Shown: piece after piece, positions 1 to 64,000 of the stretch
How the letters are laid out: the number at the start of each line of letters is the position of its first letter
Numbering within the stretch: the stretch's first letter is position 1
Origin: Baia soyae
GTDB taxonomy: Bacteria > Bacillota > Bacilli > Thermoactinomycetales > Thermoactinomycetaceae
NCBI RefSeq assembly: GCF_004341445.1
Contig: NZ_SLXV01000002.1
Location: 62,001 to 126,000 of the forward strand
Direction: 5' to 3'
Length of the DNA stretch: 64,000 nt
Position numbers and translations under genes: made by a program
Notes under the pieces: generated by a model
Databases searched by the model: none
Told to the model about the DNA's origin: nothing
The model's input: the letters and a program-made list of their open reading frames with translations, nothing else

Positions 1-812
1 TTGCCAATTAGATATCCAACCGCATCTTGTAATATGAGTTCTCCACTCGCCACCGCTCGAACACCTAACTTATCTTTTAATCGCCTGATTGAAACGTGAT
101 TCTTAGACCCATCCTTCAACTTATTTGGCAAATAAAACAAACTTAATCCCTTTGTTCCTAGCGTTTCTCCGGTACGTGCTAAAATGAGTGCTCCATCCGC
201 ATCACAATTACTTGCAAACCACTTCTCGCCTGTCAAAAGATAATGATCCCCATTTTTAACCGCTTTTGTCGTAACGCTGCCTACATCCGATCCACCTTGA
301 ATCTCTGTTAAGAAAGTAGCTCCTTGGTGTAGCGTCTCTCGGTTCATGCTTGCTAAGTGTGGTAAGAATTCCTTCCTCTGTTCCTCTGTGGCATATTTTT
401 CAATCACAAATGCGACTGACATCGTTAAGGTAACTGGACATGTAAAGCCAACCTCTGCTTTGGACATTAACATAAACATCAACTGCGTATAGAAAAAAGG
501 AATCTTACAAGGAACATCTTCCCGATATCTCCAACCCACCACACCCAGTTCATAACAATCACCCACGGTTTGCAGATAGCCTTCGTTATACCAAATTTCA
601 TTAATCTCCTCCCCTTGTCGGTTATAACGGATTAGCTTAGGCGCTCCATCACGGTCTGTATACTGAGCTCGTTCTTCCATGGGACCTGCACAATATTCTC
701 CTAATTGATATAGCCTCTCTTCTCCCCAATCTTTTAGATGAGATAAATGTTGCCGAAAATACCTTTGCATGATTGGATCGTTTTGATACCAATTGCGTTT
801 CTTGTTATCCAT
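1..812 (-). CDS. AidB-type acyl-CoA dehydrogenase, 3' part cut by window edge
   Basis: This reading frame runs off the left edge; the ATG at 810-812 follows a strong GGAGGAG ribosome site. About 270 residues are visible. They show the acyl-CoA dehydrogenase fold: an N-terminal part with a PFFYTQLMFML stretch, a middle TFLTEIQGGSDVGS motif resembling the FAD/substrate-contacting T-x-GGSDV motif of the AidB branch, then GEKWFASNCDADGALILAR and the start of the second beta region. The product is probably an FAD-dependent acyl-CoA dehydrogenase, or an AidB-like flavoprotein without a proven substrate. The C-terminal helical domain lies outside the window. It is divergent from the nucleotidyltransferase gene at 988. 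The family assignment is firm; the exact function is not. Confidence 0.85.
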   Translation of the reverse strand, partial: MDNKKRNWYQNDPIMQRYFRQHLSHLKDWGEERLYQLGEYCAGPMEERAQYTDRDGAPKLIRYNRQGEEINEIWYNEGYLQTVGDCYELGVVGWRYREDVPCKIPFFYTQLMFMLMSKAEVGFTCPVTLTMSVAFVIEKYATEEQRKEFLPHLASMNRETLHQGATFLTEIQGGSDVGSVTTKAVKNGDHYLLTGEKWFASNCDADGALILARTGETLGTKGLSLFYLPNKLKDGSKNHVSIRRLKDKLGVRAVASGELILQDAVGYLIG

Positions 813-839
813 ATAACTAGCTCCTCCGTAAAGATAGGA

Positions 840-868
840 TTTCTATTCTTTATTTCGACAATATTCAA
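840..868 (-). promoter_or_regulatory. Possible promoter with an embedded Spo0A box
   Basis: On the minus strand, TTGAAT (863-868) and TAGAAA (840-845) are separated by 17 bases, an acceptable sigma-A spacing with a poor -10. Inside the spacer is TGTCGAA (854-860), an exact match to the core Spo0A box. The position suggests Spo0A control of the acyl-CoA dehydrogenase, but this rests on motif matching only. The rest of 813-987 shows nothing else I recognise. Confidence 0.35.
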
Positions 869-987
869 ATAAAAACCTATATAACTTTCCAAATGAGCGA
901 GGCAATTTACATAGAAATAATAGGAAGTTAGGTGTCGGCAAATTCGGGAAGTAGATCAAGAGGAAATGGTAGAAATGAGGATATCAC

Positions 988-1746
988 ATGAAACAAACGA
1001 TCATGGAACAATTGAAACAGGTTGAACAAGAGTATGGAGTTACGATTTGTTATGCTGCTGAATCAGGAAGTAGAGCTTGGGGATTTGCTTCTCCTAACAG
1101 CGACTATGATGTTCGATTTATCTATAAGAGAAATGTACCGGCATATCTTTCATTAGATCCACCAAGGGATGTAATCGAAATCCCCATTCATCAAGACTTA
1201 GACTTCCATGGATGGGATCTCTTTAAGGCACTTCGTTTATTTCAAAGTTCCAACGCTACTTTGTTGGAATGGCTTTCTTCTCCGACCGTGTACAGAGAAG
1301 AAAGAGATTTTGCTGAGTCACTACGGGAATTAGCAAAAAATCATTTTTCCATTAGACGAACCAGTTTTCATTATTTAAATCTGGCAAAAGGACATGATCT
1401 TAGACAAGTGAATCAGAAGGAACAGGTTAAGATTAAAGCCTATTTGTATTTATTGCGATCGATCTTTTGTCTCAACTGGATTGAGCAAAATCAAACCCCG
1501 CCTCCTACACTTGTGTGGAGCCTGTTAGATGAAATAGATGTAGACCCTTGGATCAAAGAGAGATTTCAACAACTAGTAGACTTGAAAAAAGAATCGGATG
1601 AGTTGGGGCTGATTGGGGCAGACATAGAGTTGAATGATGTCATTCATCAAGAGTTAGCTCGTTATGAAGAGCAAATTCCTTCTTTACCGGATCGTAAGTT
1701 AGAGAGTAGTTTGTTAAATCGATTGATTTGGGAAGAGCTATCCTGA
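988..1746 (+). CDS. YcgL-type predicted nucleotidyltransferase
   Basis: A 252-residue protein of the DNA polymerase beta-like nucleotidyltransferase superfamily. Residues 26-42 read ESGSRAWGFASPNSDYD, the G-S-x(n)-S-D-x-D signature in which the two aspartates coordinate the metal. A third carboxylate is plausible in the IEIPIHQDLDFHG stretch near residues 64-76. The remainder is helical and resembles the B. subtilis YcgL / COG3541 proteins, whose substrate is unknown. The start follows a weak GAGGAT ribosome site. It stands alone, divergent from the acyl-CoA dehydrogenase and convergent with the HAD phosphatase. Superfamily membership is clear; the reaction is not known. Confidence 0.8.
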   Translation: MKQTIMEQLKQVEQEYGVTICYAAESGSRAWGFASPNSDYDVRFIYKRNVPAYLSLDPPRDVIEIPIHQDLDFHGWDLFKALRLFQSSNATLLEWLSSPTVYREERDFAESLRELAKNHFSIRRTSFHYLNLAKGHDLRQVNQKEQVKIKAYLYLLRSIFCLNWIEQNQTPPPTLVWSLLDEIDVDPWIKERFQQLVDLKKESDELGLIGADIELNDVIHQELARYEEQIPSLPDRKLESSLLNRLIWEELS

Positions 1747-1793
1747 TTTTTTCCATTTCATACATTAATTCATTCCATTATGGGAGCAAGCCC

Positions 1794-1868
1794 GGGGCAT
1801 GTACCTAGTCTGTTCCTACTTACGAAGAAACAAGTATTCCATTCTAGAGTGTATCTCAGACTAGTTAC
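1794..1868. repeat. Imperfect inverted repeat between convergent genes
   Basis: GTACCTAGTCTG (1801-1812) pairs with CAGACTAGTTAC (1857-1868) at 11 of 12 positions across a 44-base loop. The right arm overlaps the stop codon of the HAD gene. The preceding GGGGCATGTA (1794-1803) equals the first ten bases of the element end at 40851. It may be a degenerate relative of that element or a chance dyad. I see no terminator with a T-run here. Confidence 0.25.
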
Positions 1869-2359
1869 TCAGTAATTTTGCTTTCCCGAAGAATCTTCAT
1901 AAATTCTCCCAAGCCCTGATTCGGTTCCACAAGGAAAGTCATACAACCTGCTCGCTTCCCTGCTTGAATATCTGTATCCCTATCGCCCACCATCCATGAG
2001 TAGGCTAAATTGATGTGATGCTTCTTAGCCAAATCTAAAATCATCTTCGGACTTGGTTTTCGGCAATCACATAGGGTCTTTCTTGGATGATGAGGGCACA
2101 GCACGATCTCATCCACTTCGATTAGCGTCTGTAAGTGATCATGAATGGCGTTCACTTGTTGCAGTGAATGAACACCCCAGTCAATGCCCCCTTGGTTGGT
2201 CACGACGAAGATTTTGAACCCCATTTGCCTGAGCTCTTGAATATCTTCTGCCACACCCTGACAAAGGTATAGGTTCTTTGGAGATGTAACGAAGGTAACA
2301 CGATCACTCTGGCATTCGTTGATAACACCGTCCCTATCTAAGAAGATCGCTTTATTCAT
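1865..2359 (-). CDS. HAD-family phosphatase, GmhB/HisB-N type
   Basis: A 164-residue HAD hydrolase of the D,D-heptose 1,7-bisphosphate phosphatase / histidinol-phosphatase class. Motif I is FLDRDGVIN at residues 6-14 (nucleophile D8, acid/base D10), motif II is VVTNQGG, motif III includes RKPSPKM, and motif IV is VGDRDTDIQAG. The segment CPHHPRKTLCDC is the zinc-binding loop typical of GmhB. It probably dephosphorylates a small sugar or metabolite phosphate in the cytosol. No heptose genes are nearby, so the substrate is open. It lies 21 bases downstream of the DUF6530-like gene and likely shares its promoter. Confidence 0.85.
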   Translation of the reverse strand: MNKAIFLDRDGVINECQSDRVTFVTSPKNLYLCQGVAEDIQELRQMGFKIFVVTNQGGIDWGVHSLQQVNAIHDHLQTLIEVDEIVLCPHHPRKTLCDCRKPSPKMILDLAKKHHINLAYSWMVGDRDTDIQAGKRAGCMTFLVEPNQGLGEFMKILRESKITE

Positions 2360-2380
2360 CGCAACTACCCCCTTATTCTT

Positions 2381-2860
2381 TTAGTACCCCATATCCCGTA
2401 ATATTTTTGCCAATGTTCTCAGTCGTTCACTGATCATTTCATCGTCCTCGCTCAATGTTTGACTAAACAGCTTAATATCTTCGTTAATTTTCTCATTGTC
2501 CGTGCAAATCGCTACTGTCATAGCATCTCCTTGCAAACCAATTCGATCAATAACAGGCTTTTGTGGATCATACAAATTCTCGTATCTGTATGCTTCACGA
2601 AAATAGGCTAATGAGCGACAAATCAGGATGGATAGATCCAAAACACGATGGAGCGGTAGTTCCTCTGATTGCCTTGACCATTTCTCTCCGGTATATCTCC
2701 ATACTTTCGCCGAGATATCCACTTTTCCTCGATCGTTCCATTGTGCTAATCCCAAAGAAAGTCCTTTTGCATCTGTATTTTGGGCGAGTCGGCCGTCAAC
2801 CTGTTCGTAATTCTCTGATACGACAACAGGCTTATGTTTTAATGTAGTTGGCAGTTTCAC
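2381..2860 (-). CDS. Uncharacterised protein, possibly DUF6530
   Basis: A 159-residue soluble protein with a GTG start (2858-2860) after a GAGGGAG ribosome site. I recall similar Firmicute proteins filed as DUF6530, but this is from memory. It opens with KLPTTLKHKPVVVSENYEQVDGR and has no signal peptide, membrane segment or catalytic motif that I can name. Its middle (SAKVWRYTGEKWSRQSEELPLHRVLDL) and helical C-terminus suggest a compact alpha/beta fold. It is the first gene of a two-gene operon with the HAD phosphatase and is preceded by an unusually good promoter-operator arrangement. Confidence 0.7.
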   Translation of the reverse strand: MKLPTTLKHKPVVVSENYEQVDGRLAQNTDAKGLSLGLAQWNDRGKVDISAKVWRYTGEKWSRQSEELPLHRVLDLSILICRSLAYFREAYRYENLYDPQKPVIDRIGLQGDAMTVAICTDNEKINEDIKLFSQTLSEDDEMISERLRTLAKILRDMGY

Positions 2861-2885
2861 GTTACTCCCTCTTTCTAATTACTAA

Positions 2886-2910
2886 TTTAGTAATTTAGTA
2901 AATTACTAAA
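2886..2910. promoter_or_regulatory. Operator-like 12-1-12 perfect palindrome
   Basis: TTTAGTAATTTA (2886-2897), one central base, then TAAATTACTAAA (2899-2910): two perfectly complementary 12-base arms. It begins four bases downstream of the -10 box of the promoter at 2914-2942 and should cover the transcription start, the usual place for a repressor site. No regulator gene is adjacent, so the binding protein is unknown. Confidence 0.75.
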
Positions 2911-2913
2911 ATC

Positions 2914-2942
2914 ATCATATTCTACATTTCCACTTTCGTCAA
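2914..2942 (-). promoter_or_regulatory. Sigma-A promoter for the DUF6530-HAD operon
   Basis: On the minus strand, TTGACG (2937-2942) and TATGAT (2914-2919) are separated by exactly 17 bases. Each hexamer differs from consensus at one position. It sits about 55-80 bases before the GTG start at 2860. Confidence 0.75.
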
Positions 2943-2965
2943 TCCAAATGCTTATTTTTTGCTTT

Positions 2966-3008
2966 AGACAAACAGAAGACCCTACTCAGTTATAATCCGA
3001 ATAGGGCC
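2966..3008 (-). terminator. Terminator after sigG
   Basis: A 12-base stem (2978-2989 with 2997-3008, including several G-U pairs) and a short U-rich tail on the minus strand just past the sigG stop codon. Confidence 0.55.
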
Positions 3009-3025
3009 TTGGGATAGGGCTTAGC

Positions 3026-3802
3026 TTATGTTACATACTTATACATCTGATGGATGGCTGCTTTTTCTAAACGGGATACTTGTGCTTGTGAAATCCCAAT
3101 TTCTTCAGCAACTTCCATCTGGGTCTTTCCTTCGAAGAAACGCATAGATAAGATCATTTTTTCCCGATCATTTAATCGATTTAATGCTTCTTTTAACGCA
3201 ATCTCTTCTACCCACTGTAAATCCTTCGTTCTTTCATCACTTAATTGATCCATGACATAGATCGGGTCACCGCCATCTTGATAGACAGGTTCAAAGAGCG
3301 ATACCGGATCCTGGATCGCATCCAGAGCAAAAACGACATCTTCTTTGGGAACATTAAGGATCTCAGAAATCTCATGAATTGTAGGTTCACGAGAATGTTT
3401 ATTCGTTAATGCATCACGTACCTGCAATGCTTTATATGCAATATCGCGCAACGAACGCGATACACGAATCGGGTTATTATCACGAAGGTATCTCCTGATC
3501 TCTCCGATAATCATCGGCACTGCATAAGTAGAGAATTTGACATTCTGGCCTAAATCAAAGTTGTCGATAGCTTTCATAAGTCCGATACAACCTACTTGAA
3601 AGAGGTCGTCTACATTTTCCCCACGGTTGTTAAAACGTTGGATAACACTTAAAACAAGACGTAAATTGCCATTTACCAGCTTTTCTCTAGCTGATCGATC
3701 ACCGTCTTGGTATTCGCGAAACAGCACCCGCATTTCTTGGTTTTTTAATACAGGTAGCTTCGATGTATCAACTCCGCATATTTCTACTTTGTTCCGCGCC
3801 AT
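3026..3802 (-). CDS. sigG: RNA polymerase sporulation sigma factor SigG
   Basis: A 258-residue sigma-70 family factor that in Bacillus directs late forespore transcription. The N-terminal MARNKVEICGVDTSKLPVLKNQEM is characteristic of SigG. Region 2 includes DLFQVGCIGLMKAIDNFD (about 66-83) and the -10 recognition stretch FSTYAVPMIIGEIRRYLRD. Region 4 ends with GKTQMEVAEEIGISQAQVSRLEKAAI, the helix-turn-helix for -35 recognition. Length and order (spoIIGA-sigE-sigG) match the Bacillus arrangement. Translation starts at the ATG at 3800-3802 after a GAGGAGG ribosome site that is itself part of a leader hairpin. Confidence 0.97.
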   Translation of the reverse strand: MARNKVEICGVDTSKLPVLKNQEMRVLFREYQDGDRSAREKLVNGNLRLVLSVIQRFNNRGENVDDLFQVGCIGLMKAIDNFDLGQNVKFSTYAVPMIIGEIRRYLRDNNPIRVSRSLRDIAYKALQVRDALTNKHSREPTIHEISEILNVPKEDVVFALDAIQDPVSLFEPVYQDGGDPIYVMDQLSDERTKDLQWVEEIALKEALNRLNDREKMILSMRFFEGKTQMEVAEEIGISQAQVSRLEKAAIHQMYKYVT

Positions 3803-3809
3803 AAAAGTA

Positions 3810-3850
3810 CCTCCTCAGATGCAACTATTGGTAAGTATCTCCTGAGGAGG
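3810..3850 (-). promoter_or_regulatory. sigG leader hairpin covering the ribosome site
   Basis: In the minus-strand transcript, CCTCCTCAG (3850-3842) is perfectly complementary to CTGAGGAGG (3818-3810) across a 23-base loop. The downstream arm contains the sigG Shine-Dalgarno sequence, seven bases before the ATG, so the hairpin should lower sigG translation. A comparable translation-damping leader hairpin has been described for B. subtilis sigG. Confidence 0.75.
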
Positions 3851-3858
3851 GAAATTTA

Positions 3859-3888
3859 TAATCAAACCCAAAGAAATTAAATTTATAC
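3859..3888 (-). promoter_or_regulatory. Sigma-F-like promoter for sigG
   Basis: On the minus strand, GTATA (3884-3888) and GGTTTGATTA (3859-3868) are 15 bases apart. This fits the sigma-F pattern GYATA-15-GGnnAnAnTR with one mismatch. sigG is a known sigma-F target in Bacillus. Confidence 0.5.
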
Positions 3889-3954
3889 CATTTTAAACAA
3901 AAAATTCCTTCTTTACCGAACGAATGTTCTTGTTTATAATGAACTAGGACACAA

Positions 3955-4677
3955 TCAAACCATCTTGTTGAATTCTTTTCGTAGTCTCTTAATAATCCTT
4001 TTTTCCAAACGAGAAATATAAGATTGAGAGATTCCAAGTAAGTCTGCAACGTCTTTTTGTGTCTTTTCTTCGCCACCATCTAATCCAAAACGAAGAACCA
4101 TAATCTTTCTTTCACGATCTGATAGATTTGATAGAGCAGAACGCAAAATTTTTCGATCTACTTGATCTTCTAAATCACGGTAGATAATATCATTTTCAGT
4201 TCCCATCACATCAGATAGCAATAATTCGTTTCCGTCCCAATCTATGTTTAAGGGTTCATCGAAAGATACTTCGGACCGAATCTTATTATTGCGACGTAGG
4301 AACATCAAAATTTCATTTTCAATACAACGAGAGGCATAAGTAGCCAACTTAATTTTTTTAGAAGGATCAAATGTATTCACTGCTTTAATTAAGCCAATTG
4401 TGCCTATGGAGACTAGGTCCTCGATATTAATCCCTGTATTTTCAAACTTACGGGCAATATAGACAACCAGACGAAGATTTCTTTCGATCAACATCGCTCG
4501 AACAGCAGTATCTCCACTTGGAAGGCGTAGGAGAAGATGTTCTTCTTCCTCTCTTGTCAGCGGTGGCGGCAGTGCTTCACTTCCACCAATATAATAGAGT
4601 TCTTCGCCTTTTAGCCCCATGTAGATTAGCATACGATACCAAAAAAGTTGGCATAAGAGCTTCCACTTTATAACCAT
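3955..4677 (-). CDS. sigE: RNA polymerase sporulation sigma factor SigE precursor
   Basis: A 240-residue sigma factor that directs early mother-cell transcription after proteolytic activation. The amphipathic pro-sequence is visible at the N-terminus ([23 protein letters not shown]), followed by [16 protein letters not shown], around which SpoIIGA-dependent cleavage is expected. Core sigma regions follow: [38 protein letters not shown] (region 2.1-2.2), [22 protein letters not shown] (2.3-2.4) and a C-terminal helix-turn-helix [23 protein letters not shown]. It lies 33 bases downstream of spoIIGA, its processing protease, with which it should be cotranscribed. Confidence 0.97.
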
Positions 4678-4710
4678 GGATCTACCCCTTTCATCGGTCT
4701 ACATAGTGAC

Positions 4711-5622
4711 TTAACTTACTACAGAGTAACAAGAAGGATGAATAATAGCTTGATAGGTTCCATCAGATGAGATTCGTCCGACATCTATTCCTATGAGAAC
4801 TTTTCCCACATTATTCCACTCATCTTCTTTCCAAATTTCCACAGAATCTGGCTTAAAGGCAATCATCATTTCATGATCGCTACCTGCCACTCGATACGGA
4901 ATAATGCGAATTTTAATCATCCACTCTGGCGGGATTTCCGTCCAGCCCTTCTCCCAATCCTTAGCCCTTACCATGCTAAATACTTCTTGTGGGAGAAAGT
5001 CTTGTAACTGTTCCATCTCAACCATCATGACGGGCGAACGTGTAATGGGATCTCTTAGCTGATTCCCTGTGTCAACCAGCCCTGTACAATCCACTTTGAT
5101 TCCATCCAACGTGATTCGCACAGGGACCAGAAACTGATGAAATTCAGATCGCTCTTGAATGGAGCCAAACGAAATCTTGGTGTAACCCCAAACTAACGGA
5201 AATCCAATCATGAGAAATACCCATGAGACAGGGGAACCCCATCCATTTGGAGACTCTGTAAACAAGATCCCTCCACCGATGTCAGATGTCCCTGTAATAA
5301 AGTAATGCAAGGCCATCATGGCTCCGCCTGTGACGAAACAAACTAGATAGAATACTCCGAGATTTCGTAGATAGGCGTATGGATGATGGTAGCCAAATGC
5401 ACACCAAATCATCAGCAACGATACTAATAACTTAGCTGGTAACGAGTATGCTGGAATAAAGTCAGGCCACAATTGTAGGGTGGCATAAACGCCCCCCATG
5501 ATGGCCGCACACCATAACCTCCACCAAGTGAATCGTTGCTTACGGATCCCAGAAGTAAGCCATAGGAGTAATAAATCGATACAGCCATTGAGAAGGAATA
5601 CGACATCTGCATAAACCGTCAC
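4711..5622 (-). CDS. spoIIGA: Sporulation sigma-E factor-processing peptidase SpoIIGA
   Basis: A 303-residue membrane protease that cleaves pro-SigE at the sporulation septum. The N-terminal half (residues 1-150) has about five hydrophobic segments starting with YADVVFLLNGCIDLLLLWLTS. The C-terminal half is the cytoplasmic aspartic-protease domain with the D-T-G motif in CTGLVDTGNQLRDP near residue 182. The start is GTG (5620-5622) behind a GAGGAGG ribosome site. A weak Spo0A-like heptamer (CGTCGAA, 5719-5725) lies about 100 bases upstream, which would fit the Spo0A control known for spoIIG. I could not define a clear -35/-10 pair. Confidence 0.95.
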   Translation of the reverse strand: MTVYADVVFLLNGCIDLLLLWLTSGIRKQRFTWWRLWCAAIMGGVYATLQLWPDFIPAYSLPAKLLVSLLMIWCAFGYHHPYAYLRNLGVFYLVCFVTGGAMMALHYFITGTSDIGGGILFTESPNGWGSPVSWVFLMIGFPLVWGYTKISFGSIQERSEFHQFLVPVRITLDGIKVDCTGLVDTGNQLRDPITRSPVMMVEMEQLQDFLPQEVFSMVRAKDWEKGWTEIPPEWMIKIRIIPYRVAGSDHEMMIAFKPDSVEIWKEDEWNNVGKVLIGIDVGRISSDGTYQAIIHPSCYSVVS

Positions 5623-5725
5623 AGAATCTGTCCCTCCTCTGTCCTTTGAATGAATTTAGTATATCTTAATCTATATTTCAAAGTCTGTTGAAACTTGCCC
5701 TAAAAATCTTATTTCTTTCGTCGAA

Positions 5726-5766
5726 AAAAAGAAAAAAAAAGCGAAAATCGATAATCGATTCGCGCT
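5726..5766 (-). terminator. Terminator after ftsZ
   Basis: A 13-base imperfect stem (5740-5752 with 5754-5766, 11 of 13 paired) followed on the minus strand by a run of T residues. It separates ftsZ from spoIIGA, so spoIIGA needs its own promoter. Confidence 0.75.
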
Positions 5767-5787
5767 TCAAACTAGGGACTACTTTCT

Positions 5788-7017
5788 TTATTTTTTTAAT
5801 TGGTTACGTAAAAAAGTTGGGATATCATATGTTTCATCTAATACTCTGCCATCCCTACTATTTTTAGGTTGCTTTTGATCTTGTATAGGAGCATAGCGAT
5901 ATGAAGCTGTTTCATAGGATGATGTTTGGTTTGACTGTGCATCTTCCATACGGAAGCCATCGTTTGGAAACAGCGGTTTATAAGGATCTGACGAATTTCG
6001 CATCCCATTGGACGAGTTCATCTGCGGCTTTCTCCCTACACGTGGATCATTTTTAGCAGAATCAAATCCTGTAGCGATCACAGTAACACGAATCTCGTCT
6101 TTTAAATCTTCGTTAATAACAGCACCAAAGATCATGTTAACATCTGCATGGGAGGCACGCATCACGATATCTGCCGCCTCATTCACCTCATAAAGACTTA
6201 GATTATTTCCACCCGTAATATTCATTAGAACTCCACGAGCCCCGTCAATGGAAGTCTCTAGCAATGGACTACAGATTGCCTTGCGAGCTGCTTCTGCGGC
6301 ACGATTTTCGCCCGAAGCAGAACCGATTCCCATCAAAGCAGATCCTCTCTCTGTCATAATGGTTTTCACGTCAGCGAAGTCTAAGTTAATCAAACCAGGA
6401 ACCGCAATCAAATCAGAGATCCCTTGTACACCCTGACGTAAAACATTATCGGCTTCCCGGAATGCTTCTAACATAGGCGTATTTTTATCTACAATCTCTA
6501 ACAGGCGATCGTTTGGAATAACGATTAATGTATCGACATTCTCTTTCAGCGCGGTAACACCTGATTCAGCCTGAAGGGATCTTTTCTTTCCTTCAAAAGC
6601 AAATGGTTTCGTCACCACTCCTACGGTTAGTGCACCAATCTCTCTTGCAATTAATGCAATTTCAGGAGCAGCTCCTGTTCCAGTACCGCCACCCATACCT
6701 GCCGTAACAAAAACCATATCCGCACCACGAAGAGCGTTTTCAATCTGTTCTCGACTCTCTTCTGCTGCCTTTTTTCCTACTTCTGGCTTCGCGCCTGCAC
6801 CAAGTCCACGTGTAAGCTTCTCACCAATTTGCAATTTAATAGGCGCTTTCGAACGGTGGAGTGCTTGCGCATCTGTATTGACTGCGATAAATTCTACACC
6901 TTGCACTCCTGCATCAATCATACGATTGACCGCGTTACTGCCACCACCACCTACTCCGATGACCTTAATCTGTGCAATCATCTCATGTTCTAGATCCATA
7001 CCAAATTCAAAACCCAT
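5788..7017 (-). CDS. ftsZ: Cell division GTPase FtsZ
   Basis: A 409-residue tubulin homologue that forms the cytokinetic Z-ring. The GTP-binding domain contains [18 protein letters not shown] (residues 17-34), the tubulin signature [10 protein letters not shown] (about 109-118) and the T7 synergy-loop region [11 protein letters not shown] that supplies catalytic acid to the next subunit. After a variable linker (about residues 325-390) the protein ends in [12 protein letters not shown], the conserved tail that docks FtsA and other partners. The ATG follows an AGGAGGG ribosome site. It lies directly downstream of ftsA. Confidence 0.98.
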
Positions 7018-7071
7018 GACCAGGTTCCCTCCTATGCGAAATATAATGACATAACTTCGTTTTTTAGTGAA

Positions 7072-8307
7072 TTATATAAAATCACTAAACCAATTTTTCA
7101 TCTTAGAAAAAGCAGATTCCCCATGTTGTTTCTTGGAACGAGCTACGTCGTTAGGAATGGTTTCAGGTACTTGAATCATTCCACGTTGATCCAAATAGTG
7201 AACCATACTCACCCCGCCCATATAACTAGGCTCATTTACTCCTATGTTTTCTGGCTGGGCCACGCGGACAGGTTGTCCTAAATATTTTTGTGCTGTGGCA
7301 AGAATATTCCGCGTAGACATAACGCCACCCGTTAATACGAAGCCACCTGATGGGCGATCGCTTACTCCCATATATTGCAATTGTTGTCGCACTAGGTAGA
7401 ACATCTCAGAAAGTCTTGACTCTATAATCTCTGCTAGGTTGTCTTGCTGATACACGACTTCCTTCTGATCATTGAGGGTCTGAACTGAAAAACTTTCATT
7501 TTTATTTGCTAGATCAGCTAACGCACAACCATACTTACATTTGATTTCCTCTGCAACATCACTATGGGTTCTAAGCACGATGGCAATATCGCTCGTTAGA
7601 TATTCACCACCCATTGGGATGACTGCAGTTCCAGTTAAATTGCCTTGATGATAGGCCGAAATCGTAATAGTACCACCACCGAAATCTAATAGTACGACAC
7701 CGATTTGCTTCTCATCCAAAGTGAGACAAGCTTCTCCCAATGCATGGGGAAGATAGATCACACCGGCGATTTCTAACTGTGCTTTTTCTAAGCAACGCTC
7801 CATATTTTGGATAACGGTCTTAGTAGCAGTGAGCACCATTGCTTCTACCTCTAATCGAACACCAAACATACCACGAGGATCTCGAATCTCGCTAACTCCA
7901 TCCACGATATATTGGGTGGGTACCACATCAAAAATGGTACGCTCTTGAGGTAGATTAATAACACGACACGCCTGCAAGACTCGATCCAAATCCTGGTTCT
8001 CGATGACCCGAGACTCACTCGAAACAGCAACGAGACCATGACTGTGCTGAACGGCAACATGGTTCCCAGAAATTCCTACATAGACTTTGGAAATCTCTAT
8101 CCCAACCATTCGCTCCGCTTGTTGAATTGCTTGGCGAACGGAGAATACTGCTTGGTCCAGATCAACAATGGCACCTTTTTTCATCCCCAGTGATTTGGCC
8201 GTGCCTACACCGACGATTTGTAAATTACCATCAGCATGCATTTCTGCAATAAACGCTTTTATTTGCGTAGTCCCAATATCCAACGTCACAATGAACTGAT
8301 CGTTCAA
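7072..8307 (-). CDS. ftsA: Cell division protein FtsA
   Basis: An actin-like ATPase of about 411 residues that anchors FtsZ to the membrane. The N-terminus is NDQFIVTLDIGTTQIKAFIAE (phosphate-1 loop DIGTTQIK), the phosphate-2 region is VVLLDFGGGTITISAY and the adenosine motif is GGFVLTGGVMSTRN. The C-terminus (SAFSKMKNWFSDFI) is the amphipathic membrane-targeting helix. A GTG at 8316 would overlap the GAGGAGG ribosome site, so I prefer the TTG at 8305-8307, eight bases from it. This also matches the N-terminus of other FtsA proteins. It is followed closely by ftsZ. Confidence 0.96.
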   Translation of the reverse strand: MNDQFIVTLDIGTTQIKAFIAEMHADGNLQIVGVGTAKSLGMKKGAIVDLDQAVFSVRQAIQQAERMVGIEISKVYVGISGNHVAVQHSHGLVAVSSESRVIENQDLDRVLQACRVINLPQERTIFDVVPTQYIVDGVSEIRDPRGMFGVRLEVEAMVLTATKTVIQNMERCLEKAQLEIAGVIYLPHALGEACLTLDEKQIGVVLLDFGGGTITISAYHQGNLTGTAVIPMGGEYLTSDIAIVLRTHSDVAEEIKCKYGCALADLANKNESFSVQTLNDQKEVVYQQDNLAEIIESRLSEMFYLVRQQLQYMGVSDRPSGGFVLTGGVMSTRNILATAQKYLGQPVRVAQPENIGVNEPSYMGGVSMVHYLDQRGMIQVPETIPNDVARSKKQHGESAFSKMKNWFSDFI

Positions 8308-8373
8308 ACTGGGCACCTCCTCGCCCGATTTGGCAACTCTTTTTTGGGAGGAAAAAGCATTACCCTCTGACTA

Positions 8374-8401
8374 ATTCAACAGATCAAGAAAGATCACCTT
8401 T
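8374..8401 (-). promoter_or_regulatory. Possible sigma-H promoter for ftsAZ
   Basis: On the minus strand, AAAGGTGAT (8393-8401) and GTTGAAT (8374-8380) are 12 bases apart. The second element fits the sigma-H -10 pattern RnnGAAT exactly; the first matches 7 of 9 positions of the -35. B. subtilis ftsAZ is known to have a sigma-H promoter. Confidence 0.4.
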
Positions 8402-8444
8402 TTTTATAAAACGAAAAACAGTAAATAAATTACATCCATACCCA

Positions 8445-9176
8445 TTATTGGGATTCATGTATGGTGCCGGGTGTAAACCATACGCTCTCTAATAAATACA
8501 AAGCACCTGAAGGTTGATTGTGAAAGGAAGAATAAAGTTTCATCTTCTCAGGTAAATCTTCGATACGAACATAAATGTTATGTCCCATCTTACTGTGTAG
8601 AACCATTTGATCCGGATACCCTTCTACTGGGTAAATATACGTTATCTCTTTAAAATCCGAAAAGGAACAACGTGAGAACATCTCCACTGCCTGGCGAAAC
8701 ACCTCACTATTTAGATCCCATTTTTCAAATATAGGGGCTTGTTGTAACATGGAAACCGTATTCCTTTGAGTCATGATCTTTCCATTTTCCAAAAGAGGAA
8801 GAACTGCCCCATCCTCTGTTCTTACAAATGCGACCATTCGTTGCTCTTGTAATGTAACGGTAATTTTGCTTGGAAATGACCTATGTACTTCTACCCGTTT
8901 TATTTCTGGGATGTTCGCAATTGCTTTTTGAGCATCTTGCGGGCGAAACGCAAAATAGGAGCCACCTACTTTAGTTCCTAACTTGCTGGAAATCTCCTTT
9001 TGTGGAACTAGTTGATTTCCTTCGATTACGATTTGTTCGATTTTTCCGAGCGGAGAACGTAAGAGAAGAACAAACATAAAACCCATAAAAAACAAAAAGA
9101 TCAGAAGCAGAGCCCAGATCGAGGAAGCCTTTTGACGAACAGCCTTCACTCGTAATGGGGGAACTCGATCATTCAA
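8445..9176 (-). CDS. divIB: Cell division protein DivIB/FtsQ
   Basis: A 243-residue bitopic membrane protein of the divisome (FtsL-DivIC-DivIB subcomplex). A short basic cytoplasmic tail (to about residue 18) is followed by one transmembrane helix (IWALLLIFLFFMGFMFVLLL). A POTRA domain begins at IEQIVIEGNQLVPQKEISSKLG, then the FtsQ beta domain. The start is TTG (9174-9176), eight bases after GAGAGGA. The 177 bases upstream hold the murB terminator and presumably a separate promoter. No ylxW, ylxX or sbp equivalents lie between this gene and ftsA, unlike B. subtilis. Confidence 0.92.
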   Translation of the reverse strand: MNDRVPPLRVKAVRQKASSIWALLLIFLFFMGFMFVLLLRSPLGKIEQIVIEGNQLVPQKEISSKLGTKVGGSYFAFRPQDAQKAIANIPEIKRVEVHRSFPSKITVTLQEQRMVAFVRTEDGAVLPLLENGKIMTQRNTVSMLQQAPIFEKWDLNSEVFRQAVEMFSRCSFSDFKEITYIYPVEGYPDQMVLHSKMGHNIYVRIEDLPEKMKLYSSFHNQPSGALYLLESVWFTPGTIHESQ

Positions 9177-9303
9177 TCCAATCGTCCTCTCCTCATATCT
9201 GCCTGTCGAATCTATGGAGTACCCTCACAATAATCTTCCATATATATTACCACAAATAGTGAGAGGGGAAAGATAATAATAATCCTTTTTGATAATATGG
9301 ACA

Positions 9304-9340
9304 AAAATTAAAAACAGCCAACTTACTCAAAGTCAGCTGT
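9304..9340 (-). terminator. Terminator after murB
   Basis: Stem 9314-9322 with 9332-9340 (nine pairs including two G-U), followed on the minus strand by TTTTTAATTTTT. Confidence 0.75.
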
Positions 9341-9353
9341 TCCTTTACTCCAT

Positions 9354-10265
9354 TTAGGCTTCTCCGATCACCTGTACTTCAGGCTCTAGTTCAACATGGT
9401 ACTTTTCGCGAATCGTCTTTTGAACATGTGCAATTAAATTGAGGACATCTTGTGCTGTCGCCTGATCTATATTGACAATGAAGTTACAGTGCATAGTGGA
9501 AACTTCTGCACCACCGATTCGGTATCCCCTGAGCCCAGCTTCCTCGATTAAGCGCCCCGAGAAATCGCCAGCCGGATTACGGAATACACTTCCCGCACAA
9601 GGGAGCTGCAGGGGCTGTGTCTGACGACGACGATCCTTGAACCTGGTTAATGCGTCTGTAATCGCTACAGCATCCCCTTCCGTAAGCTGAAACGTCGCTT
9701 CTGTTACAATCCCACGCAAGTCTTTCTGTAGAACCGATGTGCGGTAGGAAAACGCAAGCTGTTCATTAGACAATGTCACCCACTCACCCGATTCTAACAA
9801 CACTTCTGCTGAAACGAGGACCTCTGAAACATCTGAACCATGAGCGCCACCGTTCATATAAACAGCCCCACCGATGTTACCCGGTATCCCTCCAGCAAAT
9901 TCGAAGCCCGTAAGCCCTTGGCGTGCTGTCTTCGTAGCAAGCATAACAGTGGAAGTTCCACCCCCTGCGATTACCTTCGTTCCTTGAAATTCGAAGTATT
10001 CAAATCCTTTATCTAACTTAATGACAACTCCACGAATCCCTCCATCTCGGACCAAAAGGTTAGAACCCCGACCGATAACTCTCCATGGAAGCTTGTGTTT
10101 GTTGATTACTTTCATCACATTCTCTAGCTCATCTTTTGTCTTTACATTAATCAAAAAGTCTGCTGGTCCGCCCACTTTCCACGTGGTGTGACGGGACAAT
10201 GGTTCGTTCTCTTTTATGTCTTGAACTCCTACACGATTCAAGTCTTCTACAAATGGTTTTCTCAT
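9354..10265 (-). CDS. murB: UDP-N-acetylenolpyruvoylglucosamine reductase MurB
   Basis: A 303-residue cytosolic flavoprotein that reduces UDP-GlcNAc-enolpyruvate to UDP-MurNAc with NADPH. FAD-binding motifs include TTWKVGGPADFL and GRGSNLLVRDGG. The FAD domain continues with GFEFAGGIPGNIGGAVYMNGGAHG. The catalytic serine sits in CAGSVFRNP, and the C-terminal domain contains EEAGLRGYRIGGAEVSTMHCNFIVN, ending in a conserved glutamate segment (LEPEVQVIGE). It is a type II MurB by length. ATG follows GGAGGGG. It is the last gene of its transcript, given the terminator at 9304. Confidence 0.97.
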   Translation of the reverse strand: MRKPFVEDLNRVGVQDIKENEPLSRHTTWKVGGPADFLINVKTKDELENVMKVINKHKLPWRVIGRGSNLLVRDGGIRGVVIKLDKGFEYFEFQGTKVIAGGGTSTVMLATKTARQGLTGFEFAGGIPGNIGGAVYMNGGAHGSDVSEVLVSAEVLLESGEWVTLSNEQLAFSYRTSVLQKDLRGIVTEATFQLTEGDAVAITDALTRFKDRRRQTQPLQLPCAGSVFRNPAGDFSGRLIEEAGLRGYRIGGAEVSTMHCNFIVNIDQATAQDVLNLIAHVQKTIREKYHVELEPEVQVIGEA

Positions 10266-10340
10266 TTTGTCCCCTCCTACTAGATGCTAGACCATGTGAG
10301 TGGGTCCTGAGATTCGTTCACATCTATGTTTATGCGTACC

Positions 10341-11453
10341 TTATCTATTCGTATTGCGCGATAAATTTAAGAGAATTCCTACTGCTACCAGTGTTAAAGT
10401 AAGAGATGATCCACCATAGCTGAGAAAAGGCAAGGTGATCCCCGTAACAGGAAATGTTCCTGAAACCACTCCTATATTGATAACAACTTGGATCATGAGC
10501 ATAGAGGTGATCCCTGTTGCGACCAAACAACTAAACAAATCTTGCGCGCGAATCGCAGTACGATAGCCTCTCCAGATTAACACTCCAAATAACGTTATTA
10601 CAATGGTAATTCCCAGAAACCCTAGCTCTTCTGACAAGATCGAAAAAATAAAATCAGTATGCGGCTCTGGTAAGTATAAATGTTTTTGTCTACTCATGCC
10701 AAATCCCAAACCAAGGAGCCGACCGGGACCAATCGCATAGAGAGACTGGATCAGTTGATATCCCGTTCCCTGCGGATCGGACCATGGATCAAAAAAAGAG
10801 GTGATGCGCTTAATCCGATACGTCGCTTCTAACACTAGGCCCGTAAAGCCGGCAACACCTAATAAAGCAAACCCTCCTAGATGCTTCATCTTGGCACCCG
10901 CTACAAAGATTAATAAAATCCCTGTCCCAACTAACACCGTACCCGTTCCCAAATCAGGCTGGCACATAATGAGCCCAAATGCTCCGCCCAAGATACCCAT
11001 AGCAGGTAAGAACCCTTTTCGAAATCGCCCGATTTGAAAAGTGGGTTGGGAAAATAACTTCGCTAAGAAAAAGATCATCGCCAGTTTCGTAAATTCAGAT
11101 GGTTGAATACTAAAGGCTCCAATCCCAAGCCAACTACGAGCACCGTTGCGCCAGATCCCTACACCCGGTATTAAAACAATCACTAATAAGATAAAGCATA
11201 TGATCACGGCAGGTTTTGCCATATCATATAACTTCTTCCGATCTACATTGGTTACAAGAAACATAAAAAACACGCCCAATGCCGCAAACAAGAGCTGACG
11301 CTTTGCGAAATAAAAGCTATCACCATATTTGTGAAACGCCATCGAAGCACTAGCGCTATACACCATCATTACTCCAATGGTAAGTAATAATAGAATAGCG
11401 ACTACGATCACAAAATCAGGACTCTTTTTCGTTTTTTGCATAGACGTGCTCAC
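10341..11453 (-). CDS. spoVE: SEDS-family lipid II polymerase (SpoVE/FtsW)
   Basis: A 370-residue polytopic protein with about ten membrane segments. It belongs to the SEDS glycosyltransferases, which polymerise lipid II together with a class B PBP. Signature stretches are MVYSASASMAFHKYGDSFYFAKRQ near the N-terminus, WLGIGAFSIQPSEFTKLAMI in the middle, and LPEPHTDFIFSILSEELGFLG and TGITLPFLSYGGSSL toward the C-terminus. Position after murD equals spoVE in B. subtilis; a divisional FtsW role is equally possible because sequence alone does not separate them. In B. subtilis murG follows; here murB follows directly. Confidence 0.92.
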   Translation of the reverse strand: MSTSMQKTKKSPDFVIVVAILLLLTIGVMMVYSASASMAFHKYGDSFYFAKRQLLFAALGVFFMFLVTNVDRKKLYDMAKPAVIICFILLVIVLIPGVGIWRNGARSWLGIGAFSIQPSEFTKLAMIFFLAKLFSQPTFQIGRFRKGFLPAMGILGGAFGLIMCQPDLGTGTVLVGTGILLIFVAGAKMKHLGGFALLGVAGFTGLVLEATYRIKRITSFFDPWSDPQGTGYQLIQSLYAIGPGRLLGLGFGMSRQKHLYLPEPHTDFIFSILSEELGFLGITIVITLFGVLIWRGYRTAIRAQDLFSCLVATGITSMLMIQVVINIGVVSGTFPVTGITLPFLSYGGSSLTLTLVAVGILLNLSRNTNR

Positions 11454-11480
11454 CTCATTTAAGCTTCCGAAGCATTCTCT

Positions 11481-12851
11481 TTATACAAGCCTATGCACAG
11501 CTTGTTTAAAAATGCTTCCTCTTTGCTCAAATGAGGTATATAAGTCCCAACTTGCACATGCTGGAGAGAGAACGACTACATCTCCCGAACGAGAAATCTC
11601 GTGAGCGGAATAGACGGCTTCTTCGATATCCTCTACTTGGATAATCGATTCTATACCCGCCTCTCTCGCTCGCAATGCTAAAATCGGAGACGACTCTCCA
11701 TAAGCAATCACGGCTTGTACATGCTCAGACAAAACCGGAATCAGCTCTTGAAAGTCTACTCCTCGATCCAGTCCACCTGCAATCCAAACGATAGGCTCTT
11801 CAAAAGAAGTAAGCGCCGTTAAAGTAGCCTGCGCATTAGTCGCTTTCGAATCGTTATAATAACGAACTCCTTCGATCGTCTCTACATACTCCAATCGATG
11901 TTCCACACCACCGAACATTCGAATCGTCTCTGCAATTCTCTCTATATGAGCTCCAGCGACGATTGAGATAGCAGTCGCAGCTAGTACATTCTCTAGATTA
12001 AATGGTCCAGGTAGAGCAACCTCTTCCACAGGGAGAATCGCTGTTTCTTTCCCATCTAGATTCGAGATAATCCAACCATCTTTTATAAATACACCTTGAC
12101 CGGCCACTTCGTCTTTTGAAAACCAGATTATACGACTATTTAGATTCCCATCTTCTACTAGCTCTCTACAGATAGCCGAATCAGCATTTAGAATGGCCAC
12201 ATCATCTGGAGTTTGATTTTGAAATAGGTTCCATTTTGATGTGACATAGTCCTCCATCGTCTGATGGTAATCCATGTGCGCAGGAGTCACATTTAATAAT
12301 GCAGCGATTTTAGGTTGAAATGTTACGGTTCCTTTTAGCTGGAAGCTACTTAATTCTGCTACGAGCCAGTCGCTTTCCGAAAGCCCGGGCGTTACTTCAG
12401 ATAATGCTTGGCCAATATTGCCCGCTACCGTTACTGAAACCTCGCTATTTTGTAGCATCTTGCCTACTAACGTGGTGGTAGTAGTTTTGCCATTGGAACC
12501 TGTAATCCCAATGATCGGGGCTTTACTAAATTGGCTTGCAATCTCTACTTCTGTTACCACCGGAATTCCTAGCTTAAGTGCCTGCTCAATCGGTTTAATG
12601 TGATACGGAATTCCAGGATTTTTTACGACTAGGTCAACCTGCCGACAGATTAGATCGTCAGGGTGTCCGCCACAAATCACAGAGATACCCATTTGCTCTA
12701 ACGGATCTGCTTCATTTGCACACTCGATCCGTTCTCTAGCATCATTCACGATCACCTTCGCACCTTGCTCTACAAGCAACTTTGCTACAGCAAAACCGCT
12801 TCTCGCTAATCCGAGAACGACTACCTGCTTATCTTGAAACAAACCAGTCAT
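11481..12851 (-). CDS. murD: UDP-N-acetylmuramoylalanine--D-glutamate ligase MurD
   Basis: About 456 residues. It adds D-Glu to UDP-MurNAc-L-Ala with ATP. It begins MTGLFQDKQVVVLGLARSGFAVAKLL (Rossmann-like UDP-binding domain). The central ATPase domain has GITGSNGKTTTTTLVG, followed by LNVTPAHMDYH, and the C-terminal domain has YYNDSKATNAQAT and WIAGGLDRG. I choose the ATG at 12849-12851, next to a GGAGGAGG ribosome site, over an in-frame start 60 bases upstream inside mraY. This leaves one base between the mraY stop and this start, so the two are translationally close. Confidence 0.97.
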   Translation of the reverse strand: MTGLFQDKQVVVLGLARSGFAVAKLLVEQGAKVIVNDARERIECANEADPLEQMGISVICGGHPDDLICRQVDLVVKNPGIPYHIKPIEQALKLGIPVVTEVEIASQFSKAPIIGITGSNGKTTTTTLVGKMLQNSEVSVTVAGNIGQALSEVTPGLSESDWLVAELSSFQLKGTVTFQPKIAALLNVTPAHMDYHQTMEDYVTSKWNLFQNQTPDDVAILNADSAICRELVEDGNLNSRIIWFSKDEVAGQGVFIKDGWIISNLDGKETAILPVEEVALPGPFNLENVLAATAISIVAGAHIERIAETIRMFGGVEHRLEYVETIEGVRYYNDSKATNAQATLTALTSFEEPIVWIAGGLDRGVDFQELIPVLSEHVQAVIAYGESSPILALRAREAGIESIIQVEDIEEAVYSAHEISRSGDVVVLSPACASWDLYTSFEQRGSIFKQAVHRLV

Positions 12852-12852
12852 C

Positions 12853-13914
12853 TTATTTGCCTCCTCCTGGATGGAGTAAGGCCATTTCGAAGAACACTCC
12901 AAGAGCTCCACAAACCAAGCCTACCAAACTAAATACCGCTACGATCTTCCATTCAGACCAGCCAATCAATTCAAAGTGATGATGCAGGGGACTCATCTTG
13001 AAGATCCGCTTTTTACGGAACTTAAACGAGAGAACCTGAAGAATAACCGACAAAGTCTCGACTACAAATACAATTCCAATCAGCGGCAATAAAAACTCTG
13101 TCTTCGTAATAATGGCGAGTGCAGCCAGCCCGCCACCGAGCGCCAGTGAGCCCGTATCCCCCATAAACACTTTAGCTGGATGGGCATTAAAAACAAGGAA
13201 TCCAAGCAAAGCGCCAATTACGGAAAAAGCAAAGATATAGACAGTTTGATTCCCTTGCCAAATTCCGATTACAGCGTAAGCACCATATGCCATCACAGCA
13301 GTACTTGATAAAAGACCATCTAAACCATCTGTTAAGTTTAACGCGTTTGAAAAGCCTACTAAAAGTAAAACCAAGAAAGGCAGGTAGAGCCAGTTAATAA
13401 AATAAGTTCCAATTCCAGGAACGTGAACACTAAAAATCGCCTTTGAGGCCCCTGCTAAATCTTGGGTATTTAGATACCGAACATTTAACAGGACAGCAAA
13501 TACAATCACTGCAATAAATAGTTGACCCAGCAACTTTTGACTTGCGGTCAAGCCTAAGCTTCGTTTCATAACCACTTTAATATAATCATCCAAAAATCCA
13601 ATAATACCGTATCCGGCTGTAGCAAATAAAAGGAGGAACAAGTCTGCGTTGACAATCTGTCCTGAATCACTATCTCGATACAAGAAGTAACTGCTAAAAG
13701 GAAGTGCTGTCAACACAAGAGCGATTAAGATAATCACCCCACCCATCGTAGGCGTTCCTGCCTTTTTCAAATGGGCTTGCGGTCCCTCTTCGCGGATACT
13801 TTGTCCAAATTTAAGACGTCGTAACGTCGGGATCACCATGGGGCCTAATATGACAGCCAGGCCAAATGCAACCATGATCGGGATTAGATACTCTCGAATA
13901 TCTATGTTTGTCAT
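12853..13914 (-). CDS. mraY: Phospho-N-acetylmuramoyl-pentapeptide transferase MraY
   Basis: A 353-residue integral membrane enzyme with about ten helices that makes lipid I from UDP-MurNAc-pentapeptide and undecaprenyl phosphate. Conserved parts are KKAGTPTMGG near residue 50, the aspartate pair in GFLDDYIKV, the NALNLTDGLDGLLSS loop, FMGDTGSLALGG, and the histidine-rich FKMSPLHHHFELIGWSE near the C-terminus. All catalytic aspartates are present. It lies between murF and murD, with 10 bases and 1 base of spacing. Confidence 0.98.
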   Translation of the reverse strand: MTNIDIREYLIPIMVAFGLAVILGPMVIPTLRRLKFGQSIREEGPQAHLKKAGTPTMGGVIILIALVLTALPFSSYFLYRDSDSGQIVNADLFLLLFATAGYGIIGFLDDYIKVVMKRSLGLTASQKLLGQLFIAVIVFAVLLNVRYLNTQDLAGASKAIFSVHVPGIGTYFINWLYLPFLVLLLVGFSNALNLTDGLDGLLSSTAVMAYGAYAVIGIWQGNQTVYIFAFSVIGALLGFLVFNAHPAKVFMGDTGSLALGGGLAALAIITKTEFLLPLIGIVFVVETLSVILQVLSFKFRKKRIFKMSPLHHHFELIGWSEWKIVAVFSLVGLVCGALGVFFEMALLHPGGGK

Positions 13915-13924
13915 TATAGCTTCA

Positions 13925-15313
13925 TTACGCTCCTTCTACTAAAGATCGAATGGCTTGATCTAGTTTCATCGCTCGAGAAGCCTTCACTAAAATCAATGCT
14001 TGTGGATGACCGATCTTATCGATGTGTTTACTTGCTTCCTCTACACTAGAGAAATGAATTATTTCGCAAGACAGATCATGCCTTACTTCCTTTGCTCCTT
14101 CAGCAATCCATTTCCCACGATCGCCTACTGTAAAGAGTTTGTGAATTCCTTTTTCGATCACATATGCACCGAGCTCCCGATGATAGGACTCTTCCCATTC
14201 TTCGCCTAGCTCACGGATATCACCAAGTAGGGCCCATTTCTCTTTCGTAGGCTCGATTTCTTGTAATAAGCGAATCGCCGCTTTCATAGAAGTAGGACTT
14301 GCATTATAGCAATCATTTATGATGGGCATTCCATTTTTAGCAGTAAGCATCTCCAAACGCATGCCTGTTAGACCAACATGCAAGAAGCCCTGTGCGATCT
14401 GTGCCTCGCTCATTTGAAAAAAGCGCCCTACAGCAATCGCATAACATGCATTCACCATATTATGACGACCCAATAACGGTAGGCGATAGCGATGATGAGT
14501 TTGTCTCGACTGGAATGTAAAGCCTTCTGTACCTAACACTTCTACATCCATCGGCATCTCATCATTCATCTCTCCCCAGCCAATCCGAATCTGTGTCTGC
14601 GGAATCTGCCTTACTTTTTCAGCGAGAAGCGGCTCATCTCCATCATAGATAAGAGTTCCGTTTGGTGATAAGCCTTCTACAATCTCCAATTTTGCATCAG
14701 CAATTCCTTCTCTACTTCCAAAGTGAGCAATATGAGACTCACCTATATTGGTCACAATCGCCACTTGTGGAGTTGCAAGCTGGGATAAAAGGGAGATCTC
14801 CCCTGTGTGATTCATCCCCATCTCCACAATCGCAATCTCTGTTTCTTCTGGGATACTAAGTAGTGTAAGAGGGACTCCAATATGATTATTTAAATTTCCT
14901 ACCGTTTTATGAACCCGAAAAGCTTGACCTAACACAGCCGCCACAAGGTCCTTCGTGGTCGTCTTTCCGTTTGAGCCTGTGATCCCAACAATCGGAATCG
15001 CTAGTTCTTCGCGATATTTTTTAGCCATCTGTTGCAGAGCTGTCAATGTATCTGGTACCACAATCAAAGGAATCGAACATCCTTCCGGAATGGGTTCCAA
15101 CTCACTCCACAGCGCAACAACTGCACCTGCTTCCATCGCCTGGGATAAAAACTGATGACCATTAAAACGATCTCCTACAAGCGGCACATATAACGCCCCT
15201 TGCTGGAGACTGCGAGTATCCGTGCTGACAGAGGAAATCAGCTTATCTTTATCTTCCACAAAGACCGTCTGTCCACCTGTCGTTTCGTCAATCCAACTTA
15301 TACTCCGTTTCAT
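13925..15313 (-). CDS. murF: UDP-N-acetylmuramoyl-tripeptide--D-alanyl-D-alanine ligase MurF
   Basis: A 462-residue Mur ligase that adds D-Ala-D-Ala, completing the cytoplasmic pentapeptide. Visible signatures are VSTDTRSLQQGALYVPLVGDRFNGH (N-terminal domain), GITGSNGKTTTKDLVAAVL (ATP loop), EMGMNHTGEI, and NDCYNASPTSMKAA in the C-terminal part. Its start overlaps the end of murE by four bases (ATGA), indicating translational coupling. In B. subtilis murF is not in the dcw cluster but beside ddl, so its presence here is a genuine difference in layout. Confidence 0.96.
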   Translation of the reverse strand: MKRSISWIDETTGGQTVFVEDKDKLISSVSTDTRSLQQGALYVPLVGDRFNGHQFLSQAMEAGAVVALWSELEPIPEGCSIPLIVVPDTLTALQQMAKKYREELAIPIVGITGSNGKTTTKDLVAAVLGQAFRVHKTVGNLNNHIGVPLTLLSIPEETEIAIVEMGMNHTGEISLLSQLATPQVAIVTNIGESHIAHFGSREGIADAKLEIVEGLSPNGTLIYDGDEPLLAEKVRQIPQTQIRIGWGEMNDEMPMDVEVLGTEGFTFQSRQTHHRYRLPLLGRHNMVNACYAIAVGRFFQMSEAQIAQGFLHVGLTGMRLEMLTAKNGMPIINDCYNASPTSMKAAIRLLQEIEPTKEKWALLGDIRELGEEWEESYHRELGAYVIEKGIHKLFTVGDRGKWIAEGAKEVRHDLSCEIIHFSSVEEASKHIDKIGHPQALILVKASRAMKLDQAIRSLVEGA

Positions 15314-16797
15314 TTCAAATCCTCCAACATGAACTGCCTTGCGATCACTCGATCGTCAAAATCATTTTTTACACCGTTGATCTCTTGATAGGTCTCATGA
15401 CCTTTTCCTGCAATCAGGATTACATCTCCTGATTGAACATGCTGAATCGCATATCGAATCGCTTCCGCTCGATCTACGATGGTATGTATTTTTTCTGTGG
15501 GGACACTCTGTACACCCGATAACATATCTTCTAGGATCGCCTCTGGCTGTTCCGTTCTCGGATTATCTGATGTATAGATAGCGAGGTCACTATAATCTGC
15601 TGCTATCTTCGCCATCAAAGGACGCTTGGTGCGATCGCGGTCGCCTCCACATCCTACCAGTGTAATCACTCGTTTCTGAGCAAATTCCTTTACGGTTTTT
15701 AACGCATTTTCCAAGCTATCTGGGGTGTGCGCATAATCAACCACAACAGTAAAATCTTGACCTGCATGAACAGGCTCAAAACGTCCGTCTACACCTGGAA
15801 TTTGTTCAAGCGAGCTTATGATTTGCTCTAAAGGCAACGCTTCAATGAGGCCAACACTAATGGCAGCAAGCATATTTAAGACATTAAATTTCCCCATAAG
15901 CTTTATATTCACAGAACCATTCCCACGGAATGTGTGCAAATCAAAGCTTGTTCCTTGCGGGGTAATCCGAATGTTGCTTGCTTTTACATCCGCTGGGTGG
16001 TCAATTCCATATGTAACAACTTGAGCTGGTGTGATTCTAGCATAATATGAAGAAGCGGGATCATCCGCATTTAACACTGCGTAACACTGCTCATCCGCAG
16101 AAGCAAGATACTGGTTCCCCAGCTGGTTAAATAGCAAGCCTTTTGCTTCACGGTACTGTTCCATCGTCTCATGATAATCCAAATGATCTTGTGTTAGATT
16201 GGTAAATACTCCGATATGAAACTTACAACCTCGAGTTCTTCCCTGATCAAGCGCATGTGAGGATACTTCAATAAAGGAATACTCACAACCCTCATCACGC
16301 ATCATGCGAAAACTCTTTTGTAACTCAAGGATTTCAGGCGTTGTATTGGAAGTAGGAAGTTCCCGATCTCCAATTTTCATGCCAATCGTGCCAATGATTC
16401 CTGATTTTTTTTCATGATCAAGGAAAAGATGCTGAAGTAGGGTAGAGGTGGTTGTCTTCCCATTCGTTCCTGTAATCCCAATTAATTTCAGCTCATGTGT
16501 AGGGTGTCCGTAGAAAATATCTGCCACAATAGCCATGGCTCGGCGAGTATCGGGTACTTGTACCACTGTGACGTGAGATGGAACCTCCACCATCTCTTCT
16601 ACGAGTACAGCGGCAGCACCTCTTTGTACCGCTTGTGAAATATAGCGATGGCCATCAACCGTAAAACCACGAATCGCGATAAAGAGACTACCTGGTTTTA
16701 CTTGACGTGAATCCATCTCTACTCCACTAATTTCTACTGCCAGATCACCAAACACCTGCTTTAGTAAAAGCGACTGGGTCACATTTTGAAGAATCAT
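15310..16797 (-). CDS. murE: UDP-MurNAc-tripeptide synthetase MurE
   Basis: About 495 residues. It adds the third amino acid to UDP-MurNAc-dipeptide. It has VEMDSRQVKPGSLFIAIRG, GITGTNGKTTTSTLLQHL, DFTVVVDYAHTPDSLENAL and the substrate motif TSDNPRTEQPEAI. The D-N-P-R sequence is the signature of meso-diaminopimelate-specific MurE, so the peptidoglycan probably contains mDAP. I prefer the ATG at 16795-16797, six bases after GTGAGGAG, over an in-frame start nine codons upstream. A hairpin lies between it and the upstream PBP gene. Confidence 0.96.
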   Translation of the reverse strand: MILQNVTQSLLLKQVFGDLAVEISGVEMDSRQVKPGSLFIAIRGFTVDGHRYISQAVQRGAAAVLVEEMVEVPSHVTVVQVPDTRRAMAIVADIFYGHPTHELKLIGITGTNGKTTTSTLLQHLFLDHEKKSGIIGTIGMKIGDRELPTSNTTPEILELQKSFRMMRDEGCEYSFIEVSSHALDQGRTRGCKFHIGVFTNLTQDHLDYHETMEQYREAKGLLFNQLGNQYLASADEQCYAVLNADDPASSYYARITPAQVVTYGIDHPADVKASNIRITPQGTSFDLHTFRGNGSVNIKLMGKFNVLNMLAAISVGLIEALPLEQIISSLEQIPGVDGRFEPVHAGQDFTVVVDYAHTPDSLENALKTVKEFAQKRVITLVGCGGDRDRTKRPLMAKIAADYSDLAIYTSDNPRTEQPEAILEDMLSGVQSVPTEKIHTIVDRAEAIRYAIQHVQSGDVILIAGKGHETYQEINGVKNDFDDRVIARQFMLEDLK

Positions 16798-16835
16798 ATC
16801 TTTTCTCCTCACTTCAAAAACCAAGCTATGTACGA

Positions 16836-16866
16836 AATAAATAAATGCCAGGTTTTAGTCCTGGCG
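16836..16866 (-). terminator. Hairpin/attenuator between spoVD and murE
   Basis: GCCAGG (16847-16852) pairs with CCTGGC (16860-16865), followed on the minus strand by ATTTATTTATTT. The U-tract is interrupted, so this may attenuate rather than fully terminate transcription into murE. Confidence 0.5.
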
Positions 16867-16882
16867 TTTATTATACCTTATT

Positions 16883-18814
16883 TTAATCTCCTATCTCTGT
16901 TTTGTCACCCAAATACAACTGGATTGATGAACCCTTTTTGACTCTTTCACCGGGAGCAGGAATCTGATCAATTACCACATTTCCTTTTCCAACTGTCTTT
17001 AAAGGAAAATCAAACAGACTGTTACGAATTTTGTCTAACTCTTGACCGATTAAATCAGGTGTCTCTACGATTGGAGTTGTAAGGGGTGTATCTTCAGGTG
17101 GAATCTGGTTCTTACGCTTAGGAACTCCCATATGGCGCAAGCTATCTCCAATGATGTTGCCTACAATAGGAGCTGCTACCACTCCACCAAATTGAATACC
17201 TTGCGGATTATCCACCGCAACATACACTACAATTTTGGGATCGTCTGCTGGAGCAAAACCAATAAACGAAACAATATGATTATTGGGCAGATAGCCTCCA
17301 TTTGGACCCACTTTTTGAGCTGTACCCGTCTTTCCACCTACCCGATAGCCATCTACAAAGGCTTTTCGTCCAGTACCTTTGGCAACTACACTCTCTAACG
17401 ATTCACGTACCATTTTAGAAGTAGCTTCTGAGATGACCGTACTCTCTACTTTCGGTTGATACGCTTCCAATACCTTCCCGCTATCTGGATCAACCCACTC
17501 TCTCATCACGTGAGGAACAACCATCTTCCCTCCATTTACAGCCGCCGAAACGGCTCGTACCTGTTGGATAGGTGTCACGGAAACCCCTTGACCAAATGCA
17601 GTCGTTGCTTGCTCTACAGGCCCCATCCGCTCTGGCTTAAACAGGATCCCCTTAGCCTCACCATTTAAATCAATCCCTGTTTTTTTACCGAAACCAAATC
17701 GATTGATATAATCCAACAACTTATTCTTCCCTAATCGATTTCCCAATTCGACAAATCCAGGGTTACAGGAATTCTCCACCACTTCCAAGAATGATTCATG
17801 ACCGTGGCCCCCTTTCTTCCAACACCTGAGACGGGCACCACTTACCATTACATATCCAGGATCATGAAATGACTCGGTCAAATTTACTTTTTTCTCTTCA
17901 AGCGCCGCAGCAAGGGTAATAATTTTGAAAGTAGAACCTGGTTCATACGTTTTCCAAATCGGTAAATTCCGATTATAGATTAATGAATCTGTCGTTTGAT
18001 ATTCGTCTGGACGGAAAGAAGGTTTACTGCTCATCCCCAAAATCTCACCATTGTTTGGATCCATCGCAATCGCAAGAACACTTTCTGGCTTATACTGAGC
18101 CATAGCTTGATCTAACTCCCGCTCGATAATGCTCTGGACATCTAGATCGAGAGTCAATCTCAGATCTTTTCCAGGCTTCGGTGCTATAAACTCTTCCTTC
18201 GAATCAGGCATTCTTTCTCCTTTCGCATTAGAAGCAAAGGAGATATAACCCTTTTGTCCGCTTAATTGCTTATCATAAATTAACTCTAGACCAGCCAATC
18301 CTTGATTATCTCCTCCTGTAAAACCAAGCATATGTGCCGCCATCGTCCCATAAGGATAATATCGCTTACTATCCTCCGTTATGAGCACGCCAGGCAGTTG
18401 CATCCCTTGCAAAATTTTCGCCTTCCCCTCCGGAATCTTCTGACCTACACCTTTTAGCCATACCTTTGATTCTTTTTTTGAAACAAATTCGAGTATCTTT
18501 TTCTCATCCCCTCCAAGCACTTCGGCTAATTTCTTCGCCGTCCCAGCCTTGTCCTTAATCATGGCAGGGAAGAGCAGTACAGATGGAGTGCTAATATTAT
18601 AAGCAATTTTCTTTCCATCCCGATCCAGAATCATACCGCGTTTGGCTAAGAAATCGGCATCTCTACTCCCTAGCTCCTCTGCTTTTTGCGCCCACCATTC
18701 TCCTTGTGCTAACTGCACATACGATAGTCTACCGATCAATGTAAACATCACTAGGACTGCTATGATCAGTACGACAAACAATCTTTTTTTCACAATGGAT
18801 TGTATCGCACGCAT
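16883..18814 (-). CDS. spoVD: Class B penicillin-binding protein with PASTA domain (SpoVD-like)
   Basis: A 643-residue membrane-anchored transpeptidase. There is one N-terminal transmembrane helix (VVLIIAVLVMFTLIGRL), a PBP dimerisation domain (about 50-210), then the transpeptidase domain. The active-site serine is in EPGSTFKIITLA (S-x-x-K), the second motif is S-C-N in ENSCNPGFVELG, and the third is KTGTAQK. A single PASTA domain forms the last 65 residues (ETPDLIGQELDKIRN to YLGDKTEIGD). One PASTA domain and the position before murE match SpoVD, the spore cortex PBP, though a vegetative role cannot be excluded. It is probably transcribed separately from the coat-F-like gene upstream. Confidence 0.9.
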   Translation of the reverse strand: MRAIQSIVKKRLFVVLIIAVLVMFTLIGRLSYVQLAQGEWWAQKAEELGSRDADFLAKRGMILDRDGKKIAYNISTPSVLLFPAMIKDKAGTAKKLAEVLGGDEKKILEFVSKKESKVWLKGVGQKIPEGKAKILQGMQLPGVLITEDSKRYYPYGTMAAHMLGFTGGDNQGLAGLELIYDKQLSGQKGYISFASNAKGERMPDSKEEFIAPKPGKDLRLTLDLDVQSIIERELDQAMAQYKPESVLAIAMDPNNGEILGMSSKPSFRPDEYQTTDSLIYNRNLPIWKTYEPGSTFKIITLAAALEEKKVNLTESFHDPGYVMVSGARLRCWKKGGHGHESFLEVVENSCNPGFVELGNRLGKNKLLDYINRFGFGKKTGIDLNGEAKGILFKPERMGPVEQATTAFGQGVSVTPIQQVRAVSAAVNGGKMVVPHVMREWVDPDSGKVLEAYQPKVESTVISEATSKMVRESLESVVAKGTGRKAFVDGYRVGGKTGTAQKVGPNGGYLPNNHIVSFIGFAPADDPKIVVYVAVDNPQGIQFGGVVAAPIVGNIIGDSLRHMGVPKRKNQIPPEDTPLTTPIVETPDLIGQELDKIRNSLFDFPLKTVGKGNVVIDQIPAPGERVKKGSSIQLYLGDKTEIGD

Positions 18815-18914
18815 AAGAGTCCCCTCCTTGTCCCACTTGTTCTCATATACCTATTCACCCGGATTCTGATACATGACAACAATGACGAATGAAGAGCTAA
18901 GCACCAAGAAATAA

Positions 18915-18947
18915 CAAAAAACCCTTCTGACACATTTGCCAGAAGGG
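18915..18947 (-). terminator. Terminator after the coat-F-like gene
   Basis: Perfect 8-base stem CCCTTCTG/CAGAAGGG (18922-18929, 18940-18947) and a run of six T on the minus strand. Confidence 0.85.
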
Positions 18948-18957
18948 GGTAAAAAGA

Positions 18958-19647
18958 TTAATGCGATCGATGAATCATCGGATTCGAAGGAGAAGAAGGA
19001 TTCATCGGTATCACCTTACTAGTTTGGGGTGAGTCTTGTGGCTGCCTAGGGACTTGCGGCTGATTTGTAGCTAGGCCAAATGAATTTTGCATCATTACCA
19101 TATCTTGTTCAGCCAATTGTGGTACTTGATAAAAGTTATTCTTATTTTGATACAAGAAAATTTCATACGCCATCTCAATACAGTTTGGAATGCTATCAGC
19201 CAAAACCCGTCTCACAACGGGATTTGTTGCTTCCGTGGCAGCCACTGTCCGAATTCCGGCCAATGTTTTAAGCATGATCAACATATGGCCAGAAATCCCT
19301 TCGTCTTTCACTTCCAACATCGAATGAATCGGTTTCTTCGGCTGAGAAGGTTTCATTCCATAGACGATGGTATCATTATGCTCAGTCATTTGATAACGCA
19401 GCGTTCCGTGAGCAGGATCTTCTCCTGTGGAAAACGCCTGTACTAACATATTGTACTCATCTGTCAAAAACTGATATTGCCGATCCAGAATGGTTAATAG
19501 CTCTGAACACTTGACGTACTGGCGGGACATCGTATATTGATCTAACGTGCTCACCGTTACGGATAAAACCTCGTGTATGTCAAACATTTCGTGACCACTG
19601 TGGTTTCGTTTTACCGTACCAACGTGCATGTTTGGAGCGTTATTCAT
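18958..19647 (-). CDS. Spore coat protein, coat-F (CotF) family
   Basis: A 229-residue protein. Residues about 22-180 are mostly helical and resemble the coat F family: FDIHEVLSVTVSTLDQYTMSRQYVKCSELLTILDRQYQFLTDEYN, followed later by LADSIPNCIEMAYEIFLYQNKNNFYQVPQL. The C-terminal 45 residues are low in complexity and rich in Pro, Gln, Ser and Asn, a common feature of coat proteins. It has its own AAGGAGGG ribosome site and is bracketed by terminators on both sides, so it is an independent transcription unit inside the dcw cluster. I could not identify a convincing mother-cell promoter. Confidence 0.75.
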   Translation of the reverse strand: MNNAPNMHVGTVKRNHSGHEMFDIHEVLSVTVSTLDQYTMSRQYVKCSELLTILDRQYQFLTDEYNMLVQAFSTGEDPAHGTLRYQMTEHNDTIVYGMKPSQPKKPIHSMLEVKDEGISGHMLIMLKTLAGIRTVAATEATNPVVRRVLADSIPNCIEMAYEIFLYQNKNNFYQVPQLAEQDMVMMQNSFGLATNQPQVPRQPQDSPQTSKVIPMNPSSPSNPMIHRSH

Positions 19648-19737
19648 GAGAATTCCCTCCTTAGATCATATGATGTGCCCGATCTTATACTGTCCTAAAA
19701 TGCAAATACACATGTAGGTAAGTATTGGTGCGCAAAC

Positions 19738-19764
19738 CAAAAAGGAAACGCATATGTACGTTTC
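19738..19764 (-). terminator. Terminator after the first PBP gene
   Basis: GGAAACG (19743-19749) pairs with CGTTTCC (19758-19764), with a T-run on the minus strand directly past it. It closes the mraZ-rsmH-ftsL-PBP transcript. Confidence 0.8.
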
Positions 19765-19771
19765 CCATTCA

Positions 19772-21562
19772 TTACTTAATTTCAGGTTCAGTTCCTAGCG
19801 AAGGAACACGTAGAACTTGCATCGTCTGTTGGATGATATCTTTTGCAATAGGAGCAGCCGTTGAACCACCTGAAGCTTCCGCACCTTTTGGTTCATCCAA
19901 TGCCACATATACAACTACCTTCGGGTTATCTGCTGGAGCAAAACCAATAAAAGAAGTAATGTAGGTATTAGGTAGATATTTCCCACTCTTCGTGTCTGGC
20001 TTTTGAGCTGTACCTGTTTTTCCTGCCACTCGATAGCCAGGAGCATCTGCCTTTTGCCCAGTCCCATTTTTAATTACATCACGCAGAATCTGTTTCACTT
20101 GGGTCGCTGTTTCAGGACGAATAATCTGTTGCTTCTCAATCGCTGTCTCTTCGACCGTCTTTTTCGTTTTTGGATCGATCACTTCTTTTAACAAATGAGG
20201 CTTGACTAGGTTTCCTCCGTTGGCAATACTACCAACCGCTTGAACTTGTTGAATAGGGGTTACCGCAATCCCTTGACCAAAAGCGGTTGTTGCTAATTCA
20301 GATGCCACTAACTCTCGACCAAAATAAAAACCGCTTGCCTCACCCGGAAGATCAATTCCTGTTTTACGACCTGTCCGATCGGTTATCCGACCAAATCCAA
20401 AACGATCGATGTACTTATATAAATTCTCGGCCCCGAGACGTTCACCTAGTTTGACAAAGCCAACGTTGCTGGATTGTATGACCCCTTCACGATAGGAGAT
20501 ATCACCCCAACCGCCTTTTTTCCAGTCACAAATCGGATTGTTTAAGCCCGATACTTGGATACATCCAGAAGTATATGTACTCTCTGCTTCAAATTTACCC
20601 TCCTCGATCGCCGCGGCAAGTGTCACAATCTTAAACGTAGACCCTGGTTCAAATTGACTTTGCACCGCTATATTACGACCATTTTCTTCATCATAAGTAG
20701 AAGACGCCTTTCGGAGATCAAAAGTCGGCCTGTTTACCATCGCCAAAATCTCTCCATTTGATGGGTCAGCCACGATAGCCGTTGCACCTTTGGCTTCATA
20801 CTGTTTCATCGCCTGATCCAATACTTTTTCCACATGGCTCTGGATACTGGCATCGATAGTTAGCACAAGATCTTTTCCATCGATTGGAGGTTTATACGAC
20901 TCAGGTCCATCGGTTATCATCATGCCATTCGCCGCTTTTTTGTATTTGACGTAGCCATCTTGACCGTGAAGCAAGTTTTGATAAGTGCTTTCTATTCCAC
21001 CAACTGGCTTTTCTTCACTATTTAGGAAACCTAGTAGGTGAGCTGATCCTGCTTCGGTATATTGACGCTGGGTTGTTTTATAAGCGTAAATCCCTTTTAG
21101 TTCTTTCTTTTGCTTTAATCGAAGATAATTCGCATACACTTCTTTTGAAAAATAAATTTTGCCTGCTTCTCGATCTCTTAATTCTGCATATTTCCCTTTT
21201 TTACGCAACAAGCCTGTCAAATTTTCTTTCGAAATCTCTAGAAGGGAAGATAGTTGTGTGGCCGTTTTGTCTATATCTTTCTCTTTCAATTGGCTTGGAT
21301 CAGCAGTAAAAAAATAGGCCGGTTCTTCCCAAGCCATCACATAATTTTTACTACGATCATAAATGGTACCACGTTTCGCTTTTAAAACCGGGTTGTTATT
21401 GTTCCAAATCTTCTCTGCTTCCTTCGTTAATTTGGATGAGTCCACCGTTTGTATCCATAGCAAACGAAATGTAACACCCATCAATAATGCCAACAAGATC
21501 AACCCGATGATAAGAGAGCGAAATTTACTCCGTTTTCCAGTCTGTTTTTCTGTCGTTTGCAT
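19772..21562 (-). CDS. pbpB: Class B penicillin-binding protein without PASTA (PBP2B position)
   Basis: A 596-residue transpeptidase next to ftsL, the place of the divisional PBP2B. There is one N-terminal transmembrane helix (LIIGLILLALLMGVTFRLLW), a dimerisation domain beginning KAKRGTIYDRSKNYVMAWE, and a transpeptidase domain with EPGSTFKIVTLA, QSSNVGFVKLGERLG and GKTGTAQKP. The protein ends about 25 residues after the final strand (GGSTAAPIAKDIIQQTMQV) and has no PASTA repeat, whereas B. subtilis PBP2B carries two. All three active-site motifs are intact. Inferred role: septal peptidoglycan cross-linking with the SEDS protein. Confidence 0.9.
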   Translation of the reverse strand: MQTTEKQTGKRSKFRSLIIGLILLALLMGVTFRLLWIQTVDSSKLTKEAEKIWNNNNPVLKAKRGTIYDRSKNYVMAWEEPAYFFTADPSQLKEKDIDKTATQLSSLLEISKENLTGLLRKKGKYAELRDREAGKIYFSKEVYANYLRLKQKKELKGIYAYKTTQRQYTEAGSAHLLGFLNSEEKPVGGIESTYQNLLHGQDGYVKYKKAANGMMITDGPESYKPPIDGKDLVLTIDASIQSHVEKVLDQAMKQYEAKGATAIVADPSNGEILAMVNRPTFDLRKASSTYDEENGRNIAVQSQFEPGSTFKIVTLAAAIEEGKFEAESTYTSGCIQVSGLNNPICDWKKGGWGDISYREGVIQSSNVGFVKLGERLGAENLYKYIDRFGFGRITDRTGRKTGIDLPGEASGFYFGRELVASELATTAFGQGIAVTPIQQVQAVGSIANGGNLVKPHLLKEVIDPKTKKTVEETAIEKQQIIRPETATQVKQILRDVIKNGTGQKADAPGYRVAGKTGTAQKPDTKSGKYLPNTYITSFIGFAPADNPKVVVYVALDEPKGAEASGGSTAAPIAKDIIQQTMQVLRVPSLGTEPEIK

Positions 21563-21619
21563 AGAATGGTTCCCTTCGGCAAAGAAATTATCTAAGATTC
21601 TTAATTATTCCATTACCAT

Positions 21620-22003
21620 CTATGGTGTGTTCTTTTCTTTTCCTGCCGAAGAGATTTTCTTGCTTTCAATGATTTGTAATCCATTTTGTTCTGCATATTG
21701 ACGAATCCGTGCATCACTCTGAAGCTTGTTTTTCTCCGCTTCTAATTGAAGGTTGGCTTCTTTGACTTGTTGGATCTCTTTGTCTGCCTTCTGGATAGCA
21801 AGATTTAATTCTGCGGTTTCAGCATATCGGGATACGACTAAAACCGTCAAAGCTACACATATAATGACACTTCCGATGTATAATAGCTTTTCTGGTACAG
21901 TCAGTCCTTTGATTAGAGGTTGTTTTTTTGCTTTGACCTGCGTACTTGTACTTGTAGGGGTAAGCGGTCTTGCCACCGCAACATTTCCACGTTCTTGTCT
22001 CAT
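21620..22003 (-). CDS. ftsL: Cell division protein FtsL
   Basis: A 127-residue bitopic protein. A basic cytoplasmic N-terminus (about 45 residues) is followed by one transmembrane helix (LLYIGSVIICVALTVLVVSRY) and an extracellular leucine-zipper-like coiled coil (LNLAIQKADKEIQQVKEANLQLEAEKNKLQ). This architecture and the position between rsmH and a class B PBP define FtsL, a bridge in the DivIB-DivIC-FtsL subcomplex. The sequence is poorly conserved in the family, so the call relies mainly on topology and context. Confidence 0.88.
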   Translation of the reverse strand: MRQERGNVAVARPLTPTSTSTQVKAKKQPLIKGLTVPEKLLYIGSVIICVALTVLVVSRYAETAELNLAIQKADKEIQQVKEANLQLEAEKNKLQSDARIRQYAEQNGLQIIESKKISSAGKEKNTP

Positions 22004-22077
22004 CCAAATAGCCTCCTTACGCTACCTATACATTTCTTTTTTTAGTAATTCTCTTTCTTGACCTATACCCTGTTTGT

Positions 22078-22105
22078 AAGACCTTGTCACATGAAACAAG
22101 GTCTT
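22078..22105 (-). other. Strong hairpin between rsmH and ftsL
   Basis: A perfect 10-base stem, AAGACCTTGT (22078-22087) with ACAAGGTCTT (22096-22105), and an 8-base loop. On the minus strand it is followed by ACAAACAGGG rather than a T-run, so it is not a canonical terminator in the operon direction. It may be an mRNA processing or stability element that sets different rsmH and ftsL levels. Confidence 0.6.
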
Positions 22106-22110
22106 ATTAT

Positions 22111-23043
22111 CTATATTTTTTCAGCAACACGTAATTTTGCAGAGCGTGCACGAGCGTTTCGTTCAAGCTCTTCGACACTCGGAGCGGTCGGCTTACGCGT
22201 GATGATTTTTAGCTTTGGTTTTTGGTGACACGTACATATTGGGAAATTGGGAGGGCAAATACATCCTTTTGCCTGTTCCAGATAAAATTGTTTACAGATA
22301 CGATCTTCTAGTGAGTGGAATGTGATAACACTGACTCTACCTCCAGGAGCTAGAATCTCCATCACTTGCTCCAATGCTTCTTCAAATACAGTTAATTCTT
22401 CATTTACTGCAATTCGAATTGCTTGAAAGGAACGTCTTGCTGGATGAGGTCCACTACGTCTTGTGGCAGCTGGAATCGCCTCTTTGATGATCTCAGCTAA
22501 CTCCGTGGTCGTTTCAATCGGCTTATTGGTTCGATATTCCACGATCCGCCGAGCAATGCGACGACTAAACTTCTCTTCTCCATATATGTACAGAATCCGA
22601 GCAATTTCTGCTTCGTCGTATTGGTTCACTACCTCAAAGGCTGTACGATCCTGTTCACGATCCATTCGCATGTCCAGAGGTGCTTCAACGTGATAGCTAA
22701 ATCCTCGTTCACTCTCATCTAACTGCGGAGAGGAAACCCCTAGATCAAACAAAATCCCATCCACCCCAGTAAACCCTAACTCTCTTACTACTTGCGCGAT
22801 ATGACGAAAGTTCGTTTTTACCAAATGAACCTGACACACCATACCGTCTAGCCGTTCTTTCGCGGCTGATAAAGCCTTCGTATCTTGATCCAAACCAATT
22901 AAAACACCGTCTTGATTCAATTGACTCGCTATCAAACGGCTATGACCTGCTCCACCTAACGTGCAATCCACATATACTCCATCTGGCTTGATCTTTAGTC
23001 CGTCTACAGCTTCATCTCTTAGAACCGTTATGTGATTAAACAA
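22111..23043 (-). CDS. rsmH: 16S rRNA (cytosine1402-N4)-methyltransferase RsmH
   Basis: A 310-residue SAM-dependent methyltransferase (MraW) that modifies C1402 in the ribosomal decoding centre. Signatures are [13 protein letters not shown] at the start, the SAM-binding [39 protein letters not shown]-like [30 protein letters not shown], and [20 protein letters not shown]. Length and sequence are typical. It lies 19 bases after mraZ, as in most bacteria. Confidence 0.97.
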
Positions 23044-23062
23044 TGGTAACTCATCCTTATCC

Positions 23063-23494
23063 TTAGAAATCCAGATCTACTAAGCTTTCAGCGATCTCAT
23101 TAAATGACTCTTCTGAAGCAGAATAATAAGAATCCCATTGTTCCTTGCACCAAATCTCAACACGAGTGGAGACGCCGATCACAACACATTCTTTCTGCAA
23201 CTTAGCAAATTCTCGCAAATGTGGGGGAATATGAATACGCCCTTGTTTGTCTAACTCAGCTTCACTCGCTCCTGAAAACAGGAAACGCGTGAACTTCCGG
23301 GCATCTGCTTTGGTAAATGGGAGTGTTTTACATTTCTGCTCTAATTGTGTCCATTCTGACCGAGGGTATGCAAATAAGCAATGATCCAAGCCACGGGTTA
23401 CAACAAAAGACTGACCAAGTCCTTCGCGGAATTTAGCCGGCATGATCAGTCGACCTTTATCGTCAACCGAATGCCTGTATTCCCCCATAAACAT
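23063..23494 (-). CDS. mraZ: Transcriptional regulator MraZ
   Basis: A 143-residue protein with two AbrB-like swapped-hairpin domains: [25 protein letters not shown] (about 3-27) and the second repeat [24 protein letters not shown] (about 77-100). MraZ forms ring-shaped oligomers that bind direct repeats in its own promoter and control the dcw operon. The sequence of that operator is visible immediately upstream at 23511-23542. It is the first gene of the cell-division cluster. Confidence 0.97.
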
Positions 23495-23510
23495 CTTGGA
23501 TTCCTCCCCT

Positions 23511-23552
23511 CGTCACCACTTCCCTCCACTTTCCTCCACATTGGTAAGTATA
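23511..23552 (-). promoter_or_regulatory. mraZ promoter with three-repeat MraZ operator
   Basis: Reading the minus strand, three GTGG-containing units (AATGTGGAGG, AAAGTGGAGG, GAAGTGGTGA) follow each other at exact 10-base steps between 23542 and 23511. This resembles the AAAGTG-type direct repeats known as MraZ boxes. An extended -10 element, TGGTATACT (TATACT at 23547-23552), lies just before them, so bound MraZ would cover the transcription start. I see no good -35. Confidence 0.75.
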
Positions 23553-23560
23553 CCACACGC

Positions 23561-23592
23561 AAAATAAAAAATCCTGCACGCATATGCAGGAT
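23561..23592 (-). terminator. Terminator after ahcY
   Basis: ATCCTGCA (23571-23578) pairs perfectly with TGCAGGAT (23585-23592), followed by TTTTTTATTTT on the minus strand. Confidence 0.85.
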
Positions 23593-23622
23593 TAGTAACA
23601 TTTATACAATTTTTGGGATTGA

Positions 23623-24885
23623 TCAATCCAATTGCCAGCTAGCAAGATATTTCTCTTGTTCCTCTGAAAGTGAATCAATTTGGATTCCAAGAGATTCAAG
23701 GAAATAGCGAGAAACTTGTTCATCAATCTCATACGGAACTTCCATCACACGTTTGCCGATACGTTGATAATTTTCATGAACAAAGAGCAATGATAACGTT
23801 TGAAGCGCAAAGGTCATATCCATAATTTCGGCTGGATGACCATCCCCTGCTGCTAAGTTTACAAGACGACCTTCTGCAAGTAGATAGATCTTACGGCCAT
23901 CTTCTAGCACATACTCTTCAATGTCTTTACGAACCGTTTGTTTGCTTACTGCCATAGTCGCCAAGCCTTCGGTATCGATCTCTACATTGAAATGGCCCGC
24001 ATTTGATAAAATAGCACCATTTTTCATTGATTTCATGTGCTCAGCCGTAATAACTCCTTTATTACCTGTTACGGTAACAAAATAGTCACCTTGCTTCGCC
24101 GCTTCTGCGATCGGCAACACGGTATAACCGTCCATGTGCGCTTCTGTCGCTTTAACAGCATCAATCTCAGTTACGATTACTTTCGCTCCGAGGCCCTTCG
24201 CACGCATCGCAACCCCGCGACCACACCAGCCATAACCAACTACTACAACCGTTTTTCCTGCTACTACTAAGTTTGTCGTACGATTGATTCCGTCCCATAC
24301 GGATTGACCGGTTCCATAACGATTGTCAAACAAATATTTAGAGAGTGCATCATTTACAGCAATCATAGGGAATTTTAACTCGCCTGTTTTTTCTAACGCT
24401 TGGAGGCGCAAGATTCCAGTTGTCGTCTCTTCACATCCGCCTCGAACTTGCTCAGCTAAATCAGGACGCTCTGAGTGAAGAACCGTCACAAGGTCCCCAC
24501 CATCATCAATGATTAGATCTGGTTTGGTTTCAAGTGTTTTAATAAGATGGTCTTTATACTCTTCTGGAGATGGATTGTATTTGGCAAATACCGTTACACC
24601 ATCTGCCGCTAGTGCCGCACACACATCATCTTGGGTCGAAAGCGGATTACTACCTGTAATCACTACTTCTGCACCCGCATCACGAATCACTTCTGCTAGA
24701 TTCGCTGTTTTCGCTTCTAAGTGTAGAGAGATCGCTACGCGCAATCCTGCTAATGGACGATCCACCTTTAATTGTTCACGCAAACGGTTCATTACTGGCA
24801 TATGGTCCGCTGCCCAGTTAATTTTTAATCTTCCGTCATGTGCTAATGCCGGATTTGCAATAATACTACGTTCTAATGAGTTCAT
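23623..24885 (-). CDS. ahcY: Adenosylhomocysteinase AhcY
   Basis: A 420-residue enzyme that hydrolyses S-adenosylhomocysteine to adenosine and homocysteine, recycling the product of SAM methyltransferases. The substrate domain contains ISLHLEAKTANLAEVI and VFAKYNPSPEEYKDHL. The NAD domain contains VVVVGYGWCGRGVAMRAKGLGAKVIVTE with its G-x-G-x-x-G motif, then FVTVTGNKGVI and GHFNVEID. The active-site lysine and aspartate lie in MIAVNDALSKYLFDNRYGTGQS. Many Bacillales use the Pfs/LuxS route instead, so this gene is informative. It sits between bshC and mraZ, where B. subtilis has nothing. Confidence 0.96.
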   Translation of the reverse strand: MNSLERSIIANPALAHDGRLKINWAADHMPVMNRLREQLKVDRPLAGLRVAISLHLEAKTANLAEVIRDAGAEVVITGSNPLSTQDDVCAALAADGVTVFAKYNPSPEEYKDHLIKTLETKPDLIIDDGGDLVTVLHSERPDLAEQVRGGCEETTTGILRLQALEKTGELKFPMIAVNDALSKYLFDNRYGTGQSVWDGINRTTNLVVAGKTVVVVGYGWCGRGVAMRAKGLGAKVIVTEIDAVKATEAHMDGYTVLPIAEAAKQGDYFVTVTGNKGVITAEHMKSMKNGAILSNAGHFNVEIDTEGLATMAVSKQTVRKDIEEYVLEDGRKIYLLAEGRLVNLAAGDGHPAEIMDMTFALQTLSLLFVHENYQRIGKRVMEVPYEIDEQVSRYFLESLGIQIDSLSEEQEKYLASWQLD

Positions 24886-25083
24886 AAAAGCACTCTCCCC
24901 TAGTTTAATTGTGTTTAACTTGCTTCGATTTGTGAACGAACATGTGTCTTGTTCTTATGGATAGTATGTAGTGAATAGGACATGTATGCATTATAACATA
25001 CTTAACCACTCGGAATAAAATGAATTATAAACTGAGCACACTTATATTATATCGAAAACCACTTGCAAGATAGAAACGAATCT
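24886..25083. other. 198-base gap upstream of ahcY
   Basis: It holds the presumed ahcY promoter; on the minus strand a TATAAT is visible in GTATGTTATAATGC, but without a good -35 at 17 bases. I see no SAH or SAM riboswitch-like conserved core, although short imperfect repeats (CATGT-containing) occur. Confidence 0.4.
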
Positions 25084-26724
25084 TTAGAAATGAACCATAA
25101 AATGATGGGTTGGTTGCTTGTCACGTAGCAACTGCAACGTCCGGTCCATCCAATCAAGTCCATAGGCATTCCAATAGTAGATAAGATTATGGACTCTTTC
25201 TTGGGGTTGCTGATTCGGAGAGATTCCTCGCAACAATTCATCCCATTGACGTAAGGTAGTCTGATGGATATCACTCATCGTACGCTCGACAAATCGTTGG
25301 TAAAATTGGATTTGCTCGGTAACTTTTTCGATGTTTTTTTGTCCCATTTCCTCCGTCTGTCTTCCTAACTGAGAATGAATCTGCTTAATCATCGGTTGAT
25401 ATAGATCGACTACTTGCTTCTTTATCGCATCAAATAAAGGATCAACTTGGAAAGAAAATTGGGCTTTCAACCACTCTTCTCGGATCAAAGTCCCCTTTGT
25501 AAGATATGTCTCCCATGAATGTCCAAATTCCCGTTTTCGAATATCTACATGACGTTCTACTAAGGTCATTTGAAAGCGGGGATACACAATCGGCATAGAC
25601 AAACCTGTGTGAATAAAGGCTTCTTTTAGGACACCCCAGTAAGCTACTTCACCCGGACCCGCTACAAAGGCTAAAACGGGAAATAGGTATTCTTGCATCA
25701 ATGGGCGTGTCGCGACATTATTACTAAAACGTTCTGGCGTCTGCCCCGCAATCTCACGCAGTTCAGAGGTCGTAAAGGTTTGTTTTCCTTCTCTGGTTGT
25801 CCACTGATCCCCTTCACGATCTAAGAGAAGACGCCCACTGTCTGTAATCAAAAACAAATTCGCTTGATTCGGCTGAGTGTGGATTGGGTCCGCGTAACCA
25901 GCCTCTTCGAATTGTTGAACACTCGTTTGGATTGATGTCTGTATTTGCTCACTCTGGTTGATCAAACGAAGAAAAAAATCTTGTTCGATTTGCCGAACAT
26001 GAGGGTCGGCCGAATCAATCAGCACTAGACCATACTTAGCAAATAAAGAATGGAGAAGACGCGCAAAAAAACGCCCCCAAGACGGCTTGTCATGGGAAAG
26101 CTTCTGACAAGCTTCTAGCCACTCCGTTTTATACGGGGTATCTACATAGTGCTCGCTTACCTCTTGCAACCAATTTTGCAGATATTCTGGATCGATTGAA
26201 AGGTGAGAGACTGCTTGTCTGTTGTTTTGTTCTACTTCGACGCGGTAACGCTTTTTTAATACGCCTTCTTTGCTTTGTACAAATATATGATTTACTTCGT
26301 CTATGTCATGATCTTCTCCTGCAATCCAAAAGACCGGAATCACAGGCTTACCTAGTTCCTGCTCTTGTTTTCGAGCTAATTCAATAATGGTAAACACCTT
26401 ATGTATCGTATAGAGAGGGCCTGTTACTAAACCCGCTTGTTGCCCGCCGATCACAACCAATGAATCTTCTTGTCGCAAACGCCCTAAGTTGGATTCTATC
26501 TCGGGATGGAGTAATTCAGGTTGATGATAACGGTACAAAGCCTCAACCAATTTCTGGCGATCCACTCGCTGGGAAAGACTTGAATAGACCTCTTCTGCAC
26601 GCAACGAATAAGAGGAACTCTGCAATGGATGATGTGAGAAAAAAGAACGAACGGGATGCTCTGGCTCTAGATAATCGCTCATTAGTTGGTTTTGCCAAGG
26701 ATTCTTTATACACTCAATCTTCAT
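25084..26724 (-). CDS. bshC: Putative cysteine ligase BshC
   Basis: A 546-residue protein catalysing the last step of bacillithiol synthesis, addition of cysteine to glucosaminyl-malate. Family features are VVIGGQQAGLVTGPLYTIHKVFTIIELARK (Rossmann-like core, about 91-120), PVFWIAGEDHDIDEVNH (about 128-144), and a long coiled-coil insertion in the C-terminal half (QIHSQLGRQTEEMGQKNIEKVTEQ). Its length is normal. It occupies the conserved place between panE and the mraZ cluster seen in B. subtilis (yllA), here with ahcY inserted downstream. Confidence 0.93.
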   Translation of the reverse strand: MKIECIKNPWQNQLMSDYLEPEHPVRSFFSHHPLQSSSYSLRAEEVYSSLSQRVDRQKLVEALYRYHQPELLHPEIESNLGRLRQEDSLVVIGGQQAGLVTGPLYTIHKVFTIIELARKQEQELGKPVIPVFWIAGEDHDIDEVNHIFVQSKEGVLKKRYRVEVEQNNRQAVSHLSIDPEYLQNWLQEVSEHYVDTPYKTEWLEACQKLSHDKPSWGRFFARLLHSLFAKYGLVLIDSADPHVRQIEQDFFLRLINQSEQIQTSIQTSVQQFEEAGYADPIHTQPNQANLFLITDSGRLLLDREGDQWTTREGKQTFTTSELREIAGQTPERFSNNVATRPLMQEYLFPVLAFVAGPGEVAYWGVLKEAFIHTGLSMPIVYPRFQMTLVERHVDIRKREFGHSWETYLTKGTLIREEWLKAQFSFQVDPLFDAIKKQVVDLYQPMIKQIHSQLGRQTEEMGQKNIEKVTEQIQFYQRFVERTMSDIHQTTLRQWDELLRGISPNQQPQERVHNLIYYWNAYGLDWMDRTLQLLRDKQPTHHFMVHF

Positions 26725-26840
26725 ATTGATTCCTTCTTTTCTTATCTCAATTTAAAAAGGTAAGTTACTAAATAAATGATATCATAAAATGTGATGTGTA
26801 TACAAAGAAGTTCGATAGATAGATCCGAGAAAAAACGCTA

Positions 26841-27788
26841 CTAAATACTGGTATTTCGCTTATTATGTTCTTCTTTTGCTTTTACTAGTGTGCAGAGCAT
26901 CTCATGATAATAAACAGGGATGTTATGTTCCTTGGCATACCGGATGATCGCACCGTTGATGGACTCAATCTCTGTCCGTTTTCCGCCTTGAACATCTTGA
27001 AGCATCGAAGAAACATTTTGTGATGTTAAGCGACATACTTCTTTTATTTTCTTGATTGTCCGAGAGTGATCCAGTTCCACTCCAACAAGTTTGGCCACCT
27101 GACATGTCTCCACTGTTATCTTTTCCATCATGTTCTCTAATTCTACGTGAAGTAGCTCTCCATTGGGCACTTCCAGTATCGTCGTCAGTGGGTTGATGAC
27201 GGCATTTACAGCTAGCTTTTCCCACATACGTTTCAAAATCATCTTCTCTTCCCTAATCGGCGAAATAACAATGGGTTGTAAGGTTTGAATAAAGTCTTGC
27301 AGAAGTGGCTTCCACTGTTCTTCATGAGGGAAGGTACCAATCCAAGTCTCTCCTTGGCCCGTATGAACAACCTGGGTATTGGTTTTTCGATAAGCCCCCT
27401 CTGTGGTAAGAGCCACGTATGTATCTGGACGATAGTGTAGTTCTCCGATGGCTTCCTCGTGTCCCAAACCATTTTGCCAAAAGAGGATTTGGGTAAACGG
27501 ATGAGAATAGCATTGAACCAACCCCATGACATTTTTTAGCTGATATTGTTTCACGGTAATAAAAATAATATCAAATGGGGGGAGTTCACTTGTATCATCA
27601 ATTGGACAACTTTTGACGTTTGTATGTATTACTTGACCATCTAGTTCCTCGCAGGAAATACCTGCTTGTACAATCTGCTTATGTTGCTCGGTGGTATGTG
27701 TTAGGACTGTGACCTCATAGGGCAATCGAGATAATCGAGATGCCCATAATAATCCGATTGAGCCAGCTCCTATTACCGCAATTCTCAT
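26841..27788 (-). CDS. panE: 2-dehydropantoate 2-reductase PanE
   Basis: A 315-residue ketopantoate reductase (pantothenate and CoA synthesis). The NADPH-binding loop is MRIAVIGAGSIGLLWASRL, followed by FDIIFITVKQYQL and WQNGLGHEE. The catalytic lysine region is KRMWEKLAVNAVINPLTTILEVPNGEL. The C-terminal domain has the SSMLQDVQGGKRTEIESINGAIIRYA motif, which carries the conserved substrate-binding residues. It corresponds to B. subtilis ylbQ, upstream of bshC, but is separated from the ylbP-like gene by the leucine-degradation operon. Confidence 0.92.
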   Translation of the reverse strand: MRIAVIGAGSIGLLWASRLSRLPYEVTVLTHTTEQHKQIVQAGISCEELDGQVIHTNVKSCPIDDTSELPPFDIIFITVKQYQLKNVMGLVQCYSHPFTQILFWQNGLGHEEAIGELHYRPDTYVALTTEGAYRKTNTQVVHTGQGETWIGTFPHEEQWKPLLQDFIQTLQPIVISPIREEKMILKRMWEKLAVNAVINPLTTILEVPNGELLHVELENMMEKITVETCQVAKLVGVELDHSRTIKKIKEVCRLTSQNVSSMLQDVQGGKRTEIESINGAIIRYAKEHNIPVYYHEMLCTLVKAKEEHNKRNTSI

Positions 27789-27813
27789 GGCTTCTCTCCC
27801 TCTCCATACATAA

Positions 27814-27845
27814 CGAAAAAGGAGCCGTTATGAAGACTCCTTTTT
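27814..27845 (-). terminator. Terminator after the yng-type operon
   Basis: AAAAAGGAG (27816-27824) pairs with CTCCTTTTT (27837-27845). The symmetric T-run makes it effective for the leftward operon. Confidence 0.85.
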
Positions 27846-27862
27846 GCCTTTCATATCACTTA

Positions 27863-29401
27863 TTATACCGGGTATACCGGATGTTTGCGTTCACTAAATA
27901 TCATTTCTTTGCTTTCGTATAACTCCAAACGCTCTTTTAGCTCATCTCGCAATCGCTCGGGAGCGATAATGCCGTCGATAATGAGTTCACTGGCTAAACG
28001 ATATAAGTTGATATCTTCTTGATATTCTTCTCGTTTTTGCTGAATAAATTCATTGCGCTCTGACTCTTCTAGTTGAGCGATTTTATTACTATAAACCGCA
28101 TTTACAGCGGCTTCAGGGCCCATTACGGCAATTTTGGCTGTTGGGAGGGCTAAGCAACAATCCGGTTCAAAGGCGGGACCTGCCATAGCATAAAGTCCAG
28201 CACCATATGCTTTACGGACAATAATCGAGATTTTCGGTACGGTTGCTTCTGACATCGCGGCGATCATCTTGGCTCCATGCCTAATAATCCCCGAACGTTC
28301 TACCTGTGTGCCGATCATGAAACCAGGGATATCGGATAGGAAAATCAACGGAATATTAAAGGCATCACATAACGTGATAAAGCGAGCCGACTTATCAGCT
28401 GAATCGACGAATAAGCTACCTGTCTTCATTTTAGACTGATTCGCGATAATCCCAACAGCCCGCCCGTCTATCCGTGCAAATCCCGTTATAATCTCCTTCG
28501 CAAACAGTTCCTTCATCTCAAAAAACGAATCTGCATCAATAACAGCTCGAATCATTTCTTTCATATCAAAGGCTACATTTTGATTATCGGGAACAATCTC
28601 TTCTATACTCCTGATACCCTCTTGGATCGACTTGGCTTCTATTTTGGATGTCTTCTGTTTGTAATTGGCTGGGAAGTAGCTTAGATAGCGACGAGCAATC
28701 TCAATCGCTTCTTCTTCATTTTTCGCTAACACATCTCCACAACCACTTACCGAACAGTGCATCCTAGCTCCGCCCATCTCCTCCAATGTTACTTTTTGAC
28801 CAATCACCATCTCAGCCATACGCGGGGAAGCGAGATACATACTCGCATTTTTGTCTACCATGATCACAATATCGCAAAATGCGGGAATGTAAGCACCACC
28901 TGCCGCTGAGGGACCAAATAAAATACATACTTGCGGCACCATTCCAGACATTTTCACTTGATTATAAAAGATTCTTCCAGCACCGCGGCGATTCGGGAAC
29001 ATCTCCAATTGATCGGTAATTCTCGCCCCAGCTGAATCAACTAGATAAAGCATTGGAACCTTCAATTTTTGCGCGGTTTCCTGAATACGAATGATTTTCT
29101 CCACAGTACGAGAACCCCAAGATCCTGCTTTTACCGTAGAATCATTTGCCATGACGCATACCGTTTGGCCATTCATCTTCCCGGTTACCGTTACAACGCC
29201 ATCCGCTGGAAGCCCTTCTTCCATACAGTTTGCAAATAGTCCATCTTCTACGCGAATCGATCCCGGATCTAATAATAACTCTAAGCGATCTCGAACAAAT
29301 AACTTGTTTTGTTCTGCATTTTTTTCATGATACTTGGTTGCTCCACCCGCTTCAATCTTTTGAATTCGTTCCTGTAATTCTTTTGTCCACTGATCGTTCA
29401 T
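27863..29401 (-). CDS. yngE: Acyl-CoA carboxylase carboxyltransferase subunit (YngE-type)
   Basis: A 512-residue biotin-dependent carboxyltransferase. In this context it is most likely the beta subunit of methylcrotonyl-CoA carboxylase in leucine breakdown. N-terminal crotonase-fold half: RDRLELLLDPGSIRVEDGLFANC, VDSAGARITDQLEMFPNRRGAGRIFYNQVKMSG, FGPSAAGGAYIPAFCD. C-terminal half: FLSDIPGFMIGTQVERSGIIRHGAKMI and RKAYGAGLYAMAGPAFEPD. Both oxyanion-forming glycine pairs are present. Propionyl-CoA specificity cannot be excluded by sequence alone. It is the last gene of the operon. Confidence 0.88.
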   Translation of the reverse strand: MNDQWTKELQERIQKIEAGGATKYHEKNAEQNKLFVRDRLELLLDPGSIRVEDGLFANCMEEGLPADGVVTVTGKMNGQTVCVMANDSTVKAGSWGSRTVEKIIRIQETAQKLKVPMLYLVDSAGARITDQLEMFPNRRGAGRIFYNQVKMSGMVPQVCILFGPSAAGGAYIPAFCDIVIMVDKNASMYLASPRMAEMVIGQKVTLEEMGGARMHCSVSGCGDVLAKNEEEAIEIARRYLSYFPANYKQKTSKIEAKSIQEGIRSIEEIVPDNQNVAFDMKEMIRAVIDADSFFEMKELFAKEIITGFARIDGRAVGIIANQSKMKTGSLFVDSADKSARFITLCDAFNIPLIFLSDIPGFMIGTQVERSGIIRHGAKMIAAMSEATVPKISIIVRKAYGAGLYAMAGPAFEPDCCLALPTAKIAVMGPEAAVNAVYSNKIAQLEESERNEFIQQKREEYQEDINLYRLASELIIDGIIAPERLRDELKERLELYESKEMIFSERKHPVYPV

Positions 29402-29415
29402 CTTGAAACCTCCTC

Positions 29416-30192
29416 CTATTTCCCTTGATAGTTCGGTTTTCGTTTCTCGTCAAATGCACGTAAACCTTCTAAGCGATCTTCAGTCGGTAATAGCGTTTCA
29501 TATGCCTTGGCTTCCACCCATATTCCCGTTCGTATATCTGCTTCAAGACCCCGATCAATCGCAAACTTAGCTTGAGCAAGAGCAAGTGGTGCGTTCGCAC
29601 ACATTTGGTTAGCCAGCTCTAGCGCTTTCCCCATTCCCGTCTGACTTTGCTCCACATAGTTGGCAATTCCCCAATCAAGCGCCTCTGTAGAGCTCAAACG
29701 TCTCGCTGTAAAAATCAATTCCTTTGCTTTACTACTCCCGATCAAACGAGCTAAACGTTGGGTTCCACCTGCTCCCGGAATAATGCCTAAAGAAGTTTCG
29801 GTTAACCCAAGCTGAACATGACTCTCTACAATCCGCATATCGCATGATAAAGCTAACTCCAAACCACCACCAAATGCATATCCATTCATCACACCGATGA
29901 CCGGTTGGGGTAACTCTGCTATTTCCGTAAACGTATCACGAATCATCATTAAAAATTCCCGGACCTGCTGCTTGGACATCGTTTTCCGCTCTTTTAAATC
30001 GGCTCCCGCACAAAAAAATTTCTCTCCTGCTCCTGTTAACACAACCACTCGAATATCCCTGCGACAAGAAATATTTCTAACCACTTCACGAAGCTTACAA
30101 AGTGTTGGAAAGTTAAGCGCATTTCCGATATCAGCCCTATTTAGGGTAAGCGTAGCAATCCCTTGCTCCACCTCAAATAGTACCTCTGACAT
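29416..30192 (-). CDS. yngF: Enoyl-CoA hydratase, probable methylglutaconyl-CoA hydratase (YngF-type)
   Basis: A 258-residue crotonase. It carries FCAGADLKERKTM (first oxyanion site), NGYAFGGGLELALSCDMRI (second), LTETSLGIIPGAGGTQRLARLIG with the first catalytic glutamate, and KAKELIFTARRL with the second. All hydratase residues are therefore present, in contrast to the paralogue at 34136. Between an HMG-CoA lyase and a carboxylase, it is expected to hydrate 3-methylglutaconyl-CoA to HMG-CoA in leucine catabolism. Confidence 0.87.
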   Translation of the reverse strand: MSEVLFEVEQGIATLTLNRADIGNALNFPTLCKLREVVRNISCRRDIRVVVLTGAGEKFFCAGADLKERKTMSKQQVREFLMMIRDTFTEIAELPQPVIGVMNGYAFGGGLELALSCDMRIVESHVQLGLTETSLGIIPGAGGTQRLARLIGSSKAKELIFTARRLSSTEALDWGIANYVEQSQTGMGKALELANQMCANAPLALAQAKFAIDRGLEADIRTGIWVEAKAYETLLPTEDRLEGLRAFDEKRKPNYQGK

Positions 30193-30207
30193 ACCACCAA
30201 CCCCCTA

Positions 30208-31092
30208 TTATGCAAAATGGGCACGTAATACTTTCGAAGGTAATGTTTTTTCTAATTGTCCTTCTAACCATTGGCTCGTACGGCATAGTTGATCCAGATC
30301 CACTCCGGTGTCGATTCCCGATCCTTGAAGGAGATAGACCAAATCTTCTGTTGCTAGGTTTCCAGAAGCACCTGGTGCATACGGACAACCTCCAAGCCCC
30401 CCGATCGAGCTATCAAATGTTTGGATCCCCATTTCGAGAGCTTGGTAGGCATTTGCGGCTCCCATTCCTTTCGTATCATGGAAATGTACCGCTAACTTCT
30501 CTGCTGGAAACTGGCTCAACAGCGATCCTAAAATCCGTTTTACGCTTGCTGGAGTGGCAACCCCGATGGTATCTCCTAACGATATCTCGTAAACACCCAA
30601 ACCGAACAAGCGCTCACTCATATTATGGACCTGATCAAGTGAAATTTCGCCTTCATAAGGGCAACCAAATACCGTGGAAAGATAAGCTCGCACTCGTAGT
30701 CCTTGCTCTAGCGCCACGGGGACGAATTTAGCAAAATCAGCAATACTCTCTTCCCTCATTCGATTCACATTTTTTTGATTATGCGTTTCGCTGGCTGAAC
30801 AAAAAATAGCAATCTCTTTTAAAATAGAGGGATTAACCCGTTCCATCCCCTTAGCATTCGGAACGAGTACACGGTAATTCACATCTGGATACGCAGGCAA
30901 CCCTGTCACCAATTCATTAGCATCGGCCAATTGTGGAACCCACTTCGGATGGACAAAAGAAGTAGCCTCGATCTCCTTTAGTCCAGAGTCGACTAACTTC
31001 TGGATGAGAGTTGTTTTCGCATGAGTCGATAGGAGTACCTTTTCATTTTGCAATCCATCACGCGGCCCCACTTCCACGATTCGCACGTTCAT
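30208..31092 (-). CDS. yngG: Hydroxymethylglutaryl-CoA lyase (YngG-type)
   Basis: A 294-residue TIM-barrel enzyme that splits HMG-CoA into acetoacetate and acetyl-CoA. Signatures are VEVGPRDGLQNEKVLLST (catalytic R and D for metal and substrate), EATSFVHPKWVPQLADA, RAYLSTVFGCPYEGEIS, ISLGDTIGVATP, VHFHDTKGMGAANAYQALEMG (metal histidines) and the active-site loop SSIGGLGGCPYAPGASGNLATED containing the catalytic cysteine. It lies one base from the downstream end of the biotin carrier gene. Confidence 0.95.
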   Translation of the reverse strand: MNVRIVEVGPRDGLQNEKVLLSTHAKTTLIQKLVDSGLKEIEATSFVHPKWVPQLADANELVTGLPAYPDVNYRVLVPNAKGMERVNPSILKEIAIFCSASETHNQKNVNRMREESIADFAKFVPVALEQGLRVRAYLSTVFGCPYEGEISLDQVHNMSERLFGLGVYEISLGDTIGVATPASVKRILGSLLSQFPAEKLAVHFHDTKGMGAANAYQALEMGIQTFDSSIGGLGGCPYAPGASGNLATEDLVYLLQGSGIDTGVDLDQLCRTSQWLEGQLEKTLPSKVLRAHFA

Positions 31093-31093
31093 C

Positions 31094-31312
31094 TTATATC
31101 CCTACTAACTCAAGTAAGACATCACCTTCTGCGACAAAATCCCCTTCATTTACAGTGATTTTTGATACTTTTCCATCCATCTCTGCAGAAAGAGGGATCT
31201 CCATCTTCATCGACTCTAAAATAATGACGTCTTGACCACTCTCGACGATGTCTCCTTCACTCACTAACACTTTCCATACCGTTCCTGCCATGCTTGCTTC
31301 TACTTTATTCAT
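31094..31312 (-). CDS. yngHB: Biotin carboxyl carrier protein, small stand-alone
   Basis: About 72 residues consisting only of a biotinyl domain. The biotinylated lysine is in ILESMKMEIPLSAEMDGKV, and the fold is completed by VNEGDFVAEGDVLLELVGI. I choose the ATG giving MNKVEASMAGTVWKV (31310-31312) over an in-frame start 14 codons upstream that would overlap the end of the biotin carboxylase gene. It shuttles carboxybiotin between the adjacent biotin carboxylase and carboxyltransferase. It corresponds to B. subtilis yngHB. Confidence 0.9.
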   Translation of the reverse strand: MNKVEASMAGTVWKVLVSEGDIVESGQDVIILESMKMEIPLSAEMDGKVSKITVNEGDFVAEGDVLLELVGI

Positions 31313-31316
31313 CTCT

Positions 31317-32654
31317 TCACTTTCCCTTCCGATTAGCCAGAATTGTTGTATCATATTTGCCGGATACGAAATCTGGATGATCCAGCAGTTCTACTAGTAG
31401 TGGTAAGTTACATTTAATGCCCTCTATCTTCATTTGGGCGAAAGTCTCTCTGCTTTTTGTGAGCACTTCTTCTCTACTCGAACCCGAAATAATGCATTTC
31501 GCAATCATCGGATCATAAAAGGGAGTAATCGTATTTCCTGTTTCTACTCCTGCATCAAAGCGAATTCCGTCCCCTTCTGGTAATGAAAATACTTCGATTT
31601 TCCCAGGCGATGGAAAAAAGGTAACCGGATCTTCTGCATATAAACGATATTCAATCGCATGACCGAGTGGCTCGAAGTCAGCTTGCTTCCATGGAAGCGC
31701 TTTCTCTTCTGCGATTGCCAGTTGCCATGATACAAGATCAAGGCCCGTAATCGCTTCTGTAACCGGATGTTCTACTTGTAAGCGAGTATTCATCTCAATA
31801 AAATAACAATTCTCTTGCTGGTCTACGAGAAATTCAACTGTTCCTGCCCCGTAGTAACCAACCGCATGAACCGCTTGGAGTGCCGCTTGATATAATTTCT
31901 CTCGCGCTTCCTGACCGATAGAAGGTGATAAGCTCTCTTCAATAATCTTCTGATTACGACGTTGAACAGAACACTCTCGTTCAAATAGATGGAGCGCATT
32001 TCCATGCTGATCGGCCAATACTTGTACTTCAATATGCCGAGAACGCTCTAAAAACTTCTCTAAGAAGACGGCAGAACTTCCAAAGTACATCTCCGCTCGT
32101 TTCTGTGTGGTAGCAAAATGTTGTTCTAGGTCATGATCAGAATGACAAAGCACCATTCCAACCCCACCGCCTCCAGCGCTTGCTTTCAAAAGGACTGGAT
32201 AGCCAATTTGATTCGCAATCCGTACGGCTTCTTCCCATGTGGTGATTTCTTCTGAACCAGGCACAACCGGAACATTCGCCTCAATCATCACCTGCCGAGC
32301 CATGACTTTATCTCCCATCTGGGCGATTACACTTGGCTTCGGGCCCACCCAGATCACCCCAGCATCTAGCACCTTTTGGGCAAAGGTCGCATTCTCCGAG
32401 AGGAGACCATAACCAGGATGAACGGCATCTACCTGCGCCTTCTTCGCAACATCGATAATCGTATCCATTTGTAGATAGCTTTTGGCCACAGGTGGATCTC
32501 CGATTAGATATGCTTCATCTGCCATTTTGACAAAAGGCATTTCTTGGTCCGCTTGGGAATAAACAGCTACTGTTTGAATCCCTTGTTGCCTACAAGTCCG
32601 AATAATTCGGGAGGCAATCTCACCACGGTTCGCAATCAACAATTTTTGAATCAA
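31317..32654 (-). CDS. yngH: Acetyl/methylcrotonyl-CoA carboxylase biotin carboxylase subunit
   Basis: About 445 residues of the AccC fold, which carboxylates biotin with ATP and bicarbonate. Motifs are LIANRGEIASRIIRTCRQQGI, PGYGLLSENA, the glycine-rich ATP loop LLKASAGGGGVGM, VFLEKFLERSRHIEVQVLADQHG, the catalytic ECSVQRRNQKIIEESLSP, and MNTRLQVEHPVTEAITGLDLV. I place the start at the TTG at 32652-32654, seven bases after GAGGTGA, rather than an upstream TTG inside the ribosome-site region. It is the first gene of the operon. The acyl-CoA dehydrogenase and ligase genes present in the B. subtilis yng operon are absent here. Confidence 0.92.
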   Translation of the reverse strand: MIQKLLIANRGEIASRIIRTCRQQGIQTVAVYSQADQEMPFVKMADEAYLIGDPPVAKSYLQMDTIIDVAKKAQVDAVHPGYGLLSENATFAQKVLDAGVIWVGPKPSVIAQMGDKVMARQVMIEANVPVVPGSEEITTWEEAVRIANQIGYPVLLKASAGGGGVGMVLCHSDHDLEQHFATTQKRAEMYFGSSAVFLEKFLERSRHIEVQVLADQHGNALHLFERECSVQRRNQKIIEESLSPSIGQEAREKLYQAALQAVHAVGYYGAGTVEFLVDQQENCYFIEMNTRLQVEHPVTEAITGLDLVSWQLAIAEEKALPWKQADFEPLGHAIEYRLYAEDPVTFFPSPGKIEVFSLPEGDGIRFDAGVETGNTITPFYDPMIAKCIISGSSREEVLTKSRETFAQMKIEGIKCNLPLLVELLDHPDFVSGKYDTTILANRKGK

Positions 32655-32806
32655 AACACTATCACCTCTTCCTCGCAATAATTTTATTTAAGTTAGTAAG
32701 ATTCCAATTTTAAATTCTCGGTATAGACATTCAATTCCTGCTAGCAAATAAAATTCGTGTATAATAAAAGAAGTGAAAGACGATTCATGATGAGGAGGAA
32801 CTCCTT

Positions 32807-33280
32807 TTGCCGTACAAAGTAGAGCGTCTGCAAATTAATTACAAAACTTTAGAAGAATTCCAGAAATTTCGTGAGTTTGGTCTCCCAGAACTTTCTATGT
32901 TAGAAGACTTACAAGATAATCTCGTGGAGAATGACAACTACTCTTCTCCTTTCTATGGGATCTACCTACAAGAGCAATTAGTTGCCCGTATGAGTTTATA
33001 CGAAGTCGATGCAAAGTATGACCGCTACTTCTCTCCCTCTCAAACCTTTTATGAACTATGGAAATTGGAAGTATTAGCCGATTACCGAGGCCTGGGACTA
33101 GGGAAAGCACTCGTAGAATTCGCTCTCAATCTAGGCCATCCCATCAAGACCAACGCTAGACATCGCTCCGATCCGTTCTGGGATCAAGTGGGCTTTACTC
33201 CCTGCAAATATAATCCGGTTCGAGATCGCGGAGAAAGCCCTTATGTTTGGCTACCAGAGGGAACTACTCTGCAAGAATGA
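32807..33280 (+). CDS. ylbP: GNAT-family N-acetyltransferase (YlbP-like)
   Basis: A 157-residue acetyltransferase of the GNAT fold. The acetyl-CoA pyrophosphate loop is visible as VLADYRGLGLGKALVEFAL (R/Q-x-x-G-x-G/A). The substrate is unknown. Start is TTG at 32807, after GAGGAGG with eight bases of spacing. In B. subtilis ylbP is next to ylbO (rsfA-like) and ylbQ (panE). Here it is on the opposite strand and the leucine operon separates it from panE. A TATAAT lies about 35 bases upstream (GTGTATAATAAAAG) with no clear -35. Confidence 0.82.
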   Translation: MPYKVERLQINYKTLEEFQKFREFGLPELSMLEDLQDNLVENDNYSSPFYGIYLQEQLVARMSLYEVDAKYDRYFSPSQTFYELWKLEVLADYRGLGLGKALVEFALNLGHPIKTNARHRSDPFWDQVGFTPCKYNPVRDRGESPYVWLPEGTTLQE

Positions 33281-33285
33281 AAATA

Positions 33286-33316
33286 GGAAGCCCACTTTTC
33301 AGTAGGGCTTCCTTTA
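33286..33316. terminator. Bidirectional terminator between ylbP-like and rsfA-like genes
   Basis: GGAAGCCC (33286-33293) and GGGCTTCC (33305-33312) form a perfect 8-base stem with TTTAT beyond it on the plus strand. It serves the convergent pair. Confidence 0.75.
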
Positions 33317-33979
33317 TCATTTGTCGACTCTCTCTAAGTTTCCATTTGCCTCCATGCGAAAGCGAGATTTCTCTGCTTCCTCTTCTTCAGACAAAATGGA
33401 TAGCTTACGAGCGCGATCCATAATTTGAACTAACATCCGATAATCATCATTTACCATTCGATAATCTTTTTCTACATGATTCAACTGGCTCTTCATCTCT
33501 TGATTTTCCTGTTGCAGACGAGCCAAGTATTCCTCTCGATCCATCAACTCTTTTTCCAACTGCTTTTGTTGGCGTTTTAGCTCTGTCATCTCATTTTTAT
33601 GTTGACGCAGATAGCGGATGATATGATCTAAAGAGTATACGGGATCATGTCCTTCTTGATACTCTTCAAATTCTATTCTCGGCATAGACTGACTCATATT
33701 TACACCGGTATGGGATAGAGATGGGCTACTCGAAATTCTGACACGCTCTTGACTTCTTTTTTGTCGTTGGCTTTTCGCAATTTGAATCGCAGCATCATAC
33801 TGCTTACGTACTGCACTATTCCACCGAAAGCCACACGCTGCGGGAGTACGCCCCAATCTCTCTGCCACTTCTTCAAATGCAGATAGCTGAGTTCCTCCCT
33901 CTCGAATATGACGCAAGGTTATCTCTGCTAGAATCAAATCATCTTCCGTAGTCCAAGCATCTTGACGTTTGACAGCCAT
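33317..33979 (-). CDS. RsfA-family transcriptional regulator (YlbO-like)
   Basis: A 220-residue protein. The N-terminal 60 residues form a Myb/SANT-like domain: [58 protein letters not shown] variable basic linker follows, then a coiled coil (about 125-185: [45 protein letters not shown]). RsfA is a prespore regulator in B. subtilis and YlbO is its paralogue at this locus, so a sporulation role is likely. The 156 bases upstream (33980-34135) show no clear promoter. Confidence 0.85.
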
Positions 33980-34135
33980 AGACTTCCTCCTACCTTTTTA
34001 GATCCATAGACATACTAGTCTTCGCTCTATCTGTATGCAAAACATTAGAATTGTAGTATCGACTCTACTCTTTTTTTTATTGCCGAAAGATAGTGCTTGT
34101 ATACATCTAGCAGCACCTGATAGGAGGTTCATGTG

Positions 34136-34906
34136 TCATCTTCCGCGACGAATCAAAAAGGAGTCAACTGCCAGGCGATGCTCTTCCGTCTCCCAAAGCA
34201 ATCCACATTTCGTAGCCTCTCGTTCAAATAATTCGCTACTTGACGCACCCTTTTCTACTTGTTTCGCTAGCTGTTTGTAATGCCTGATTAGACTACAAGA
34301 AAGCTTCGTATATGGATGTAACCAATGATCAAATTGATCTTCAAACGATTTATCCTCTTCGTCTAGCAAAAAATCTACCATCCCCAGCTCCATTCCTTCT
34401 CTGGCAGAGTATCTTTTTCCACTTAATAAAATGTTCATCGCAGTGGAAGAACCTACTTTTTTCATCAATCGCGCTGCTCCACCCCAACCTGTCGTAATGC
34501 CAAGACGCACTTGAATCATACCGAGCGTCGCATGATCACTTGCGACAACCCAATCACAACTCATCGCGATTTCACATCCGCCTCCGACAGCAGGACCTTC
34601 GACCCTAGCAATCGTGAGCGCAGGTAGCTGATGAATACGTTCCAAGATCCCTCCCATTCGTTTCATAATCGGTTCTATCTCCGCACAAGTATGTAATTGA
34701 TGAAACTCCTCTAAATCTCCACCTGAGACAAATGCGTTTTTATCTCCTTGAAATACAATTATTTTGATCTGTGGATCTTGTTCCCACTCGGATAATAACT
34801 GCTCTAGTTCGCTCATCATCTGCTGGTTTACAGCATTTCGAACAGTTGGTCGATGAAATTGGACGATGGCAACATCACCCTTTTTATGGTACATTACAGT
34901 TTCCAT
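34136..34906 (-). CDS. Crotonase-family protein lacking both hydratase glutamates
   Basis: A 256-residue crotonase fold with both oxyanion stretches intact (AFVSGGDLEEF and EGPAVGGGCEIAMSCD). By alignment to enoyl-CoA hydratase, the two catalytic glutamates are replaced: the position in MIQVRLGITTGWGG holds Gln, and the position in STAMNILLSG holds Asn. It is therefore unlikely to be an ordinary hydratase. The TGWGGAARL stretch recalls (from memory) ethylmalonyl/methylmalonyl-CoA decarboxylase-like crotonases such as ECHDC1; an isomerase or thioesterase is also possible. It is divergent from the DUF2626 gene and apparently monocistronic. Confidence 0.8.
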   Translation of the reverse strand: METVMYHKKGDVAIVQFHRPTVRNAVNQQMMSELEQLLSEWEQDPQIKIIVFQGDKNAFVSGGDLEEFHQLHTCAEIEPIMKRMGGILERIHQLPALTIARVEGPAVGGGCEIAMSCDWVVASDHATLGMIQVRLGITTGWGGAARLMKKVGSSTAMNILLSGKRYSAREGMELGMVDFLLDEEDKSFEDQFDHWLHPYTKLSCSLIRHYKQLAKQVEKGASSSELFEREATKCGLLWETEEHRLAVDSFLIRRGR

Positions 34907-34930
34907 TTCTAAGCATCCTTTCTCTTTTGC

Positions 34931-34959
34931 TTGCGACTCATGAATGCAGTTAGTATAAT
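34931..34959 (+). promoter_or_regulatory. Sigma-A promoter for the DUF2626 gene
   Basis: TTGCGA (34931-34936) and TATAAT (34954-34959) are separated by 17 bases, about 70 bases before the start codon. Confidence 0.7.
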
Positions 34960-35030
34960 GTATTTGGTTATACTAGCTAAATCAAGATCATTACGAACAG
35001 CAAACCCATACATAGGAAGGAGTGGGGCTT

Positions 35031-35273
35031 GTGGATCGCATGTTTAAAGTATTAGGATTCTGGGCGTTTATCATTGCTATCATGTTCTTAGCAGGTGGCC
35101 ATCATTTTCAAATTCCCGCAATCCTATTCTTCGTGCAAGCACTGCTATTTTATATCTTCGGTGCTATGAAACTTACCGAAAAAACCTACATGTACTTATT
35201 TGGCGGTTATATGTTTATCTCTTTCGTCGGCATGGTTTGGTATGCAAACTTTATGATGAAAATGCCAGCTTAA
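35031..35273 (+). CDS. yqgY: DUF2626 small membrane protein (YqgY)
   Basis: An 80-residue protein with about three hydrophobic segments (VLGFWAFIIAIMFLAG, IPAILFFVQALLFYIFGAM, MYLFGGYMFISFVGMVWYANF) and almost no soluble part. The opening MDRMFKVLGFW is typical of the YqgY family in Bacillales, whose function is unknown. I use the GTG at 35031, eight bases after AGGAAGGAG, rather than an in-frame GTG three codons upstream that overlaps that ribosome site. yqgX lies nearby, as in B. subtilis. It has its own promoter and terminator. Confidence 0.85.
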   Translation: MDRMFKVLGFWAFIIAIMFLAGGHHFQIPAILFFVQALLFYIFGAMKLTEKTYMYLFGGYMFISFVGMVWYANFMMKMPA

Positions 35274-35285
35274 CAAGTACAAAGC

Positions 35286-35322
35286 GGCCAACTGGGGAAT
35301 TCTCCTTAGTTGGCTTTTTTTG
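35286..35322 (+). terminator. Terminator after yqgY
   Basis: GCCAACT (35287-35293) pairs with AGTTGGC (35308-35314), followed by a run of T. Confidence 0.85.
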
Positions 35323-35328
35323 TGTGCT

Positions 35329-36444
35329 CTACCTTGTATCTTTCGTCTGTACAAGCACTTGAAACGCTTCCCCCATCCACTGCGGGTGAACTAACTGCTT
35401 AATCGCTCGCCTTGTTTTTTCAGCTGGGGAAAATGGATCGGGAGTAGGAGATGGCATCAACTCCAAAATCCCTTGTTTGATTAAAAATTCGGACTGTAGC
35501 TGATGCGATATCGTCTTTAAACCATACTTTTCTCCCCATTGTTTGAGGGAATCAAAATGTACATGTGAAGTTAGATCTACTTCTCCTACTCTATCCGGGA
35601 GATGAGAAACAATCTGGTGCTCATGATAGCCCCGAATCGTTCCGTGGTAGCGAAAATCGGCATACAGCTCGTCCATGGACACTCCGTAATCAATGGTAAA
35701 AATAGATCCCGAATTCATCCATGTGGAGAGAGTTTGTAGCCATTTGTTAGCGAGAAGGTTCATTTCGACCCGTTGCCCTACCTGAGAGGGAATGGGAAGC
35801 TCTTGGACAGCATGAAACAGCTCTTCCGATGAACAATCTCCTAACTCCTCTATCCATTCTCCATTATCCTCCCGAATGTACACTTCTAGCCATCTCATTC
35901 CATCCCATTCCAAAAGATGAACCGGAAACGCATCTACTAATTCATTGCTATATAAAATCGTGTATTCTCCCGGCTCAATCTCTTCTACTTTTTCACACCA
36001 ATTGATTGGATACGGACTCATCGGTTGTAAACGCTCTTGTTGAATCCGCCTATGCTCGCTACTTGTCTCGACTAAATAGATCTCAAGCTCATCAGAAGAG
36101 ACCTCAAATCCGTCCAGAGCTCGGATGACTTGCTCCATGAGGCGACCATCTCCTGCCCCCATCTCAACTAATTTCCAGACAGAACTTTTTGACACTTGAC
36201 TTGATCGCCATTTACCTACTTCGTTTCGAAACGCCTTTGCCAGCACAGTCCCATAAACATCACCCACGTGAGCATTGGTGTAAAAGTCACCTTTCTTTCC
36301 TAACTTTACACGATTCTGAGAATAGTAACCCCACTTAGGATGATAAAGGGATATATCCATAAAGTGTTGATAGGAAATGTGCTGTTTCGGATGTTCTTTG
36401 ATCTTGGCTACGATCTCTTTTTTTAAACACTCCACTGTATCCAC
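35329..36444 (-). CDS. MidA/DUF185-family SAM-dependent methyltransferase
   Basis: A 371-residue protein of the MidA (NDUFAF7-like) family, homologous to the mitochondrial complex I assembly methyltransferase. Visible family features are YQHFMDISLYHPKWGYYSQNRVKLGKKGDFYTNAHVGDVYG at the N-terminus, the SAM-binding VEMGAGDGRLMEQVI, ILYSNELVDAFPVHLLEW, and FTIDYGVSMDELYADFRYHGTIRGYHEHQ. In bacteria the target is unknown. The start is GTG (36442-36444) after GAGGAG. It is followed leftward by the convergent yqgY terminator. Confidence 0.9.
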   Translation of the reverse strand: MDTVECLKKEIVAKIKEHPKQHISYQHFMDISLYHPKWGYYSQNRVKLGKKGDFYTNAHVGDVYGTVLAKAFRNEVGKWRSSQVSKSSVWKLVEMGAGDGRLMEQVIRALDGFEVSSDELEIYLVETSSEHRRIQQERLQPMSPYPINWCEKVEEIEPGEYTILYSNELVDAFPVHLLEWDGMRWLEVYIREDNGEWIEELGDCSSEELFHAVQELPIPSQVGQRVEMNLLANKWLQTLSTWMNSGSIFTIDYGVSMDELYADFRYHGTIRGYHEHQIVSHLPDRVGEVDLTSHVHFDSLKQWGEKYGLKTISHQLQSEFLIKQGILELMPSPTPDPFSPAEKTRRAIKQLVHPQWMGEAFQVLVQTKDTR

Positions 36445-36469
36445 TCGTTCTTCTCCTCTCCAATCAAAC

Positions 36470-36500
36470 AGAAAAGAGTGAACTTATTTGCCCACTCTCT
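36470..36500 (-). terminator. Terminator after the rhodanese gene
   Basis: AGAGTG (36475-36480) pairs with CACTCT (36493-36498), followed by TTTTCTGTTT on the minus strand. Confidence 0.6.
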
Positions 36501-36528
36501 GCCAAATCTTATTTAATCGATGACTCCA

Positions 36529-36843
36529 TTACTCCACAGGCCCTGCCCAGTCTAACATGCCACCTTTTAAATTAAATAGATGAGTATATCCGTGATCTGC
36601 TAATACTTCTGCGGCGTAGACGCTACGCACACCACTCCGACAGACTAGAAGGATATTTTGCTCTTTAAATCCCTTTAATTCCTCTTGACGTTGCTCCATT
36701 TGATCGAGAGGGATATGAAGCGTACCGGGAATATGTCCACCTTCATATTCTTCTATCGTCCGAACATCCACCCATACATAACGATCTTTCTCTTCCTGAT
36801 ACCGATTACTTACTTCACTCGCTTCTATATCCTGATAACTCAT
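36529..36843 (-). CDS. Single-domain rhodanese
   Basis: A 104-residue sulfurtransferase domain. It has VWVDVRTIEEYEGGHIPGTLHIP and the active-site loop LLVCRSGVRSVYAAEVL with the catalytic cysteine in C-R-S-G-V-R-S, then FNLKGGMLDW. It lies directly downstream of a resA-ccdA-tlpA redox group and probably shares its transcript, suggesting a role in sulfur or thiol handling. The specific sulfur acceptor is unknown. Confidence 0.9.
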   Translation of the reverse strand: MSYQDIEASEVSNRYQEEKDRYVWVDVRTIEEYEGGHIPGTLHIPLDQMEQRQEELKGFKEQNILLVCRSGVRSVYAAEVLADHGYTHLFNLKGGMLDWAGPVE

Positions 36844-36857
36844 ATAAATACCTCCAC

Positions 36858-37385
36858 CTACTTTTTGGGCAAAATTTCATTTATATACGCTTCTAATTGC
36901 GCCAAATTTAATTCTCCCATGTTTTGTCTCGCTACAATTCCTTTTTCATCGATAAAGAAAGTACTTGGAATCGGGCCCACACGGTACAAACGAGTAACAT
37001 CTTTATCTGGATCCAGCCAGACAGGGAAGCTCAGATTGTACGATTTCATAAAGGAGTGAACGGCTACATCACTTTCTCCCACATTTACCGCTACAATTTC
37101 AAAGCCCTTGTCCTGATACTTTTTATATACTTGCTCCATCGCTGGCATCTCTGCTTTACATGGCTCACACCACGTACCCCAGAAATTTAACATAACTCCT
37201 TTTCCTTTTAGATCACTCAGCGACATTTTTTTGTCATCCAGTGTCGTCAAAGTAAAGTTGGGAGATACATCCCCTCTATCTGGTTGCTTCCCGCCGCTAC
37301 TCATCTGATAAATTGTATAACCTACCATCACAATTAAGACTACAAAAATAAGCCGGCGTACCCAGTATCTTGTTTTCTTGTTCAT
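36858..37385 (-). CDS. resA: Membrane-anchored thiol-disulfide oxidoreductase ResA
   Basis: About 175 residues. One N-terminal transmembrane anchor (LIFVVLIVMVGYTIYQM) is followed by an extracytoplasmic thioredoxin-like domain with the active site FWGTWCEPCKAEMP (C-E-P-C, as in B. subtilis ResA), the family insert, and the cis-proline region VGPIPSTFFID. ResA reduces the haem-binding cysteines of apocytochrome c. I choose the ATG at 37383-37385, five bases after AGGTGA. The gene follows ccdA, which would supply electrons. Confidence 0.9.
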   Translation of the reverse strand: MNKKTRYWVRRLIFVVLIVMVGYTIYQMSSGGKQPDRGDVSPNFTLTTLDDKKMSLSDLKGKGVMLNFWGTWCEPCKAEMPAMEQVYKKYQDKGFEIVAVNVGESDVAVHSFMKSYNLSFPVWLDPDKDVTRLYRVGPIPSTFFIDEKGIVARQNMGELNLAQLEAYINEILPKK

Positions 37386-37401
37386 CTCACTCACCTGCTA
37401 G

Positions 37402-38121
37402 TTAGAATCCTTGGAAGCCCGTCCACTTAATAAGATATTGAGTAATCCAAGTCAATTTATCAAAGTAAAGCAACAAACCGAAGACAATCATCACATATCC
37501 ACCAATTTTCATGATTCGCTCTGAATACTTGAGAATCCAGCGTGTTTTCCCTACAAAGAAGGCCATGATAAAAAATGGAATCGCAAAGCCAACCGTATAT
37601 AAAGTTGTGTAAAATAGCGCTCTTTCAGGCTCACTCGAAGCAAGTCCCAAAACTCCGCCTAAAATCGGTCCTAGGCAAGGAGTCCACCCAGCCGAATACC
37701 CAAATCCAATCAAAAACGAACTTAGATAGCTAACTCGTTTCGTGGAAATGGTAAGCTTCTTCTCTTTCATCAAAAATTTGGGTTGAAAAATTCCCGACAT
37801 AAAAAGCCCCATAACCACCATTAAGATCGCGCTTAGCATCCGAATCGTCTCTTTATAGGATACGAATACTTCACCAATCCAGCTCACCGTAAAGCCTAAC
37901 GCATAAAAGATTAACGAAAATCCCAACAAAAAGAAGAATGTGTGGGTCATCGTCAAGCGAATCATCTCTTTACTGCGCCCTTCCCCACGAATTTGTGTTA
38001 CCGAAATCCCTGTTATATACGACAGATAGGATGGATAAAGGGGTAAACAACACGGTGAGATAAATGATAAAAAACCCGCTGCAAAAGCCAACCAAGCTGT
38101 TACATTTACGGCTACGTCCAC
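37402..38121 (-). CDS. ccdA: Cytochrome c biogenesis protein CcdA
   Basis: A 239-residue polytopic protein with about six helices that moves reducing equivalents across the membrane. Conserved cysteines are in FISPCCLPLYPSYLSYITG (helix 1) and SAGWTPCLGPILGG (helix 4). Together with the flanking ResA and TlpA-like thioredoxins it forms a complete transmembrane reduction chain for cytochrome c maturation, or for spore cortex synthesis as with B. subtilis CcdA-StoA. Confidence 0.94.
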   Translation of the reverse strand: MDVAVNVTAWLAFAAGFLSFISPCCLPLYPSYLSYITGISVTQIRGEGRSKEMIRLTMTHTFFFLLGFSLIFYALGFTVSWIGEVFVSYKETIRMLSAILMVVMGLFMSGIFQPKFLMKEKKLTISTKRVSYLSSFLIGFGYSAGWTPCLGPILGGVLGLASSEPERALFYTTLYTVGFAIPFFIMAFFVGKTRWILKYSERIMKIGGYVMIVFGLLLYFDKLTWITQYLIKWTGFQGF

Positions 38122-38146
38122 TTCTCTCTCCCCATCTCATAATTCT

Positions 38147-38719
38147 CTAATTAAGATACTGCTTCTTCAAACGTGCGAATTTTTGTTCGTCAATTGGGCC
38201 CGGTTGAAAATAAAGAATCTTTCCTTTCGCATCAACCAACACTTGCGTCGGAACCCCGCTAATCTGATATTGAGTAGCAATTCCCTTCTCATTTTGCTTC
38301 GGTTGATCTAAATAAATGGGCATCGTAAGCTTGTAATTCATCACAAAGCCCTGTATATCTTCGATGTCATCTCCCGAAGTTAAATTTAACAGGACAAAAT
38401 TAACATCATCTTTATGCGTTTGATACATTTTTTGAATGTCTGGTGCCTCATTTTTACAGGGACCACACCAAGAAGCCCAAAAGTTGATGTAAGTAGGCTT
38501 TCCGTTGGTTTCATACAACTCTTTTTTCTCACCTTTCAGCGATTGAGTGATGAAATTAGGAGCACAGTCCCCAGGCTTAATCCCAACTGTGCCTTCGCAT
38601 AATGCTTTTTTGGGTGAAGTAGGTGAGCTTTGTTCCTTGGACGTGGAAAAGTTATATACCAAAGTCCCGATAATCGCTAACGCAATCAATACCACAATAA
38701 AGCGATTCCGTTTTTCCAT
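38147..38719 (-). CDS. TlpA/ResA-like membrane-anchored thioredoxin
   Basis: About 190 residues. A transmembrane anchor (FIVVLIALAIIGTLVYNF) is followed by a Ser/Pro/Lys linker and a thioredoxin domain with the active site FWASWCGPCKNEAP and ISGVPTQVLVD. Unusually, two extra cysteines lie just before the domain (LCEGTVGIKPGDCAPNF), which could form a second disulfide. It is a paralogue of the ResA two genes downstream and may be the StoA-like partner of CcdA. The start is ATG 38717-38719, after AAAGGTGG. Confidence 0.88.
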   Translation of the reverse strand: MEKRNRFIVVLIALAIIGTLVYNFSTSKEQSSPTSPKKALCEGTVGIKPGDCAPNFITQSLKGEKKELYETNGKPTYINFWASWCGPCKNEAPDIQKMYQTHKDDVNFVLLNLTSGDDIEDIQGFVMNYKLTMPIYLDQPKQNEKGIATQYQISGVPTQVLVDAKGKILYFQPGPIDEQKFARLKKQYLN

Positions 38720-38740
38720 CTTTACCACCTTTTTCTACCA

Positions 38741-39373
38741 TTATCCTGCGATAAAAGGGTTATGGTTACGTTCCCTTTCAATTGTCGTCTCAGGTCCATG
38801 ACCACTGTACACAACGGTTTGATCAGGAAGTTCCATTAACTTTCCTTTTATCGAACGAATGAGCGTTTTATGATCCCCACCGTATAGGTCGGTTCGACCA
38901 ATCGAATCACGAAATAGGGCATCACCGCTAAATACATGGGCGCCATCGTAAAAGCTAATACTGCCTGGCGAATGCCCTGGTGTATACAACACCTTAAATT
39001 GAAACCCAGCAATCTGTAGGGTTTCACCGCCAACTAATATATGTTCGGCTGGACGAGCTGTCAGCTTCGGCATCATAGGCCATCTTCCCGATCCATTCTT
39101 CATCGGATCTGCTAGCCAGTCCTCTTCTTTCTTATGTATGTATACAGACGCACCCGTATGAGTACGAACTTCCTCTACGCCGCCCATATGATCAAAATGT
39201 GCATGGGTAAGCAAGATAGCTTCAATTGTTACATGTAGTTTCTTAATCCTTTGTAGTAACTGATCTGGATACATTCCTGGATCAAAAACGACTCCTTTTT
39301 GAGTCTGAGAATCGTATACGAGATACGCATTTGTCATAACAGGACCAAGTTCAAACATTTCTACATTCATCAT
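38741..39373 (-). CDS. yqgX: Metallo-beta-lactamase-fold hydrolase (YqgX-like)
   Basis: A 211-residue MBL-fold hydrolase resembling glyoxalase II. Metal motif THAHFDHMGG (H-x-H-x-D-H), third histidine TPGHSPGSI, bridging aspartate FSGDALFRDSIGRTDL, and final histidine YSGHGPETTI are all present. The ATG at 39371-39373 follows GAGGAGGGAG; in-frame codons further upstream would have no ribosome site. It matches YqgX, implicated in methylglyoxal or bacillithiol-conjugate hydrolysis; the substrate is inferred. Confidence 0.9.
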   Translation of the reverse strand: MMNVEMFELGPVMTNAYLVYDSQTQKGVVFDPGMYPDQLLQRIKKLHVTIEAILLTHAHFDHMGGVEEVRTHTGASVYIHKKEEDWLADPMKNGSGRWPMMPKLTARPAEHILVGGETLQIAGFQFKVLYTPGHSPGSISFYDGAHVFSGDALFRDSIGRTDLYGGDHKTLIRSIKGKLMELPDQTVVYSGHGPETTIERERNHNPFIAG

Positions 39374-39497
39374 AGGATCCAACTCCCTCCTCTGACATTG
39401 TACTAAAACCATTCTATTCAGCAAAGAGGACAAGACATACTTCTTTTTAATTTGGGCAATCTAATGAACAAAGTTTGTTTGAAAGGATGATCGTTTT

Positions 39498-40091
39498 ATG
39501 AACAGAGGAACATTTCGACTCATTAGCAGTTTCGCCATTACGGCTTTATTTATAACGATTGCAACTGGATGTAATCAGGATAACAAGCCACCTTCCAACG
39601 ATGCCAGCCCAAAGGCCCAAAATATAAGCTATAAACAAACCGCCCCCGACACATCCCTATCTACCAAGCAAGACAGAGTGAAAAATGATTCTGACCATCT
39701 TGTTCAATTGGCCAAACAAGTGCCTCAAGTCAAAGAAGCAAATGCGATCTCACTGGGAAAATATGCCGTTGTCGCTATTGATGTAAATCCCGATCTAGAC
39801 AGTGCTCGCGTTGGCACGGTCAAATACGCAGTGGCCCAGGCACTACGAGATGATCCACAAGGAAAATCAGCGCTCGTAACAGCTGATGTTGATTTATTAC
39901 ATCGCATTAAAAAGATGAATGAAGAAATCAGACAAGGTCGCCCCATTGCCGGTATTATGAATGAACTAGGTGCCATCGTCGCCCGAATCGCTCCCCAGCC
40001 TTCAAACGAAGTAAAAAAGCGTGAACGTGATGAAACGAAACAAGATCGTAGAGATACGAATCAATCTCCTTCAGGTGAAAGAGGACACTAG
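39498..40091 (+). CDS. ylaJ: YhcN/YlaJ-family sporulation lipoprotein
   Basis: A 197-residue lipoprotein. The signal peptide ends in the lipobox IATGC (Cys25), followed by a disordered segment and the YhcN/YlaJ domain (about 65-160): LVQLAKQVPQVKEANAISLGKYAVVAIDVNPD and YAVAQALRDDPQGKSALVTADVDLLHRI. The C-terminal 30 residues are charged (KKRERDETKQDRRD). Homologues are spore inner-membrane or coat-associated lipoproteins. Its neighbour ylaI supports the YlaJ assignment. Confidence 0.88.
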   Translation: MNRGTFRLISSFAITALFITIATGCNQDNKPPSNDASPKAQNISYKQTAPDTSLSTKQDRVKNDSDHLVQLAKQVPQVKEANAISLGKYAVVAIDVNPDLDSARVGTVKYAVAQALRDDPQGKSALVTADVDLLHRIKKMNEEIRQGRPIAGIMNELGAIVARIAPQPSNEVKKRERDETKQDRRDTNQSPSGERGH

Positions 40092-40163
40092 AGACTCTCT
40101 ATTTGTTTGACGGTTCATTTGCGGTATAATAGAGATATCTCGATATGTAAGGAAGTACCCACT

Positions 40164-40433
40164 ATGAAAATCATTTGTATCCTATGTGAACAACGATTCG
40201 AGCCAGATCGGCGTCAAAAACATAAATTGCGAAAGCATCCTCATATGATTCAAATTTGTCCTGACTGTCACAGTCGCATTTCCGAACAGGTGGAGGAGCG
40301 AGAAAAATTACTACCTCCTCCTGAGCGAGTAAGTACTCGTGTTTTTGCGGGTAGGAGAAATCGTTCGAGATGGAAGAGTGCTAGTAAAGCTCTTGACAAC
40401 GATTTGTCAGCCAAACGGGCAGATAGTATATAG
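40164..40433 (+). CDS. ylaI: YlaI-like zinc-ribbon protein (DUF2197)
   Basis: An 89-residue protein. Two CxxC pairs, CILC (about residues 5-8) and CPDC (about 33-36), form a zinc ribbon in the first 40 residues, followed by a basic tail. The start MKIICILCEQRF (ATG 40164) follows AAGGAAGT and is preferred to an in-frame start 19 codons upstream that would place coding sequence in the intergenic region. It is of unknown function; ylaI-ylaJ adjacency is conserved in Bacillus. Confidence 0.82.
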   Translation: MKIICILCEQRFEPDRRQKHKLRKHPHMIQICPDCHSRISEQVEEREKLLPPPERVSTRVFAGRRNRSRWKSASKALDNDLSAKRADSI

Positions 40434-40442
40434 GTATATAAA

Positions 40443-40487
40443 GAAGCCTTCTCTAGGGGATATTCCCGTAGAGAAGGCTTCTTTATT
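40443..40487. terminator. Bidirectional terminator after ylaI
   Basis: GAAGCCTTCTCTA with TAGAGAAGGCTTC, extended inward by GGG/CCC, followed by TTTATTG on the plus side. It is one of the strongest hairpins in the window. Confidence 0.9.
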
Positions 40488-40508
40488 GTTTATCTTCAAT
40501 TAGACACT

Positions 40509-40781
40509 TTATGTATTGTATCGTGGTTCTGCTTGGATCTGTTGGATGAGTAGCTCTGCTTGATCGAAGCGATATGATTTCGTGTGTGTGGATCCTTCTT
40601 GCTCATATGTAACTTGGTAATAATCCTTCGTTTTTTCAAACAAGAGATTTTCTACTCCGTGGTCCTCTTTTAGCATGTCTGTGAAGAATTGAACGGTGTC
40701 TTTTGCAGATCGGTCGCTGGAACGGTTTTTGGCTACGATGCTGATTTGGAGCCAGTTGTCTAGGGCATCTTCTAGGCGCAT
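40509..40781 (-). CDS. Hypothetical 90-residue protein
   Basis: A small acidic soluble protein (MRLEDALDNWLQISIVAKNRSSDRSAKDTVQFF to AEPRYNT). I do not recognise the family. Predicted pattern is helix-strand-strand-helix: an N-terminal amphipathic helix, a middle with VENLLFEKTKDYYQVTYEQEG, and a C-terminal helix DQAELLIQQIQ. A GGAGATCACC-type ribosome site precedes the ATG. It lies beside the repeat region, in an otherwise yla-type neighbourhood. Confidence 0.7.
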   Translation of the reverse strand: MRLEDALDNWLQISIVAKNRSSDRSAKDTVQFFTDMLKEDHGVENLLFEKTKDYYQVTYEQEGSTHTKSYRFDQAELLIQQIQAEPRYNT

Positions 40782-40840
40782 AGTGGTGATCTCCTTTTAT
40801 TTTTCTAAAGAGTGAAACTTTTTTGGGGTGGTTGGTAGAG

Positions 40841-41060
40841 CGAATGCATCGGGGCATGTATCTGACCACAACTCAAATAGTGAGCCCGCAAAGATGTGGA
40901 AAAGCAAGTCCGCTCCGTCCTTCTTCACTTCGGGCAAGTGGCAAAACTCGCGAAGAACACGCTCAAACATTGCCACAAAACGCCCTTGCTTCGAAGCACT
41001 ACGCTAAGCAGGCTCACTAACATCGCTTTGGTCAGATACATTGCCCCTGATACATTTTCG
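40841..41060. repeat. Structured element copy 1 (about 200-220 nt)
   Basis: The ends pair: GGGGCATGTATCTGACCA (40851-40868) with TGGTCAGATACATTGCCCC (41029-41047), one bulged base, and further outward pairing of 40841-40850 with 41048-41060. Nested helices: TAGTGAGCC (40878-40886) with GGCTCACTA (41011-41019), GGGC (40932-40935) with GCCC (40982-40985), and GTGGCAA (40938-40944) with TTGCCAC (40970-40976). The apical loop contains ACTCGC and GCTCAAACA. No convincing gene overlaps. The copy at 41235 shares the loops and core but uses different paired bases. Confidence 0.8.
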
Positions 41061-41234
41061 ATTACTGAGTTGTTAATAGGATAAAAACAGGCCAGAAAAA
41101 AGAAAGAACGAAAAAGACAAAAATAAGACGGAAAATAGGATGGAAACAAAAATGGAAGAGAAGAAGAAGCTCTCTATATACTCTACCACTCTCTACTGAG
41201 CAAGTCTGTTTGATGGATGTGGATTAGGGGGAAA
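41048..41234. other. Spacer between the two inverted copies
   Basis: About 187 bases. The stretch 41079-41170 is strikingly purine-rich on the plus strand (runs of A with G and few pyrimidines). I found no ORF, terminator or clear promoter in it. Confidence 0.5.
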
Positions 41235-41432
41235 GGAGAGTCTGTCTGTTCGATTACGGCGATGTTAGCGATCCTACCTAGCGAAGTTTTCCGTAGTGTA
41301 GGGCGTTTTGGTGCAACATGTTTGAGCGTTCTTTGCGAGTTTTGCACCTGCCCGAGCGGAGGAGGACGTAGCGGACTTCCCCACTTCTCTGCTGGATCGG
41401 TATTGAGCAGTAAGCGAACAGATAGACTCTCC
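41235..41432. repeat. Structured element copy 2, inverted relative to copy 1
   Basis: The ends pair: GGAGAGTCTGTCTGTTCG (41235-41252) with CGAACAGATAGACTCTCC (41415-41432), all pairs if one G-U is allowed. Read on the minus strand it aligns with copy 1: AAGTCCGCT, CGTCCT, CTCGGGCA, AAAACTCGC, AAGAAC, GCTCAAACAT, AAAACGCCCT and CTAACATCGC are shared. Helices are preserved but with changed bases: GGTGCAA/TTGCACC (41349-41343, 41316-41310) and CGATCC/GGATCG (41399-41394, 41274-41269). Confidence 0.8.
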
Positions 41433-41477
41433 GGCCCTCGATCATTCAACCACCAGCCTTACTCAATCCTTACTTCC

Positions 41478-41750
41478 CTAACTCTTCGACTCATTCCTCT
41501 TACTAATCGTCAACCGAACCTTCGTCACCACAATCAACACAACCGTAATCAACAACGCTTGTACCATCGGAAACCGTAATACTTGCATCACCGTAATCAC
41601 AAAACAGCCGATAGCCAAAAATAGATAAACCAATAGATTTTTGCGAAGTGACAATCTAGTCGCAAAGGTAGACTGATAAATAATAGCAGTCAAAACGAAG
41701 ATAATCACATAGAGCGCCGGAAAATGTAAGGTACTAATCCAATCAAACAC
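41478..41750 (-). CDS. ylaH: YlaH-like membrane protein
   Basis: A 90-residue protein with three hydrophobic segments (ALYVIIFVLTAIIYQSTF, LLVYLFLAIGCFVITVMQVL, MVQALLITVVLIVVTKV) and a basic C-terminal tail (RLTISKRNESKS). It fits the YlaH family of Bacillales by size, topology and the yla context (ylaI and ylaJ are about 1.5 kb away). Start is GTG (41748-41750) after AGGAATA-type ribosome site. It lies 11 bases downstream of nfo and is probably cotranscribed with it. Confidence 0.75.
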   Translation of the reverse strand: MFDWISTLHFPALYVIIFVLTAIIYQSTFATRLSLRKNLLVYLFLAIGCFVITVMQVLRFPMVQALLITVVLIVVTKVRLTISKRNESKS

Positions 41751-41761
41751 AGATATTCCTC

Positions 41762-42595
41762 CTAACCAAGTAATTCTTTTCGAACATAAACCATCTCATC
41801 AGCATATTCGTTTTCATCGTCAGCCGGGGTTTCTAGCACAACAGGTAGATGGTCAAAAGCGCCTGTACGTAGAAAAGCTCCCAATGCCTCTGCCCCGATT
41901 TCGCCTTTTCCAATTTTCTCGTGACGATCTTTTCTGCTATTATAAGGCGCTTTACTGTCATTAAAATGGATTGCGACGAGAGCGTCAAGGTAGCCGGTCT
42001 CTTTCATCTCTTTTACTAGCGCATCCACTGTCTCTTTATCCCAAGTACCTGCCGCAAATGCATGACAAGTATCAAAGCAAAAACCGATTTTTTCAGGGCT
42101 ATCAGTCGCATTGCGAATTGCTACTAAATCACGAATCTCAAGACCTAACTCACTACCTTGGCCAGCTGTATTTTCTAACAATAGTTTAACAGGACCATCA
42201 TACTCTTGAAGGATTTTGTTTAAGGTTTCAACCATCCGCTCTGTCCCATACTCGACTCCTTCGCCGACATGCTTTCCGCAGTGAACGACTGCTCCAAGTG
42301 CTCCAAACGCCTCAGCAATCTTGAGATCTTCTCGAATCGAACGAATGGTAACTTCATGAAGGTCTTCCTTTGGTGTAGATAGATTCGTTATATAAGGGGT
42401 GTGAGCGATTACGGCAATTCCTTGCTCCGCGCAGTATTCGCGACCCTTTTTTGCATCCACTTCATCTAACTTCTTCGGGCGTAATCCACGTGGGTTTTTT
42501 GTAAAGACTTGAAAAGATTGTGCACCTAGCACATGTGCTTTCTGAGCCGCTTTTTCAAATCCTTTTGCGACACTTATATGGCAACCAATTTTCAT
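41762..42595 (-). CDS. nfo: Deoxyribonuclease IV (AP endonuclease Nfo)
   Basis: A 277-residue TIM-barrel zinc endonuclease that incises at abasic sites. Motifs include IGCHISVAKGFEKA (with the first zinc histidine region), AHTPYITNLSTP, VVHCGKHVGEG, LLLENTAGQGSELG, GFCFDTCHAFAAGTW, AIHFNDSKAPYNSRKDRHEKIGKGEIG and PVVLETPADD. All expected zinc ligands appear present. In Bacillus Nfo contributes to spore DNA repair. Confidence 0.96.
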   Translation of the reverse strand: MKIGCHISVAKGFEKAAQKAHVLGAQSFQVFTKNPRGLRPKKLDEVDAKKGREYCAEQGIAVIAHTPYITNLSTPKEDLHEVTIRSIREDLKIAEAFGALGAVVHCGKHVGEGVEYGTERMVETLNKILQEYDGPVKLLLENTAGQGSELGLEIRDLVAIRNATDSPEKIGFCFDTCHAFAAGTWDKETVDALVKEMKETGYLDALVAIHFNDSKAPYNSRKDRHEKIGKGEIGAEALGAFLRTGAFDHLPVVLETPADDENEYADEMVYVRKELLG

Positions 42596-42613
42596 GACTT
42601 GTCCTCCTTGTTA

Positions 42614-42640
42614 CAAAAAAAAGCGCCAATAATGAGGCGC
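42614..42640 (-). terminator. Terminator after the glycerophosphodiesterase gene
   Basis: GCGCC (42623-42627) pairs with GGCGC (42636-42640), followed by TTTTTTTT on the minus strand. Confidence 0.85.
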
Positions 42641-42669
42641 CTTAACCTTTGAACATCATACCATTTTCA

Positions 42670-43422
42670 TTACTTTTCCCGCAAGGCGGATTGAATTTGC
42701 TCTCTTACACCTTGAGCTGCAGACGGATCATTGGTAATAAGGGCATCGATTCCCCATTCAAATAGGATCTTCTGATAAAAGGGATCATCGACGGTAAAAG
42801 GACGAATCGCAATCCCTGCTTCATGACTACGCCTTACAATCTCCTCGTCTAAAGTAGGGAAAAACGGGTGAATCGAAGAAGCACCTAATTGAATCGCATA
42901 ATCCCACGGATCAATCAGGTTGCATTCATACAAGACTCCCAAAGGAAAATGGGGGCGTAATGAATGCAAATGATGTAAGCTAAAGTGATTAAAGGAGGAA
43001 AGGACGACTCGTTTTTGGAAACCAAAACGATCTACTTCTTTTAATACCTTCTCTTCTAATCCCGGATATCGGATAATATTGTTTTTTAGCTCAATGTTTA
43101 GCCATAACGATGTAGATTCTAATAGTTCTAGTACTTCTGCTAGTGTAGGCACACGCTCCTGAACAAAATGGGGAGCAAACCAAGAACCTGCACTATGCCT
43201 GCAAATCTCTTCTAGTGTAAGATCCTTTATCCAGCCTGTACCATCCGTCGTACGGTCGATGGTCTCATCGTGTATGACCACAATCTCACCATCTCTTGCC
43301 AGATGAACGTCTAACTCAATTCCATCAGCACCAGCCCGAATCGCTTCTTGGAAAGCGGCCATTGTATTTTCGGGAGCAATCTTTGAAAAACCCCGATGAG
43401 CATAGATCTCTGTCTTCTTCAC
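42670..43422 (-). CDS. Glycerophosphodiester phosphodiesterase
   Basis: A 250-residue cytosolic (no signal peptide) GDPD enzyme that hydrolyses glycerophosphodiesters to glycerol 3-phosphate and an alcohol. Active-site elements are IYAHRGFSKIAPENTMAAF (H and E of the H-R motif), IELDVHLARDGEIVVIHDETIDRTTDG (metal E, D and second histidine), and LWLNIELKNN. Spacing of 23 bases from pepA suggests cotranscription. Confidence 0.94.
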   Translation of the reverse strand: MKKTEIYAHRGFSKIAPENTMAAFQEAIRAGADGIELDVHLARDGEIVVIHDETIDRTTDGTGWIKDLTLEEICRHSAGSWFAPHFVQERVPTLAEVLELLESTSLWLNIELKNNIIRYPGLEEKVLKEVDRFGFQKRVVLSSFNHFSLHHLHSLRPHFPLGVLYECNLIDPWDYAIQLGASSIHPFFPTLDEEIVRRSHEAGIAIRPFTVDDPFYQKILFEWGIDALITNDPSAAQGVREQIQSALREK

Positions 43423-43445
43423 AACGTCCCCTCCAATCGATTCCT

Positions 43446-44942
43446 CTACAATCCCATTTGCAATGCTAGATGGATCAGTGTTCTCGTCCCTGCCCCTGTA
43501 GCCCCGTTTCGGTAGATCCCAGAGTCTTTTTGAGAGAAAGCAGGGCCCGCAATATCAAGGTGAACCCAAGGAGTATCCTCTACAAAATGCTGTAAAAACA
43601 CTCCTCCCTGAATGGCTCCAGCAGCACGACCTCCCTCATTTTTGACATCTGCAATATCACTATGCAAGTAGTAGTCGTATTCTTCCTCTAATGGAAATTT
43701 CCAGACTGGTTCGCCAGCAAGCCCCGCAGCTACGGACACATCTTGTAACAACGTATCATCATTTCCGAGCATCAGCGTTTTCTCACGTCCCAAACAAACC
43801 ACTGCCGCTCCTGTTAACGTTGCGATATCTACTAACTTAGTCGCACCCAGTTTCCTTGCGTAAGCGAGGCCGTCTGCTAGGATTACCCTACCCTCCGCAT
43901 CCGTATGAGTCACTTCGATCGTCTTCCCACTCATCGTGCTAAGCACATCGCCCGGGCGGTAGGCATGGGAACCTGTCATATTTTCACACGATACAATGAC
44001 TGCAACCACATTGCAGTGAGGTTTTAGCGTGCCAATCGCATCCATAGCTGCTAGTACCGCAGCCGCCCCACTCATATCCGACTTCATCTTATCCATACCT
44101 TCATGCGGCTTTATTTGAAGGCCACCGCTGTCAAACGTAACACCTTTTCCGACAAGTCCGAGTACCTCCTCGTCATCGGGTGCTCCTTGATAACGCAACA
44201 TAATTAGTTTGGGCGGCTCAGCACTTCCTTTCGCCACCGCAAGAAATGCATGTGCATTCAATTCTTCCAAACGATCTTTATCTACTATATCAATCTCTAA
44301 GCCACAACGCTTGGCTACCTCGTCCGCATAACTAGCCAATACCGTTGGTGTCAAATGGTTCGAAGGCTCATTGCACCAAGTACTTGCTTTCTTACTTGCT
44401 TCTGCAAATACTCCCCCTCGTTCCATCCCTACTTCAATCGATGTCTTGCTAAGCGTTTGCTCTGAGAATACGACTTTTTGAATCCCTGTACTACGGCTTA
44501 TTTGTTTGTAGCTAGGCAATTCATAGCAACCTAACTCCACACCTTCTACTACTGCTTGCACTAAATCTGCGGAACCGAAACGTTTCTCTAAGAACTCTGG
44601 TACGCTAACAGCAAGCTCTTTTACCCCGCTTTGCTGTGCCTTTCGCGCACCTATTGCTACACATTGCCGAAATCTCTGGGAACTCCATTTCTTCTCGTTG
44701 CCCATCCCCACCAAAACTACCTTCTGTGCTGCAATTTCGCCTCGTGTATGTAGCAACATACATTCTTCGAAACGACCGGTAATCTCCTCAGAATCCATCA
44801 GTTGAGAAAGGTAGTGATTTAATCGTAAATCAATCAACTTCCCTTCCTTAGATAAATGAAGAGTGTCGGTGACGAATAAGATAACAGCATCTACTGCTAC
44901 TTGACTTAAAGCTTTCGAAGTACGATTCCATTCCATACACAT
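43446..44942 (-). CDS. pepA: Leucyl aminopeptidase PepA (M17)
   Basis: About 498 residues. The C-terminal M17 catalytic domain has LGLVGKGVTFDSGGLQIKPHEGMDKMKSDMSGAAAVLAAM (zinc lysine and aspartates) and VTHTDAEGRVILADGLAYARK (catalytic arginine, second metal pair). The usual N-T-D-A-E-G-R appears as H-T-D-A-E-G-R. The N-terminal domain is typical. Several in-frame ATGs lie within seven codons; I take the one at 44940-44942, seven bases after GGAGAG, but the next (44936) is also possible. Confidence 0.92.
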   Translation of the reverse strand: MCMEWNRTSKALSQVAVDAVILFVTDTLHLSKEGKLIDLRLNHYLSQLMDSEEITGRFEECMLLHTRGEIAAQKVVLVGMGNEKKWSSQRFRQCVAIGARKAQQSGVKELAVSVPEFLEKRFGSADLVQAVVEGVELGCYELPSYKQISRSTGIQKVVFSEQTLSKTSIEVGMERGGVFAEASKKASTWCNEPSNHLTPTVLASYADEVAKRCGLEIDIVDKDRLEELNAHAFLAVAKGSAEPPKLIMLRYQGAPDDEEVLGLVGKGVTFDSGGLQIKPHEGMDKMKSDMSGAAAVLAAMDAIGTLKPHCNVVAVIVSCENMTGSHAYRPGDVLSTMSGKTIEVTHTDAEGRVILADGLAYARKLGATKLVDIATLTGAAVVCLGREKTLMLGNDDTLLQDVSVAAGLAGEPVWKFPLEEEYDYYLHSDIADVKNEGGRAAGAIQGGVFLQHFVEDTPWVHLDIAGPAFSQKDSGIYRNGATGAGTRTLIHLALQMGL

Positions 44943-44957
44943 CCCCACTCTCTCCAT

Positions 44958-45000
44958 AAAAAATAACGTGTGCCTATACAGGCTACACGTTATTTTTCGA
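44958..45000. terminator. Bidirectional terminator between pepA and the small coiled-coil gene
   Basis: AAATAACGTGT pairs with ACACGTTATTT, extended inward by GCC/GGC. T-runs lie on both sides. It ends the transcript of the gene at 45050. Confidence 0.85.
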
Positions 45001-45049
45001 CATCAACTTGCTGAAACCTTTTATTGAAATATTCAATAAGATGCCTCGT

Positions 45050-45244
45050 CTATAAGGCTTCTAACATAATCATCTCTCGGCGTAATTCTACTAGGCGTTT
45101 TTTACTCTCTTGAATCTTCTGCGAGCAGTTTTCCATCATGGCTTCATGAAGAAGAGCCAATTCATAGTCGAGTTCTAGGCGTAAAACAGGTATGCGCTCC
45201 TCTGGCCCTTGGCATTTGAACGCTTTTAATACCTCTTCCATCAT
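45050..45244 (-). CDS. Hypothetical 64-residue helical protein
   Basis: Not recognised. The sequence MMEEVLKAFK to MIMLEAL is nearly all helix-forming, with a coiled-coil-like C-terminal half (MENCSQKIQESKKRLVELRREMIML). The ATG at 45242-45244 follows AAGGGGTG with six bases of spacing. It has its own terminator. Small adaptor or regulatory roles are conceivable but unproven. Confidence 0.65.
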   Translation of the reverse strand: MMEEVLKAFKCQGPEERIPVLRLELDYELALLHEAMMENCSQKIQESKKRLVELRREMIMLEAL

Positions 45245-45579
45245 TACCTGCACCCCTTTTTATAGGTGATTTATTTATGCTTTTCACCAGTTGTTGGAAA
45301 AGTTGAGCTTGATTTCAGGATGCCCGCATATCCACGAGAATAAACATCTCCACTATGCGATTCATTTTTAGTTGATTCTCTACGTTCATAGCATAGTTTG
45401 CATATTTTATGTGAAAAAGACACGGTAAATGTAATAGAAAACTCATTAAATCCTATTATTTTTTTCACAATTACAAGTAATAAGACTTTCATGTAACGAG
45501 ACATATTCCTGTAAAATGATTGGTATGATCTCCAATTCAGGTTACAATAAAAGAAAATCAAGTAGATTAAGGTGATTTC
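45245..45579. other. 335-base intergenic region between divergent genes
   Basis: It contains the presumed promoters of the small gene (leftward) and yktB (rightward). An extended -10 (TTGGTATGAT) is visible around 45520 on the plus strand. A 108-codon minus-strand frame covers it, but has poor ribosome-site support and an unusual composition. I consider it non-coding or a decayed remnant. Confidence 0.4.
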
Positions 45580-46218
45580 ATGACAACCAAAATGCAAATA
45601 CCTGTATTTACCGAATCAGACTTCTCTGTATTTCAGATTCCTGGATTAGAAAATCGCATGGAAGCATTACAAAACACGATTCGTCCCAAGTTTGAGGCGT
45701 TTGGCCAAGTCATTGCGCAAAATCTCACAGCCCAGCTAGGCGATGAGGTATTTGTCCACATAGCAAAACACGCTCGTAGAACGGTGAATCCGCCTGATGA
45801 AACGTGGGTGGCATGGGCTACTAATAAGCGTGGGTATAAAGCACATCCTCATTTTCAATTAGGTTTGTGCGGGACACATTTGTTTGCATGGTTTGCGTTA
45901 ATTTATGAATGTGATAAGAAGCAACCTTTTGCCCGTAAGTTACAGGAACAATTACAGCTCTGGAATCAGATTCCTAAGAGTTTTTATGTTAGTGAGGATC
46001 ATACGAAGCAGGATGTTATTCCAGTTCAGGAAGTGACAGAGACTCGGATTGTGGAGGTCTTGGATCGTTTATCGAAGGTGAAAAAGGCAGAATTTTTATG
46101 TGGGTTAGTGATTCCTGCTGAGGAAGTAGCGGGGTTATCGGGTGAGGAGCTTTTGAAGAGGTTAGAGGGGACGTATGAAAAGTTGGTACCGTTGTATCGA
46201 TTTGCTTGTCAGGCATAG
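45580..46218 (+). CDS. yktB: UPF0637/DUF1054 protein YktB
   Basis: A 212-residue protein of the YktB family, of unknown function. It has FTESDFSVFQIPGLENRMEALQNTIRPKFEAFG, an HIAKHARRTVNPPDETWVAWATNKRGYKAHPHFQ block and LGLCGTHLFAWFALIYEC, all typical of the family. ATG follows AAGGTGA. Located next to speA, as yktB is in B. subtilis. Confidence 0.92.
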   Translation: MTTKMQIPVFTESDFSVFQIPGLENRMEALQNTIRPKFEAFGQVIAQNLTAQLGDEVFVHIAKHARRTVNPPDETWVAWATNKRGYKAHPHFQLGLCGTHLFAWFALIYECDKKQPFARKLQEQLQLWNQIPKSFYVSEDHTKQDVIPVQEVTETRIVEVLDRLSKVKKAEFLCGLVIPAEEVAGLSGEELLKRLEGTYEKLVPLYRFACQA

Positions 46219-46237
46219 GAGTATATGAATGATGGTA

Positions 46238-46290
46238 AGAGGTTTATCTACTTTACTAATCCGAATGGTAAAATAGATAAACCTCTTTGT
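46238..46290 (+). terminator. Terminator after yktB
   Basis: AGAGGTTTATCTA (46238-46250) and TAGATAAACCTCT (46274-46286) form a perfect 13-base stem followed by TTG. The T-run is short. Confidence 0.75.
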
Positions 46291-46394
46291 TGTGCGTCTC
46301 TCCCATTATCAAAATACTTCCCTTCTATTACGAAACCATTTTTGTTATACTAAATCGTCACGCAAATTATGATAGAAGGTAGGTGGCGTATACG

Positions 46395-47867
46395 ATGAAT
46401 CAGCAGCGTACTCCTTTGTTTACACATTTGAAAGCGCATGCAGAGCGAAATCCGGTCCAGTTTCATATTCCTGGTCATAAGAAAGGACAGGGCATGGATC
46501 CGGAGTTTCGGGAGTTTATAGGGGATAATGCTCTATCGATTGATCTGATTAACATTGCCCCTCTTGATGATCTACATCATCCTAAAGGGGTGATTAAAGA
46601 GGCTCAAGCTTTAGCCGCAGAAGCGTTTGGCGCGGATTATACATTTTTCTCTGTGCAGGGGACCAGCGGAGCTATTATGACGATGGTGATGTCAGCTTGT
46701 CATCCAGGTGATAAGATTATCGTCCCTCGAAATGTACATAAGTCTGTTCTCTCCGCCATTATTTTTGCTGGAGCCCATCCTATTTTTATTTATCCAGAAA
46801 TGGATAAAAAGATCGGGATCGCCCATGGTATTACCATCGAGCAGGTGGAGAAAACCATTGAGAAGCATCCGGATGCCAAAGCGGTATTAGTGATCAATCC
46901 AACTTATTTTGGATTTGCAAGCAATTTGAAAGAGTTAGTTGAGCGCGTACATGCCCATGGAATTCCCATATTGGTGGATGAAGCGCATGGCGTTTTAACT
47001 AATTTCCACGAACGTTTACCGATTTCCGCTATGGAAGCAGGGGCCGATCTAGCCGCTACTTCTGTCCATAAATTAGGCGGTTCCTTAACACAAAGCTCCA
47101 TCTTAAACCTAAAGAGCAATATGATTTCTCCAGAACGTGTTCAATCGATTATCAGTATGCTAACAACCACTTCCACTTCTTATATCTTGCTAGCATCACT
47201 TGACACAGCACGCCGTTATCTGGCTACAAATGGCCATGCAATCGTAGAAAACACACTTCGACTCGCTGACACGGCACGCAAACGAATTAACGAAATTCCG
47301 GGACTCTCCTGTCTGACTCGTGAATGTTTAGTTCCTGGAAACGATGCTTTGTTTGATATGGATGAAACCAAATTAGTCATTCATTTAAATCATTTAACCA
47401 TTAATGGCCATGATGCAGAAGTTTGGCTACGAGAAAACTATAATATCGAAGTAGAACTAAGCGATCTCTATAATCTACTATGTCTCGTTACCCCTGGAGA
47501 TAGCGACGAAACCATTCAAATCTTGACCCAAGCACTTGAGGACTTATCCAAACATTTTTATTCTAAAACAATGTCTACCAAGAAAGAGATCCATCTACCA
47601 GAAATCCCTGATCTCGTCCTCTCACCACGAAATGCCTTTTACTGTAAGACGATTACCATTCCTTTCGTTGAATCGGCTGGTCAGATCATGGCAGAGTTCA
47701 TCATGGTATACCCACCAGGCATCCCGATCTTAATGCCCGGAGAGCGTATTACCGAACAAAACATCGCCTATATTCGCGAACACATCGAAGCAGGACTACC
47801 CGTTCAAGGAACAGAGGATTCCACCATTGAGTTGGTAAGAGTGATCAAAAAGCTAGAAGAAGATTAG
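46395..47867 (+). CDS. speA: Arginine decarboxylase family (SpeA)
   Basis: A 490-residue fold-type I PLP decarboxylase of the Orn/Lys/Arg group, expected to make agmatine for spermidine synthesis. Features are FHIPGHKKGQGMDPEF, FFSVQGTSGAIMTMVMSACHPGDK, LVDEAHGVL (PLP aspartate) and ATSVHKLGGSLTQSS with the PLP lysine. I use the ATG at 46395, eight bases after AGGTAGGTGG, rather than a GTG four codons upstream within that site. Lysine decarboxylase activity cannot be excluded, but the yktB and SR1P-like neighbours match the B. subtilis speA locus. Confidence 0.9.
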   Translation: MNQQRTPLFTHLKAHAERNPVQFHIPGHKKGQGMDPEFREFIGDNALSIDLINIAPLDDLHHPKGVIKEAQALAAEAFGADYTFFSVQGTSGAIMTMVMSACHPGDKIIVPRNVHKSVLSAIIFAGAHPIFIYPEMDKKIGIAHGITIEQVEKTIEKHPDAKAVLVINPTYFGFASNLKELVERVHAHGIPILVDEAHGVLTNFHERLPISAMEAGADLAATSVHKLGGSLTQSSILNLKSNMISPERVQSIISMLTTTSTSYILLASLDTARRYLATNGHAIVENTLRLADTARKRINEIPGLSCLTRECLVPGNDALFDMDETKLVIHLNHLTINGHDAEVWLRENYNIEVELSDLYNLLCLVTPGDSDETIQILTQALEDLSKHFYSKTMSTKKEIHLPEIPDLVLSPRNAFYCKTITIPFVESAGQIMAEFIMVYPPGIPILMPGERITEQNIAYIREHIEAGLPVQGTEDSTIELVRVIKKLEED

Positions 47868-47895
47868 CGTTAATAAAGATAATACGATACGAAAG

Positions 47896-47928
47896 AAGAG
47901 GTTAACCTATAATGGGTCAACCTCTTTT
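47896..47928. terminator. Terminator after speA
   Basis: AAGAGGTTaACC pairs with GGGTCAACCTCTT, followed by TTTTCT on the plus strand. Confidence 0.8.
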
Positions 47929-47961
47929 CTCTATCACCCTATTTAACCTATTTCTACTACT

Positions 47962-48123
47962 CTAGCACTCTCTATTACGCGACCACTTATGATTAATCAA
48001 TCCTACTATATCATCTTCACCAGCATCACAATCACTTGGACATGCCCCGTATAAAACACCCGACTTCTCACCTTCCACAAACGCAATAACCCGATCACAA
48101 CGTTGACAAACGATCATCTCCAT
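47962..48123 (-). CDS. SR1P-like GapA-binding peptide
   Basis: A 53-residue protein starting MEMIVCQRCDRVIAFVEGEKSGVLYGACPSDCD, which resembles the SR1P peptide encoded by the dual-function RNA SR1 of B. subtilis, with CxxC and CxxxC pairs. SR1P binds GapA and promotes RNase J1 activity. SR1 lies beside speA in B. subtilis, and this gene is beside speA too, but convergent. The ATG at 48121-48123 follows GGTGGGGGG with seven bases. The C-terminal extension (about 14 residues) is longer than the 39-residue B. subtilis peptide. Confidence 0.75.
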   Translation of the reverse strand: MEMIVCQRCDRVIAFVEGEKSGVLYGACPSDCDAGEDDIVGLINHKWSRNREC

Positions 48124-48176
48124 CTCGTTATCCCCCCACCTATTTATCATTCCAACAGTATTTAATATGTACTTAT

Positions 48177-48205
48177 AATATATTATGACATACTAATTAC
48201 GTCAA
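48177..48205 (-). promoter_or_regulatory. Sigma-A promoter for the SR1P-like gene
   Basis: On the minus strand, TTGACG (48200-48205) and TATATT (48177-48182) are 17 bases apart. The 5' leader would be about 45 bases. Confidence 0.7.
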
Positions 48206-48254
48206 TAAAGGAAATATAATTCCGCTATTTAGACATGTATGTAAGAAAAAGACC

Positions 48255-48278
48255 ATAAAAAATGCCCCATACGGGACA
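48255..48278 (-). terminator. Terminator after the GAF gene
   Basis: TGCCCC (48263-48268) pairs with GGGACA (48273-48278) with one G-U in the minus-strand transcript, then TTTTTTAT on the minus strand. Confidence 0.65.
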
Positions 48279-48299
48279 AATAGCAGCCATGCAAATAGG

Positions 48300-48782
48300 T
48301 TATACTAAATCATCATCAAAAAAATCGGGTTCCTCTATATCAGGCTGATAATACGCGATCAATCTATTTTCAAATGAGGAACAAATTTCCGTAAATAAAG
48401 TAATATCCTCATCATGAATGTGGCTTAATGGGTTTGATTCGACTACAAAGATACCATATACATTTTGCCTCAGATAGAGAGGGATACAGATTAGGATGCG
48501 GTTCAAATTTCTCTCTCTATATAAACCCCCACGAACCGCCGTAATACTTAACGGGCCCTCACCGAATTTTTGAACCGGAGGTAAGCCAATAGATCCCGAT
48601 TCATGACGACGGATGAACTCTGGATATTCGGTTAAATAGACAGCAACTCCCTGATAATCCTCTACTCTCCTTTGGATGTGCGCACATACTTTTTGAAACA
48701 TAAGAGGAAGATCTTTGCGATGCTTATCAATCAAATCTCCTACTTCTAATCGTATCTCATCTAATAAATCAGCCTTATCCAC
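48300..48782 (-). CDS. GAF-domain protein
   Basis: A 160-residue protein consisting of a short N-terminal helix and a single GAF-like domain (about 25-145): VCAHIQRRVEDYQGVAVYLTEYPEFIRRHES, FGEGPLSITAVRGGLYRERNLNRILICIPLYLRQNVYGIFVVES and DITLFTEICSSFENRLIAYY. The acidic tail ends EEPDFFDDDLV. No output domain is present. It may sense a small molecule or have lost that ability. The ligand is unknown. It is divergent from the gene at 48901. Confidence 0.78.
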   Translation of the reverse strand: MDKADLLDEIRLEVGDLIDKHRKDLPLMFQKVCAHIQRRVEDYQGVAVYLTEYPEFIRRHESGSIGLPPVQKFGEGPLSITAVRGGLYRERNLNRILICIPLYLRQNVYGIFVVESNPLSHIHDEDITLFTEICSSFENRLIAYYQPDIEEPDFFDDDLV

Positions 48783-48900
48783 GTATGATCCCCCTTCATT
48801 TCTCTTCTTTATATTCTATACGAATCATTTGGAAAATTCGAATTCAACATGCTACTATGAAGTAGATACACGCTGGCAAAACGTGAGAGGAGCAGAACTC

Positions 48901-49314
48901 GTGAAAAAAAGTACTTATATACGTCTAGTAAATGGATCTACTCAACCTGATATTTCCCTCGATGAGGTGCACTCCCTGCTTGATCTGTATGTTGCTCGAA
49001 TGAAAAAAACAGGCGAACAACTGGATTGGGATTATGCCTCGGCTGCTTTTCCTTATGAGCCGATCGTTCGAGAAGAAAATGGAATCTCTTATCTAACCCT
49101 TACCTCCACTGATCCAGAGCTTTATCATGGATTTTGGCTAGGAGTGGGGAAAGAGGAAGATAACACTCCTTTTATTCAAATCGTCCTTCCGAGGTCCGCT
49201 ACCCATGGAGATGTGGGGAAGGCCAATGAATATGCTAAGTTTTTAGCAAAAGAATTAAAGGGTCAACTATCTTTATTCAATCAAAGTGTACTTCATAACG
49301 AATTTAAAAAATAA
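48901..49314 (+). CDS. Uncharacterised protein, possibly DUF1885
   Basis: A 137-residue soluble protein starting with GTG at 48901, eight bases after AGAGGAG; an upstream in-frame ATG would start inside the neighbouring gene. The sequence KKSTYIRLVNGSTQPDISLDEVHSLLDLYVARMKKTGEQLDWDYASAAFPYEP resembles, from memory, the DUF1885 family of Bacillales, which has an FKBP-like N-terminal fold. No catalytic residues can be named. Confidence 0.7.
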   Translation: MKKSTYIRLVNGSTQPDISLDEVHSLLDLYVARMKKTGEQLDWDYASAAFPYEPIVREENGISYLTLTSTDPELYHGFWLGVGKEEDNTPFIQIVLPRSATHGDVGKANEYAKFLAKELKGQLSLFNQSVLHNEFKK

Positions 49315-49325
49315 TCACGTAAACG

Positions 49326-49366
49326 AAGGAATCTCCTAGCCATCAGAGGCAAGGAGATTCCTTTTC
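49326..49366. terminator. Bidirectional terminator between convergent genes
   Basis: AAGGAATCTCCT (49326-49337) with AGGAGATTCCTT (49352-49363), followed by TTCTT on the plus strand. Confidence 0.85.
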
Positions 49367-49921
49367 TTACAAATGTAGTAAGGGTAGTATCTCGACAAAT
49401 ACATAGGCCGTCATGCTACCGATCACAGAGCCTATGAAGACATCCGTTGGATAATGAAGAGCTAGATAAATCCTTGAATATCCTACTATGATTGCAATGG
49501 GGATCAATAAAAAGATAAGCATCGCATCATATAAACAAAATGTCGTAGCAACAGCAAAAGCGGCAGTAGTATGCCCAGACGGAAAAGAATAGTCAGTAAG
49601 TGAATTCGGAAACGCATGCAAGTACTCATGCTTCAGATGCGGGCGTATTCGGGGAAGTAGCCATTTTAGAATTTGAACGATTAAATGACTTACTCCGAGT
49701 GCTAGTAATCCTGGAAGTGCCCACATTTCCGTATCTTCCTCTAAACAAATATACCATGCTACTAAGAATCCAATCGTAGCAGTCGCACCTCCGAGATGCG
49801 TAAAACGTGGTAATAATACGTCCAGCACTCTGCATTTCCAATGACGATTTACATAAGCAACCAGTGCTTCGTCTGATCGAGCAACCCATGTTGCCAGACG
49901 GCTCATATTCCCCAATTCCAT
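49367..49921 (-). CDS. PAP2-family membrane phosphatase
   Basis: A 184-residue integral membrane protein with five or six helices. The three PAP2 motifs are present: KWLLPRIRP (K-x6-R-P), FPSGHTTAA (P-S-G-H) and YSRIYLALHYPTDV (S-R-x5-H-x3-D). Family members dephosphorylate undecaprenyl pyrophosphate (BcrC) or phosphatidylglycerol phosphate. Size and topology fit a BcrC-like or YodM-like enzyme; I cannot separate them. Confidence 0.9.
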   Translation of the reverse strand: MELGNMSRLATWVARSDEALVAYVNRHWKCRVLDVLLPRFTHLGGATATIGFLVAWYICLEEDTEMWALPGLLALGVSHLIVQILKWLLPRIRPHLKHEYLHAFPNSLTDYSFPSGHTTAAFAVATTFCLYDAMLIFLLIPIAIIVGYSRIYLALHYPTDVFIGSVIGSMTAYVFVEILPLLHL

Positions 49922-49974
49922 CTGTATCCCCCCTTACTCCTATCATAAAAAGCCATTTTTAATCAAAGATAAAC

Positions 49975-50004
49975 GGGGTGTTAATGTTTTATCATTAACA
50001 CCCC
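49975..50004 (-). terminator. Terminator after the M23 peptidase gene
   Basis: GGGGTGTTAATG (49975-49986) pairs with CATTAACACCCC (49993-50004): perfect 12-base stem, moderately T-rich tail on the minus strand. Confidence 0.75.
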
Positions 50005-50014
50005 GCTTATTTAA

Positions 50015-51127
50015 TTAGCGATATTGCCCAAACATGCGGAACAAAATTTTATACTTTTCTTCAAGGGTTGGATACTGTTTCCAAAACCATTCTCCAAACA
50101 AGAAAAGATCTAAGTGAAGGTGAACGCCTTCGTTATTTCCCTTCGCACCATCGCTGGTACCTGAATTTCCTACATTACCAATATAGTCTCCTGCTTTGAT
50201 CTTATCTCCCACACGAAGCTTGGGTTCGGTTCGAGAAAGATGGATATAACGAGCTAGTAAGCCATTCGAGTGCTGAATCCATACCGTTCTACCACGTACA
50301 CGATCCAACAGATCCTGAGGAGTTTGTCCATTATTATTCGTAGCTGCTGCTAATATTTTTTCTCGCTCTGGAGTGGTCATCTCTTTATAATCGTGATCCA
50401 CACGGACAATAACACCTTCTGCCAGTGAGTATACAGGTGTATTCTTCGTAACCGGTACCCCAATTGTAGGCGTATAGAAGTCGACTCCTTCATGAATCCC
50501 ATTGCGATATGTTCGAGCTGCTCCTGGGATCGATGAATCACTTTTTTTCATCTTCGATCCTTTGATCGGAGTCTGAACAAACGAAAGATAATTAGCCATC
50601 TCATCCGCACTCATCTTAGAGATCTTCTCTTTATTTTGAGCATACGATTTGGCATCGCTTGAATCGGATGAGGGCTGGAATACCCCTTCTAAAAATGATT
50701 CTGGGAGCCAAAAATCTTTTTCCTCCCACCTCATATTCCCGCCGGTAAGCGGATGATAGATTCCATTTCGCATATAGACAGGGACATTTCGTACCAATTG
50801 GTAGTTCTCTTGATTCACTGTCAATTCCACTATGCCGTCTACTTCTCTACTCTTCGCTTGAATCAACTTTGATTGAACGAGGTTCGTTAATGGATAATAA
50901 GTGGTTCCACTGATCTTTTTTGATGGTAGACTTTTCATCTGTTGTACGGCAGGAATTGATGTTCCCTCGTTTTTCTTTGACGAATCCCCCGACTCCGCTG
51001 GCTTAGTAGTAGGTGGGCTCGATCCTAGATCAAACTTGCCTAACCAAGCATAGTTATCTGGAGGGAGTAGTACTAGGATAATCGTCAATAAAACCGCTGC
51101 TACATAAATAGATGGTCTTTTCATCAA
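50015..51127 (-). CDS. M23-family metallopeptidase, membrane-anchored
   Basis: A 370-residue extracytoplasmic protein. There is an N-terminal signal/anchor (IYVAAVLLTIILVLLPP), a Ser/Pro/Lys-rich linker, a beta-rich domain (about 68-150; TYYPLTNLVQSKLIQAKSREVDGIVELTVNQENYQLV) resembling copper amine oxidase N-like stalk domains, and a LytM/M23 domain (about 208-355). Zinc ligands: HEGVDF (H-x-G-x-D type) and HLHLD (H-x-H). An insertion of about 40 residues sits after the VIVRVDHD strand. It probably cleaves peptidoglycan cross-links; a sporulation role is possible. Both zinc motifs are intact, so enzymatic activity is likely. Confidence 0.88.
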   Translation of the reverse strand: MMKRPSIYVAAVLLTIILVLLPPDNYAWLGKFDLGSSPPTTKPAESGDSSKKNEGTSIPAVQQMKSLPSKKISGTTYYPLTNLVQSKLIQAKSREVDGIVELTVNQENYQLVRNVPVYMRNGIYHPLTGGNMRWEEKDFWLPESFLEGVFQPSSDSSDAKSYAQNKEKISKMSADEMANYLSFVQTPIKGSKMKKSDSSIPGAARTYRNGIHEGVDFYTPTIGVPVTKNTPVYSLAEGVIVRVDHDYKEMTTPEREKILAAATNNNGQTPQDLLDRVRGRTVWIQHSNGLLARYIHLSRTEPKLRVGDKIKAGDYIGNVGNSGTSDGAKGNNEGVHLHLDLFLFGEWFWKQYPTLEEKYKILFRMFGQYR

Positions 51128-51218
51128 TATCTCCTTTATTTCATCAAAACAAGATTAATTCCTATCATAGCATAGGGTATTGACCTGCTCTAGTGTCCAA
51201 CGTGTAACATTTATGCGA

Positions 51219-54200
51219 TCAAAAAACATCATTCCATTGCTGAATGAAACCTTCCAAGACTGCTTCTGTTTGTTGATAATGATCTAAATCTACATTTTCT
51301 GAAAGCATGGCTTGGAGTTCTTCATAGTACTCTGTGCTTTGCTTACTTGCAATCGCTCGTAGGCGGTGAAACTCATCTTGCCAAACTTGCTGAAAATGAG
51401 ACCCACACTTCTCTTCCATCACGGTTATCTCTGGAATGACGAGTTCCTCTAACCGTTGTTTCATTGATTCCCTCATTTGAAAGCGCTCTTTCTTCTCAAA
51501 GAAAGCTTTGGCATTGCGATAATGGGACATCTGCTTCCGAAAGTCAGATACATCCACATTTTCCATCACGCCCGCTAATTCAGGCATAGAAAAAGCAGTT
51601 GTAACCTCTGTACTCCACTGAAACCCCGCGGGATAAGCCAAAACTTTCTCCCCTATGTCACGAATATGTTGCTCCAGGCGAATGCGCATCCATTTCTCAA
51701 TACGAAGGGTAGTGGCACGATATTCTTGTAACAAATCATGTTGCAAGAATTGAATCAGCTCTAATAGACATGCTTGCAGTTGCGCTTTGATATCTCCTAA
51801 GTCTTCGCGCAAAGAGCCTGGATGAAAAATCGTCGGAAATTCGTCCTGAAAACGCAAGAACCAACGTTGCTGGACATAGTAGAAAAGTTCATGAATCTCC
51901 TGTTGCAAAGCTTGTTGATCGGTTCCCGTCTCGTAGGTAGCAATCAACTGCTGAACTTGTACCCGTTCTTTCTCTAATTCGACCTGGCGGTTTTGCTTCT
52001 CTTCGATCCCTATTTGAGTCGTTTGAATGATCTGTTTTGTCATTTGGAGTGCTCTTCTTACATCTTGATGAATGCTATGTAGCGAAAGATTCATCAGATC
52101 ATGGTGAACAAACTGTGCAAAGGCTTGTTCAAATGGGGCAAAACCAGAATCCATTAGGAATGCATGTGCTGGTAATTCGGCTTGCTCCTTTGATTTCTCC
52201 AGTAATCCCCATAAGCTTGAAACAGCAAACATTCTAGGCTCACGAATTCCAAATTTTAATAGCTGATGCTGTAAATACGTTTGAACCTCTGCCAGTTCAT
52301 CCTTCGATCTTGCTAAATCAGCCGCATTGGTGATAAAAAACATCTTATCCATCGCAAAGGAGTCTTTTACTCGTCCCAGTTGAATCAAAAACTCCCGATC
52401 CGCTTTGGAAAAAGCATGGTTATAGTACGTCACAAATAAAATCACATCAGCATTCCGGATATAGTCAAATGCAACTCCTGTATGACGTGAATGAACCGAA
52501 TCAGCCCCCGGTGTATCGACTAATGTGATCCCCTGTCTCGTAAGCAGGCAGTCATAATATAGATTTGCATACTCGATAAAACAAGATTTCTTTTCATTTG
52601 CTACATACTCTTCCATCTGCTCTAACGAGATTTGAATCTCGCTCCCTTGATGAAGTGTAAACCACTTGATTCCCTCTTGAAGCGCTTGCAAAAATGGAAT
52701 CACCGTTTTCTGACTAGGAGTCATATTCTTCATCTCTAGTAGCGAAGGAATCTTTTGGATCGCTTGGTCGAGATGCGATGCCTCTTTATGAAATAAACGA
52801 TAGATTGCCGTCAGCTCCGCTAATAGCGTTTCAGCCGATTTTACTTTTAGTCGAACCTGACCATGCGCATTTCGATCATCGGGAGGACCAATTTGATTAA
52901 TCGTTGCCGTCATCGGTTGAGGAGAGACAGGAAGAATTTCAGCCCCAATTAAAGCGTTGGCAAAAGAAGATTTACCCGCACTAAATGCACCAAACAATGC
53001 AACGGTAAACTGCTTCTTTTCAGCACGTCCCCGCTTACTATGAATTTCAGCTAAAACCGTTTGTACGCCGCGAATCTCTTGTAAAGACTCTTCTATTTCG
53101 TTTACACGCTCTAAAAATATCCGATTTCGTTCGCTGCTATCTGTAAACGAAATCGATTTTGGAGTAGTGCGTGCTTCTTCGTGCTCCTCATTTCGTACAG
53201 GCTTTGCTTCTTTAACAGTGGAAGATACGTCTTCTTTTATTAACTTTTGCCATAACAAATCCGTAGAGGAAGATACATGTGAAGTTCCTTGTTTTCGTCC
53301 CTCATCTATCCACGAAAGATCAAGGGTCTCCTCCAAATTAGGCTCTCGCCATCGTTGTTCAAGTAGCTCTCTTTCTCCCATAAGCTCCAGGTCGATTTGC
53401 CCGAGAGCATCTTTCGCCTTCACTACTTGTTGCAAGGAGCTTGCTTCTTCGTCTAGTTGATCTTGTTCGGTTTTAATTTGTTCCTTCAATCTGGGGTTAA
53501 TCAGCTCACTCTGCCAACGAAGAGCCTGATTTCGAACCAGACGCTTCATTTGATTGGCTACATCCTCTGTATAAACCAATACCGCATTGCCCGTTAAACC
53601 TGTTCCAGCCTTATATGCACCTTCTAGCAGAGAAGGCTTCAACTCCAGCTTCTCTGACATAATTTGTTGGCCCATCTGCTCGTCAAATAAGCCGTGTTGC
53701 TTACAAAACTGAATGGTGTAATTACGTATATGTAATTCTAACTGAGTATACACAGTCTCCTGCAATTTCGTAAAAAATATCTGTGCACGGCGTTGCTTCT
53801 CTTGATGCGTCTTCCCAGCTGAAAATAAGAAGCCTACCTTAAAATTAGGTTGTAGCGATTCCAGATAGTCTCTGCCTAATTCACGCACTTCAGAAGGCAT
53901 AAGATATGCATTTTTACAGATCTCATCTACGCCTTTGATAAAAGATACTTCCACTTCTTCCAATCGGCCGGATAGTTCAGCTTGCTTGTCACGGTGCTGT
54001 TGAACCTGTCTTTCTACTTCATCACCCGAAATTCCACTACCTTCGATGATCTGCTCCCACGAGTTACGCTCCTCCTGCCTATCATCCGCCAGTTGGCCCA
54101 AATACTGCTCTATCAAGTATTTTGCTTCTGCTTCCACTACTTGTATACTCAGCTCTGCGCGATGCTCAATCCATTTATGTAAATCACATTTTAATGATTC

Positions 54201-54941
54201 TAACTCATTATGTTCATGTCTTATGTCACGCAAGGAAGTATAATAGATGCCCTCTACTTGAAGATCCCAATTTTCAAACGTTTGCTTTACATTCTGCTGG
54301 TAGCTTATAAAAGATAGCTCCTGATCACGATGTTTATCAATCTGATTGATCACGATATAGATCTTCTTATTTCGTTCCGCCAGCCCTTTTAAAAATTGCA
54401 GATTTCCCTCCGATTGCACGTGATTGTAATCCATCATAAATAAAATTAAATCTGCCATATGTAAGGATGATTCTGTAGCAAGCCGGTGAGCATCATCCGT
54501 AGAATCCACTCCAGGTGTATCCAGTAGAGAGACACCTTTTGGCAGAGAGATCGATTCCTTTGAAACCTCTACTGCCATGATATCTTCTCCATTTTTACAT
54601 AGCTCTCGTAAGTCTTCATCCATATACGAGCCAGCAAACGTATACCTTTCACCATTTGTTAATACGAGCGTTACTTGATTCTCTCCATGCCGGATCTCAA
54701 CCACATTGGCACTAGTCGGAATCGGACTTGTCGGTAAAATCTGCTCTCCAAACAGCTCATTCATCATTGAAGATTTACCCGCAGAAAAATGACCACAAAA
54801 AGCGATGCTAAATTCTTGTTGAAACACTTTACGCATCAAATCCTGTAGCTTATTTGCATAATCCATTTGATCGTTTTCTTTCATCCGTCGAGATACATAT
54901 TCTAATTGATGTAATAAGATCTCATGTTGTTTTTTTATCAT
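51219..54941 (-). CDS. dynA: Double-headed bacterial dynamin DynA
   Basis: A 1240-residue protein with two fused dynamin-like halves, as in B. subtilis DynA (YpbR). First GTPase: FCGHFSAGKSSMMNELFG (P-loop), SANVV (switch I), LLDTPGVDST (D-x-x-G), NQIDKH. Second GTPase: LFGAFSAGKSSFANALIG, MTATINQI, LVDTPGADSV, ITNAADLA (degenerate N-K-x-D). Long helical stalk segments follow each. DynA tethers and fuses membranes and protects against pore damage. The ATG at 54939-54941 gives MIKKQHEILL; an in-frame TTG seven codons upstream overlaps the ribosome site. Confidence 0.93.
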   Translation of the reverse strand: MIKKQHEILLHQLEYVSRRMKENDQMDYANKLQDLMRKVFQQEFSIAFCGHFSAGKSSMMNELFGEQILPTSPIPTSANVVEIRHGENQVTLVLTNGERYTFAGSYMDEDLRELCKNGEDIMAVEVSKESISLPKGVSLLDTPGVDSTDDAHRLATESSLHMADLILFMMDYNHVQSEGNLQFLKGLAERNKKIYIVINQIDKHRDQELSFISYQQNVKQTFENWDLQVEGIYYTSLRDIRHEHNELESLKCDLHKWIEHRAELSIQVVEAEAKYLIEQYLGQLADDRQEERNSWEQIIEGSGISGDEVERQVQQHRDKQAELSGRLEEVEVSFIKGVDEICKNAYLMPSEVRELGRDYLESLQPNFKVGFLFSAGKTHQEKQRRAQIFFTKLQETVYTQLELHIRNYTIQFCKQHGLFDEQMGQQIMSEKLELKPSLLEGAYKAGTGLTGNAVLVYTEDVANQMKRLVRNQALRWQSELINPRLKEQIKTEQDQLDEEASSLQQVVKAKDALGQIDLELMGERELLEQRWREPNLEETLDLSWIDEGRKQGTSHVSSSTDLLWQKLIKEDVSSTVKEAKPVRNEEHEEARTTPKSISFTDSSERNRIFLERVNEIEESLQEIRGVQTVLAEIHSKRGRAEKKQFTVALFGAFSAGKSSFANALIGAEILPVSPQPMTATINQIGPPDDRNAHGQVRLKVKSAETLLAELTAIYRLFHKEASHLDQAIQKIPSLLEMKNMTPSQKTVIPFLQALQEGIKWFTLHQGSEIQISLEQMEEYVANEKKSCFIEYANLYYDCLLTRQGITLVDTPGADSVHSRHTGVAFDYIRNADVILFVTYYNHAFSKADREFLIQLGRVKDSFAMDKMFFITNAADLARSKDELAEVQTYLQHQLLKFGIREPRMFAVSSLWGLLEKSKEQAELPAHAFLMDSGFAPFEQAFAQFVHHDLMNLSLHSIHQDVRRALQMTKQIIQTTQIGIEEKQNRQVELEKERVQVQQLIATYETGTDQQALQQEIHELFYYVQQRWFLRFQDEFPTIFHPGSLREDLGDIKAQLQACLLELIQFLQHDLLQEYRATTLRIEKWMRIRLEQHIRDIGEKVLAYPAGFQWSTEVTTAFSMPELAGVMENVDVSDFRKQMSHYRNAKAFFEKKERFQMRESMKQRLEELVIPEITVMEEKCGSHFQQVWQDEFHRLRAIASKQSTEYYEELQAMLSENVDLDHYQQTEAVLEGFIQQWNDVF

Positions 54942-55010
54942 CGATTCCCATACCCCTAGCAAGCGATTTCTTTTTTCTCTATCTTAAAACAACTCACCTT
55001 TTTGGCCAAT

Positions 55011-55034
55011 AAAAAAAAGAGGGAGAGGCCCCTC
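55011..55034 (-). terminator. Terminator after the DnaA-domain gene
   Basis: GAGGG (55019-55023) pairs with CCCTC (55030-55034), followed on the minus strand by eight T residues. Confidence 0.8.
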
Positions 55035-55079
55035 ATTCAAGTATGTATAATTCCAGATAATTGCATACGCACAGATAGC

Positions 55080-55511
55080 TTATGACATTTTTTCACGTTG
55101 TAACAGAAATAAAACGGTATCTAATTTTTCTTCCATATGACGTAACCTTGTATAAATTGATTTTTGAGACTGTCTTTCCATATGAGTATCATCGTTGCCA
55201 AACTCTAGAGGAATATCTTCTAATAGTGTGCTTCTAATTTCGACATAGCGTATCTCTGCCGCTACTTCTACCAACGCATCTGTAATCAAATAAAAATATC
55301 GATTTCTTAACCATTCTGCCGCAAATGCACTCGATGTCTCCAATACAAAGGTGTTCCCTTCGACAGTGGGATGAATACTACAAAACCACGCTTGATAACT
55401 GGGTTGACTCACTTTTTCTTTAATAATCGTGAGAGCTTCTGCCCATATCACTCGAGCATCTAGCAAGGCTTGTACGTCTGTCATAGATACAACTGTCTGC
55501 TTCATCTTCAT
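55080..55511 (-). CDS. Stand-alone DnaA N-terminal (domain I) protein
   Basis: A 143-residue protein whose residues about 18-92 match domain I of the replication initiator DnaA: IWAEALTIIKEKVSQPSYQAWFCS, GNTFVLETSSAFAAEWLRNRYFYLITDALVEV. Conserved family features (W..AL..I, S-x-P-S, W-F/M, EWLRNRY) are all present. No AAA+ or DNA-binding domain follows; instead about 50 residues end in a short coiled coil (LRHMEEKLDTVLFLLQRE). Domain I mediates DnaA self-association and binds regulators, so this may modulate DnaA. It lies next to dynA, is preceded by a palindrome, and has its own terminator. Confidence 0.85.
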   Translation of the reverse strand: MKMKQTVVSMTDVQALLDARVIWAEALTIIKEKVSQPSYQAWFCSIHPTVEGNTFVLETSSAFAAEWLRNRYFYLITDALVEVAAEIRYVEIRSTLLEDIPLEFGNDDTHMERQSQKSIYTRLRHMEEKLDTVLFLLQREKMS

Positions 55512-55537
55512 CCACCTTTCACATCCCCCAATAGCAG

Positions 55538-55555
55538 TTTACCACTTTTGGTAAA
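55538..55555. promoter_or_regulatory. Palindrome upstream of the DnaA-domain gene
   Basis: TTTACCA, four bases, TGGTAAA: a perfect 7-4-7 inverted repeat ending 27 bases before the start codon at 55511. It resembles an operator; the regulator is unknown. Confidence 0.5.
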
Positions 55556-55889
55556 TAATTGAACAGAAGTAATTTGGTATAATGTGAAAAAAATTGCCGA
55601 AGGGAAAAAATAAATAGAGAAATCCCTTGTAATTACTGGGTTTTCTTTGACAAATTTCTTGAAATAAAATGTTTAACTTCTGCATCACGACTCTTTTTTC
55701 AAGACACATTTATCTACTATAAATTTACTTTATGACCTAAAATTTTCCTTATTAATTTATTATCACAAGTTACCGGTTTCATCCCCATCTTCTAGGGGTA
55801 AAGCCGAGATAACTACTTTGCTATACATAGATTCGTAGTAAGATTAGGAGTAGCTTATTCTATCAATTACCTTAAGGGGGAACCAATCC
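55556..55889. other. Long divergent intergenic region
   Basis: It contains an extended -10 (TGGTATAAT ending at 55582) reading rightward, a TTTGTCAAAGAAA match to the extended Spo0A box on the minus strand (55642-55654), a CCCC/GGGG mini-hairpin at about 55783-55799, and ATA-14-CATAGATT (55809-55833), which weakly resembles a sigma-E promoter for the kinase-like gene. No ORF was found. Confidence 0.4.
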
Positions 55890-56609
55890 ATGCGTGAACG
55901 ACATCAAGAAGCGATCGATTATGTACAAAATCTAGTAGCACACAATAAATTGGATCACCAGTTGCCGATACTTGGGGAAGGACTAAGCGGAAAAGTATAC
56001 GGCCTTGAAGATTATGCAATCAAGGTATACAAAGACGACTACAGTGAAAAAGACGACTCCTACATGCTTCATCATCTCCAAGATCACTCTGCCTTTCCAA
56101 CACTCCACCATCATGAAGACAAATTTATGATCGTGGATCGTGTTCAAGGTAACACTCTTGCGGATAGTATCAAAGCAGGTGAGAAGTTATCGGACCAGCA
56201 ATTTGTCCAAATCGAAGACATCGTAACCGATCTCTATGATCACGGAATCATTGCTCAGGACCTTCATCTAAATAACATGATGATTGACAAAGACGGCAAG
56301 ATCAAAATGATCGATGTGGGTCGATTCTTCCACACTGATTATCCTGAACTATATCAAGATATTCTTGAAGATCACTTGAATCTTACTCAATATCACATGG
56401 GTTTCTTCTCTTCCATCAAAGACAAATTAAAAAAGAAGAAGTACTATGGCTCTTCTTCCCATCGTCGTTACCGTAAACATTCTTCCTCTGACTACCGCCA
56501 TCACCGTCACCATAGTTCATCATCTTCACGCCGTAAACGCCATTATTATGGGTCCTCTTCTTCCCATCATCGTAGACATCATAAACGTAAAAGTTTCTTT
56601 AGCTCGTAA
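55890..56609 (+). CDS. Protein-kinase-fold protein with Ser/His/Arg-rich coat-like tail
   Basis: A 239-residue protein. Residues 20-170 form a compact kinase-like domain: glycine loop GEGLSGKV (29-36), ATP lysine in YAIKVYK (K45), catalytic loop IAQDLHLNNMMID with D124 and N129, and metal-binding DVG (D142-G144) in place of DFG. The last 64 residues (from about 176) form a low-complexity tail of Ser, His, Arg, Lys and Tyr in near-repeats such as YYGSSSHRRYRKHSSS and YYGSSSSHHRRHHKR. CotB and CotG coat proteins have similar Ser/Lys/Arg repeats that are phosphorylated by CotH. A self-phosphorylating coat protein is one possibility. AAGGGGG ribosome site precedes the ATG. Confidence 0.78.
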   Translation: MRERHQEAIDYVQNLVAHNKLDHQLPILGEGLSGKVYGLEDYAIKVYKDDYSEKDDSYMLHHLQDHSAFPTLHHHEDKFMIVDRVQGNTLADSIKAGEKLSDQQFVQIEDIVTDLYDHGIIAQDLHLNNMMIDKDGKIKMIDVGRFFHTDYPELYQDILEDHLNLTQYHMGFFSSIKDKLKKKKYYGSSSHRRYRKHSSSDYRHHRHHSSSSSRRKRHYYGSSSSHHRRHHKRKSFFSS

Positions 56610-56618
56610 AGTGAATCA

Positions 56619-56656
56619 GCCTCCCAAAGTTCAACTGAACTCGGGAGGCTATTTTT
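56619..56656. terminator. Bidirectional terminator after the kinase-like gene
   Basis: GCCTCCC (56619-56625) pairs with GGGAGGC (56643-56649), followed by TATTTTT on the plus strand. An inner AGTTC/GAACT pair extends the structure. Confidence 0.85.
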
Positions 56657-58202
56657 ATAAATTATATTTTTTTATCTTCTTCAATAAGGCTGTATGGCTC
56701 ATCTGCAATTGTCTAGCAGCTTGGCGAATGCTCTTATTCTGTTCCAGTGTAACTTTAATGATTCTTCTTTCCGTCTGCTCTAAATGAGGCTTTAATCCGA
56801 CTGTCTCAAACATCTCACTTCGATCCAATCCATTTCGGCTAGGCGAGATGGAAACTTGGTGAATCTCAATCTCATGATCCGGGCACAAGTAGACACTACG
56901 TTCCATTACATTTTGCAATTCTCTCACATTTCCTGGCCAGTCGTGAAGATACAACTGTTGACGAGCATACTCTGACAGATGCAACACAGGGCGTCTCACC
57001 AATTCGCATGTTTTTTGCAAAAAGTGATTCGCAAGTAGGGTAATTTCACATTCCCTCTCTCGCAATGGAGGGATCTCAATCGGAATCACATGCAACCGGT
57101 AATACAAATCCTCGCGAAACTTCCCTTCCTTCACCCATTCCCCTAACTTCCGATTGGTTGCCGTGACCAAACGAAATTGTAAGGGAATTACTTTATTACT
57201 TCCAATTCTTCGAATCGATTTCTCTTCTAATACACGAAGTAGTTTCGATTGCAAGTGAAGAGGAATCTCACCCACCTCATCTAAAAACAAGGTCCCGTTG
57301 CGAGCTGTTTCAAATAATCCTGCTTTCCCTTCCTTCGATGCGCCTGTAAAAGAGCCTGCTTCATAACCAAATAACTCACTTTCGAGCAATTGCTCCGGAA
57401 TCGCCGCACAGTTGATCGGGATAAATGGGCCATTTGCCCGTAAACTTTCATAGTGAATGGCCCTAGCAAACAGTTCCTTTCCTGTTCCACTCTCTCCCGA
57501 TAAGAAGATCGTCACATCGCTTTTCGCTACACATCTTGCTGTCTGAATACAGTTTTTCATTCCCTCACTCTCATGGATGATCTCTTCAAAGTGCGTCATC
57601 TCCGAGCGTTGCACTGATTGGATCCACTCATTTACTTGTTGCAGATCACGAAACACCACTACCCATCCTTGTAAATCATCATATTTTTCTGACATGCAAA
57701 TCGGGTAAAAGTCTGCAACGACGCGAATCACTTGGGTTTTCTTGATATATATGGTCAGGGGAGATGTTTCTTTTTGCATTAATCGCTCGCAGTCTTCCTT
57801 CTTCATCCCCCATAAAGTCGGTAGTTCCATTCCTTTGTACCTTTTTTCATCTGTTTGGAGTAGAGTCTCCGCTGCTCGATTCATCGTGTTCACTCGCAGA
57901 TTCGAATCGACGAGGATAACTCCGTTACTAATCGTAGCCAGTGTGGTTTTTAGTTCATTGGCATGTAATTCTGAAGGTAGGAAAGGGATCAGATTTACCC
58001 TTCTCACTCCTGAAGTTTGCGTAATATGGCGACATAATGGATCTTGTATGTCAAAAGGGAGAGAATGGGTCTTTAGATAGATAAAGTGAGGCCTCACTTC
58101 CATCTTGACGATATCCAATTGAAACGATAAAAATGACTCCATAACATCATGGGTAATCCCCAACCGATCTTCTGTCTCGATCTGAAAAGTCATCATCTGC
58201 AT
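56655..58202 (-). CDS. Sigma-54-dependent activator, ACT-PAS-AAA+-HTH (TyrR-like)
   Basis: A 515-residue enhancer-binding protein. An N-terminal ACT-like domain (1-75, TFQIETEDRLGITHDVMESF) suggests amino-acid sensing. It is followed by a PAS domain (about 80-185), then the AAA+ domain with Walker A GESGTGKE, the sigma-54 contact loop GSFTGA (a variant of GAFTGA), Walker B GTLFLDEVGEIP, and the sensor motif FREDLYYRLHV. The C-terminus is a TyrR-type HTH (NKSIRQAARQLQMSHTALLKKIKKY). It lies just downstream of methionine gamma-lyase, which has a sigma-54-like promoter, so it probably activates that gene in response to an amino acid. Confidence 0.9.
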   Translation of the reverse strand: MQMMTFQIETEDRLGITHDVMESFLSFQLDIVKMEVRPHFIYLKTHSLPFDIQDPLCRHITQTSGVRRVNLIPFLPSELHANELKTTLATISNGVILVDSNLRVNTMNRAAETLLQTDEKRYKGMELPTLWGMKKEDCERLMQKETSPLTIYIKKTQVIRVVADFYPICMSEKYDDLQGWVVVFRDLQQVNEWIQSVQRSEMTHFEEIIHESEGMKNCIQTARCVAKSDVTIFLSGESGTGKELFARAIHYESLRANGPFIPINCAAIPEQLLESELFGYEAGSFTGASKEGKAGLFETARNGTLFLDEVGEIPLHLQSKLLRVLEEKSIRRIGSNKVIPLQFRLVTATNRKLGEWVKEGKFREDLYYRLHVIPIEIPPLRERECEITLLANHFLQKTCELVRRPVLHLSEYARQQLYLHDWPGNVRELQNVMERSVYLCPDHEIEIHQVSISPSRNGLDRSEMFETVGLKPHLEQTERRIIKVTLEQNKSIRQAARQLQMSHTALLKKIKKYNL

Positions 58203-58218
58203 AGGAGACCATCCCTTT

Positions 58219-58256
58219 GAGTCAAATTTTATAACTATTGTAACAAAATTTGACTC
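58219..58256 (-). other. Perfect 12-base hairpin in the leader of the sigma-54 activator
   Basis: GAGTCAAATTTT (58219-58230) and AAAATTTGACTC (58245-58256) are exact complements with a 14-base loop. On the minus strand the hairpin ends directly before AAAGGGATGG, the ribosome site of the activator, with no T-run. It may attenuate or bind the regulator itself rather than terminate. Confidence 0.65.
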
Positions 58257-58270
58257 TACTTCGCATGTAT

Positions 58271-59476
58271 CTATTTTTCCATTGCTTGGCGAAGATCTTC
58301 CATGATATCCTCTACCTCTTCAATTCCTACCGAAAGCCGAACAAGTCCGTCACTAATCCCCATCTTCCATCTCTCTTCTCGCGGTACACCAGAGTGTGTC
58401 ATCGACGCCGGATGTTGAATCAACGTATCCACATCTCCCAAGCTAACCGCAAGCCCGCAAAGCTTCAAACGATTTAGCATATGAACAGCTGCTTCATAGC
58501 CACCCGTTAATTCAAAAGCGATTACGCCGCCAAACCCATCCATCTGCTTCTTAGCCAGTTCGTGCTGTGGGAAGCTTGATAAACCGGGATAGTATACACG
58601 ACTAACCAATGGATGAGATTCTAAAAACTCTGCGACCAACTGAGCACTACGATTATGTTGCTCCATTCGAAGTGCTAGCGTTTTTAGTCCTCGGAGCAAT
58701 AAAAAAGCATCCATAGGAGCGAGAATGCCTCCCAGATCTTTTTGGGTCGTTATCTGGATTTGTTGCATCATATCATGGGAGCCCGCGATAACCCCTGCCA
58801 CTACATCCCCATGCCCACCAATATATTTCGTTGCACTATGAATGACAATATCGCATCCAAGCTCGATAGGACGTTGTAAATAAGGGGATAAAAAGGTATT
58901 ATCTACTGCTGTACATATCCCCTTTTCCTTGGCAACTTTTGATACCATTTTCAAATCGATTAACTCTAGAGTTGGATTTGCTGGTGTCTCTAGATAGATT
59001 AACGTCGTATTCGGACGAATGGCTCGGCGAACCGTTTCCTCATCGCTCATCTCGATCAAGGAAACCTCCACTTGATAACGTTCTTCCATCAGCTTTAGTA
59101 GACCAAATGTACAGCCATACAAACTACGCGAACAGAGAACGTGATCCCCCGTCTTCACCATTCCCAGCAAAACAGCAGAGATCGCTGCCATCCCAGAGCC
59201 AAAGGCTAGTGCTGAATCAGCCCCTTCTAATGAAGCAATCTTCTCTTCTAATAGTTGTACCGTTGGGTTTCCTAAACGCGTATAAGCGTACCCCTCTTCT
59301 AAACCAGAAAAGCGTCTGGCTCCCTGCTCTACATTTTCAAAAACAAAGGTAGAAGTTTGGTAGATGGGAGGTACTAAGGAGCCTGTCCCATCTGCTACTC
59401 TCGTCCCATCACCATGGATCGCCTGTGTAGCAAATCCCCACTCTTTTGGCATCATTTTCGTTAATAGTTCACTCAT
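58271..59476 (-). CDS. megL: Methionine gamma-lyase family PLP enzyme
   Basis: About 401 residues of the Cys/Met-metabolism PLP family. Features are GFATQAIHGDG, PPIYQTSTFVF, YAYTRLGNPTVQLLEEKIASLEGADSALAFGSGMAAISAV, VDNTFLSPYLQRPIELG and DIVIHSATKYIGGHGDVVAG with the PLP lysine. CSRSLYGCTFGLL carries the cysteine that favours gamma-elimination, as in MegL. Expected reaction: methionine to methanethiol, 2-oxobutyrate and ammonia; cystathionine gamma-lyase is the alternative. I start at the ATG 59474-59476, six bases after AAAGGGGA, because the longer frame would begin inside the -12 promoter element. Confidence 0.85.
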   Translation of the reverse strand: MSELLTKMMPKEWGFATQAIHGDGTRVADGTGSLVPPIYQTSTFVFENVEQGARRFSGLEEGYAYTRLGNPTVQLLEEKIASLEGADSALAFGSGMAAISAVLLGMVKTGDHVLCSRSLYGCTFGLLKLMEERYQVEVSLIEMSDEETVRRAIRPNTTLIYLETPANPTLELIDLKMVSKVAKEKGICTAVDNTFLSPYLQRPIELGCDIVIHSATKYIGGHGDVVAGVIAGSHDMMQQIQITTQKDLGGILAPMDAFLLLRGLKTLALRMEQHNRSAQLVAEFLESHPLVSRVYYPGLSSFPQHELAKKQMDGFGGVIAFELTGGYEAAVHMLNRLKLCGLAVSLGDVDTLIQHPASMTHSGVPREERWKMGISDGLVRLSVGIEEVEDIMEDLRQAMEK

Positions 59477-59519
59477 GATCATTCCCCTTTCGTGGTTGGT
59501 CTTTTCATAGATAAGATGA

Positions 59520-59535
59520 TGCAAGAATCATGCCA
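59520..59535 (-). promoter_or_regulatory. Sigma-54 (-24/-12) promoter of megL
   Basis: On the minus strand, TGGCAT (59530-59535), five bases beginning with G, then TTGCA (59520-59524). This fits the TGGCACG-4-TTGCW consensus with one mismatch and exact spacing. It is 44 bases upstream of the chosen ATG. An 11-base dyad, TATAA-C-TTATA (59565-59575), 30 bases upstream could belong to the activator site. Confidence 0.8.
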
Positions 59536-59649
59536 AAGGGAAAAACGCAGATGACCACGAATAATATAAGTTATAATGGTTTGATTTATTTCCAATGGTA
59601 AGAAAAGATACCACTATCACAAAATTAAACATAAGATGGTGAATAGCAC

Positions 59650-60294
59650 ATGACACAGTTTTTTCTAGGGCTCGGCTCTTTTATTGCTGTGGTATATCTC
59701 TTTGCAATCTGGTTTCAACATCAGAAAGTCCACCAAATTTTAAAAGCGGTACCGATTCTTTGTTGGAGCCTTGTAGTTGGGATGACGCTTTCTGATAGAG
59801 GATCTTTTGGTTACTATCTATTAGCAGGACTCCTGTTTTCCGCTCTGGGCGACTTGTTCTTACTAAATCATGAGAAGCATTTTCTAAAAGGGTTAGCTAG
59901 CTTTTTTATTGCTCATGTTGTGTATGTAGTTGGGTTCCTCGCTATCCCAACGAATCAAACATCCTTTATTTTCCTGGGAATCTTATTGTTGATCGCACTT
60001 CTTTATATGGGTTTTCTTCGTGGGATTATTATGGAGGCACACTCGTCTGTGGCATTTTTATTGGCTGTTTGTGCTTATATCCTTATGATTACGGCAATGG
60101 TTTATACGGCCTGGCTTACGGGTCAATATTGGCTGATAGTAGGCTCTCTTCTATTCTATTTGTCTGATTTTACGTTGAGTTGGAATAAGTTTGTGCGTCC
60201 GTTTAAGAGGGCGGACGTGGTGATTATGGTTACGTATTATGGGGCGCAGGTTTGTTTAGTTGTTGGGTATCTCTGTTATATTCAAGCCTGCTAG
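59650..60294 (+). CDS. YhhN-family membrane protein (lysoplasmalogenase-like)
   Basis: A 214-residue integral membrane protein with seven or eight helices covering almost the whole chain. Typical family stretches include [30 protein letters not shown], and [17 protein letters not shown] with the acidic residue expected for this family. Animal and bacterial relatives hydrolyse lysoplasmalogens, but activity here is unproven. The ribosome site is weak. It is 17 bases upstream of sat and probably cotranscribed. Confidence 0.82.
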
Positions 60295-60311
60295 GGTTAG
60301 GAGGTAAGTGG

Positions 60312-61469
60312 ATGATCCAGCCGCATGGTGGTACACTCGTCTCAAGAGAGGTATCTGACACGGATAAAGAAAAATGGCTCCAAAAAAAAGGGCAGTACCC
60401 TGTCGTCACGATATCGGAGCGTACTTTTTCGGATCTTTATTGCATTGCCACAGGCGTGTTTTCTCCTCTAACTGGCTTCCTTACCGAAGCTGACTATTCT
60501 AGCGTTCTTACGGATATGCGTTTATGCAACGGGCTTGTATGGTCGATTCCGATTACATTGTCCATCCCGCCGGGGCAAAAGGACGAGATCTCCTCTTCCG
60601 AATATGTATTTATGCAACGAAAAGACAAATCGATCGTGGGAGTTGTGGGAGTAGAGAGTATCTACCAAGTGGATCAGCAAAAGGAAGCACAATATATCTA
60701 TCGCACAACGGATCCAAATCATCCTGGCGTTCGTAATTTGTTACAGCAAAGCTCTCTTTACTTAGGCGGGGCAATCTGGCTTTGGCAACGCCCTACGCTA
60801 GATCCTTTTACAAACTATCATCTCACTCCTTCCTATACGCGAAACTATTTTCAGCAACAACAATGGAATACGATCGTGGGGTTCCAGACTCGTAATCCGG
60901 TTCATCGTGCCCATGAGTATATTCAGAAAGCAGCCCTTGAAACAGTCGATGCGCTCTTCCTCCACCCATTGGTCGGGGAAACGAAAGCAGATGACATCCC
61001 GGCACAAGTACGAATGAAGAGTTACGAGACAATTCTTGAACACTATTATCCGACAGAACGTGTGCTTCTTGGCGTTTTCCCGGCCGCCATGCGCTACGCG
61101 GGTCCAAGGGAGGCTATATTCCACGCGATAGCGAGAAAAAACTATGGCTGTACTCACTTTATCATCGGACGTGATCATGCGGGGGTTGGAAGCTATTATG
61201 GAACGTATGATGCGCAACATATCTTCAAGGAGTTATCGCCTGATGACCTCGGAATCCAGCCTTTATTTTTTGAACATAGTTTCTACTGTCGACGTTGTCT
61301 GGGGATGGCTTCTTATAAGACGTGCCCACACTCGGATGAGGATCACGTAATCTTATCTGGTACCAAGGTACGGAAGATGTTAACAGCTGGAGAAGTCCCG
61401 CCACCTGAGTTTTCCCGCCCAGAGGTAGTTCGTGTTTTGATTAATGGATTAGCCAAATCATTTGAGTAA
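60312..61469 (+). CDS. sat: Sulfate adenylyltransferase (ATP sulfurylase)
   Basis: A 385-residue enzyme that forms adenosine 5'-phosphosulfate from ATP and sulfate. It contains [19 protein letters not shown], the ATP/sulfate motif [21 protein letters not shown], a second H-x-x-H-type motif in [14 protein letters not shown], and [34 protein letters not shown]. The start is ATG at 60312 after TTAGGAGGT; an upstream in-frame Met would overlap the preceding gene. No APS kinase or reductase gene is adjacent. Confidence 0.95.
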
Positions 61470-61474
61470 TCCCA

Positions 61475-61528
61475 GGGCAATGTATCTGACTGCGGATCTA
61501 CTCAATCACAGTAGTCAGTTATTGCTCC
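61475..61528. repeat. Short relative of the 41-kb element
   Basis: GGGCAATGTATCTGAC (61475-61490) equals, base for base, the reverse complement of the right end of copy 1 (41032-41047). It is followed by CTCAAT, and an opposing arm AGTCAG-TT-ATTGCTCC (61513-61528) closes the hairpin. The long core is missing, so it looks like an internal-deletion derivative. It lies just after the sat stop codon. Confidence 0.55.
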
Positions 61529-61537
61529 TAGTCCACC

Positions 61538-61584
61538 CCTCAAAAAACAGCCCTAACTCATATGGTTTGGGCTGTTTTTTGAGG
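61538..61584. terminator. Bidirectional terminator between sat and dppC
   Basis: A perfect 16-base inverted repeat (61538-61553 with 61569-61584) carrying an A6 on one arm and T6 on the other, so T-rich tails exist for both directions. Confidence 0.9.
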
Positions 61585-61605
61585 AATTTTCGAATTACCA
61601 TTGCC

Positions 61606-62514
61606 TCACTGCTTCATCCTTGGATCAAATATATCACGCAAACCATCGCCTAATAAATTAAAACCAAGTACCGTCAACGCCACAGCTACTCCTGGGAAGA
61701 TCATGGTCCATGGTGCGAGCTGTATGTATTGGCGGGCATCTGCTAGCATCGTCCCCCACTCGGGTTCTGGAGGTTGGGCACCCAGTCCGAGAAAGCCAAG
61801 TGCCGCTGCTTCAATCACGGCCGTGGCAAAACCAAGTGTTCCTTGTACCATGATCGGTGTCCAGCAGTTAGGAAGAATATGGTGAAATAGGATACGACGA
61901 TTCTTCATTCCCATTGCCCTGGCTGCTAGAATATAATCCTCTGATTTTACACTCAGCACTCTCGATCGCATCAGGCGACCAAATGTCGGGATATTGATAA
62001 TCGCAATGGCTAAAAGGGCATTACTCAAGCTCCGTCCCAACATAGCTACAATGGCAATCGCGAGAAGAATACTCGGAAATGCAAGGAGGATATCAAAGAT
62101 GCGGGAGATCATCGTATCTCTCCATCCTCCATAAAAGCCAGCAATCAAGCCGAGTAAACTCCCTACGATAATCGATCCCGAGATCGCAAAAAGTCCCACC
62201 CATAACGAGATTCGGGTTCCATAAATCACACGAGTAAATAAATCACGACCCATTTCATCCGTTCCAAACCAATGATCGACAGAAGGAGCTTGTAGGAGTG
62301 CCTGACTCCGAGCTGTATATTCATACGAAGTGATAAACGGAGCAAGAATGGCAATAAGTAAAAACGATAGCACGATGACACTTCCAATCACCGCGGAACG
62401 ATGTCGCAAGAAAGCTCGCACGAAATCGCGAAAGGGTGACTCTACTATTTCCTTTTCTGGAGATATCGGAGGCTCCGGCTTCGTAAAAGGTACTGGCTGA
62501 ATATGTGCGCTCAT
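61606..62514 (-). CDS. dppC: Dipeptide/oligopeptide ABC transporter permease DppC
   Basis: A 302-residue permease. The N-terminal cytoplasmic tail is followed by six helices. The DppC family features are HWFGTDEMGRDLFTRVIYGTRISLWVG and the ATPase-contacting EAA loop AARAMGMKNRRILFHHILPN. EAALGFLGLGAQPPEPEWGTMLAD is also typical. It is the last gene of the operon, three bases after dppB, and is closed by the terminator at 61538. No ATPase genes follow. Confidence 0.94.
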   Translation of the reverse strand: MSAHIQPVPFTKPEPPISPEKEIVESPFRDFVRAFLRHRSAVIGSVIVLSFLLIAILAPFITSYEYTARSQALLQAPSVDHWFGTDEMGRDLFTRVIYGTRISLWVGLFAISGSIIVGSLLGLIAGFYGGWRDTMISRIFDILLAFPSILLAIAIVAMLGRSLSNALLAIAIINIPTFGRLMRSRVLSVKSEDYILAARAMGMKNRRILFHHILPNCWTPIMVQGTLGFATAVIEAAALGFLGLGAQPPEPEWGTMLADARQYIQLAPWTMIFPGVAVALTVLGFNLLGDGLRDIFDPRMKQ

Positions 62515-62517
62515 CGT

Positions 62518-63531
62518 CTATTCCCCCTTCCCATATTGGATCCGTGGGTCGACCCATGCATATAACAGATCTACGATTAAATTAATTAAGACAAAAATAG
62601 TAGCCAAAATTAAAATCCCCGACTGAATAACGGGATAGTTCCGTGCGTTAATCGCATCAAAAATATACCGACCTACTCCGGGCCAACTAAAAATAGTCTC
62701 CGTAAGCACTGCCCCACCTAGCAAAAGCCCTAATTGTAAACCGACAACGGTTAACACAGGGATAAAAGCATTCTTCAAGGTATGTTTATAAATGACCCAA
62801 AACTCACCCAATCCTTTTGCACGGGCTGTTCGGATATAATCAGAGCGCATCACCTCAAGCATACTAGAACGAGTCATCCTCGCAATAATCGCCATCGGAA
62901 TGGTCCCTAGCGCTACAGCAGGCAAAATTAAATGTAAGAGGACATCCTGAAAAGCGTACCAATTCCCTTGAATGATGGCATCAATACTATAAAAGTTCGT
63001 GATCGCATCAAATTCCATCCGTGGATCAAGCCGTCCATTAGAGGGAAGTAAATCGAGTTCCTGAGCAAAAAACCATTGCTCCATCAAACCAAGCCAAAAA
63101 ATCGGCATCGATACACCAATCAGTGCGATTAACATAGCCGTGTAATCAAACCACGAATTTTGTTTCCAAGCAGAGAGGATCCCGAGATTCACTCCAAAGA
63201 AAACAGCAATCAGCATCGCTACCACTGCTAACTCCGTTGTCGCCGCTAAGAATGGTTTGATCTCTTTCGAAATCTCTTGTTTGGTGATGAGGGAAGTTCC
63301 CAAATCCCCCTGTAAGATATCTTTTACATAAGTGAAATATTGAATATATGCCGGCTTATCAAGCCCTAGGTTTTCGCGAATCTCTTGTATCTGAGCCGGT
63401 GTCGCTTTATCACCCACGATCGTTCGTGCAGGATCACCCGGAATCGCATGAACGACTGAAAATGTGATAATCGACATACCGATCAATACGGGGATGAGCA
63501 TAATAAGTCGCCGGATTATATAGGAGATCAT
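62518..63531 (-). CDS. dppB: Dipeptide/oligopeptide ABC transporter permease DppB
   Basis: A 337-residue permease with six membrane helices. It starts MISYIIRRLIMLIPVLIGMSIITF and contains HAIPGDPAR, the insert near residues 165-195, and the EAA loop RTARAKGLGEFWVIYKHTLKNAFIPV. It ends AWVDPRIQYGKGE. I take the ATG at 63529-63531 after GAGGGGA; an in-frame Met 17 codons upstream would start in the hairpin that precedes the gene. Forms the heterodimeric channel with DppC. Confidence 0.94.
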   Translation of the reverse strand: MISYIIRRLIMLIPVLIGMSIITFSVVHAIPGDPARTIVGDKATPAQIQEIRENLGLDKPAYIQYFTYVKDILQGDLGTSLITKQEISKEIKPFLAATTELAVVAMLIAVFFGVNLGILSAWKQNSWFDYTAMLIALIGVSMPIFWLGLMEQWFFAQELDLLPSNGRLDPRMEFDAITNFYSIDAIIQGNWYAFQDVLLHLILPAVALGTIPMAIIARMTRSSMLEVMRSDYIRTARAKGLGEFWVIYKHTLKNAFIPVLTVVGLQLGLLLGGAVLTETIFSWPGVGRYIFDAINARNYPVIQSGILILATIFVLINLIVDLLYAWVDPRIQYGKGE

Positions 63532-63559
63532 GAGCGGTTCCCCTCTCTCTTCTGTATAA

Positions 63560-63595
63560 AAAGAGTGACATTGCATATCCATTGCAATGCCACTT
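63560..63595 (-). terminator. Hairpin/attenuator between the binding protein and dppB
   Basis: GTGACATTGC (63565-63574) pairs with GCAATGCCAC (63584-63593) with one mismatch; TCTTTTTAT follows on the minus strand. Such a hairpin usually allows higher expression of the binding protein than the permeases. Confidence 0.7.
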
Positions 63596-63606
63596 TGTTA
63601 TATTTG

Positions 63607-64000
63607 TTATTTTCCGATAGATACGTTCAACAGTTTGTCAGATCCTGTTGGATGCGGAATCCATCCCGTAATTTCTGCACGGGCCGCTTCTGGAACAGTG
63701 GCATGAACCAATGGTACCCAAGGAGCATCTTTCTTAATGATTTCTTGTGCTTTTTGATATAGATCGGTCCTAGCTTTTTGATCTGTTGATTGCTGAGCCT
63801 TGATAAGGGTGTCATGTAAGGCATCATTTTTATAAAAAGCAACGTTTCCTGCATCAGGAGTACGCGTATTATCTTTATCTAGCAGGACGTAGAGGAAGTT
63901 ATCAGGATCTCCATTATCTCCCGTCCAACCATAGAGAGCCATTTGATGCTCCCCTTTTCCAACGCGGTCTTTATAGGTCTGCCAATCATATGTGACGATC
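63607..64000 (-). CDS. Dipeptide/oligopeptide substrate-binding protein, N-terminal part cut
   Basis: The frame is open to the right edge; about 130 C-terminal residues are visible. YDWQTYKDRVGKGEHQMALYGWTGDNGDPDNFLYVLLD is typical of family 5 solute-binding proteins (D-P-x-x-F-L motif). The rest includes AFYKNDALHDTLIKAQQSTDQKARTDLYQKAQEIIKKDAPWVPLVHAT. The signal peptide and most of the ligand-binding domain are outside. It captures peptides for the DppBC channel. Confidence 0.93.
   Translation of the reverse strand, partial: IVTYDWQTYKDRVGKGEHQMALYGWTGDNGDPDNFLYVLLDKDNTRTPDAGNVAFYKNDALHDTLIKAQQSTDQKARTDLYQKAQEIIKKDAPWVPLVHATVPEAARAEITGWIPHPTGSDKLLNVSIGK

Follow-up and report, generated by a model that had tools for sequence, protein, structure and literature searches.

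The element bcr1 is a dispersed repeat of about 155 bp in the Bacillus cereus group that has been reported to be mobile and is predicted to form an RNA structure. Bacterial MITEs, including Correia/NEMIS, RUP and ERIC, have been reviewed (PMC2229807), and a second group of repeats, the REP and REPIN-BIME elements, is accompanied by RAYT transposases (PMC3116915, PMC2817692). BRE, a dispersed intergenic repeat of about 90 bp in beta-proteobacteria, was found through an sRNA and is described in a paper that also cites bcr1 (PMC3110155). A pair of inverted elements from Baia soyae, located in a window of 64,000 nucleotides (the whole stretch of DNA that was analysed), is compared here with these systems. 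The reading preferred for it, at a probability of roughly 0.72, is that of a MITE-like element moved in trans, which carries a selected, strand-specific fold with retention on the host side, most likely as an RNA structure.

The two copies and their repeat family

The original prediction placed two copies of about 200 nt in opposite orientation at 40851-41047 (197 nt) and 41235-41432 (198 nt), and the sequence bears out these coordinates (Table 1). The helices and constant segments quoted for them are present as well, with the qualification that helix TACCGATCC/GGATCGCTA contains one C-C mismatch. The core of copy 1 is made up of a junction helix, the covarying helix 3, an apical hairpin with a GUUUGAGCG..GCGAGUUUU loop, and an AGCGGAC segment. 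When compared with dinucleotide shuffles, the fold of copy 1 has z values of -6.7 and -7.1 on the two strands and that of copy 2 values of -5.2 and -6.6. Beyond these two copies, the next-best match in an unfiltered covariance-model search of the 64-kb window has an E value of 0.2. A scan around the pair and in the 41048..41234 spacer gave no match to a sigma-70-like promoter or intrinsic terminator consensus.

Table 1. Features of the paired elements, in window coordinates
Feature	Position	Strand	Remarks
Copy 1, hairpin element of type A, 197 nt	40851..41047	-	folded (RNA-like) sense minus; folding z -7.1
Copy 1, conserved core	40871..41026	-	full-length match to covariance model R2 (131.5 bits, E 8e-31)
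Spacer of the A-B unit	41048..41234		both folded strands would read outward from it
Copy 2, type B hairpin element, 198 nt	41235..41432	+	folded sense plus; folding z -6.6
Copy 2, conserved core	41259..41408	+	full-length match to covariance model R2 (128.2 bits, E 5e-30)
Left flank, expected site of outer terminal repeat (GGCTTGTTGATTAG type in other copies)	40800..40850		degenerate, no target duplication visible; flank comparison
Right flank of copy 2, degenerate outer repeat region	41433..41475		flank comparison

Copies 1 and 2 are subtypes A and B of one high-copy repeat family. Searches of the host genome returned 45 places with copy 1 as query and 43 with copy 2, the two sets overlapping, and about 30 full copies of type A and about 15 copies of type B are present there. 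A covariance-model search, as had been proposed at the outset, recovered more copies both in the host genome and in other Bacilli; matches to the model number about 57 in the host and 69 and 16 in two congeners, and these congeners are the only ones among 40 relatives with matches at the DNA level. The two types are about 75% identical in their common core, the difference between them lying in the outer arms. Most type B copies are adjoined by an A partner or an A remnant in the fixed order A(+) ... B(-), with spacers ranging from 61 to 722 bp, and degenerate B remains are found beside several seemingly single A copies.

Two single units may be described separately. One A-B unit (L016, 778-1501) encloses, in place of the short spacer, an open frame that is PhnB/glyoxalase-like by eye. 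Another (L030 in G000, L078 in G002) is inverted relative to the same flanks between two species, with the outer repeats as breakpoints. A second apparent inversion (L031/L077) was dropped, as its two copies are not each other's best match.

Fold, strand and conservation in place

For the analysis of covariation, 64 A and B cores were aligned with MAFFT under one common structure. Paired cells account for 96.9% over the 64 copies, cells changed on both sides number 118 against 33 in shuffles, and the pairing score collapses when partners are slid by one base. Covariation is strongest in helix 3 (columns 31-37 with 115-122), one pair of which is seen as CG, UG, GC, AU and UA. In a wide alignment of several families, itself fitted to the model, 19 of 23 pairs contain double changes, and the score is 0.64, with slid controls at about 0.1. 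The compensatory helix changes noticed originally in two sequences are thus in excess of chance, and the selection on a fold deduced from them is upheld by covariation in both alignments, the further copies of the 64-core alignment covarying as well.

G-T pairs and A-C mismatches stand at 80:15, 55:5 and 17:5 in three alignments. Since G-T pairs far outnumber A-C mismatches and the consensus folding energy prefers the strand that this excess also favours, one strand is taken to be the folded one. This is minus in copy 1 and plus in copy 2, the latter in agreement with the sense that was mildly favoured in the original prediction, and would be directed outward from the spacer in A-B units generally. 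Copies in the window's genus avoid intervals between divergent genes (3 of 64 copies, as judged with a crude ORF caller). Relative to tandem neighbour genes, the folded strand of type A runs in the same direction in 11 cases and in the opposite direction in 19, and that of type B in 3 and 11, respectively. A role in the 3'-UTR of the upstream mRNA was considered and rejected; because the folded strand is not co-directional with the neighbouring genes, such a simple role is argued against.

Covariation could also arise if palindromes were maintained neutrally, with template switching correcting one arm from the other, so that it would reflect mutation bias rather than selection. Long palindromes with internal deletions do exist in this family, and the outer stems covary in both types A and B, as such a process would allow. 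An excess of G-T over A-C is not expected from template switching, however, yet a clear one is seen; moreover, the inner helices covary while the unpaired loops stay fixed across families, and the elements are conserved far better than their flanks. This explanation is considered very improbable.

Conservation at orthologous sites was examined in species whose syntenic DNA is roughly 85-90% identical. In seven orthologous type A copies, identity is 90.7% within the element (22 gap columns) and 64.1% in the flanks, at 80 bp per side (246 gap columns), in a comparison that includes only pairs recognisable in both species and is biased upward. As the ortholog is in most cases the best cross-genome match, copying from paralog to paralog does not easily explain this conservation. 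Internal deletion is found at some sites and represents a route of decay. Since hairpin bodies are conserved at orthologous sites although the ends have decayed, a host-side role now seems to be what keeps many copies where they are.

Terminal repeats, target duplications and movement

The closed genome G039 contains units of about 260 bp, reaching 310 bp where an insert is present, that are bounded by imperfect terminal inverted repeats (CAGGGCTGTTGATTAAC on the left and TAATCAACACGCCTG on the right; CAGGGCTGTTGATTAAC...CGCCTG). The end type of the element is CAGGG(C)TGTTGATTA. Over 15 copies in G039, the two flanks, compared across 9 bp, agree at 101 of 135 positions (shuffled mean 40.6, maximum 65), and six of these copies possess a 9/9 flanking duplication. 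These 9-bp duplications are the strongest single evidence of transposition. In G036, a genome from a different family that holds 89 copies, near-identical copies with sharp ends lie in unrelated flanks, the end motif was found 258 times, compared with 3 hits for the control, and internally deleted copies of about 60-195 bp keep both ends and little else. The congener G032 holds 2 copies; three tested copies of G036 are absent from its syntenic stretches, at a divergence that precludes base-exact junctions. Related copies have their transposon ends outside the 197-nt hairpin, and in the window's genus GGCTTGTTGATTAG-type ends flank the copies in degraded form, with no target duplication visible. 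A 2-bp TA duplication was the first idea, taken from G036, where flanking dinucleotides match in 13 of 23 copies, several of them TA; it gave way to the 9-bp signal of G039, which is cleaner.

Two further features of G036 were observed. About half of the copies read (L153, L159, L161 and others) contain an insert of about 55 bp, TAGCGAGACCGGGGAGCGCAAGCGACCCAGGCGAGACTTGTGCTCTGTGAGTGCA, near the 3' side, which is tandemly repeated in some copies. Many copies on contigs C10, C12, C14, C15, C16, C19 and C26 are located within about 400 bp of contig ends, which suggests that the repeat breaks assemblies.

Searches with DDE_3 and DDE_Tnp_1_assoc identified no transposase with matching ends. An IS630-type partner was rejected, as DDE_3 genes are found only in G036, G039 and G041 of eight genomes and the element ends are absent there. 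An ISAs1-type partner, suggested by the CAGGG ends, was likewise rejected; of two weak hits in G039, neither has matching ends, and one, read as an ORF, resembles another transposase type.

Strong covariation together with conservation in place would also be expected if each copy were a stand-alone small RNA gene, or an RNA regulating its neighbour, that had been duplicated passively and was not a transposon. Such a gene would not account for terminal repeats with 9-bp duplications, for the excess of end motifs and the deletion derivatives, or for numbers that vary from 2 to 89 copies within one genus, with syntenic sites that do not contain the element, and this possibility is regarded as improbable.

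The main rival to an RNA structure is that the functional form is single-stranded DNA, the fold of which would be recognised by the machinery of transposition, replication or recombination while the element lies exposed in single-stranded form, without any function as RNA. In its favour, the long outer stem is almost perfectly paired, one A-B unit has opposite orientations relative to its flanks in two species, and G-T wobble is tolerated in DNA too. GCGNAGC, an unusually stable DNA mini-hairpin, is also found in the apical motif of many relatives. On the other hand, the 9-bp target duplications indicate double-strand cut and paste, and selection for movement leaves unexplained why copies with decayed ends are conserved in place. 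A purely single-stranded DNA function is judged unlikely.

A mobile element with a retained RNA fold remains the preferred reading. On this reading, a non-autonomous (MITE-like) mobile DNA element would be present in the window as one old copy, with copy 1 as its A half and copy 2 as its B half, and the terminal inverted repeats and 9-bp target duplications point to a putative cut-and-paste transposase that acted in trans. Between the ends, a long outer stem is predicted to surround a multi-branched core with covarying helices and with loops conserved across Bacilli. As the ends decayed in the window's genus, the hairpin bodies would have been retained at orthologous sites, the fold having probably been recruited or retained as an RNA structure. 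Within RNA presumed to originate from read-through or unrecognised promoters, this structure would most likely serve in processing, in stability or in the binding of a protein. The original prediction had named a structured RNA or a MITE-like hairpin; the family carries both, a conserved fold and terminal inverted repeats with 9-bp duplications, with a putative action as RNA.

Distribution and comparison with known systems

Matches to the covariance model are found in 15 of 42 genomes of the order. With a wider model, the core was identified in 61 of 399 sampled Bacilli genomes, representing 28 of 146 genera, where no more than seven candidates were scored in any genome; one carrier is Lihuaxuella thermophila (Thermoactinomycetaceae). 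In the rest of the phylum, 2 genomes among about 397-398 sampled gave hits, all of them weak. A comparison with Rfam 15 yielded no match at the gathering score in the window and none up to E 1 for the element, and no similar DNA was found in plasmid and phage collections. No description of the sequence was found in the open-access literature searched, consistent with the initial failure to assign the repeat to a named family, and the element may represent a kind of mobile structured element that has not been described so far.

The apical motif TGTTTGAGCG-N(1-8)-GCGAGTTT extends beyond Bacilli. Among the matches listed in a scan of GTDB genomes, it occurs in many phyla, at the tip of long hairpins in Proteobacteria, Bacteroidota, Clostridia and others (L221-L300), and a stem of at least 6 bp surrounds it in 74% of 77 listed hits, compared with 4% when partners are shuffled. 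A clear full core is found only in Lihuaxuella among the matches listed, the others being weak and for the most part covering the apical hairpin. Of 15 contigs tested, none matches Rfam at the motif. It may be suggested, very tentatively, that the element belongs, as a member spread through Bacilli, to a superfamily of mobile structured elements that has yet to be described. The apical motif of this superfamily, UGUUUGAGCG-N(1-8)-GCGAGUUU, would be the one seen at the tip of long hairpins in Proteobacteria, Bacteroidota and Clostridia as well, and a partner protein or activity shared between phyla would then be implied. Six of 15 viral contigs with the motif (L337, L343, L344, L346, L350, L351) share one intergenic stretch, TTACGGGGGTAAAT...GCGCCAGTGTTTGAGCG, which in the two contigs read is located upstream of a gene resembling a filamentous-phage replication protein. 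This sharing may be due to chance or to a common feature of single-stranded DNA.

On a unit that demonstrably moved by transposition, a core of 150 nt has retained its covarying helices and its fixed loops throughout a class of bacteria. Mobile DNA and conserved structured RNA would thereby be united in one element, which would offer tens of test loci per genome and the seed for an RNA family missing from Rfam 15.

Among the known systems, REP and REPIN-BIME elements resemble the present element in their inverted palindrome pairs, intergenic location and high copy number, but REPs are palindromes of 20-40 bp with a GTAG-type tag, whereas units here are about 260 bp and bear 9-bp duplications; REPs are not known to be associated with such target duplications. 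BRE is likewise a dispersed intergenic repeat, and hits to the apical motif in Comamonadaceae could be BRE; outside Bacilli, however, it is mainly the apical hairpin that is common and not the full core. The element bcr1 is similar in being dispersed in Bacilli, reported mobile and predicted to form an RNA structure, but is reported to be specific to the B. cereus group. The element behaves like MITEs, which are also roughly 100-300 bp long, non-coding and mostly intergenic, with terminal inverted repeats, target duplications and predicted long stem-loop transcripts. The element has terminal inverted repeats at defined ends in G039 and G036, degenerate in the window's genus, and is non-coding and dispersed, with a length of about 260 bp and 57-89 copies per genome in the richest genomes. 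Its target-site duplication is 9 bp in the cleanest genome, G039, and no partner insertion sequence was found for it in the DDE_3 and DDE_Tnp_1_assoc searches. Miniature transposons usually lose their internal resemblance fast, whereas the internal multi-branched core is here deeply conserved across families of a class. The element is distinct from ordinary MITEs in this deeply conserved, strand-specific fold, which is conserved at old, immobile sites.
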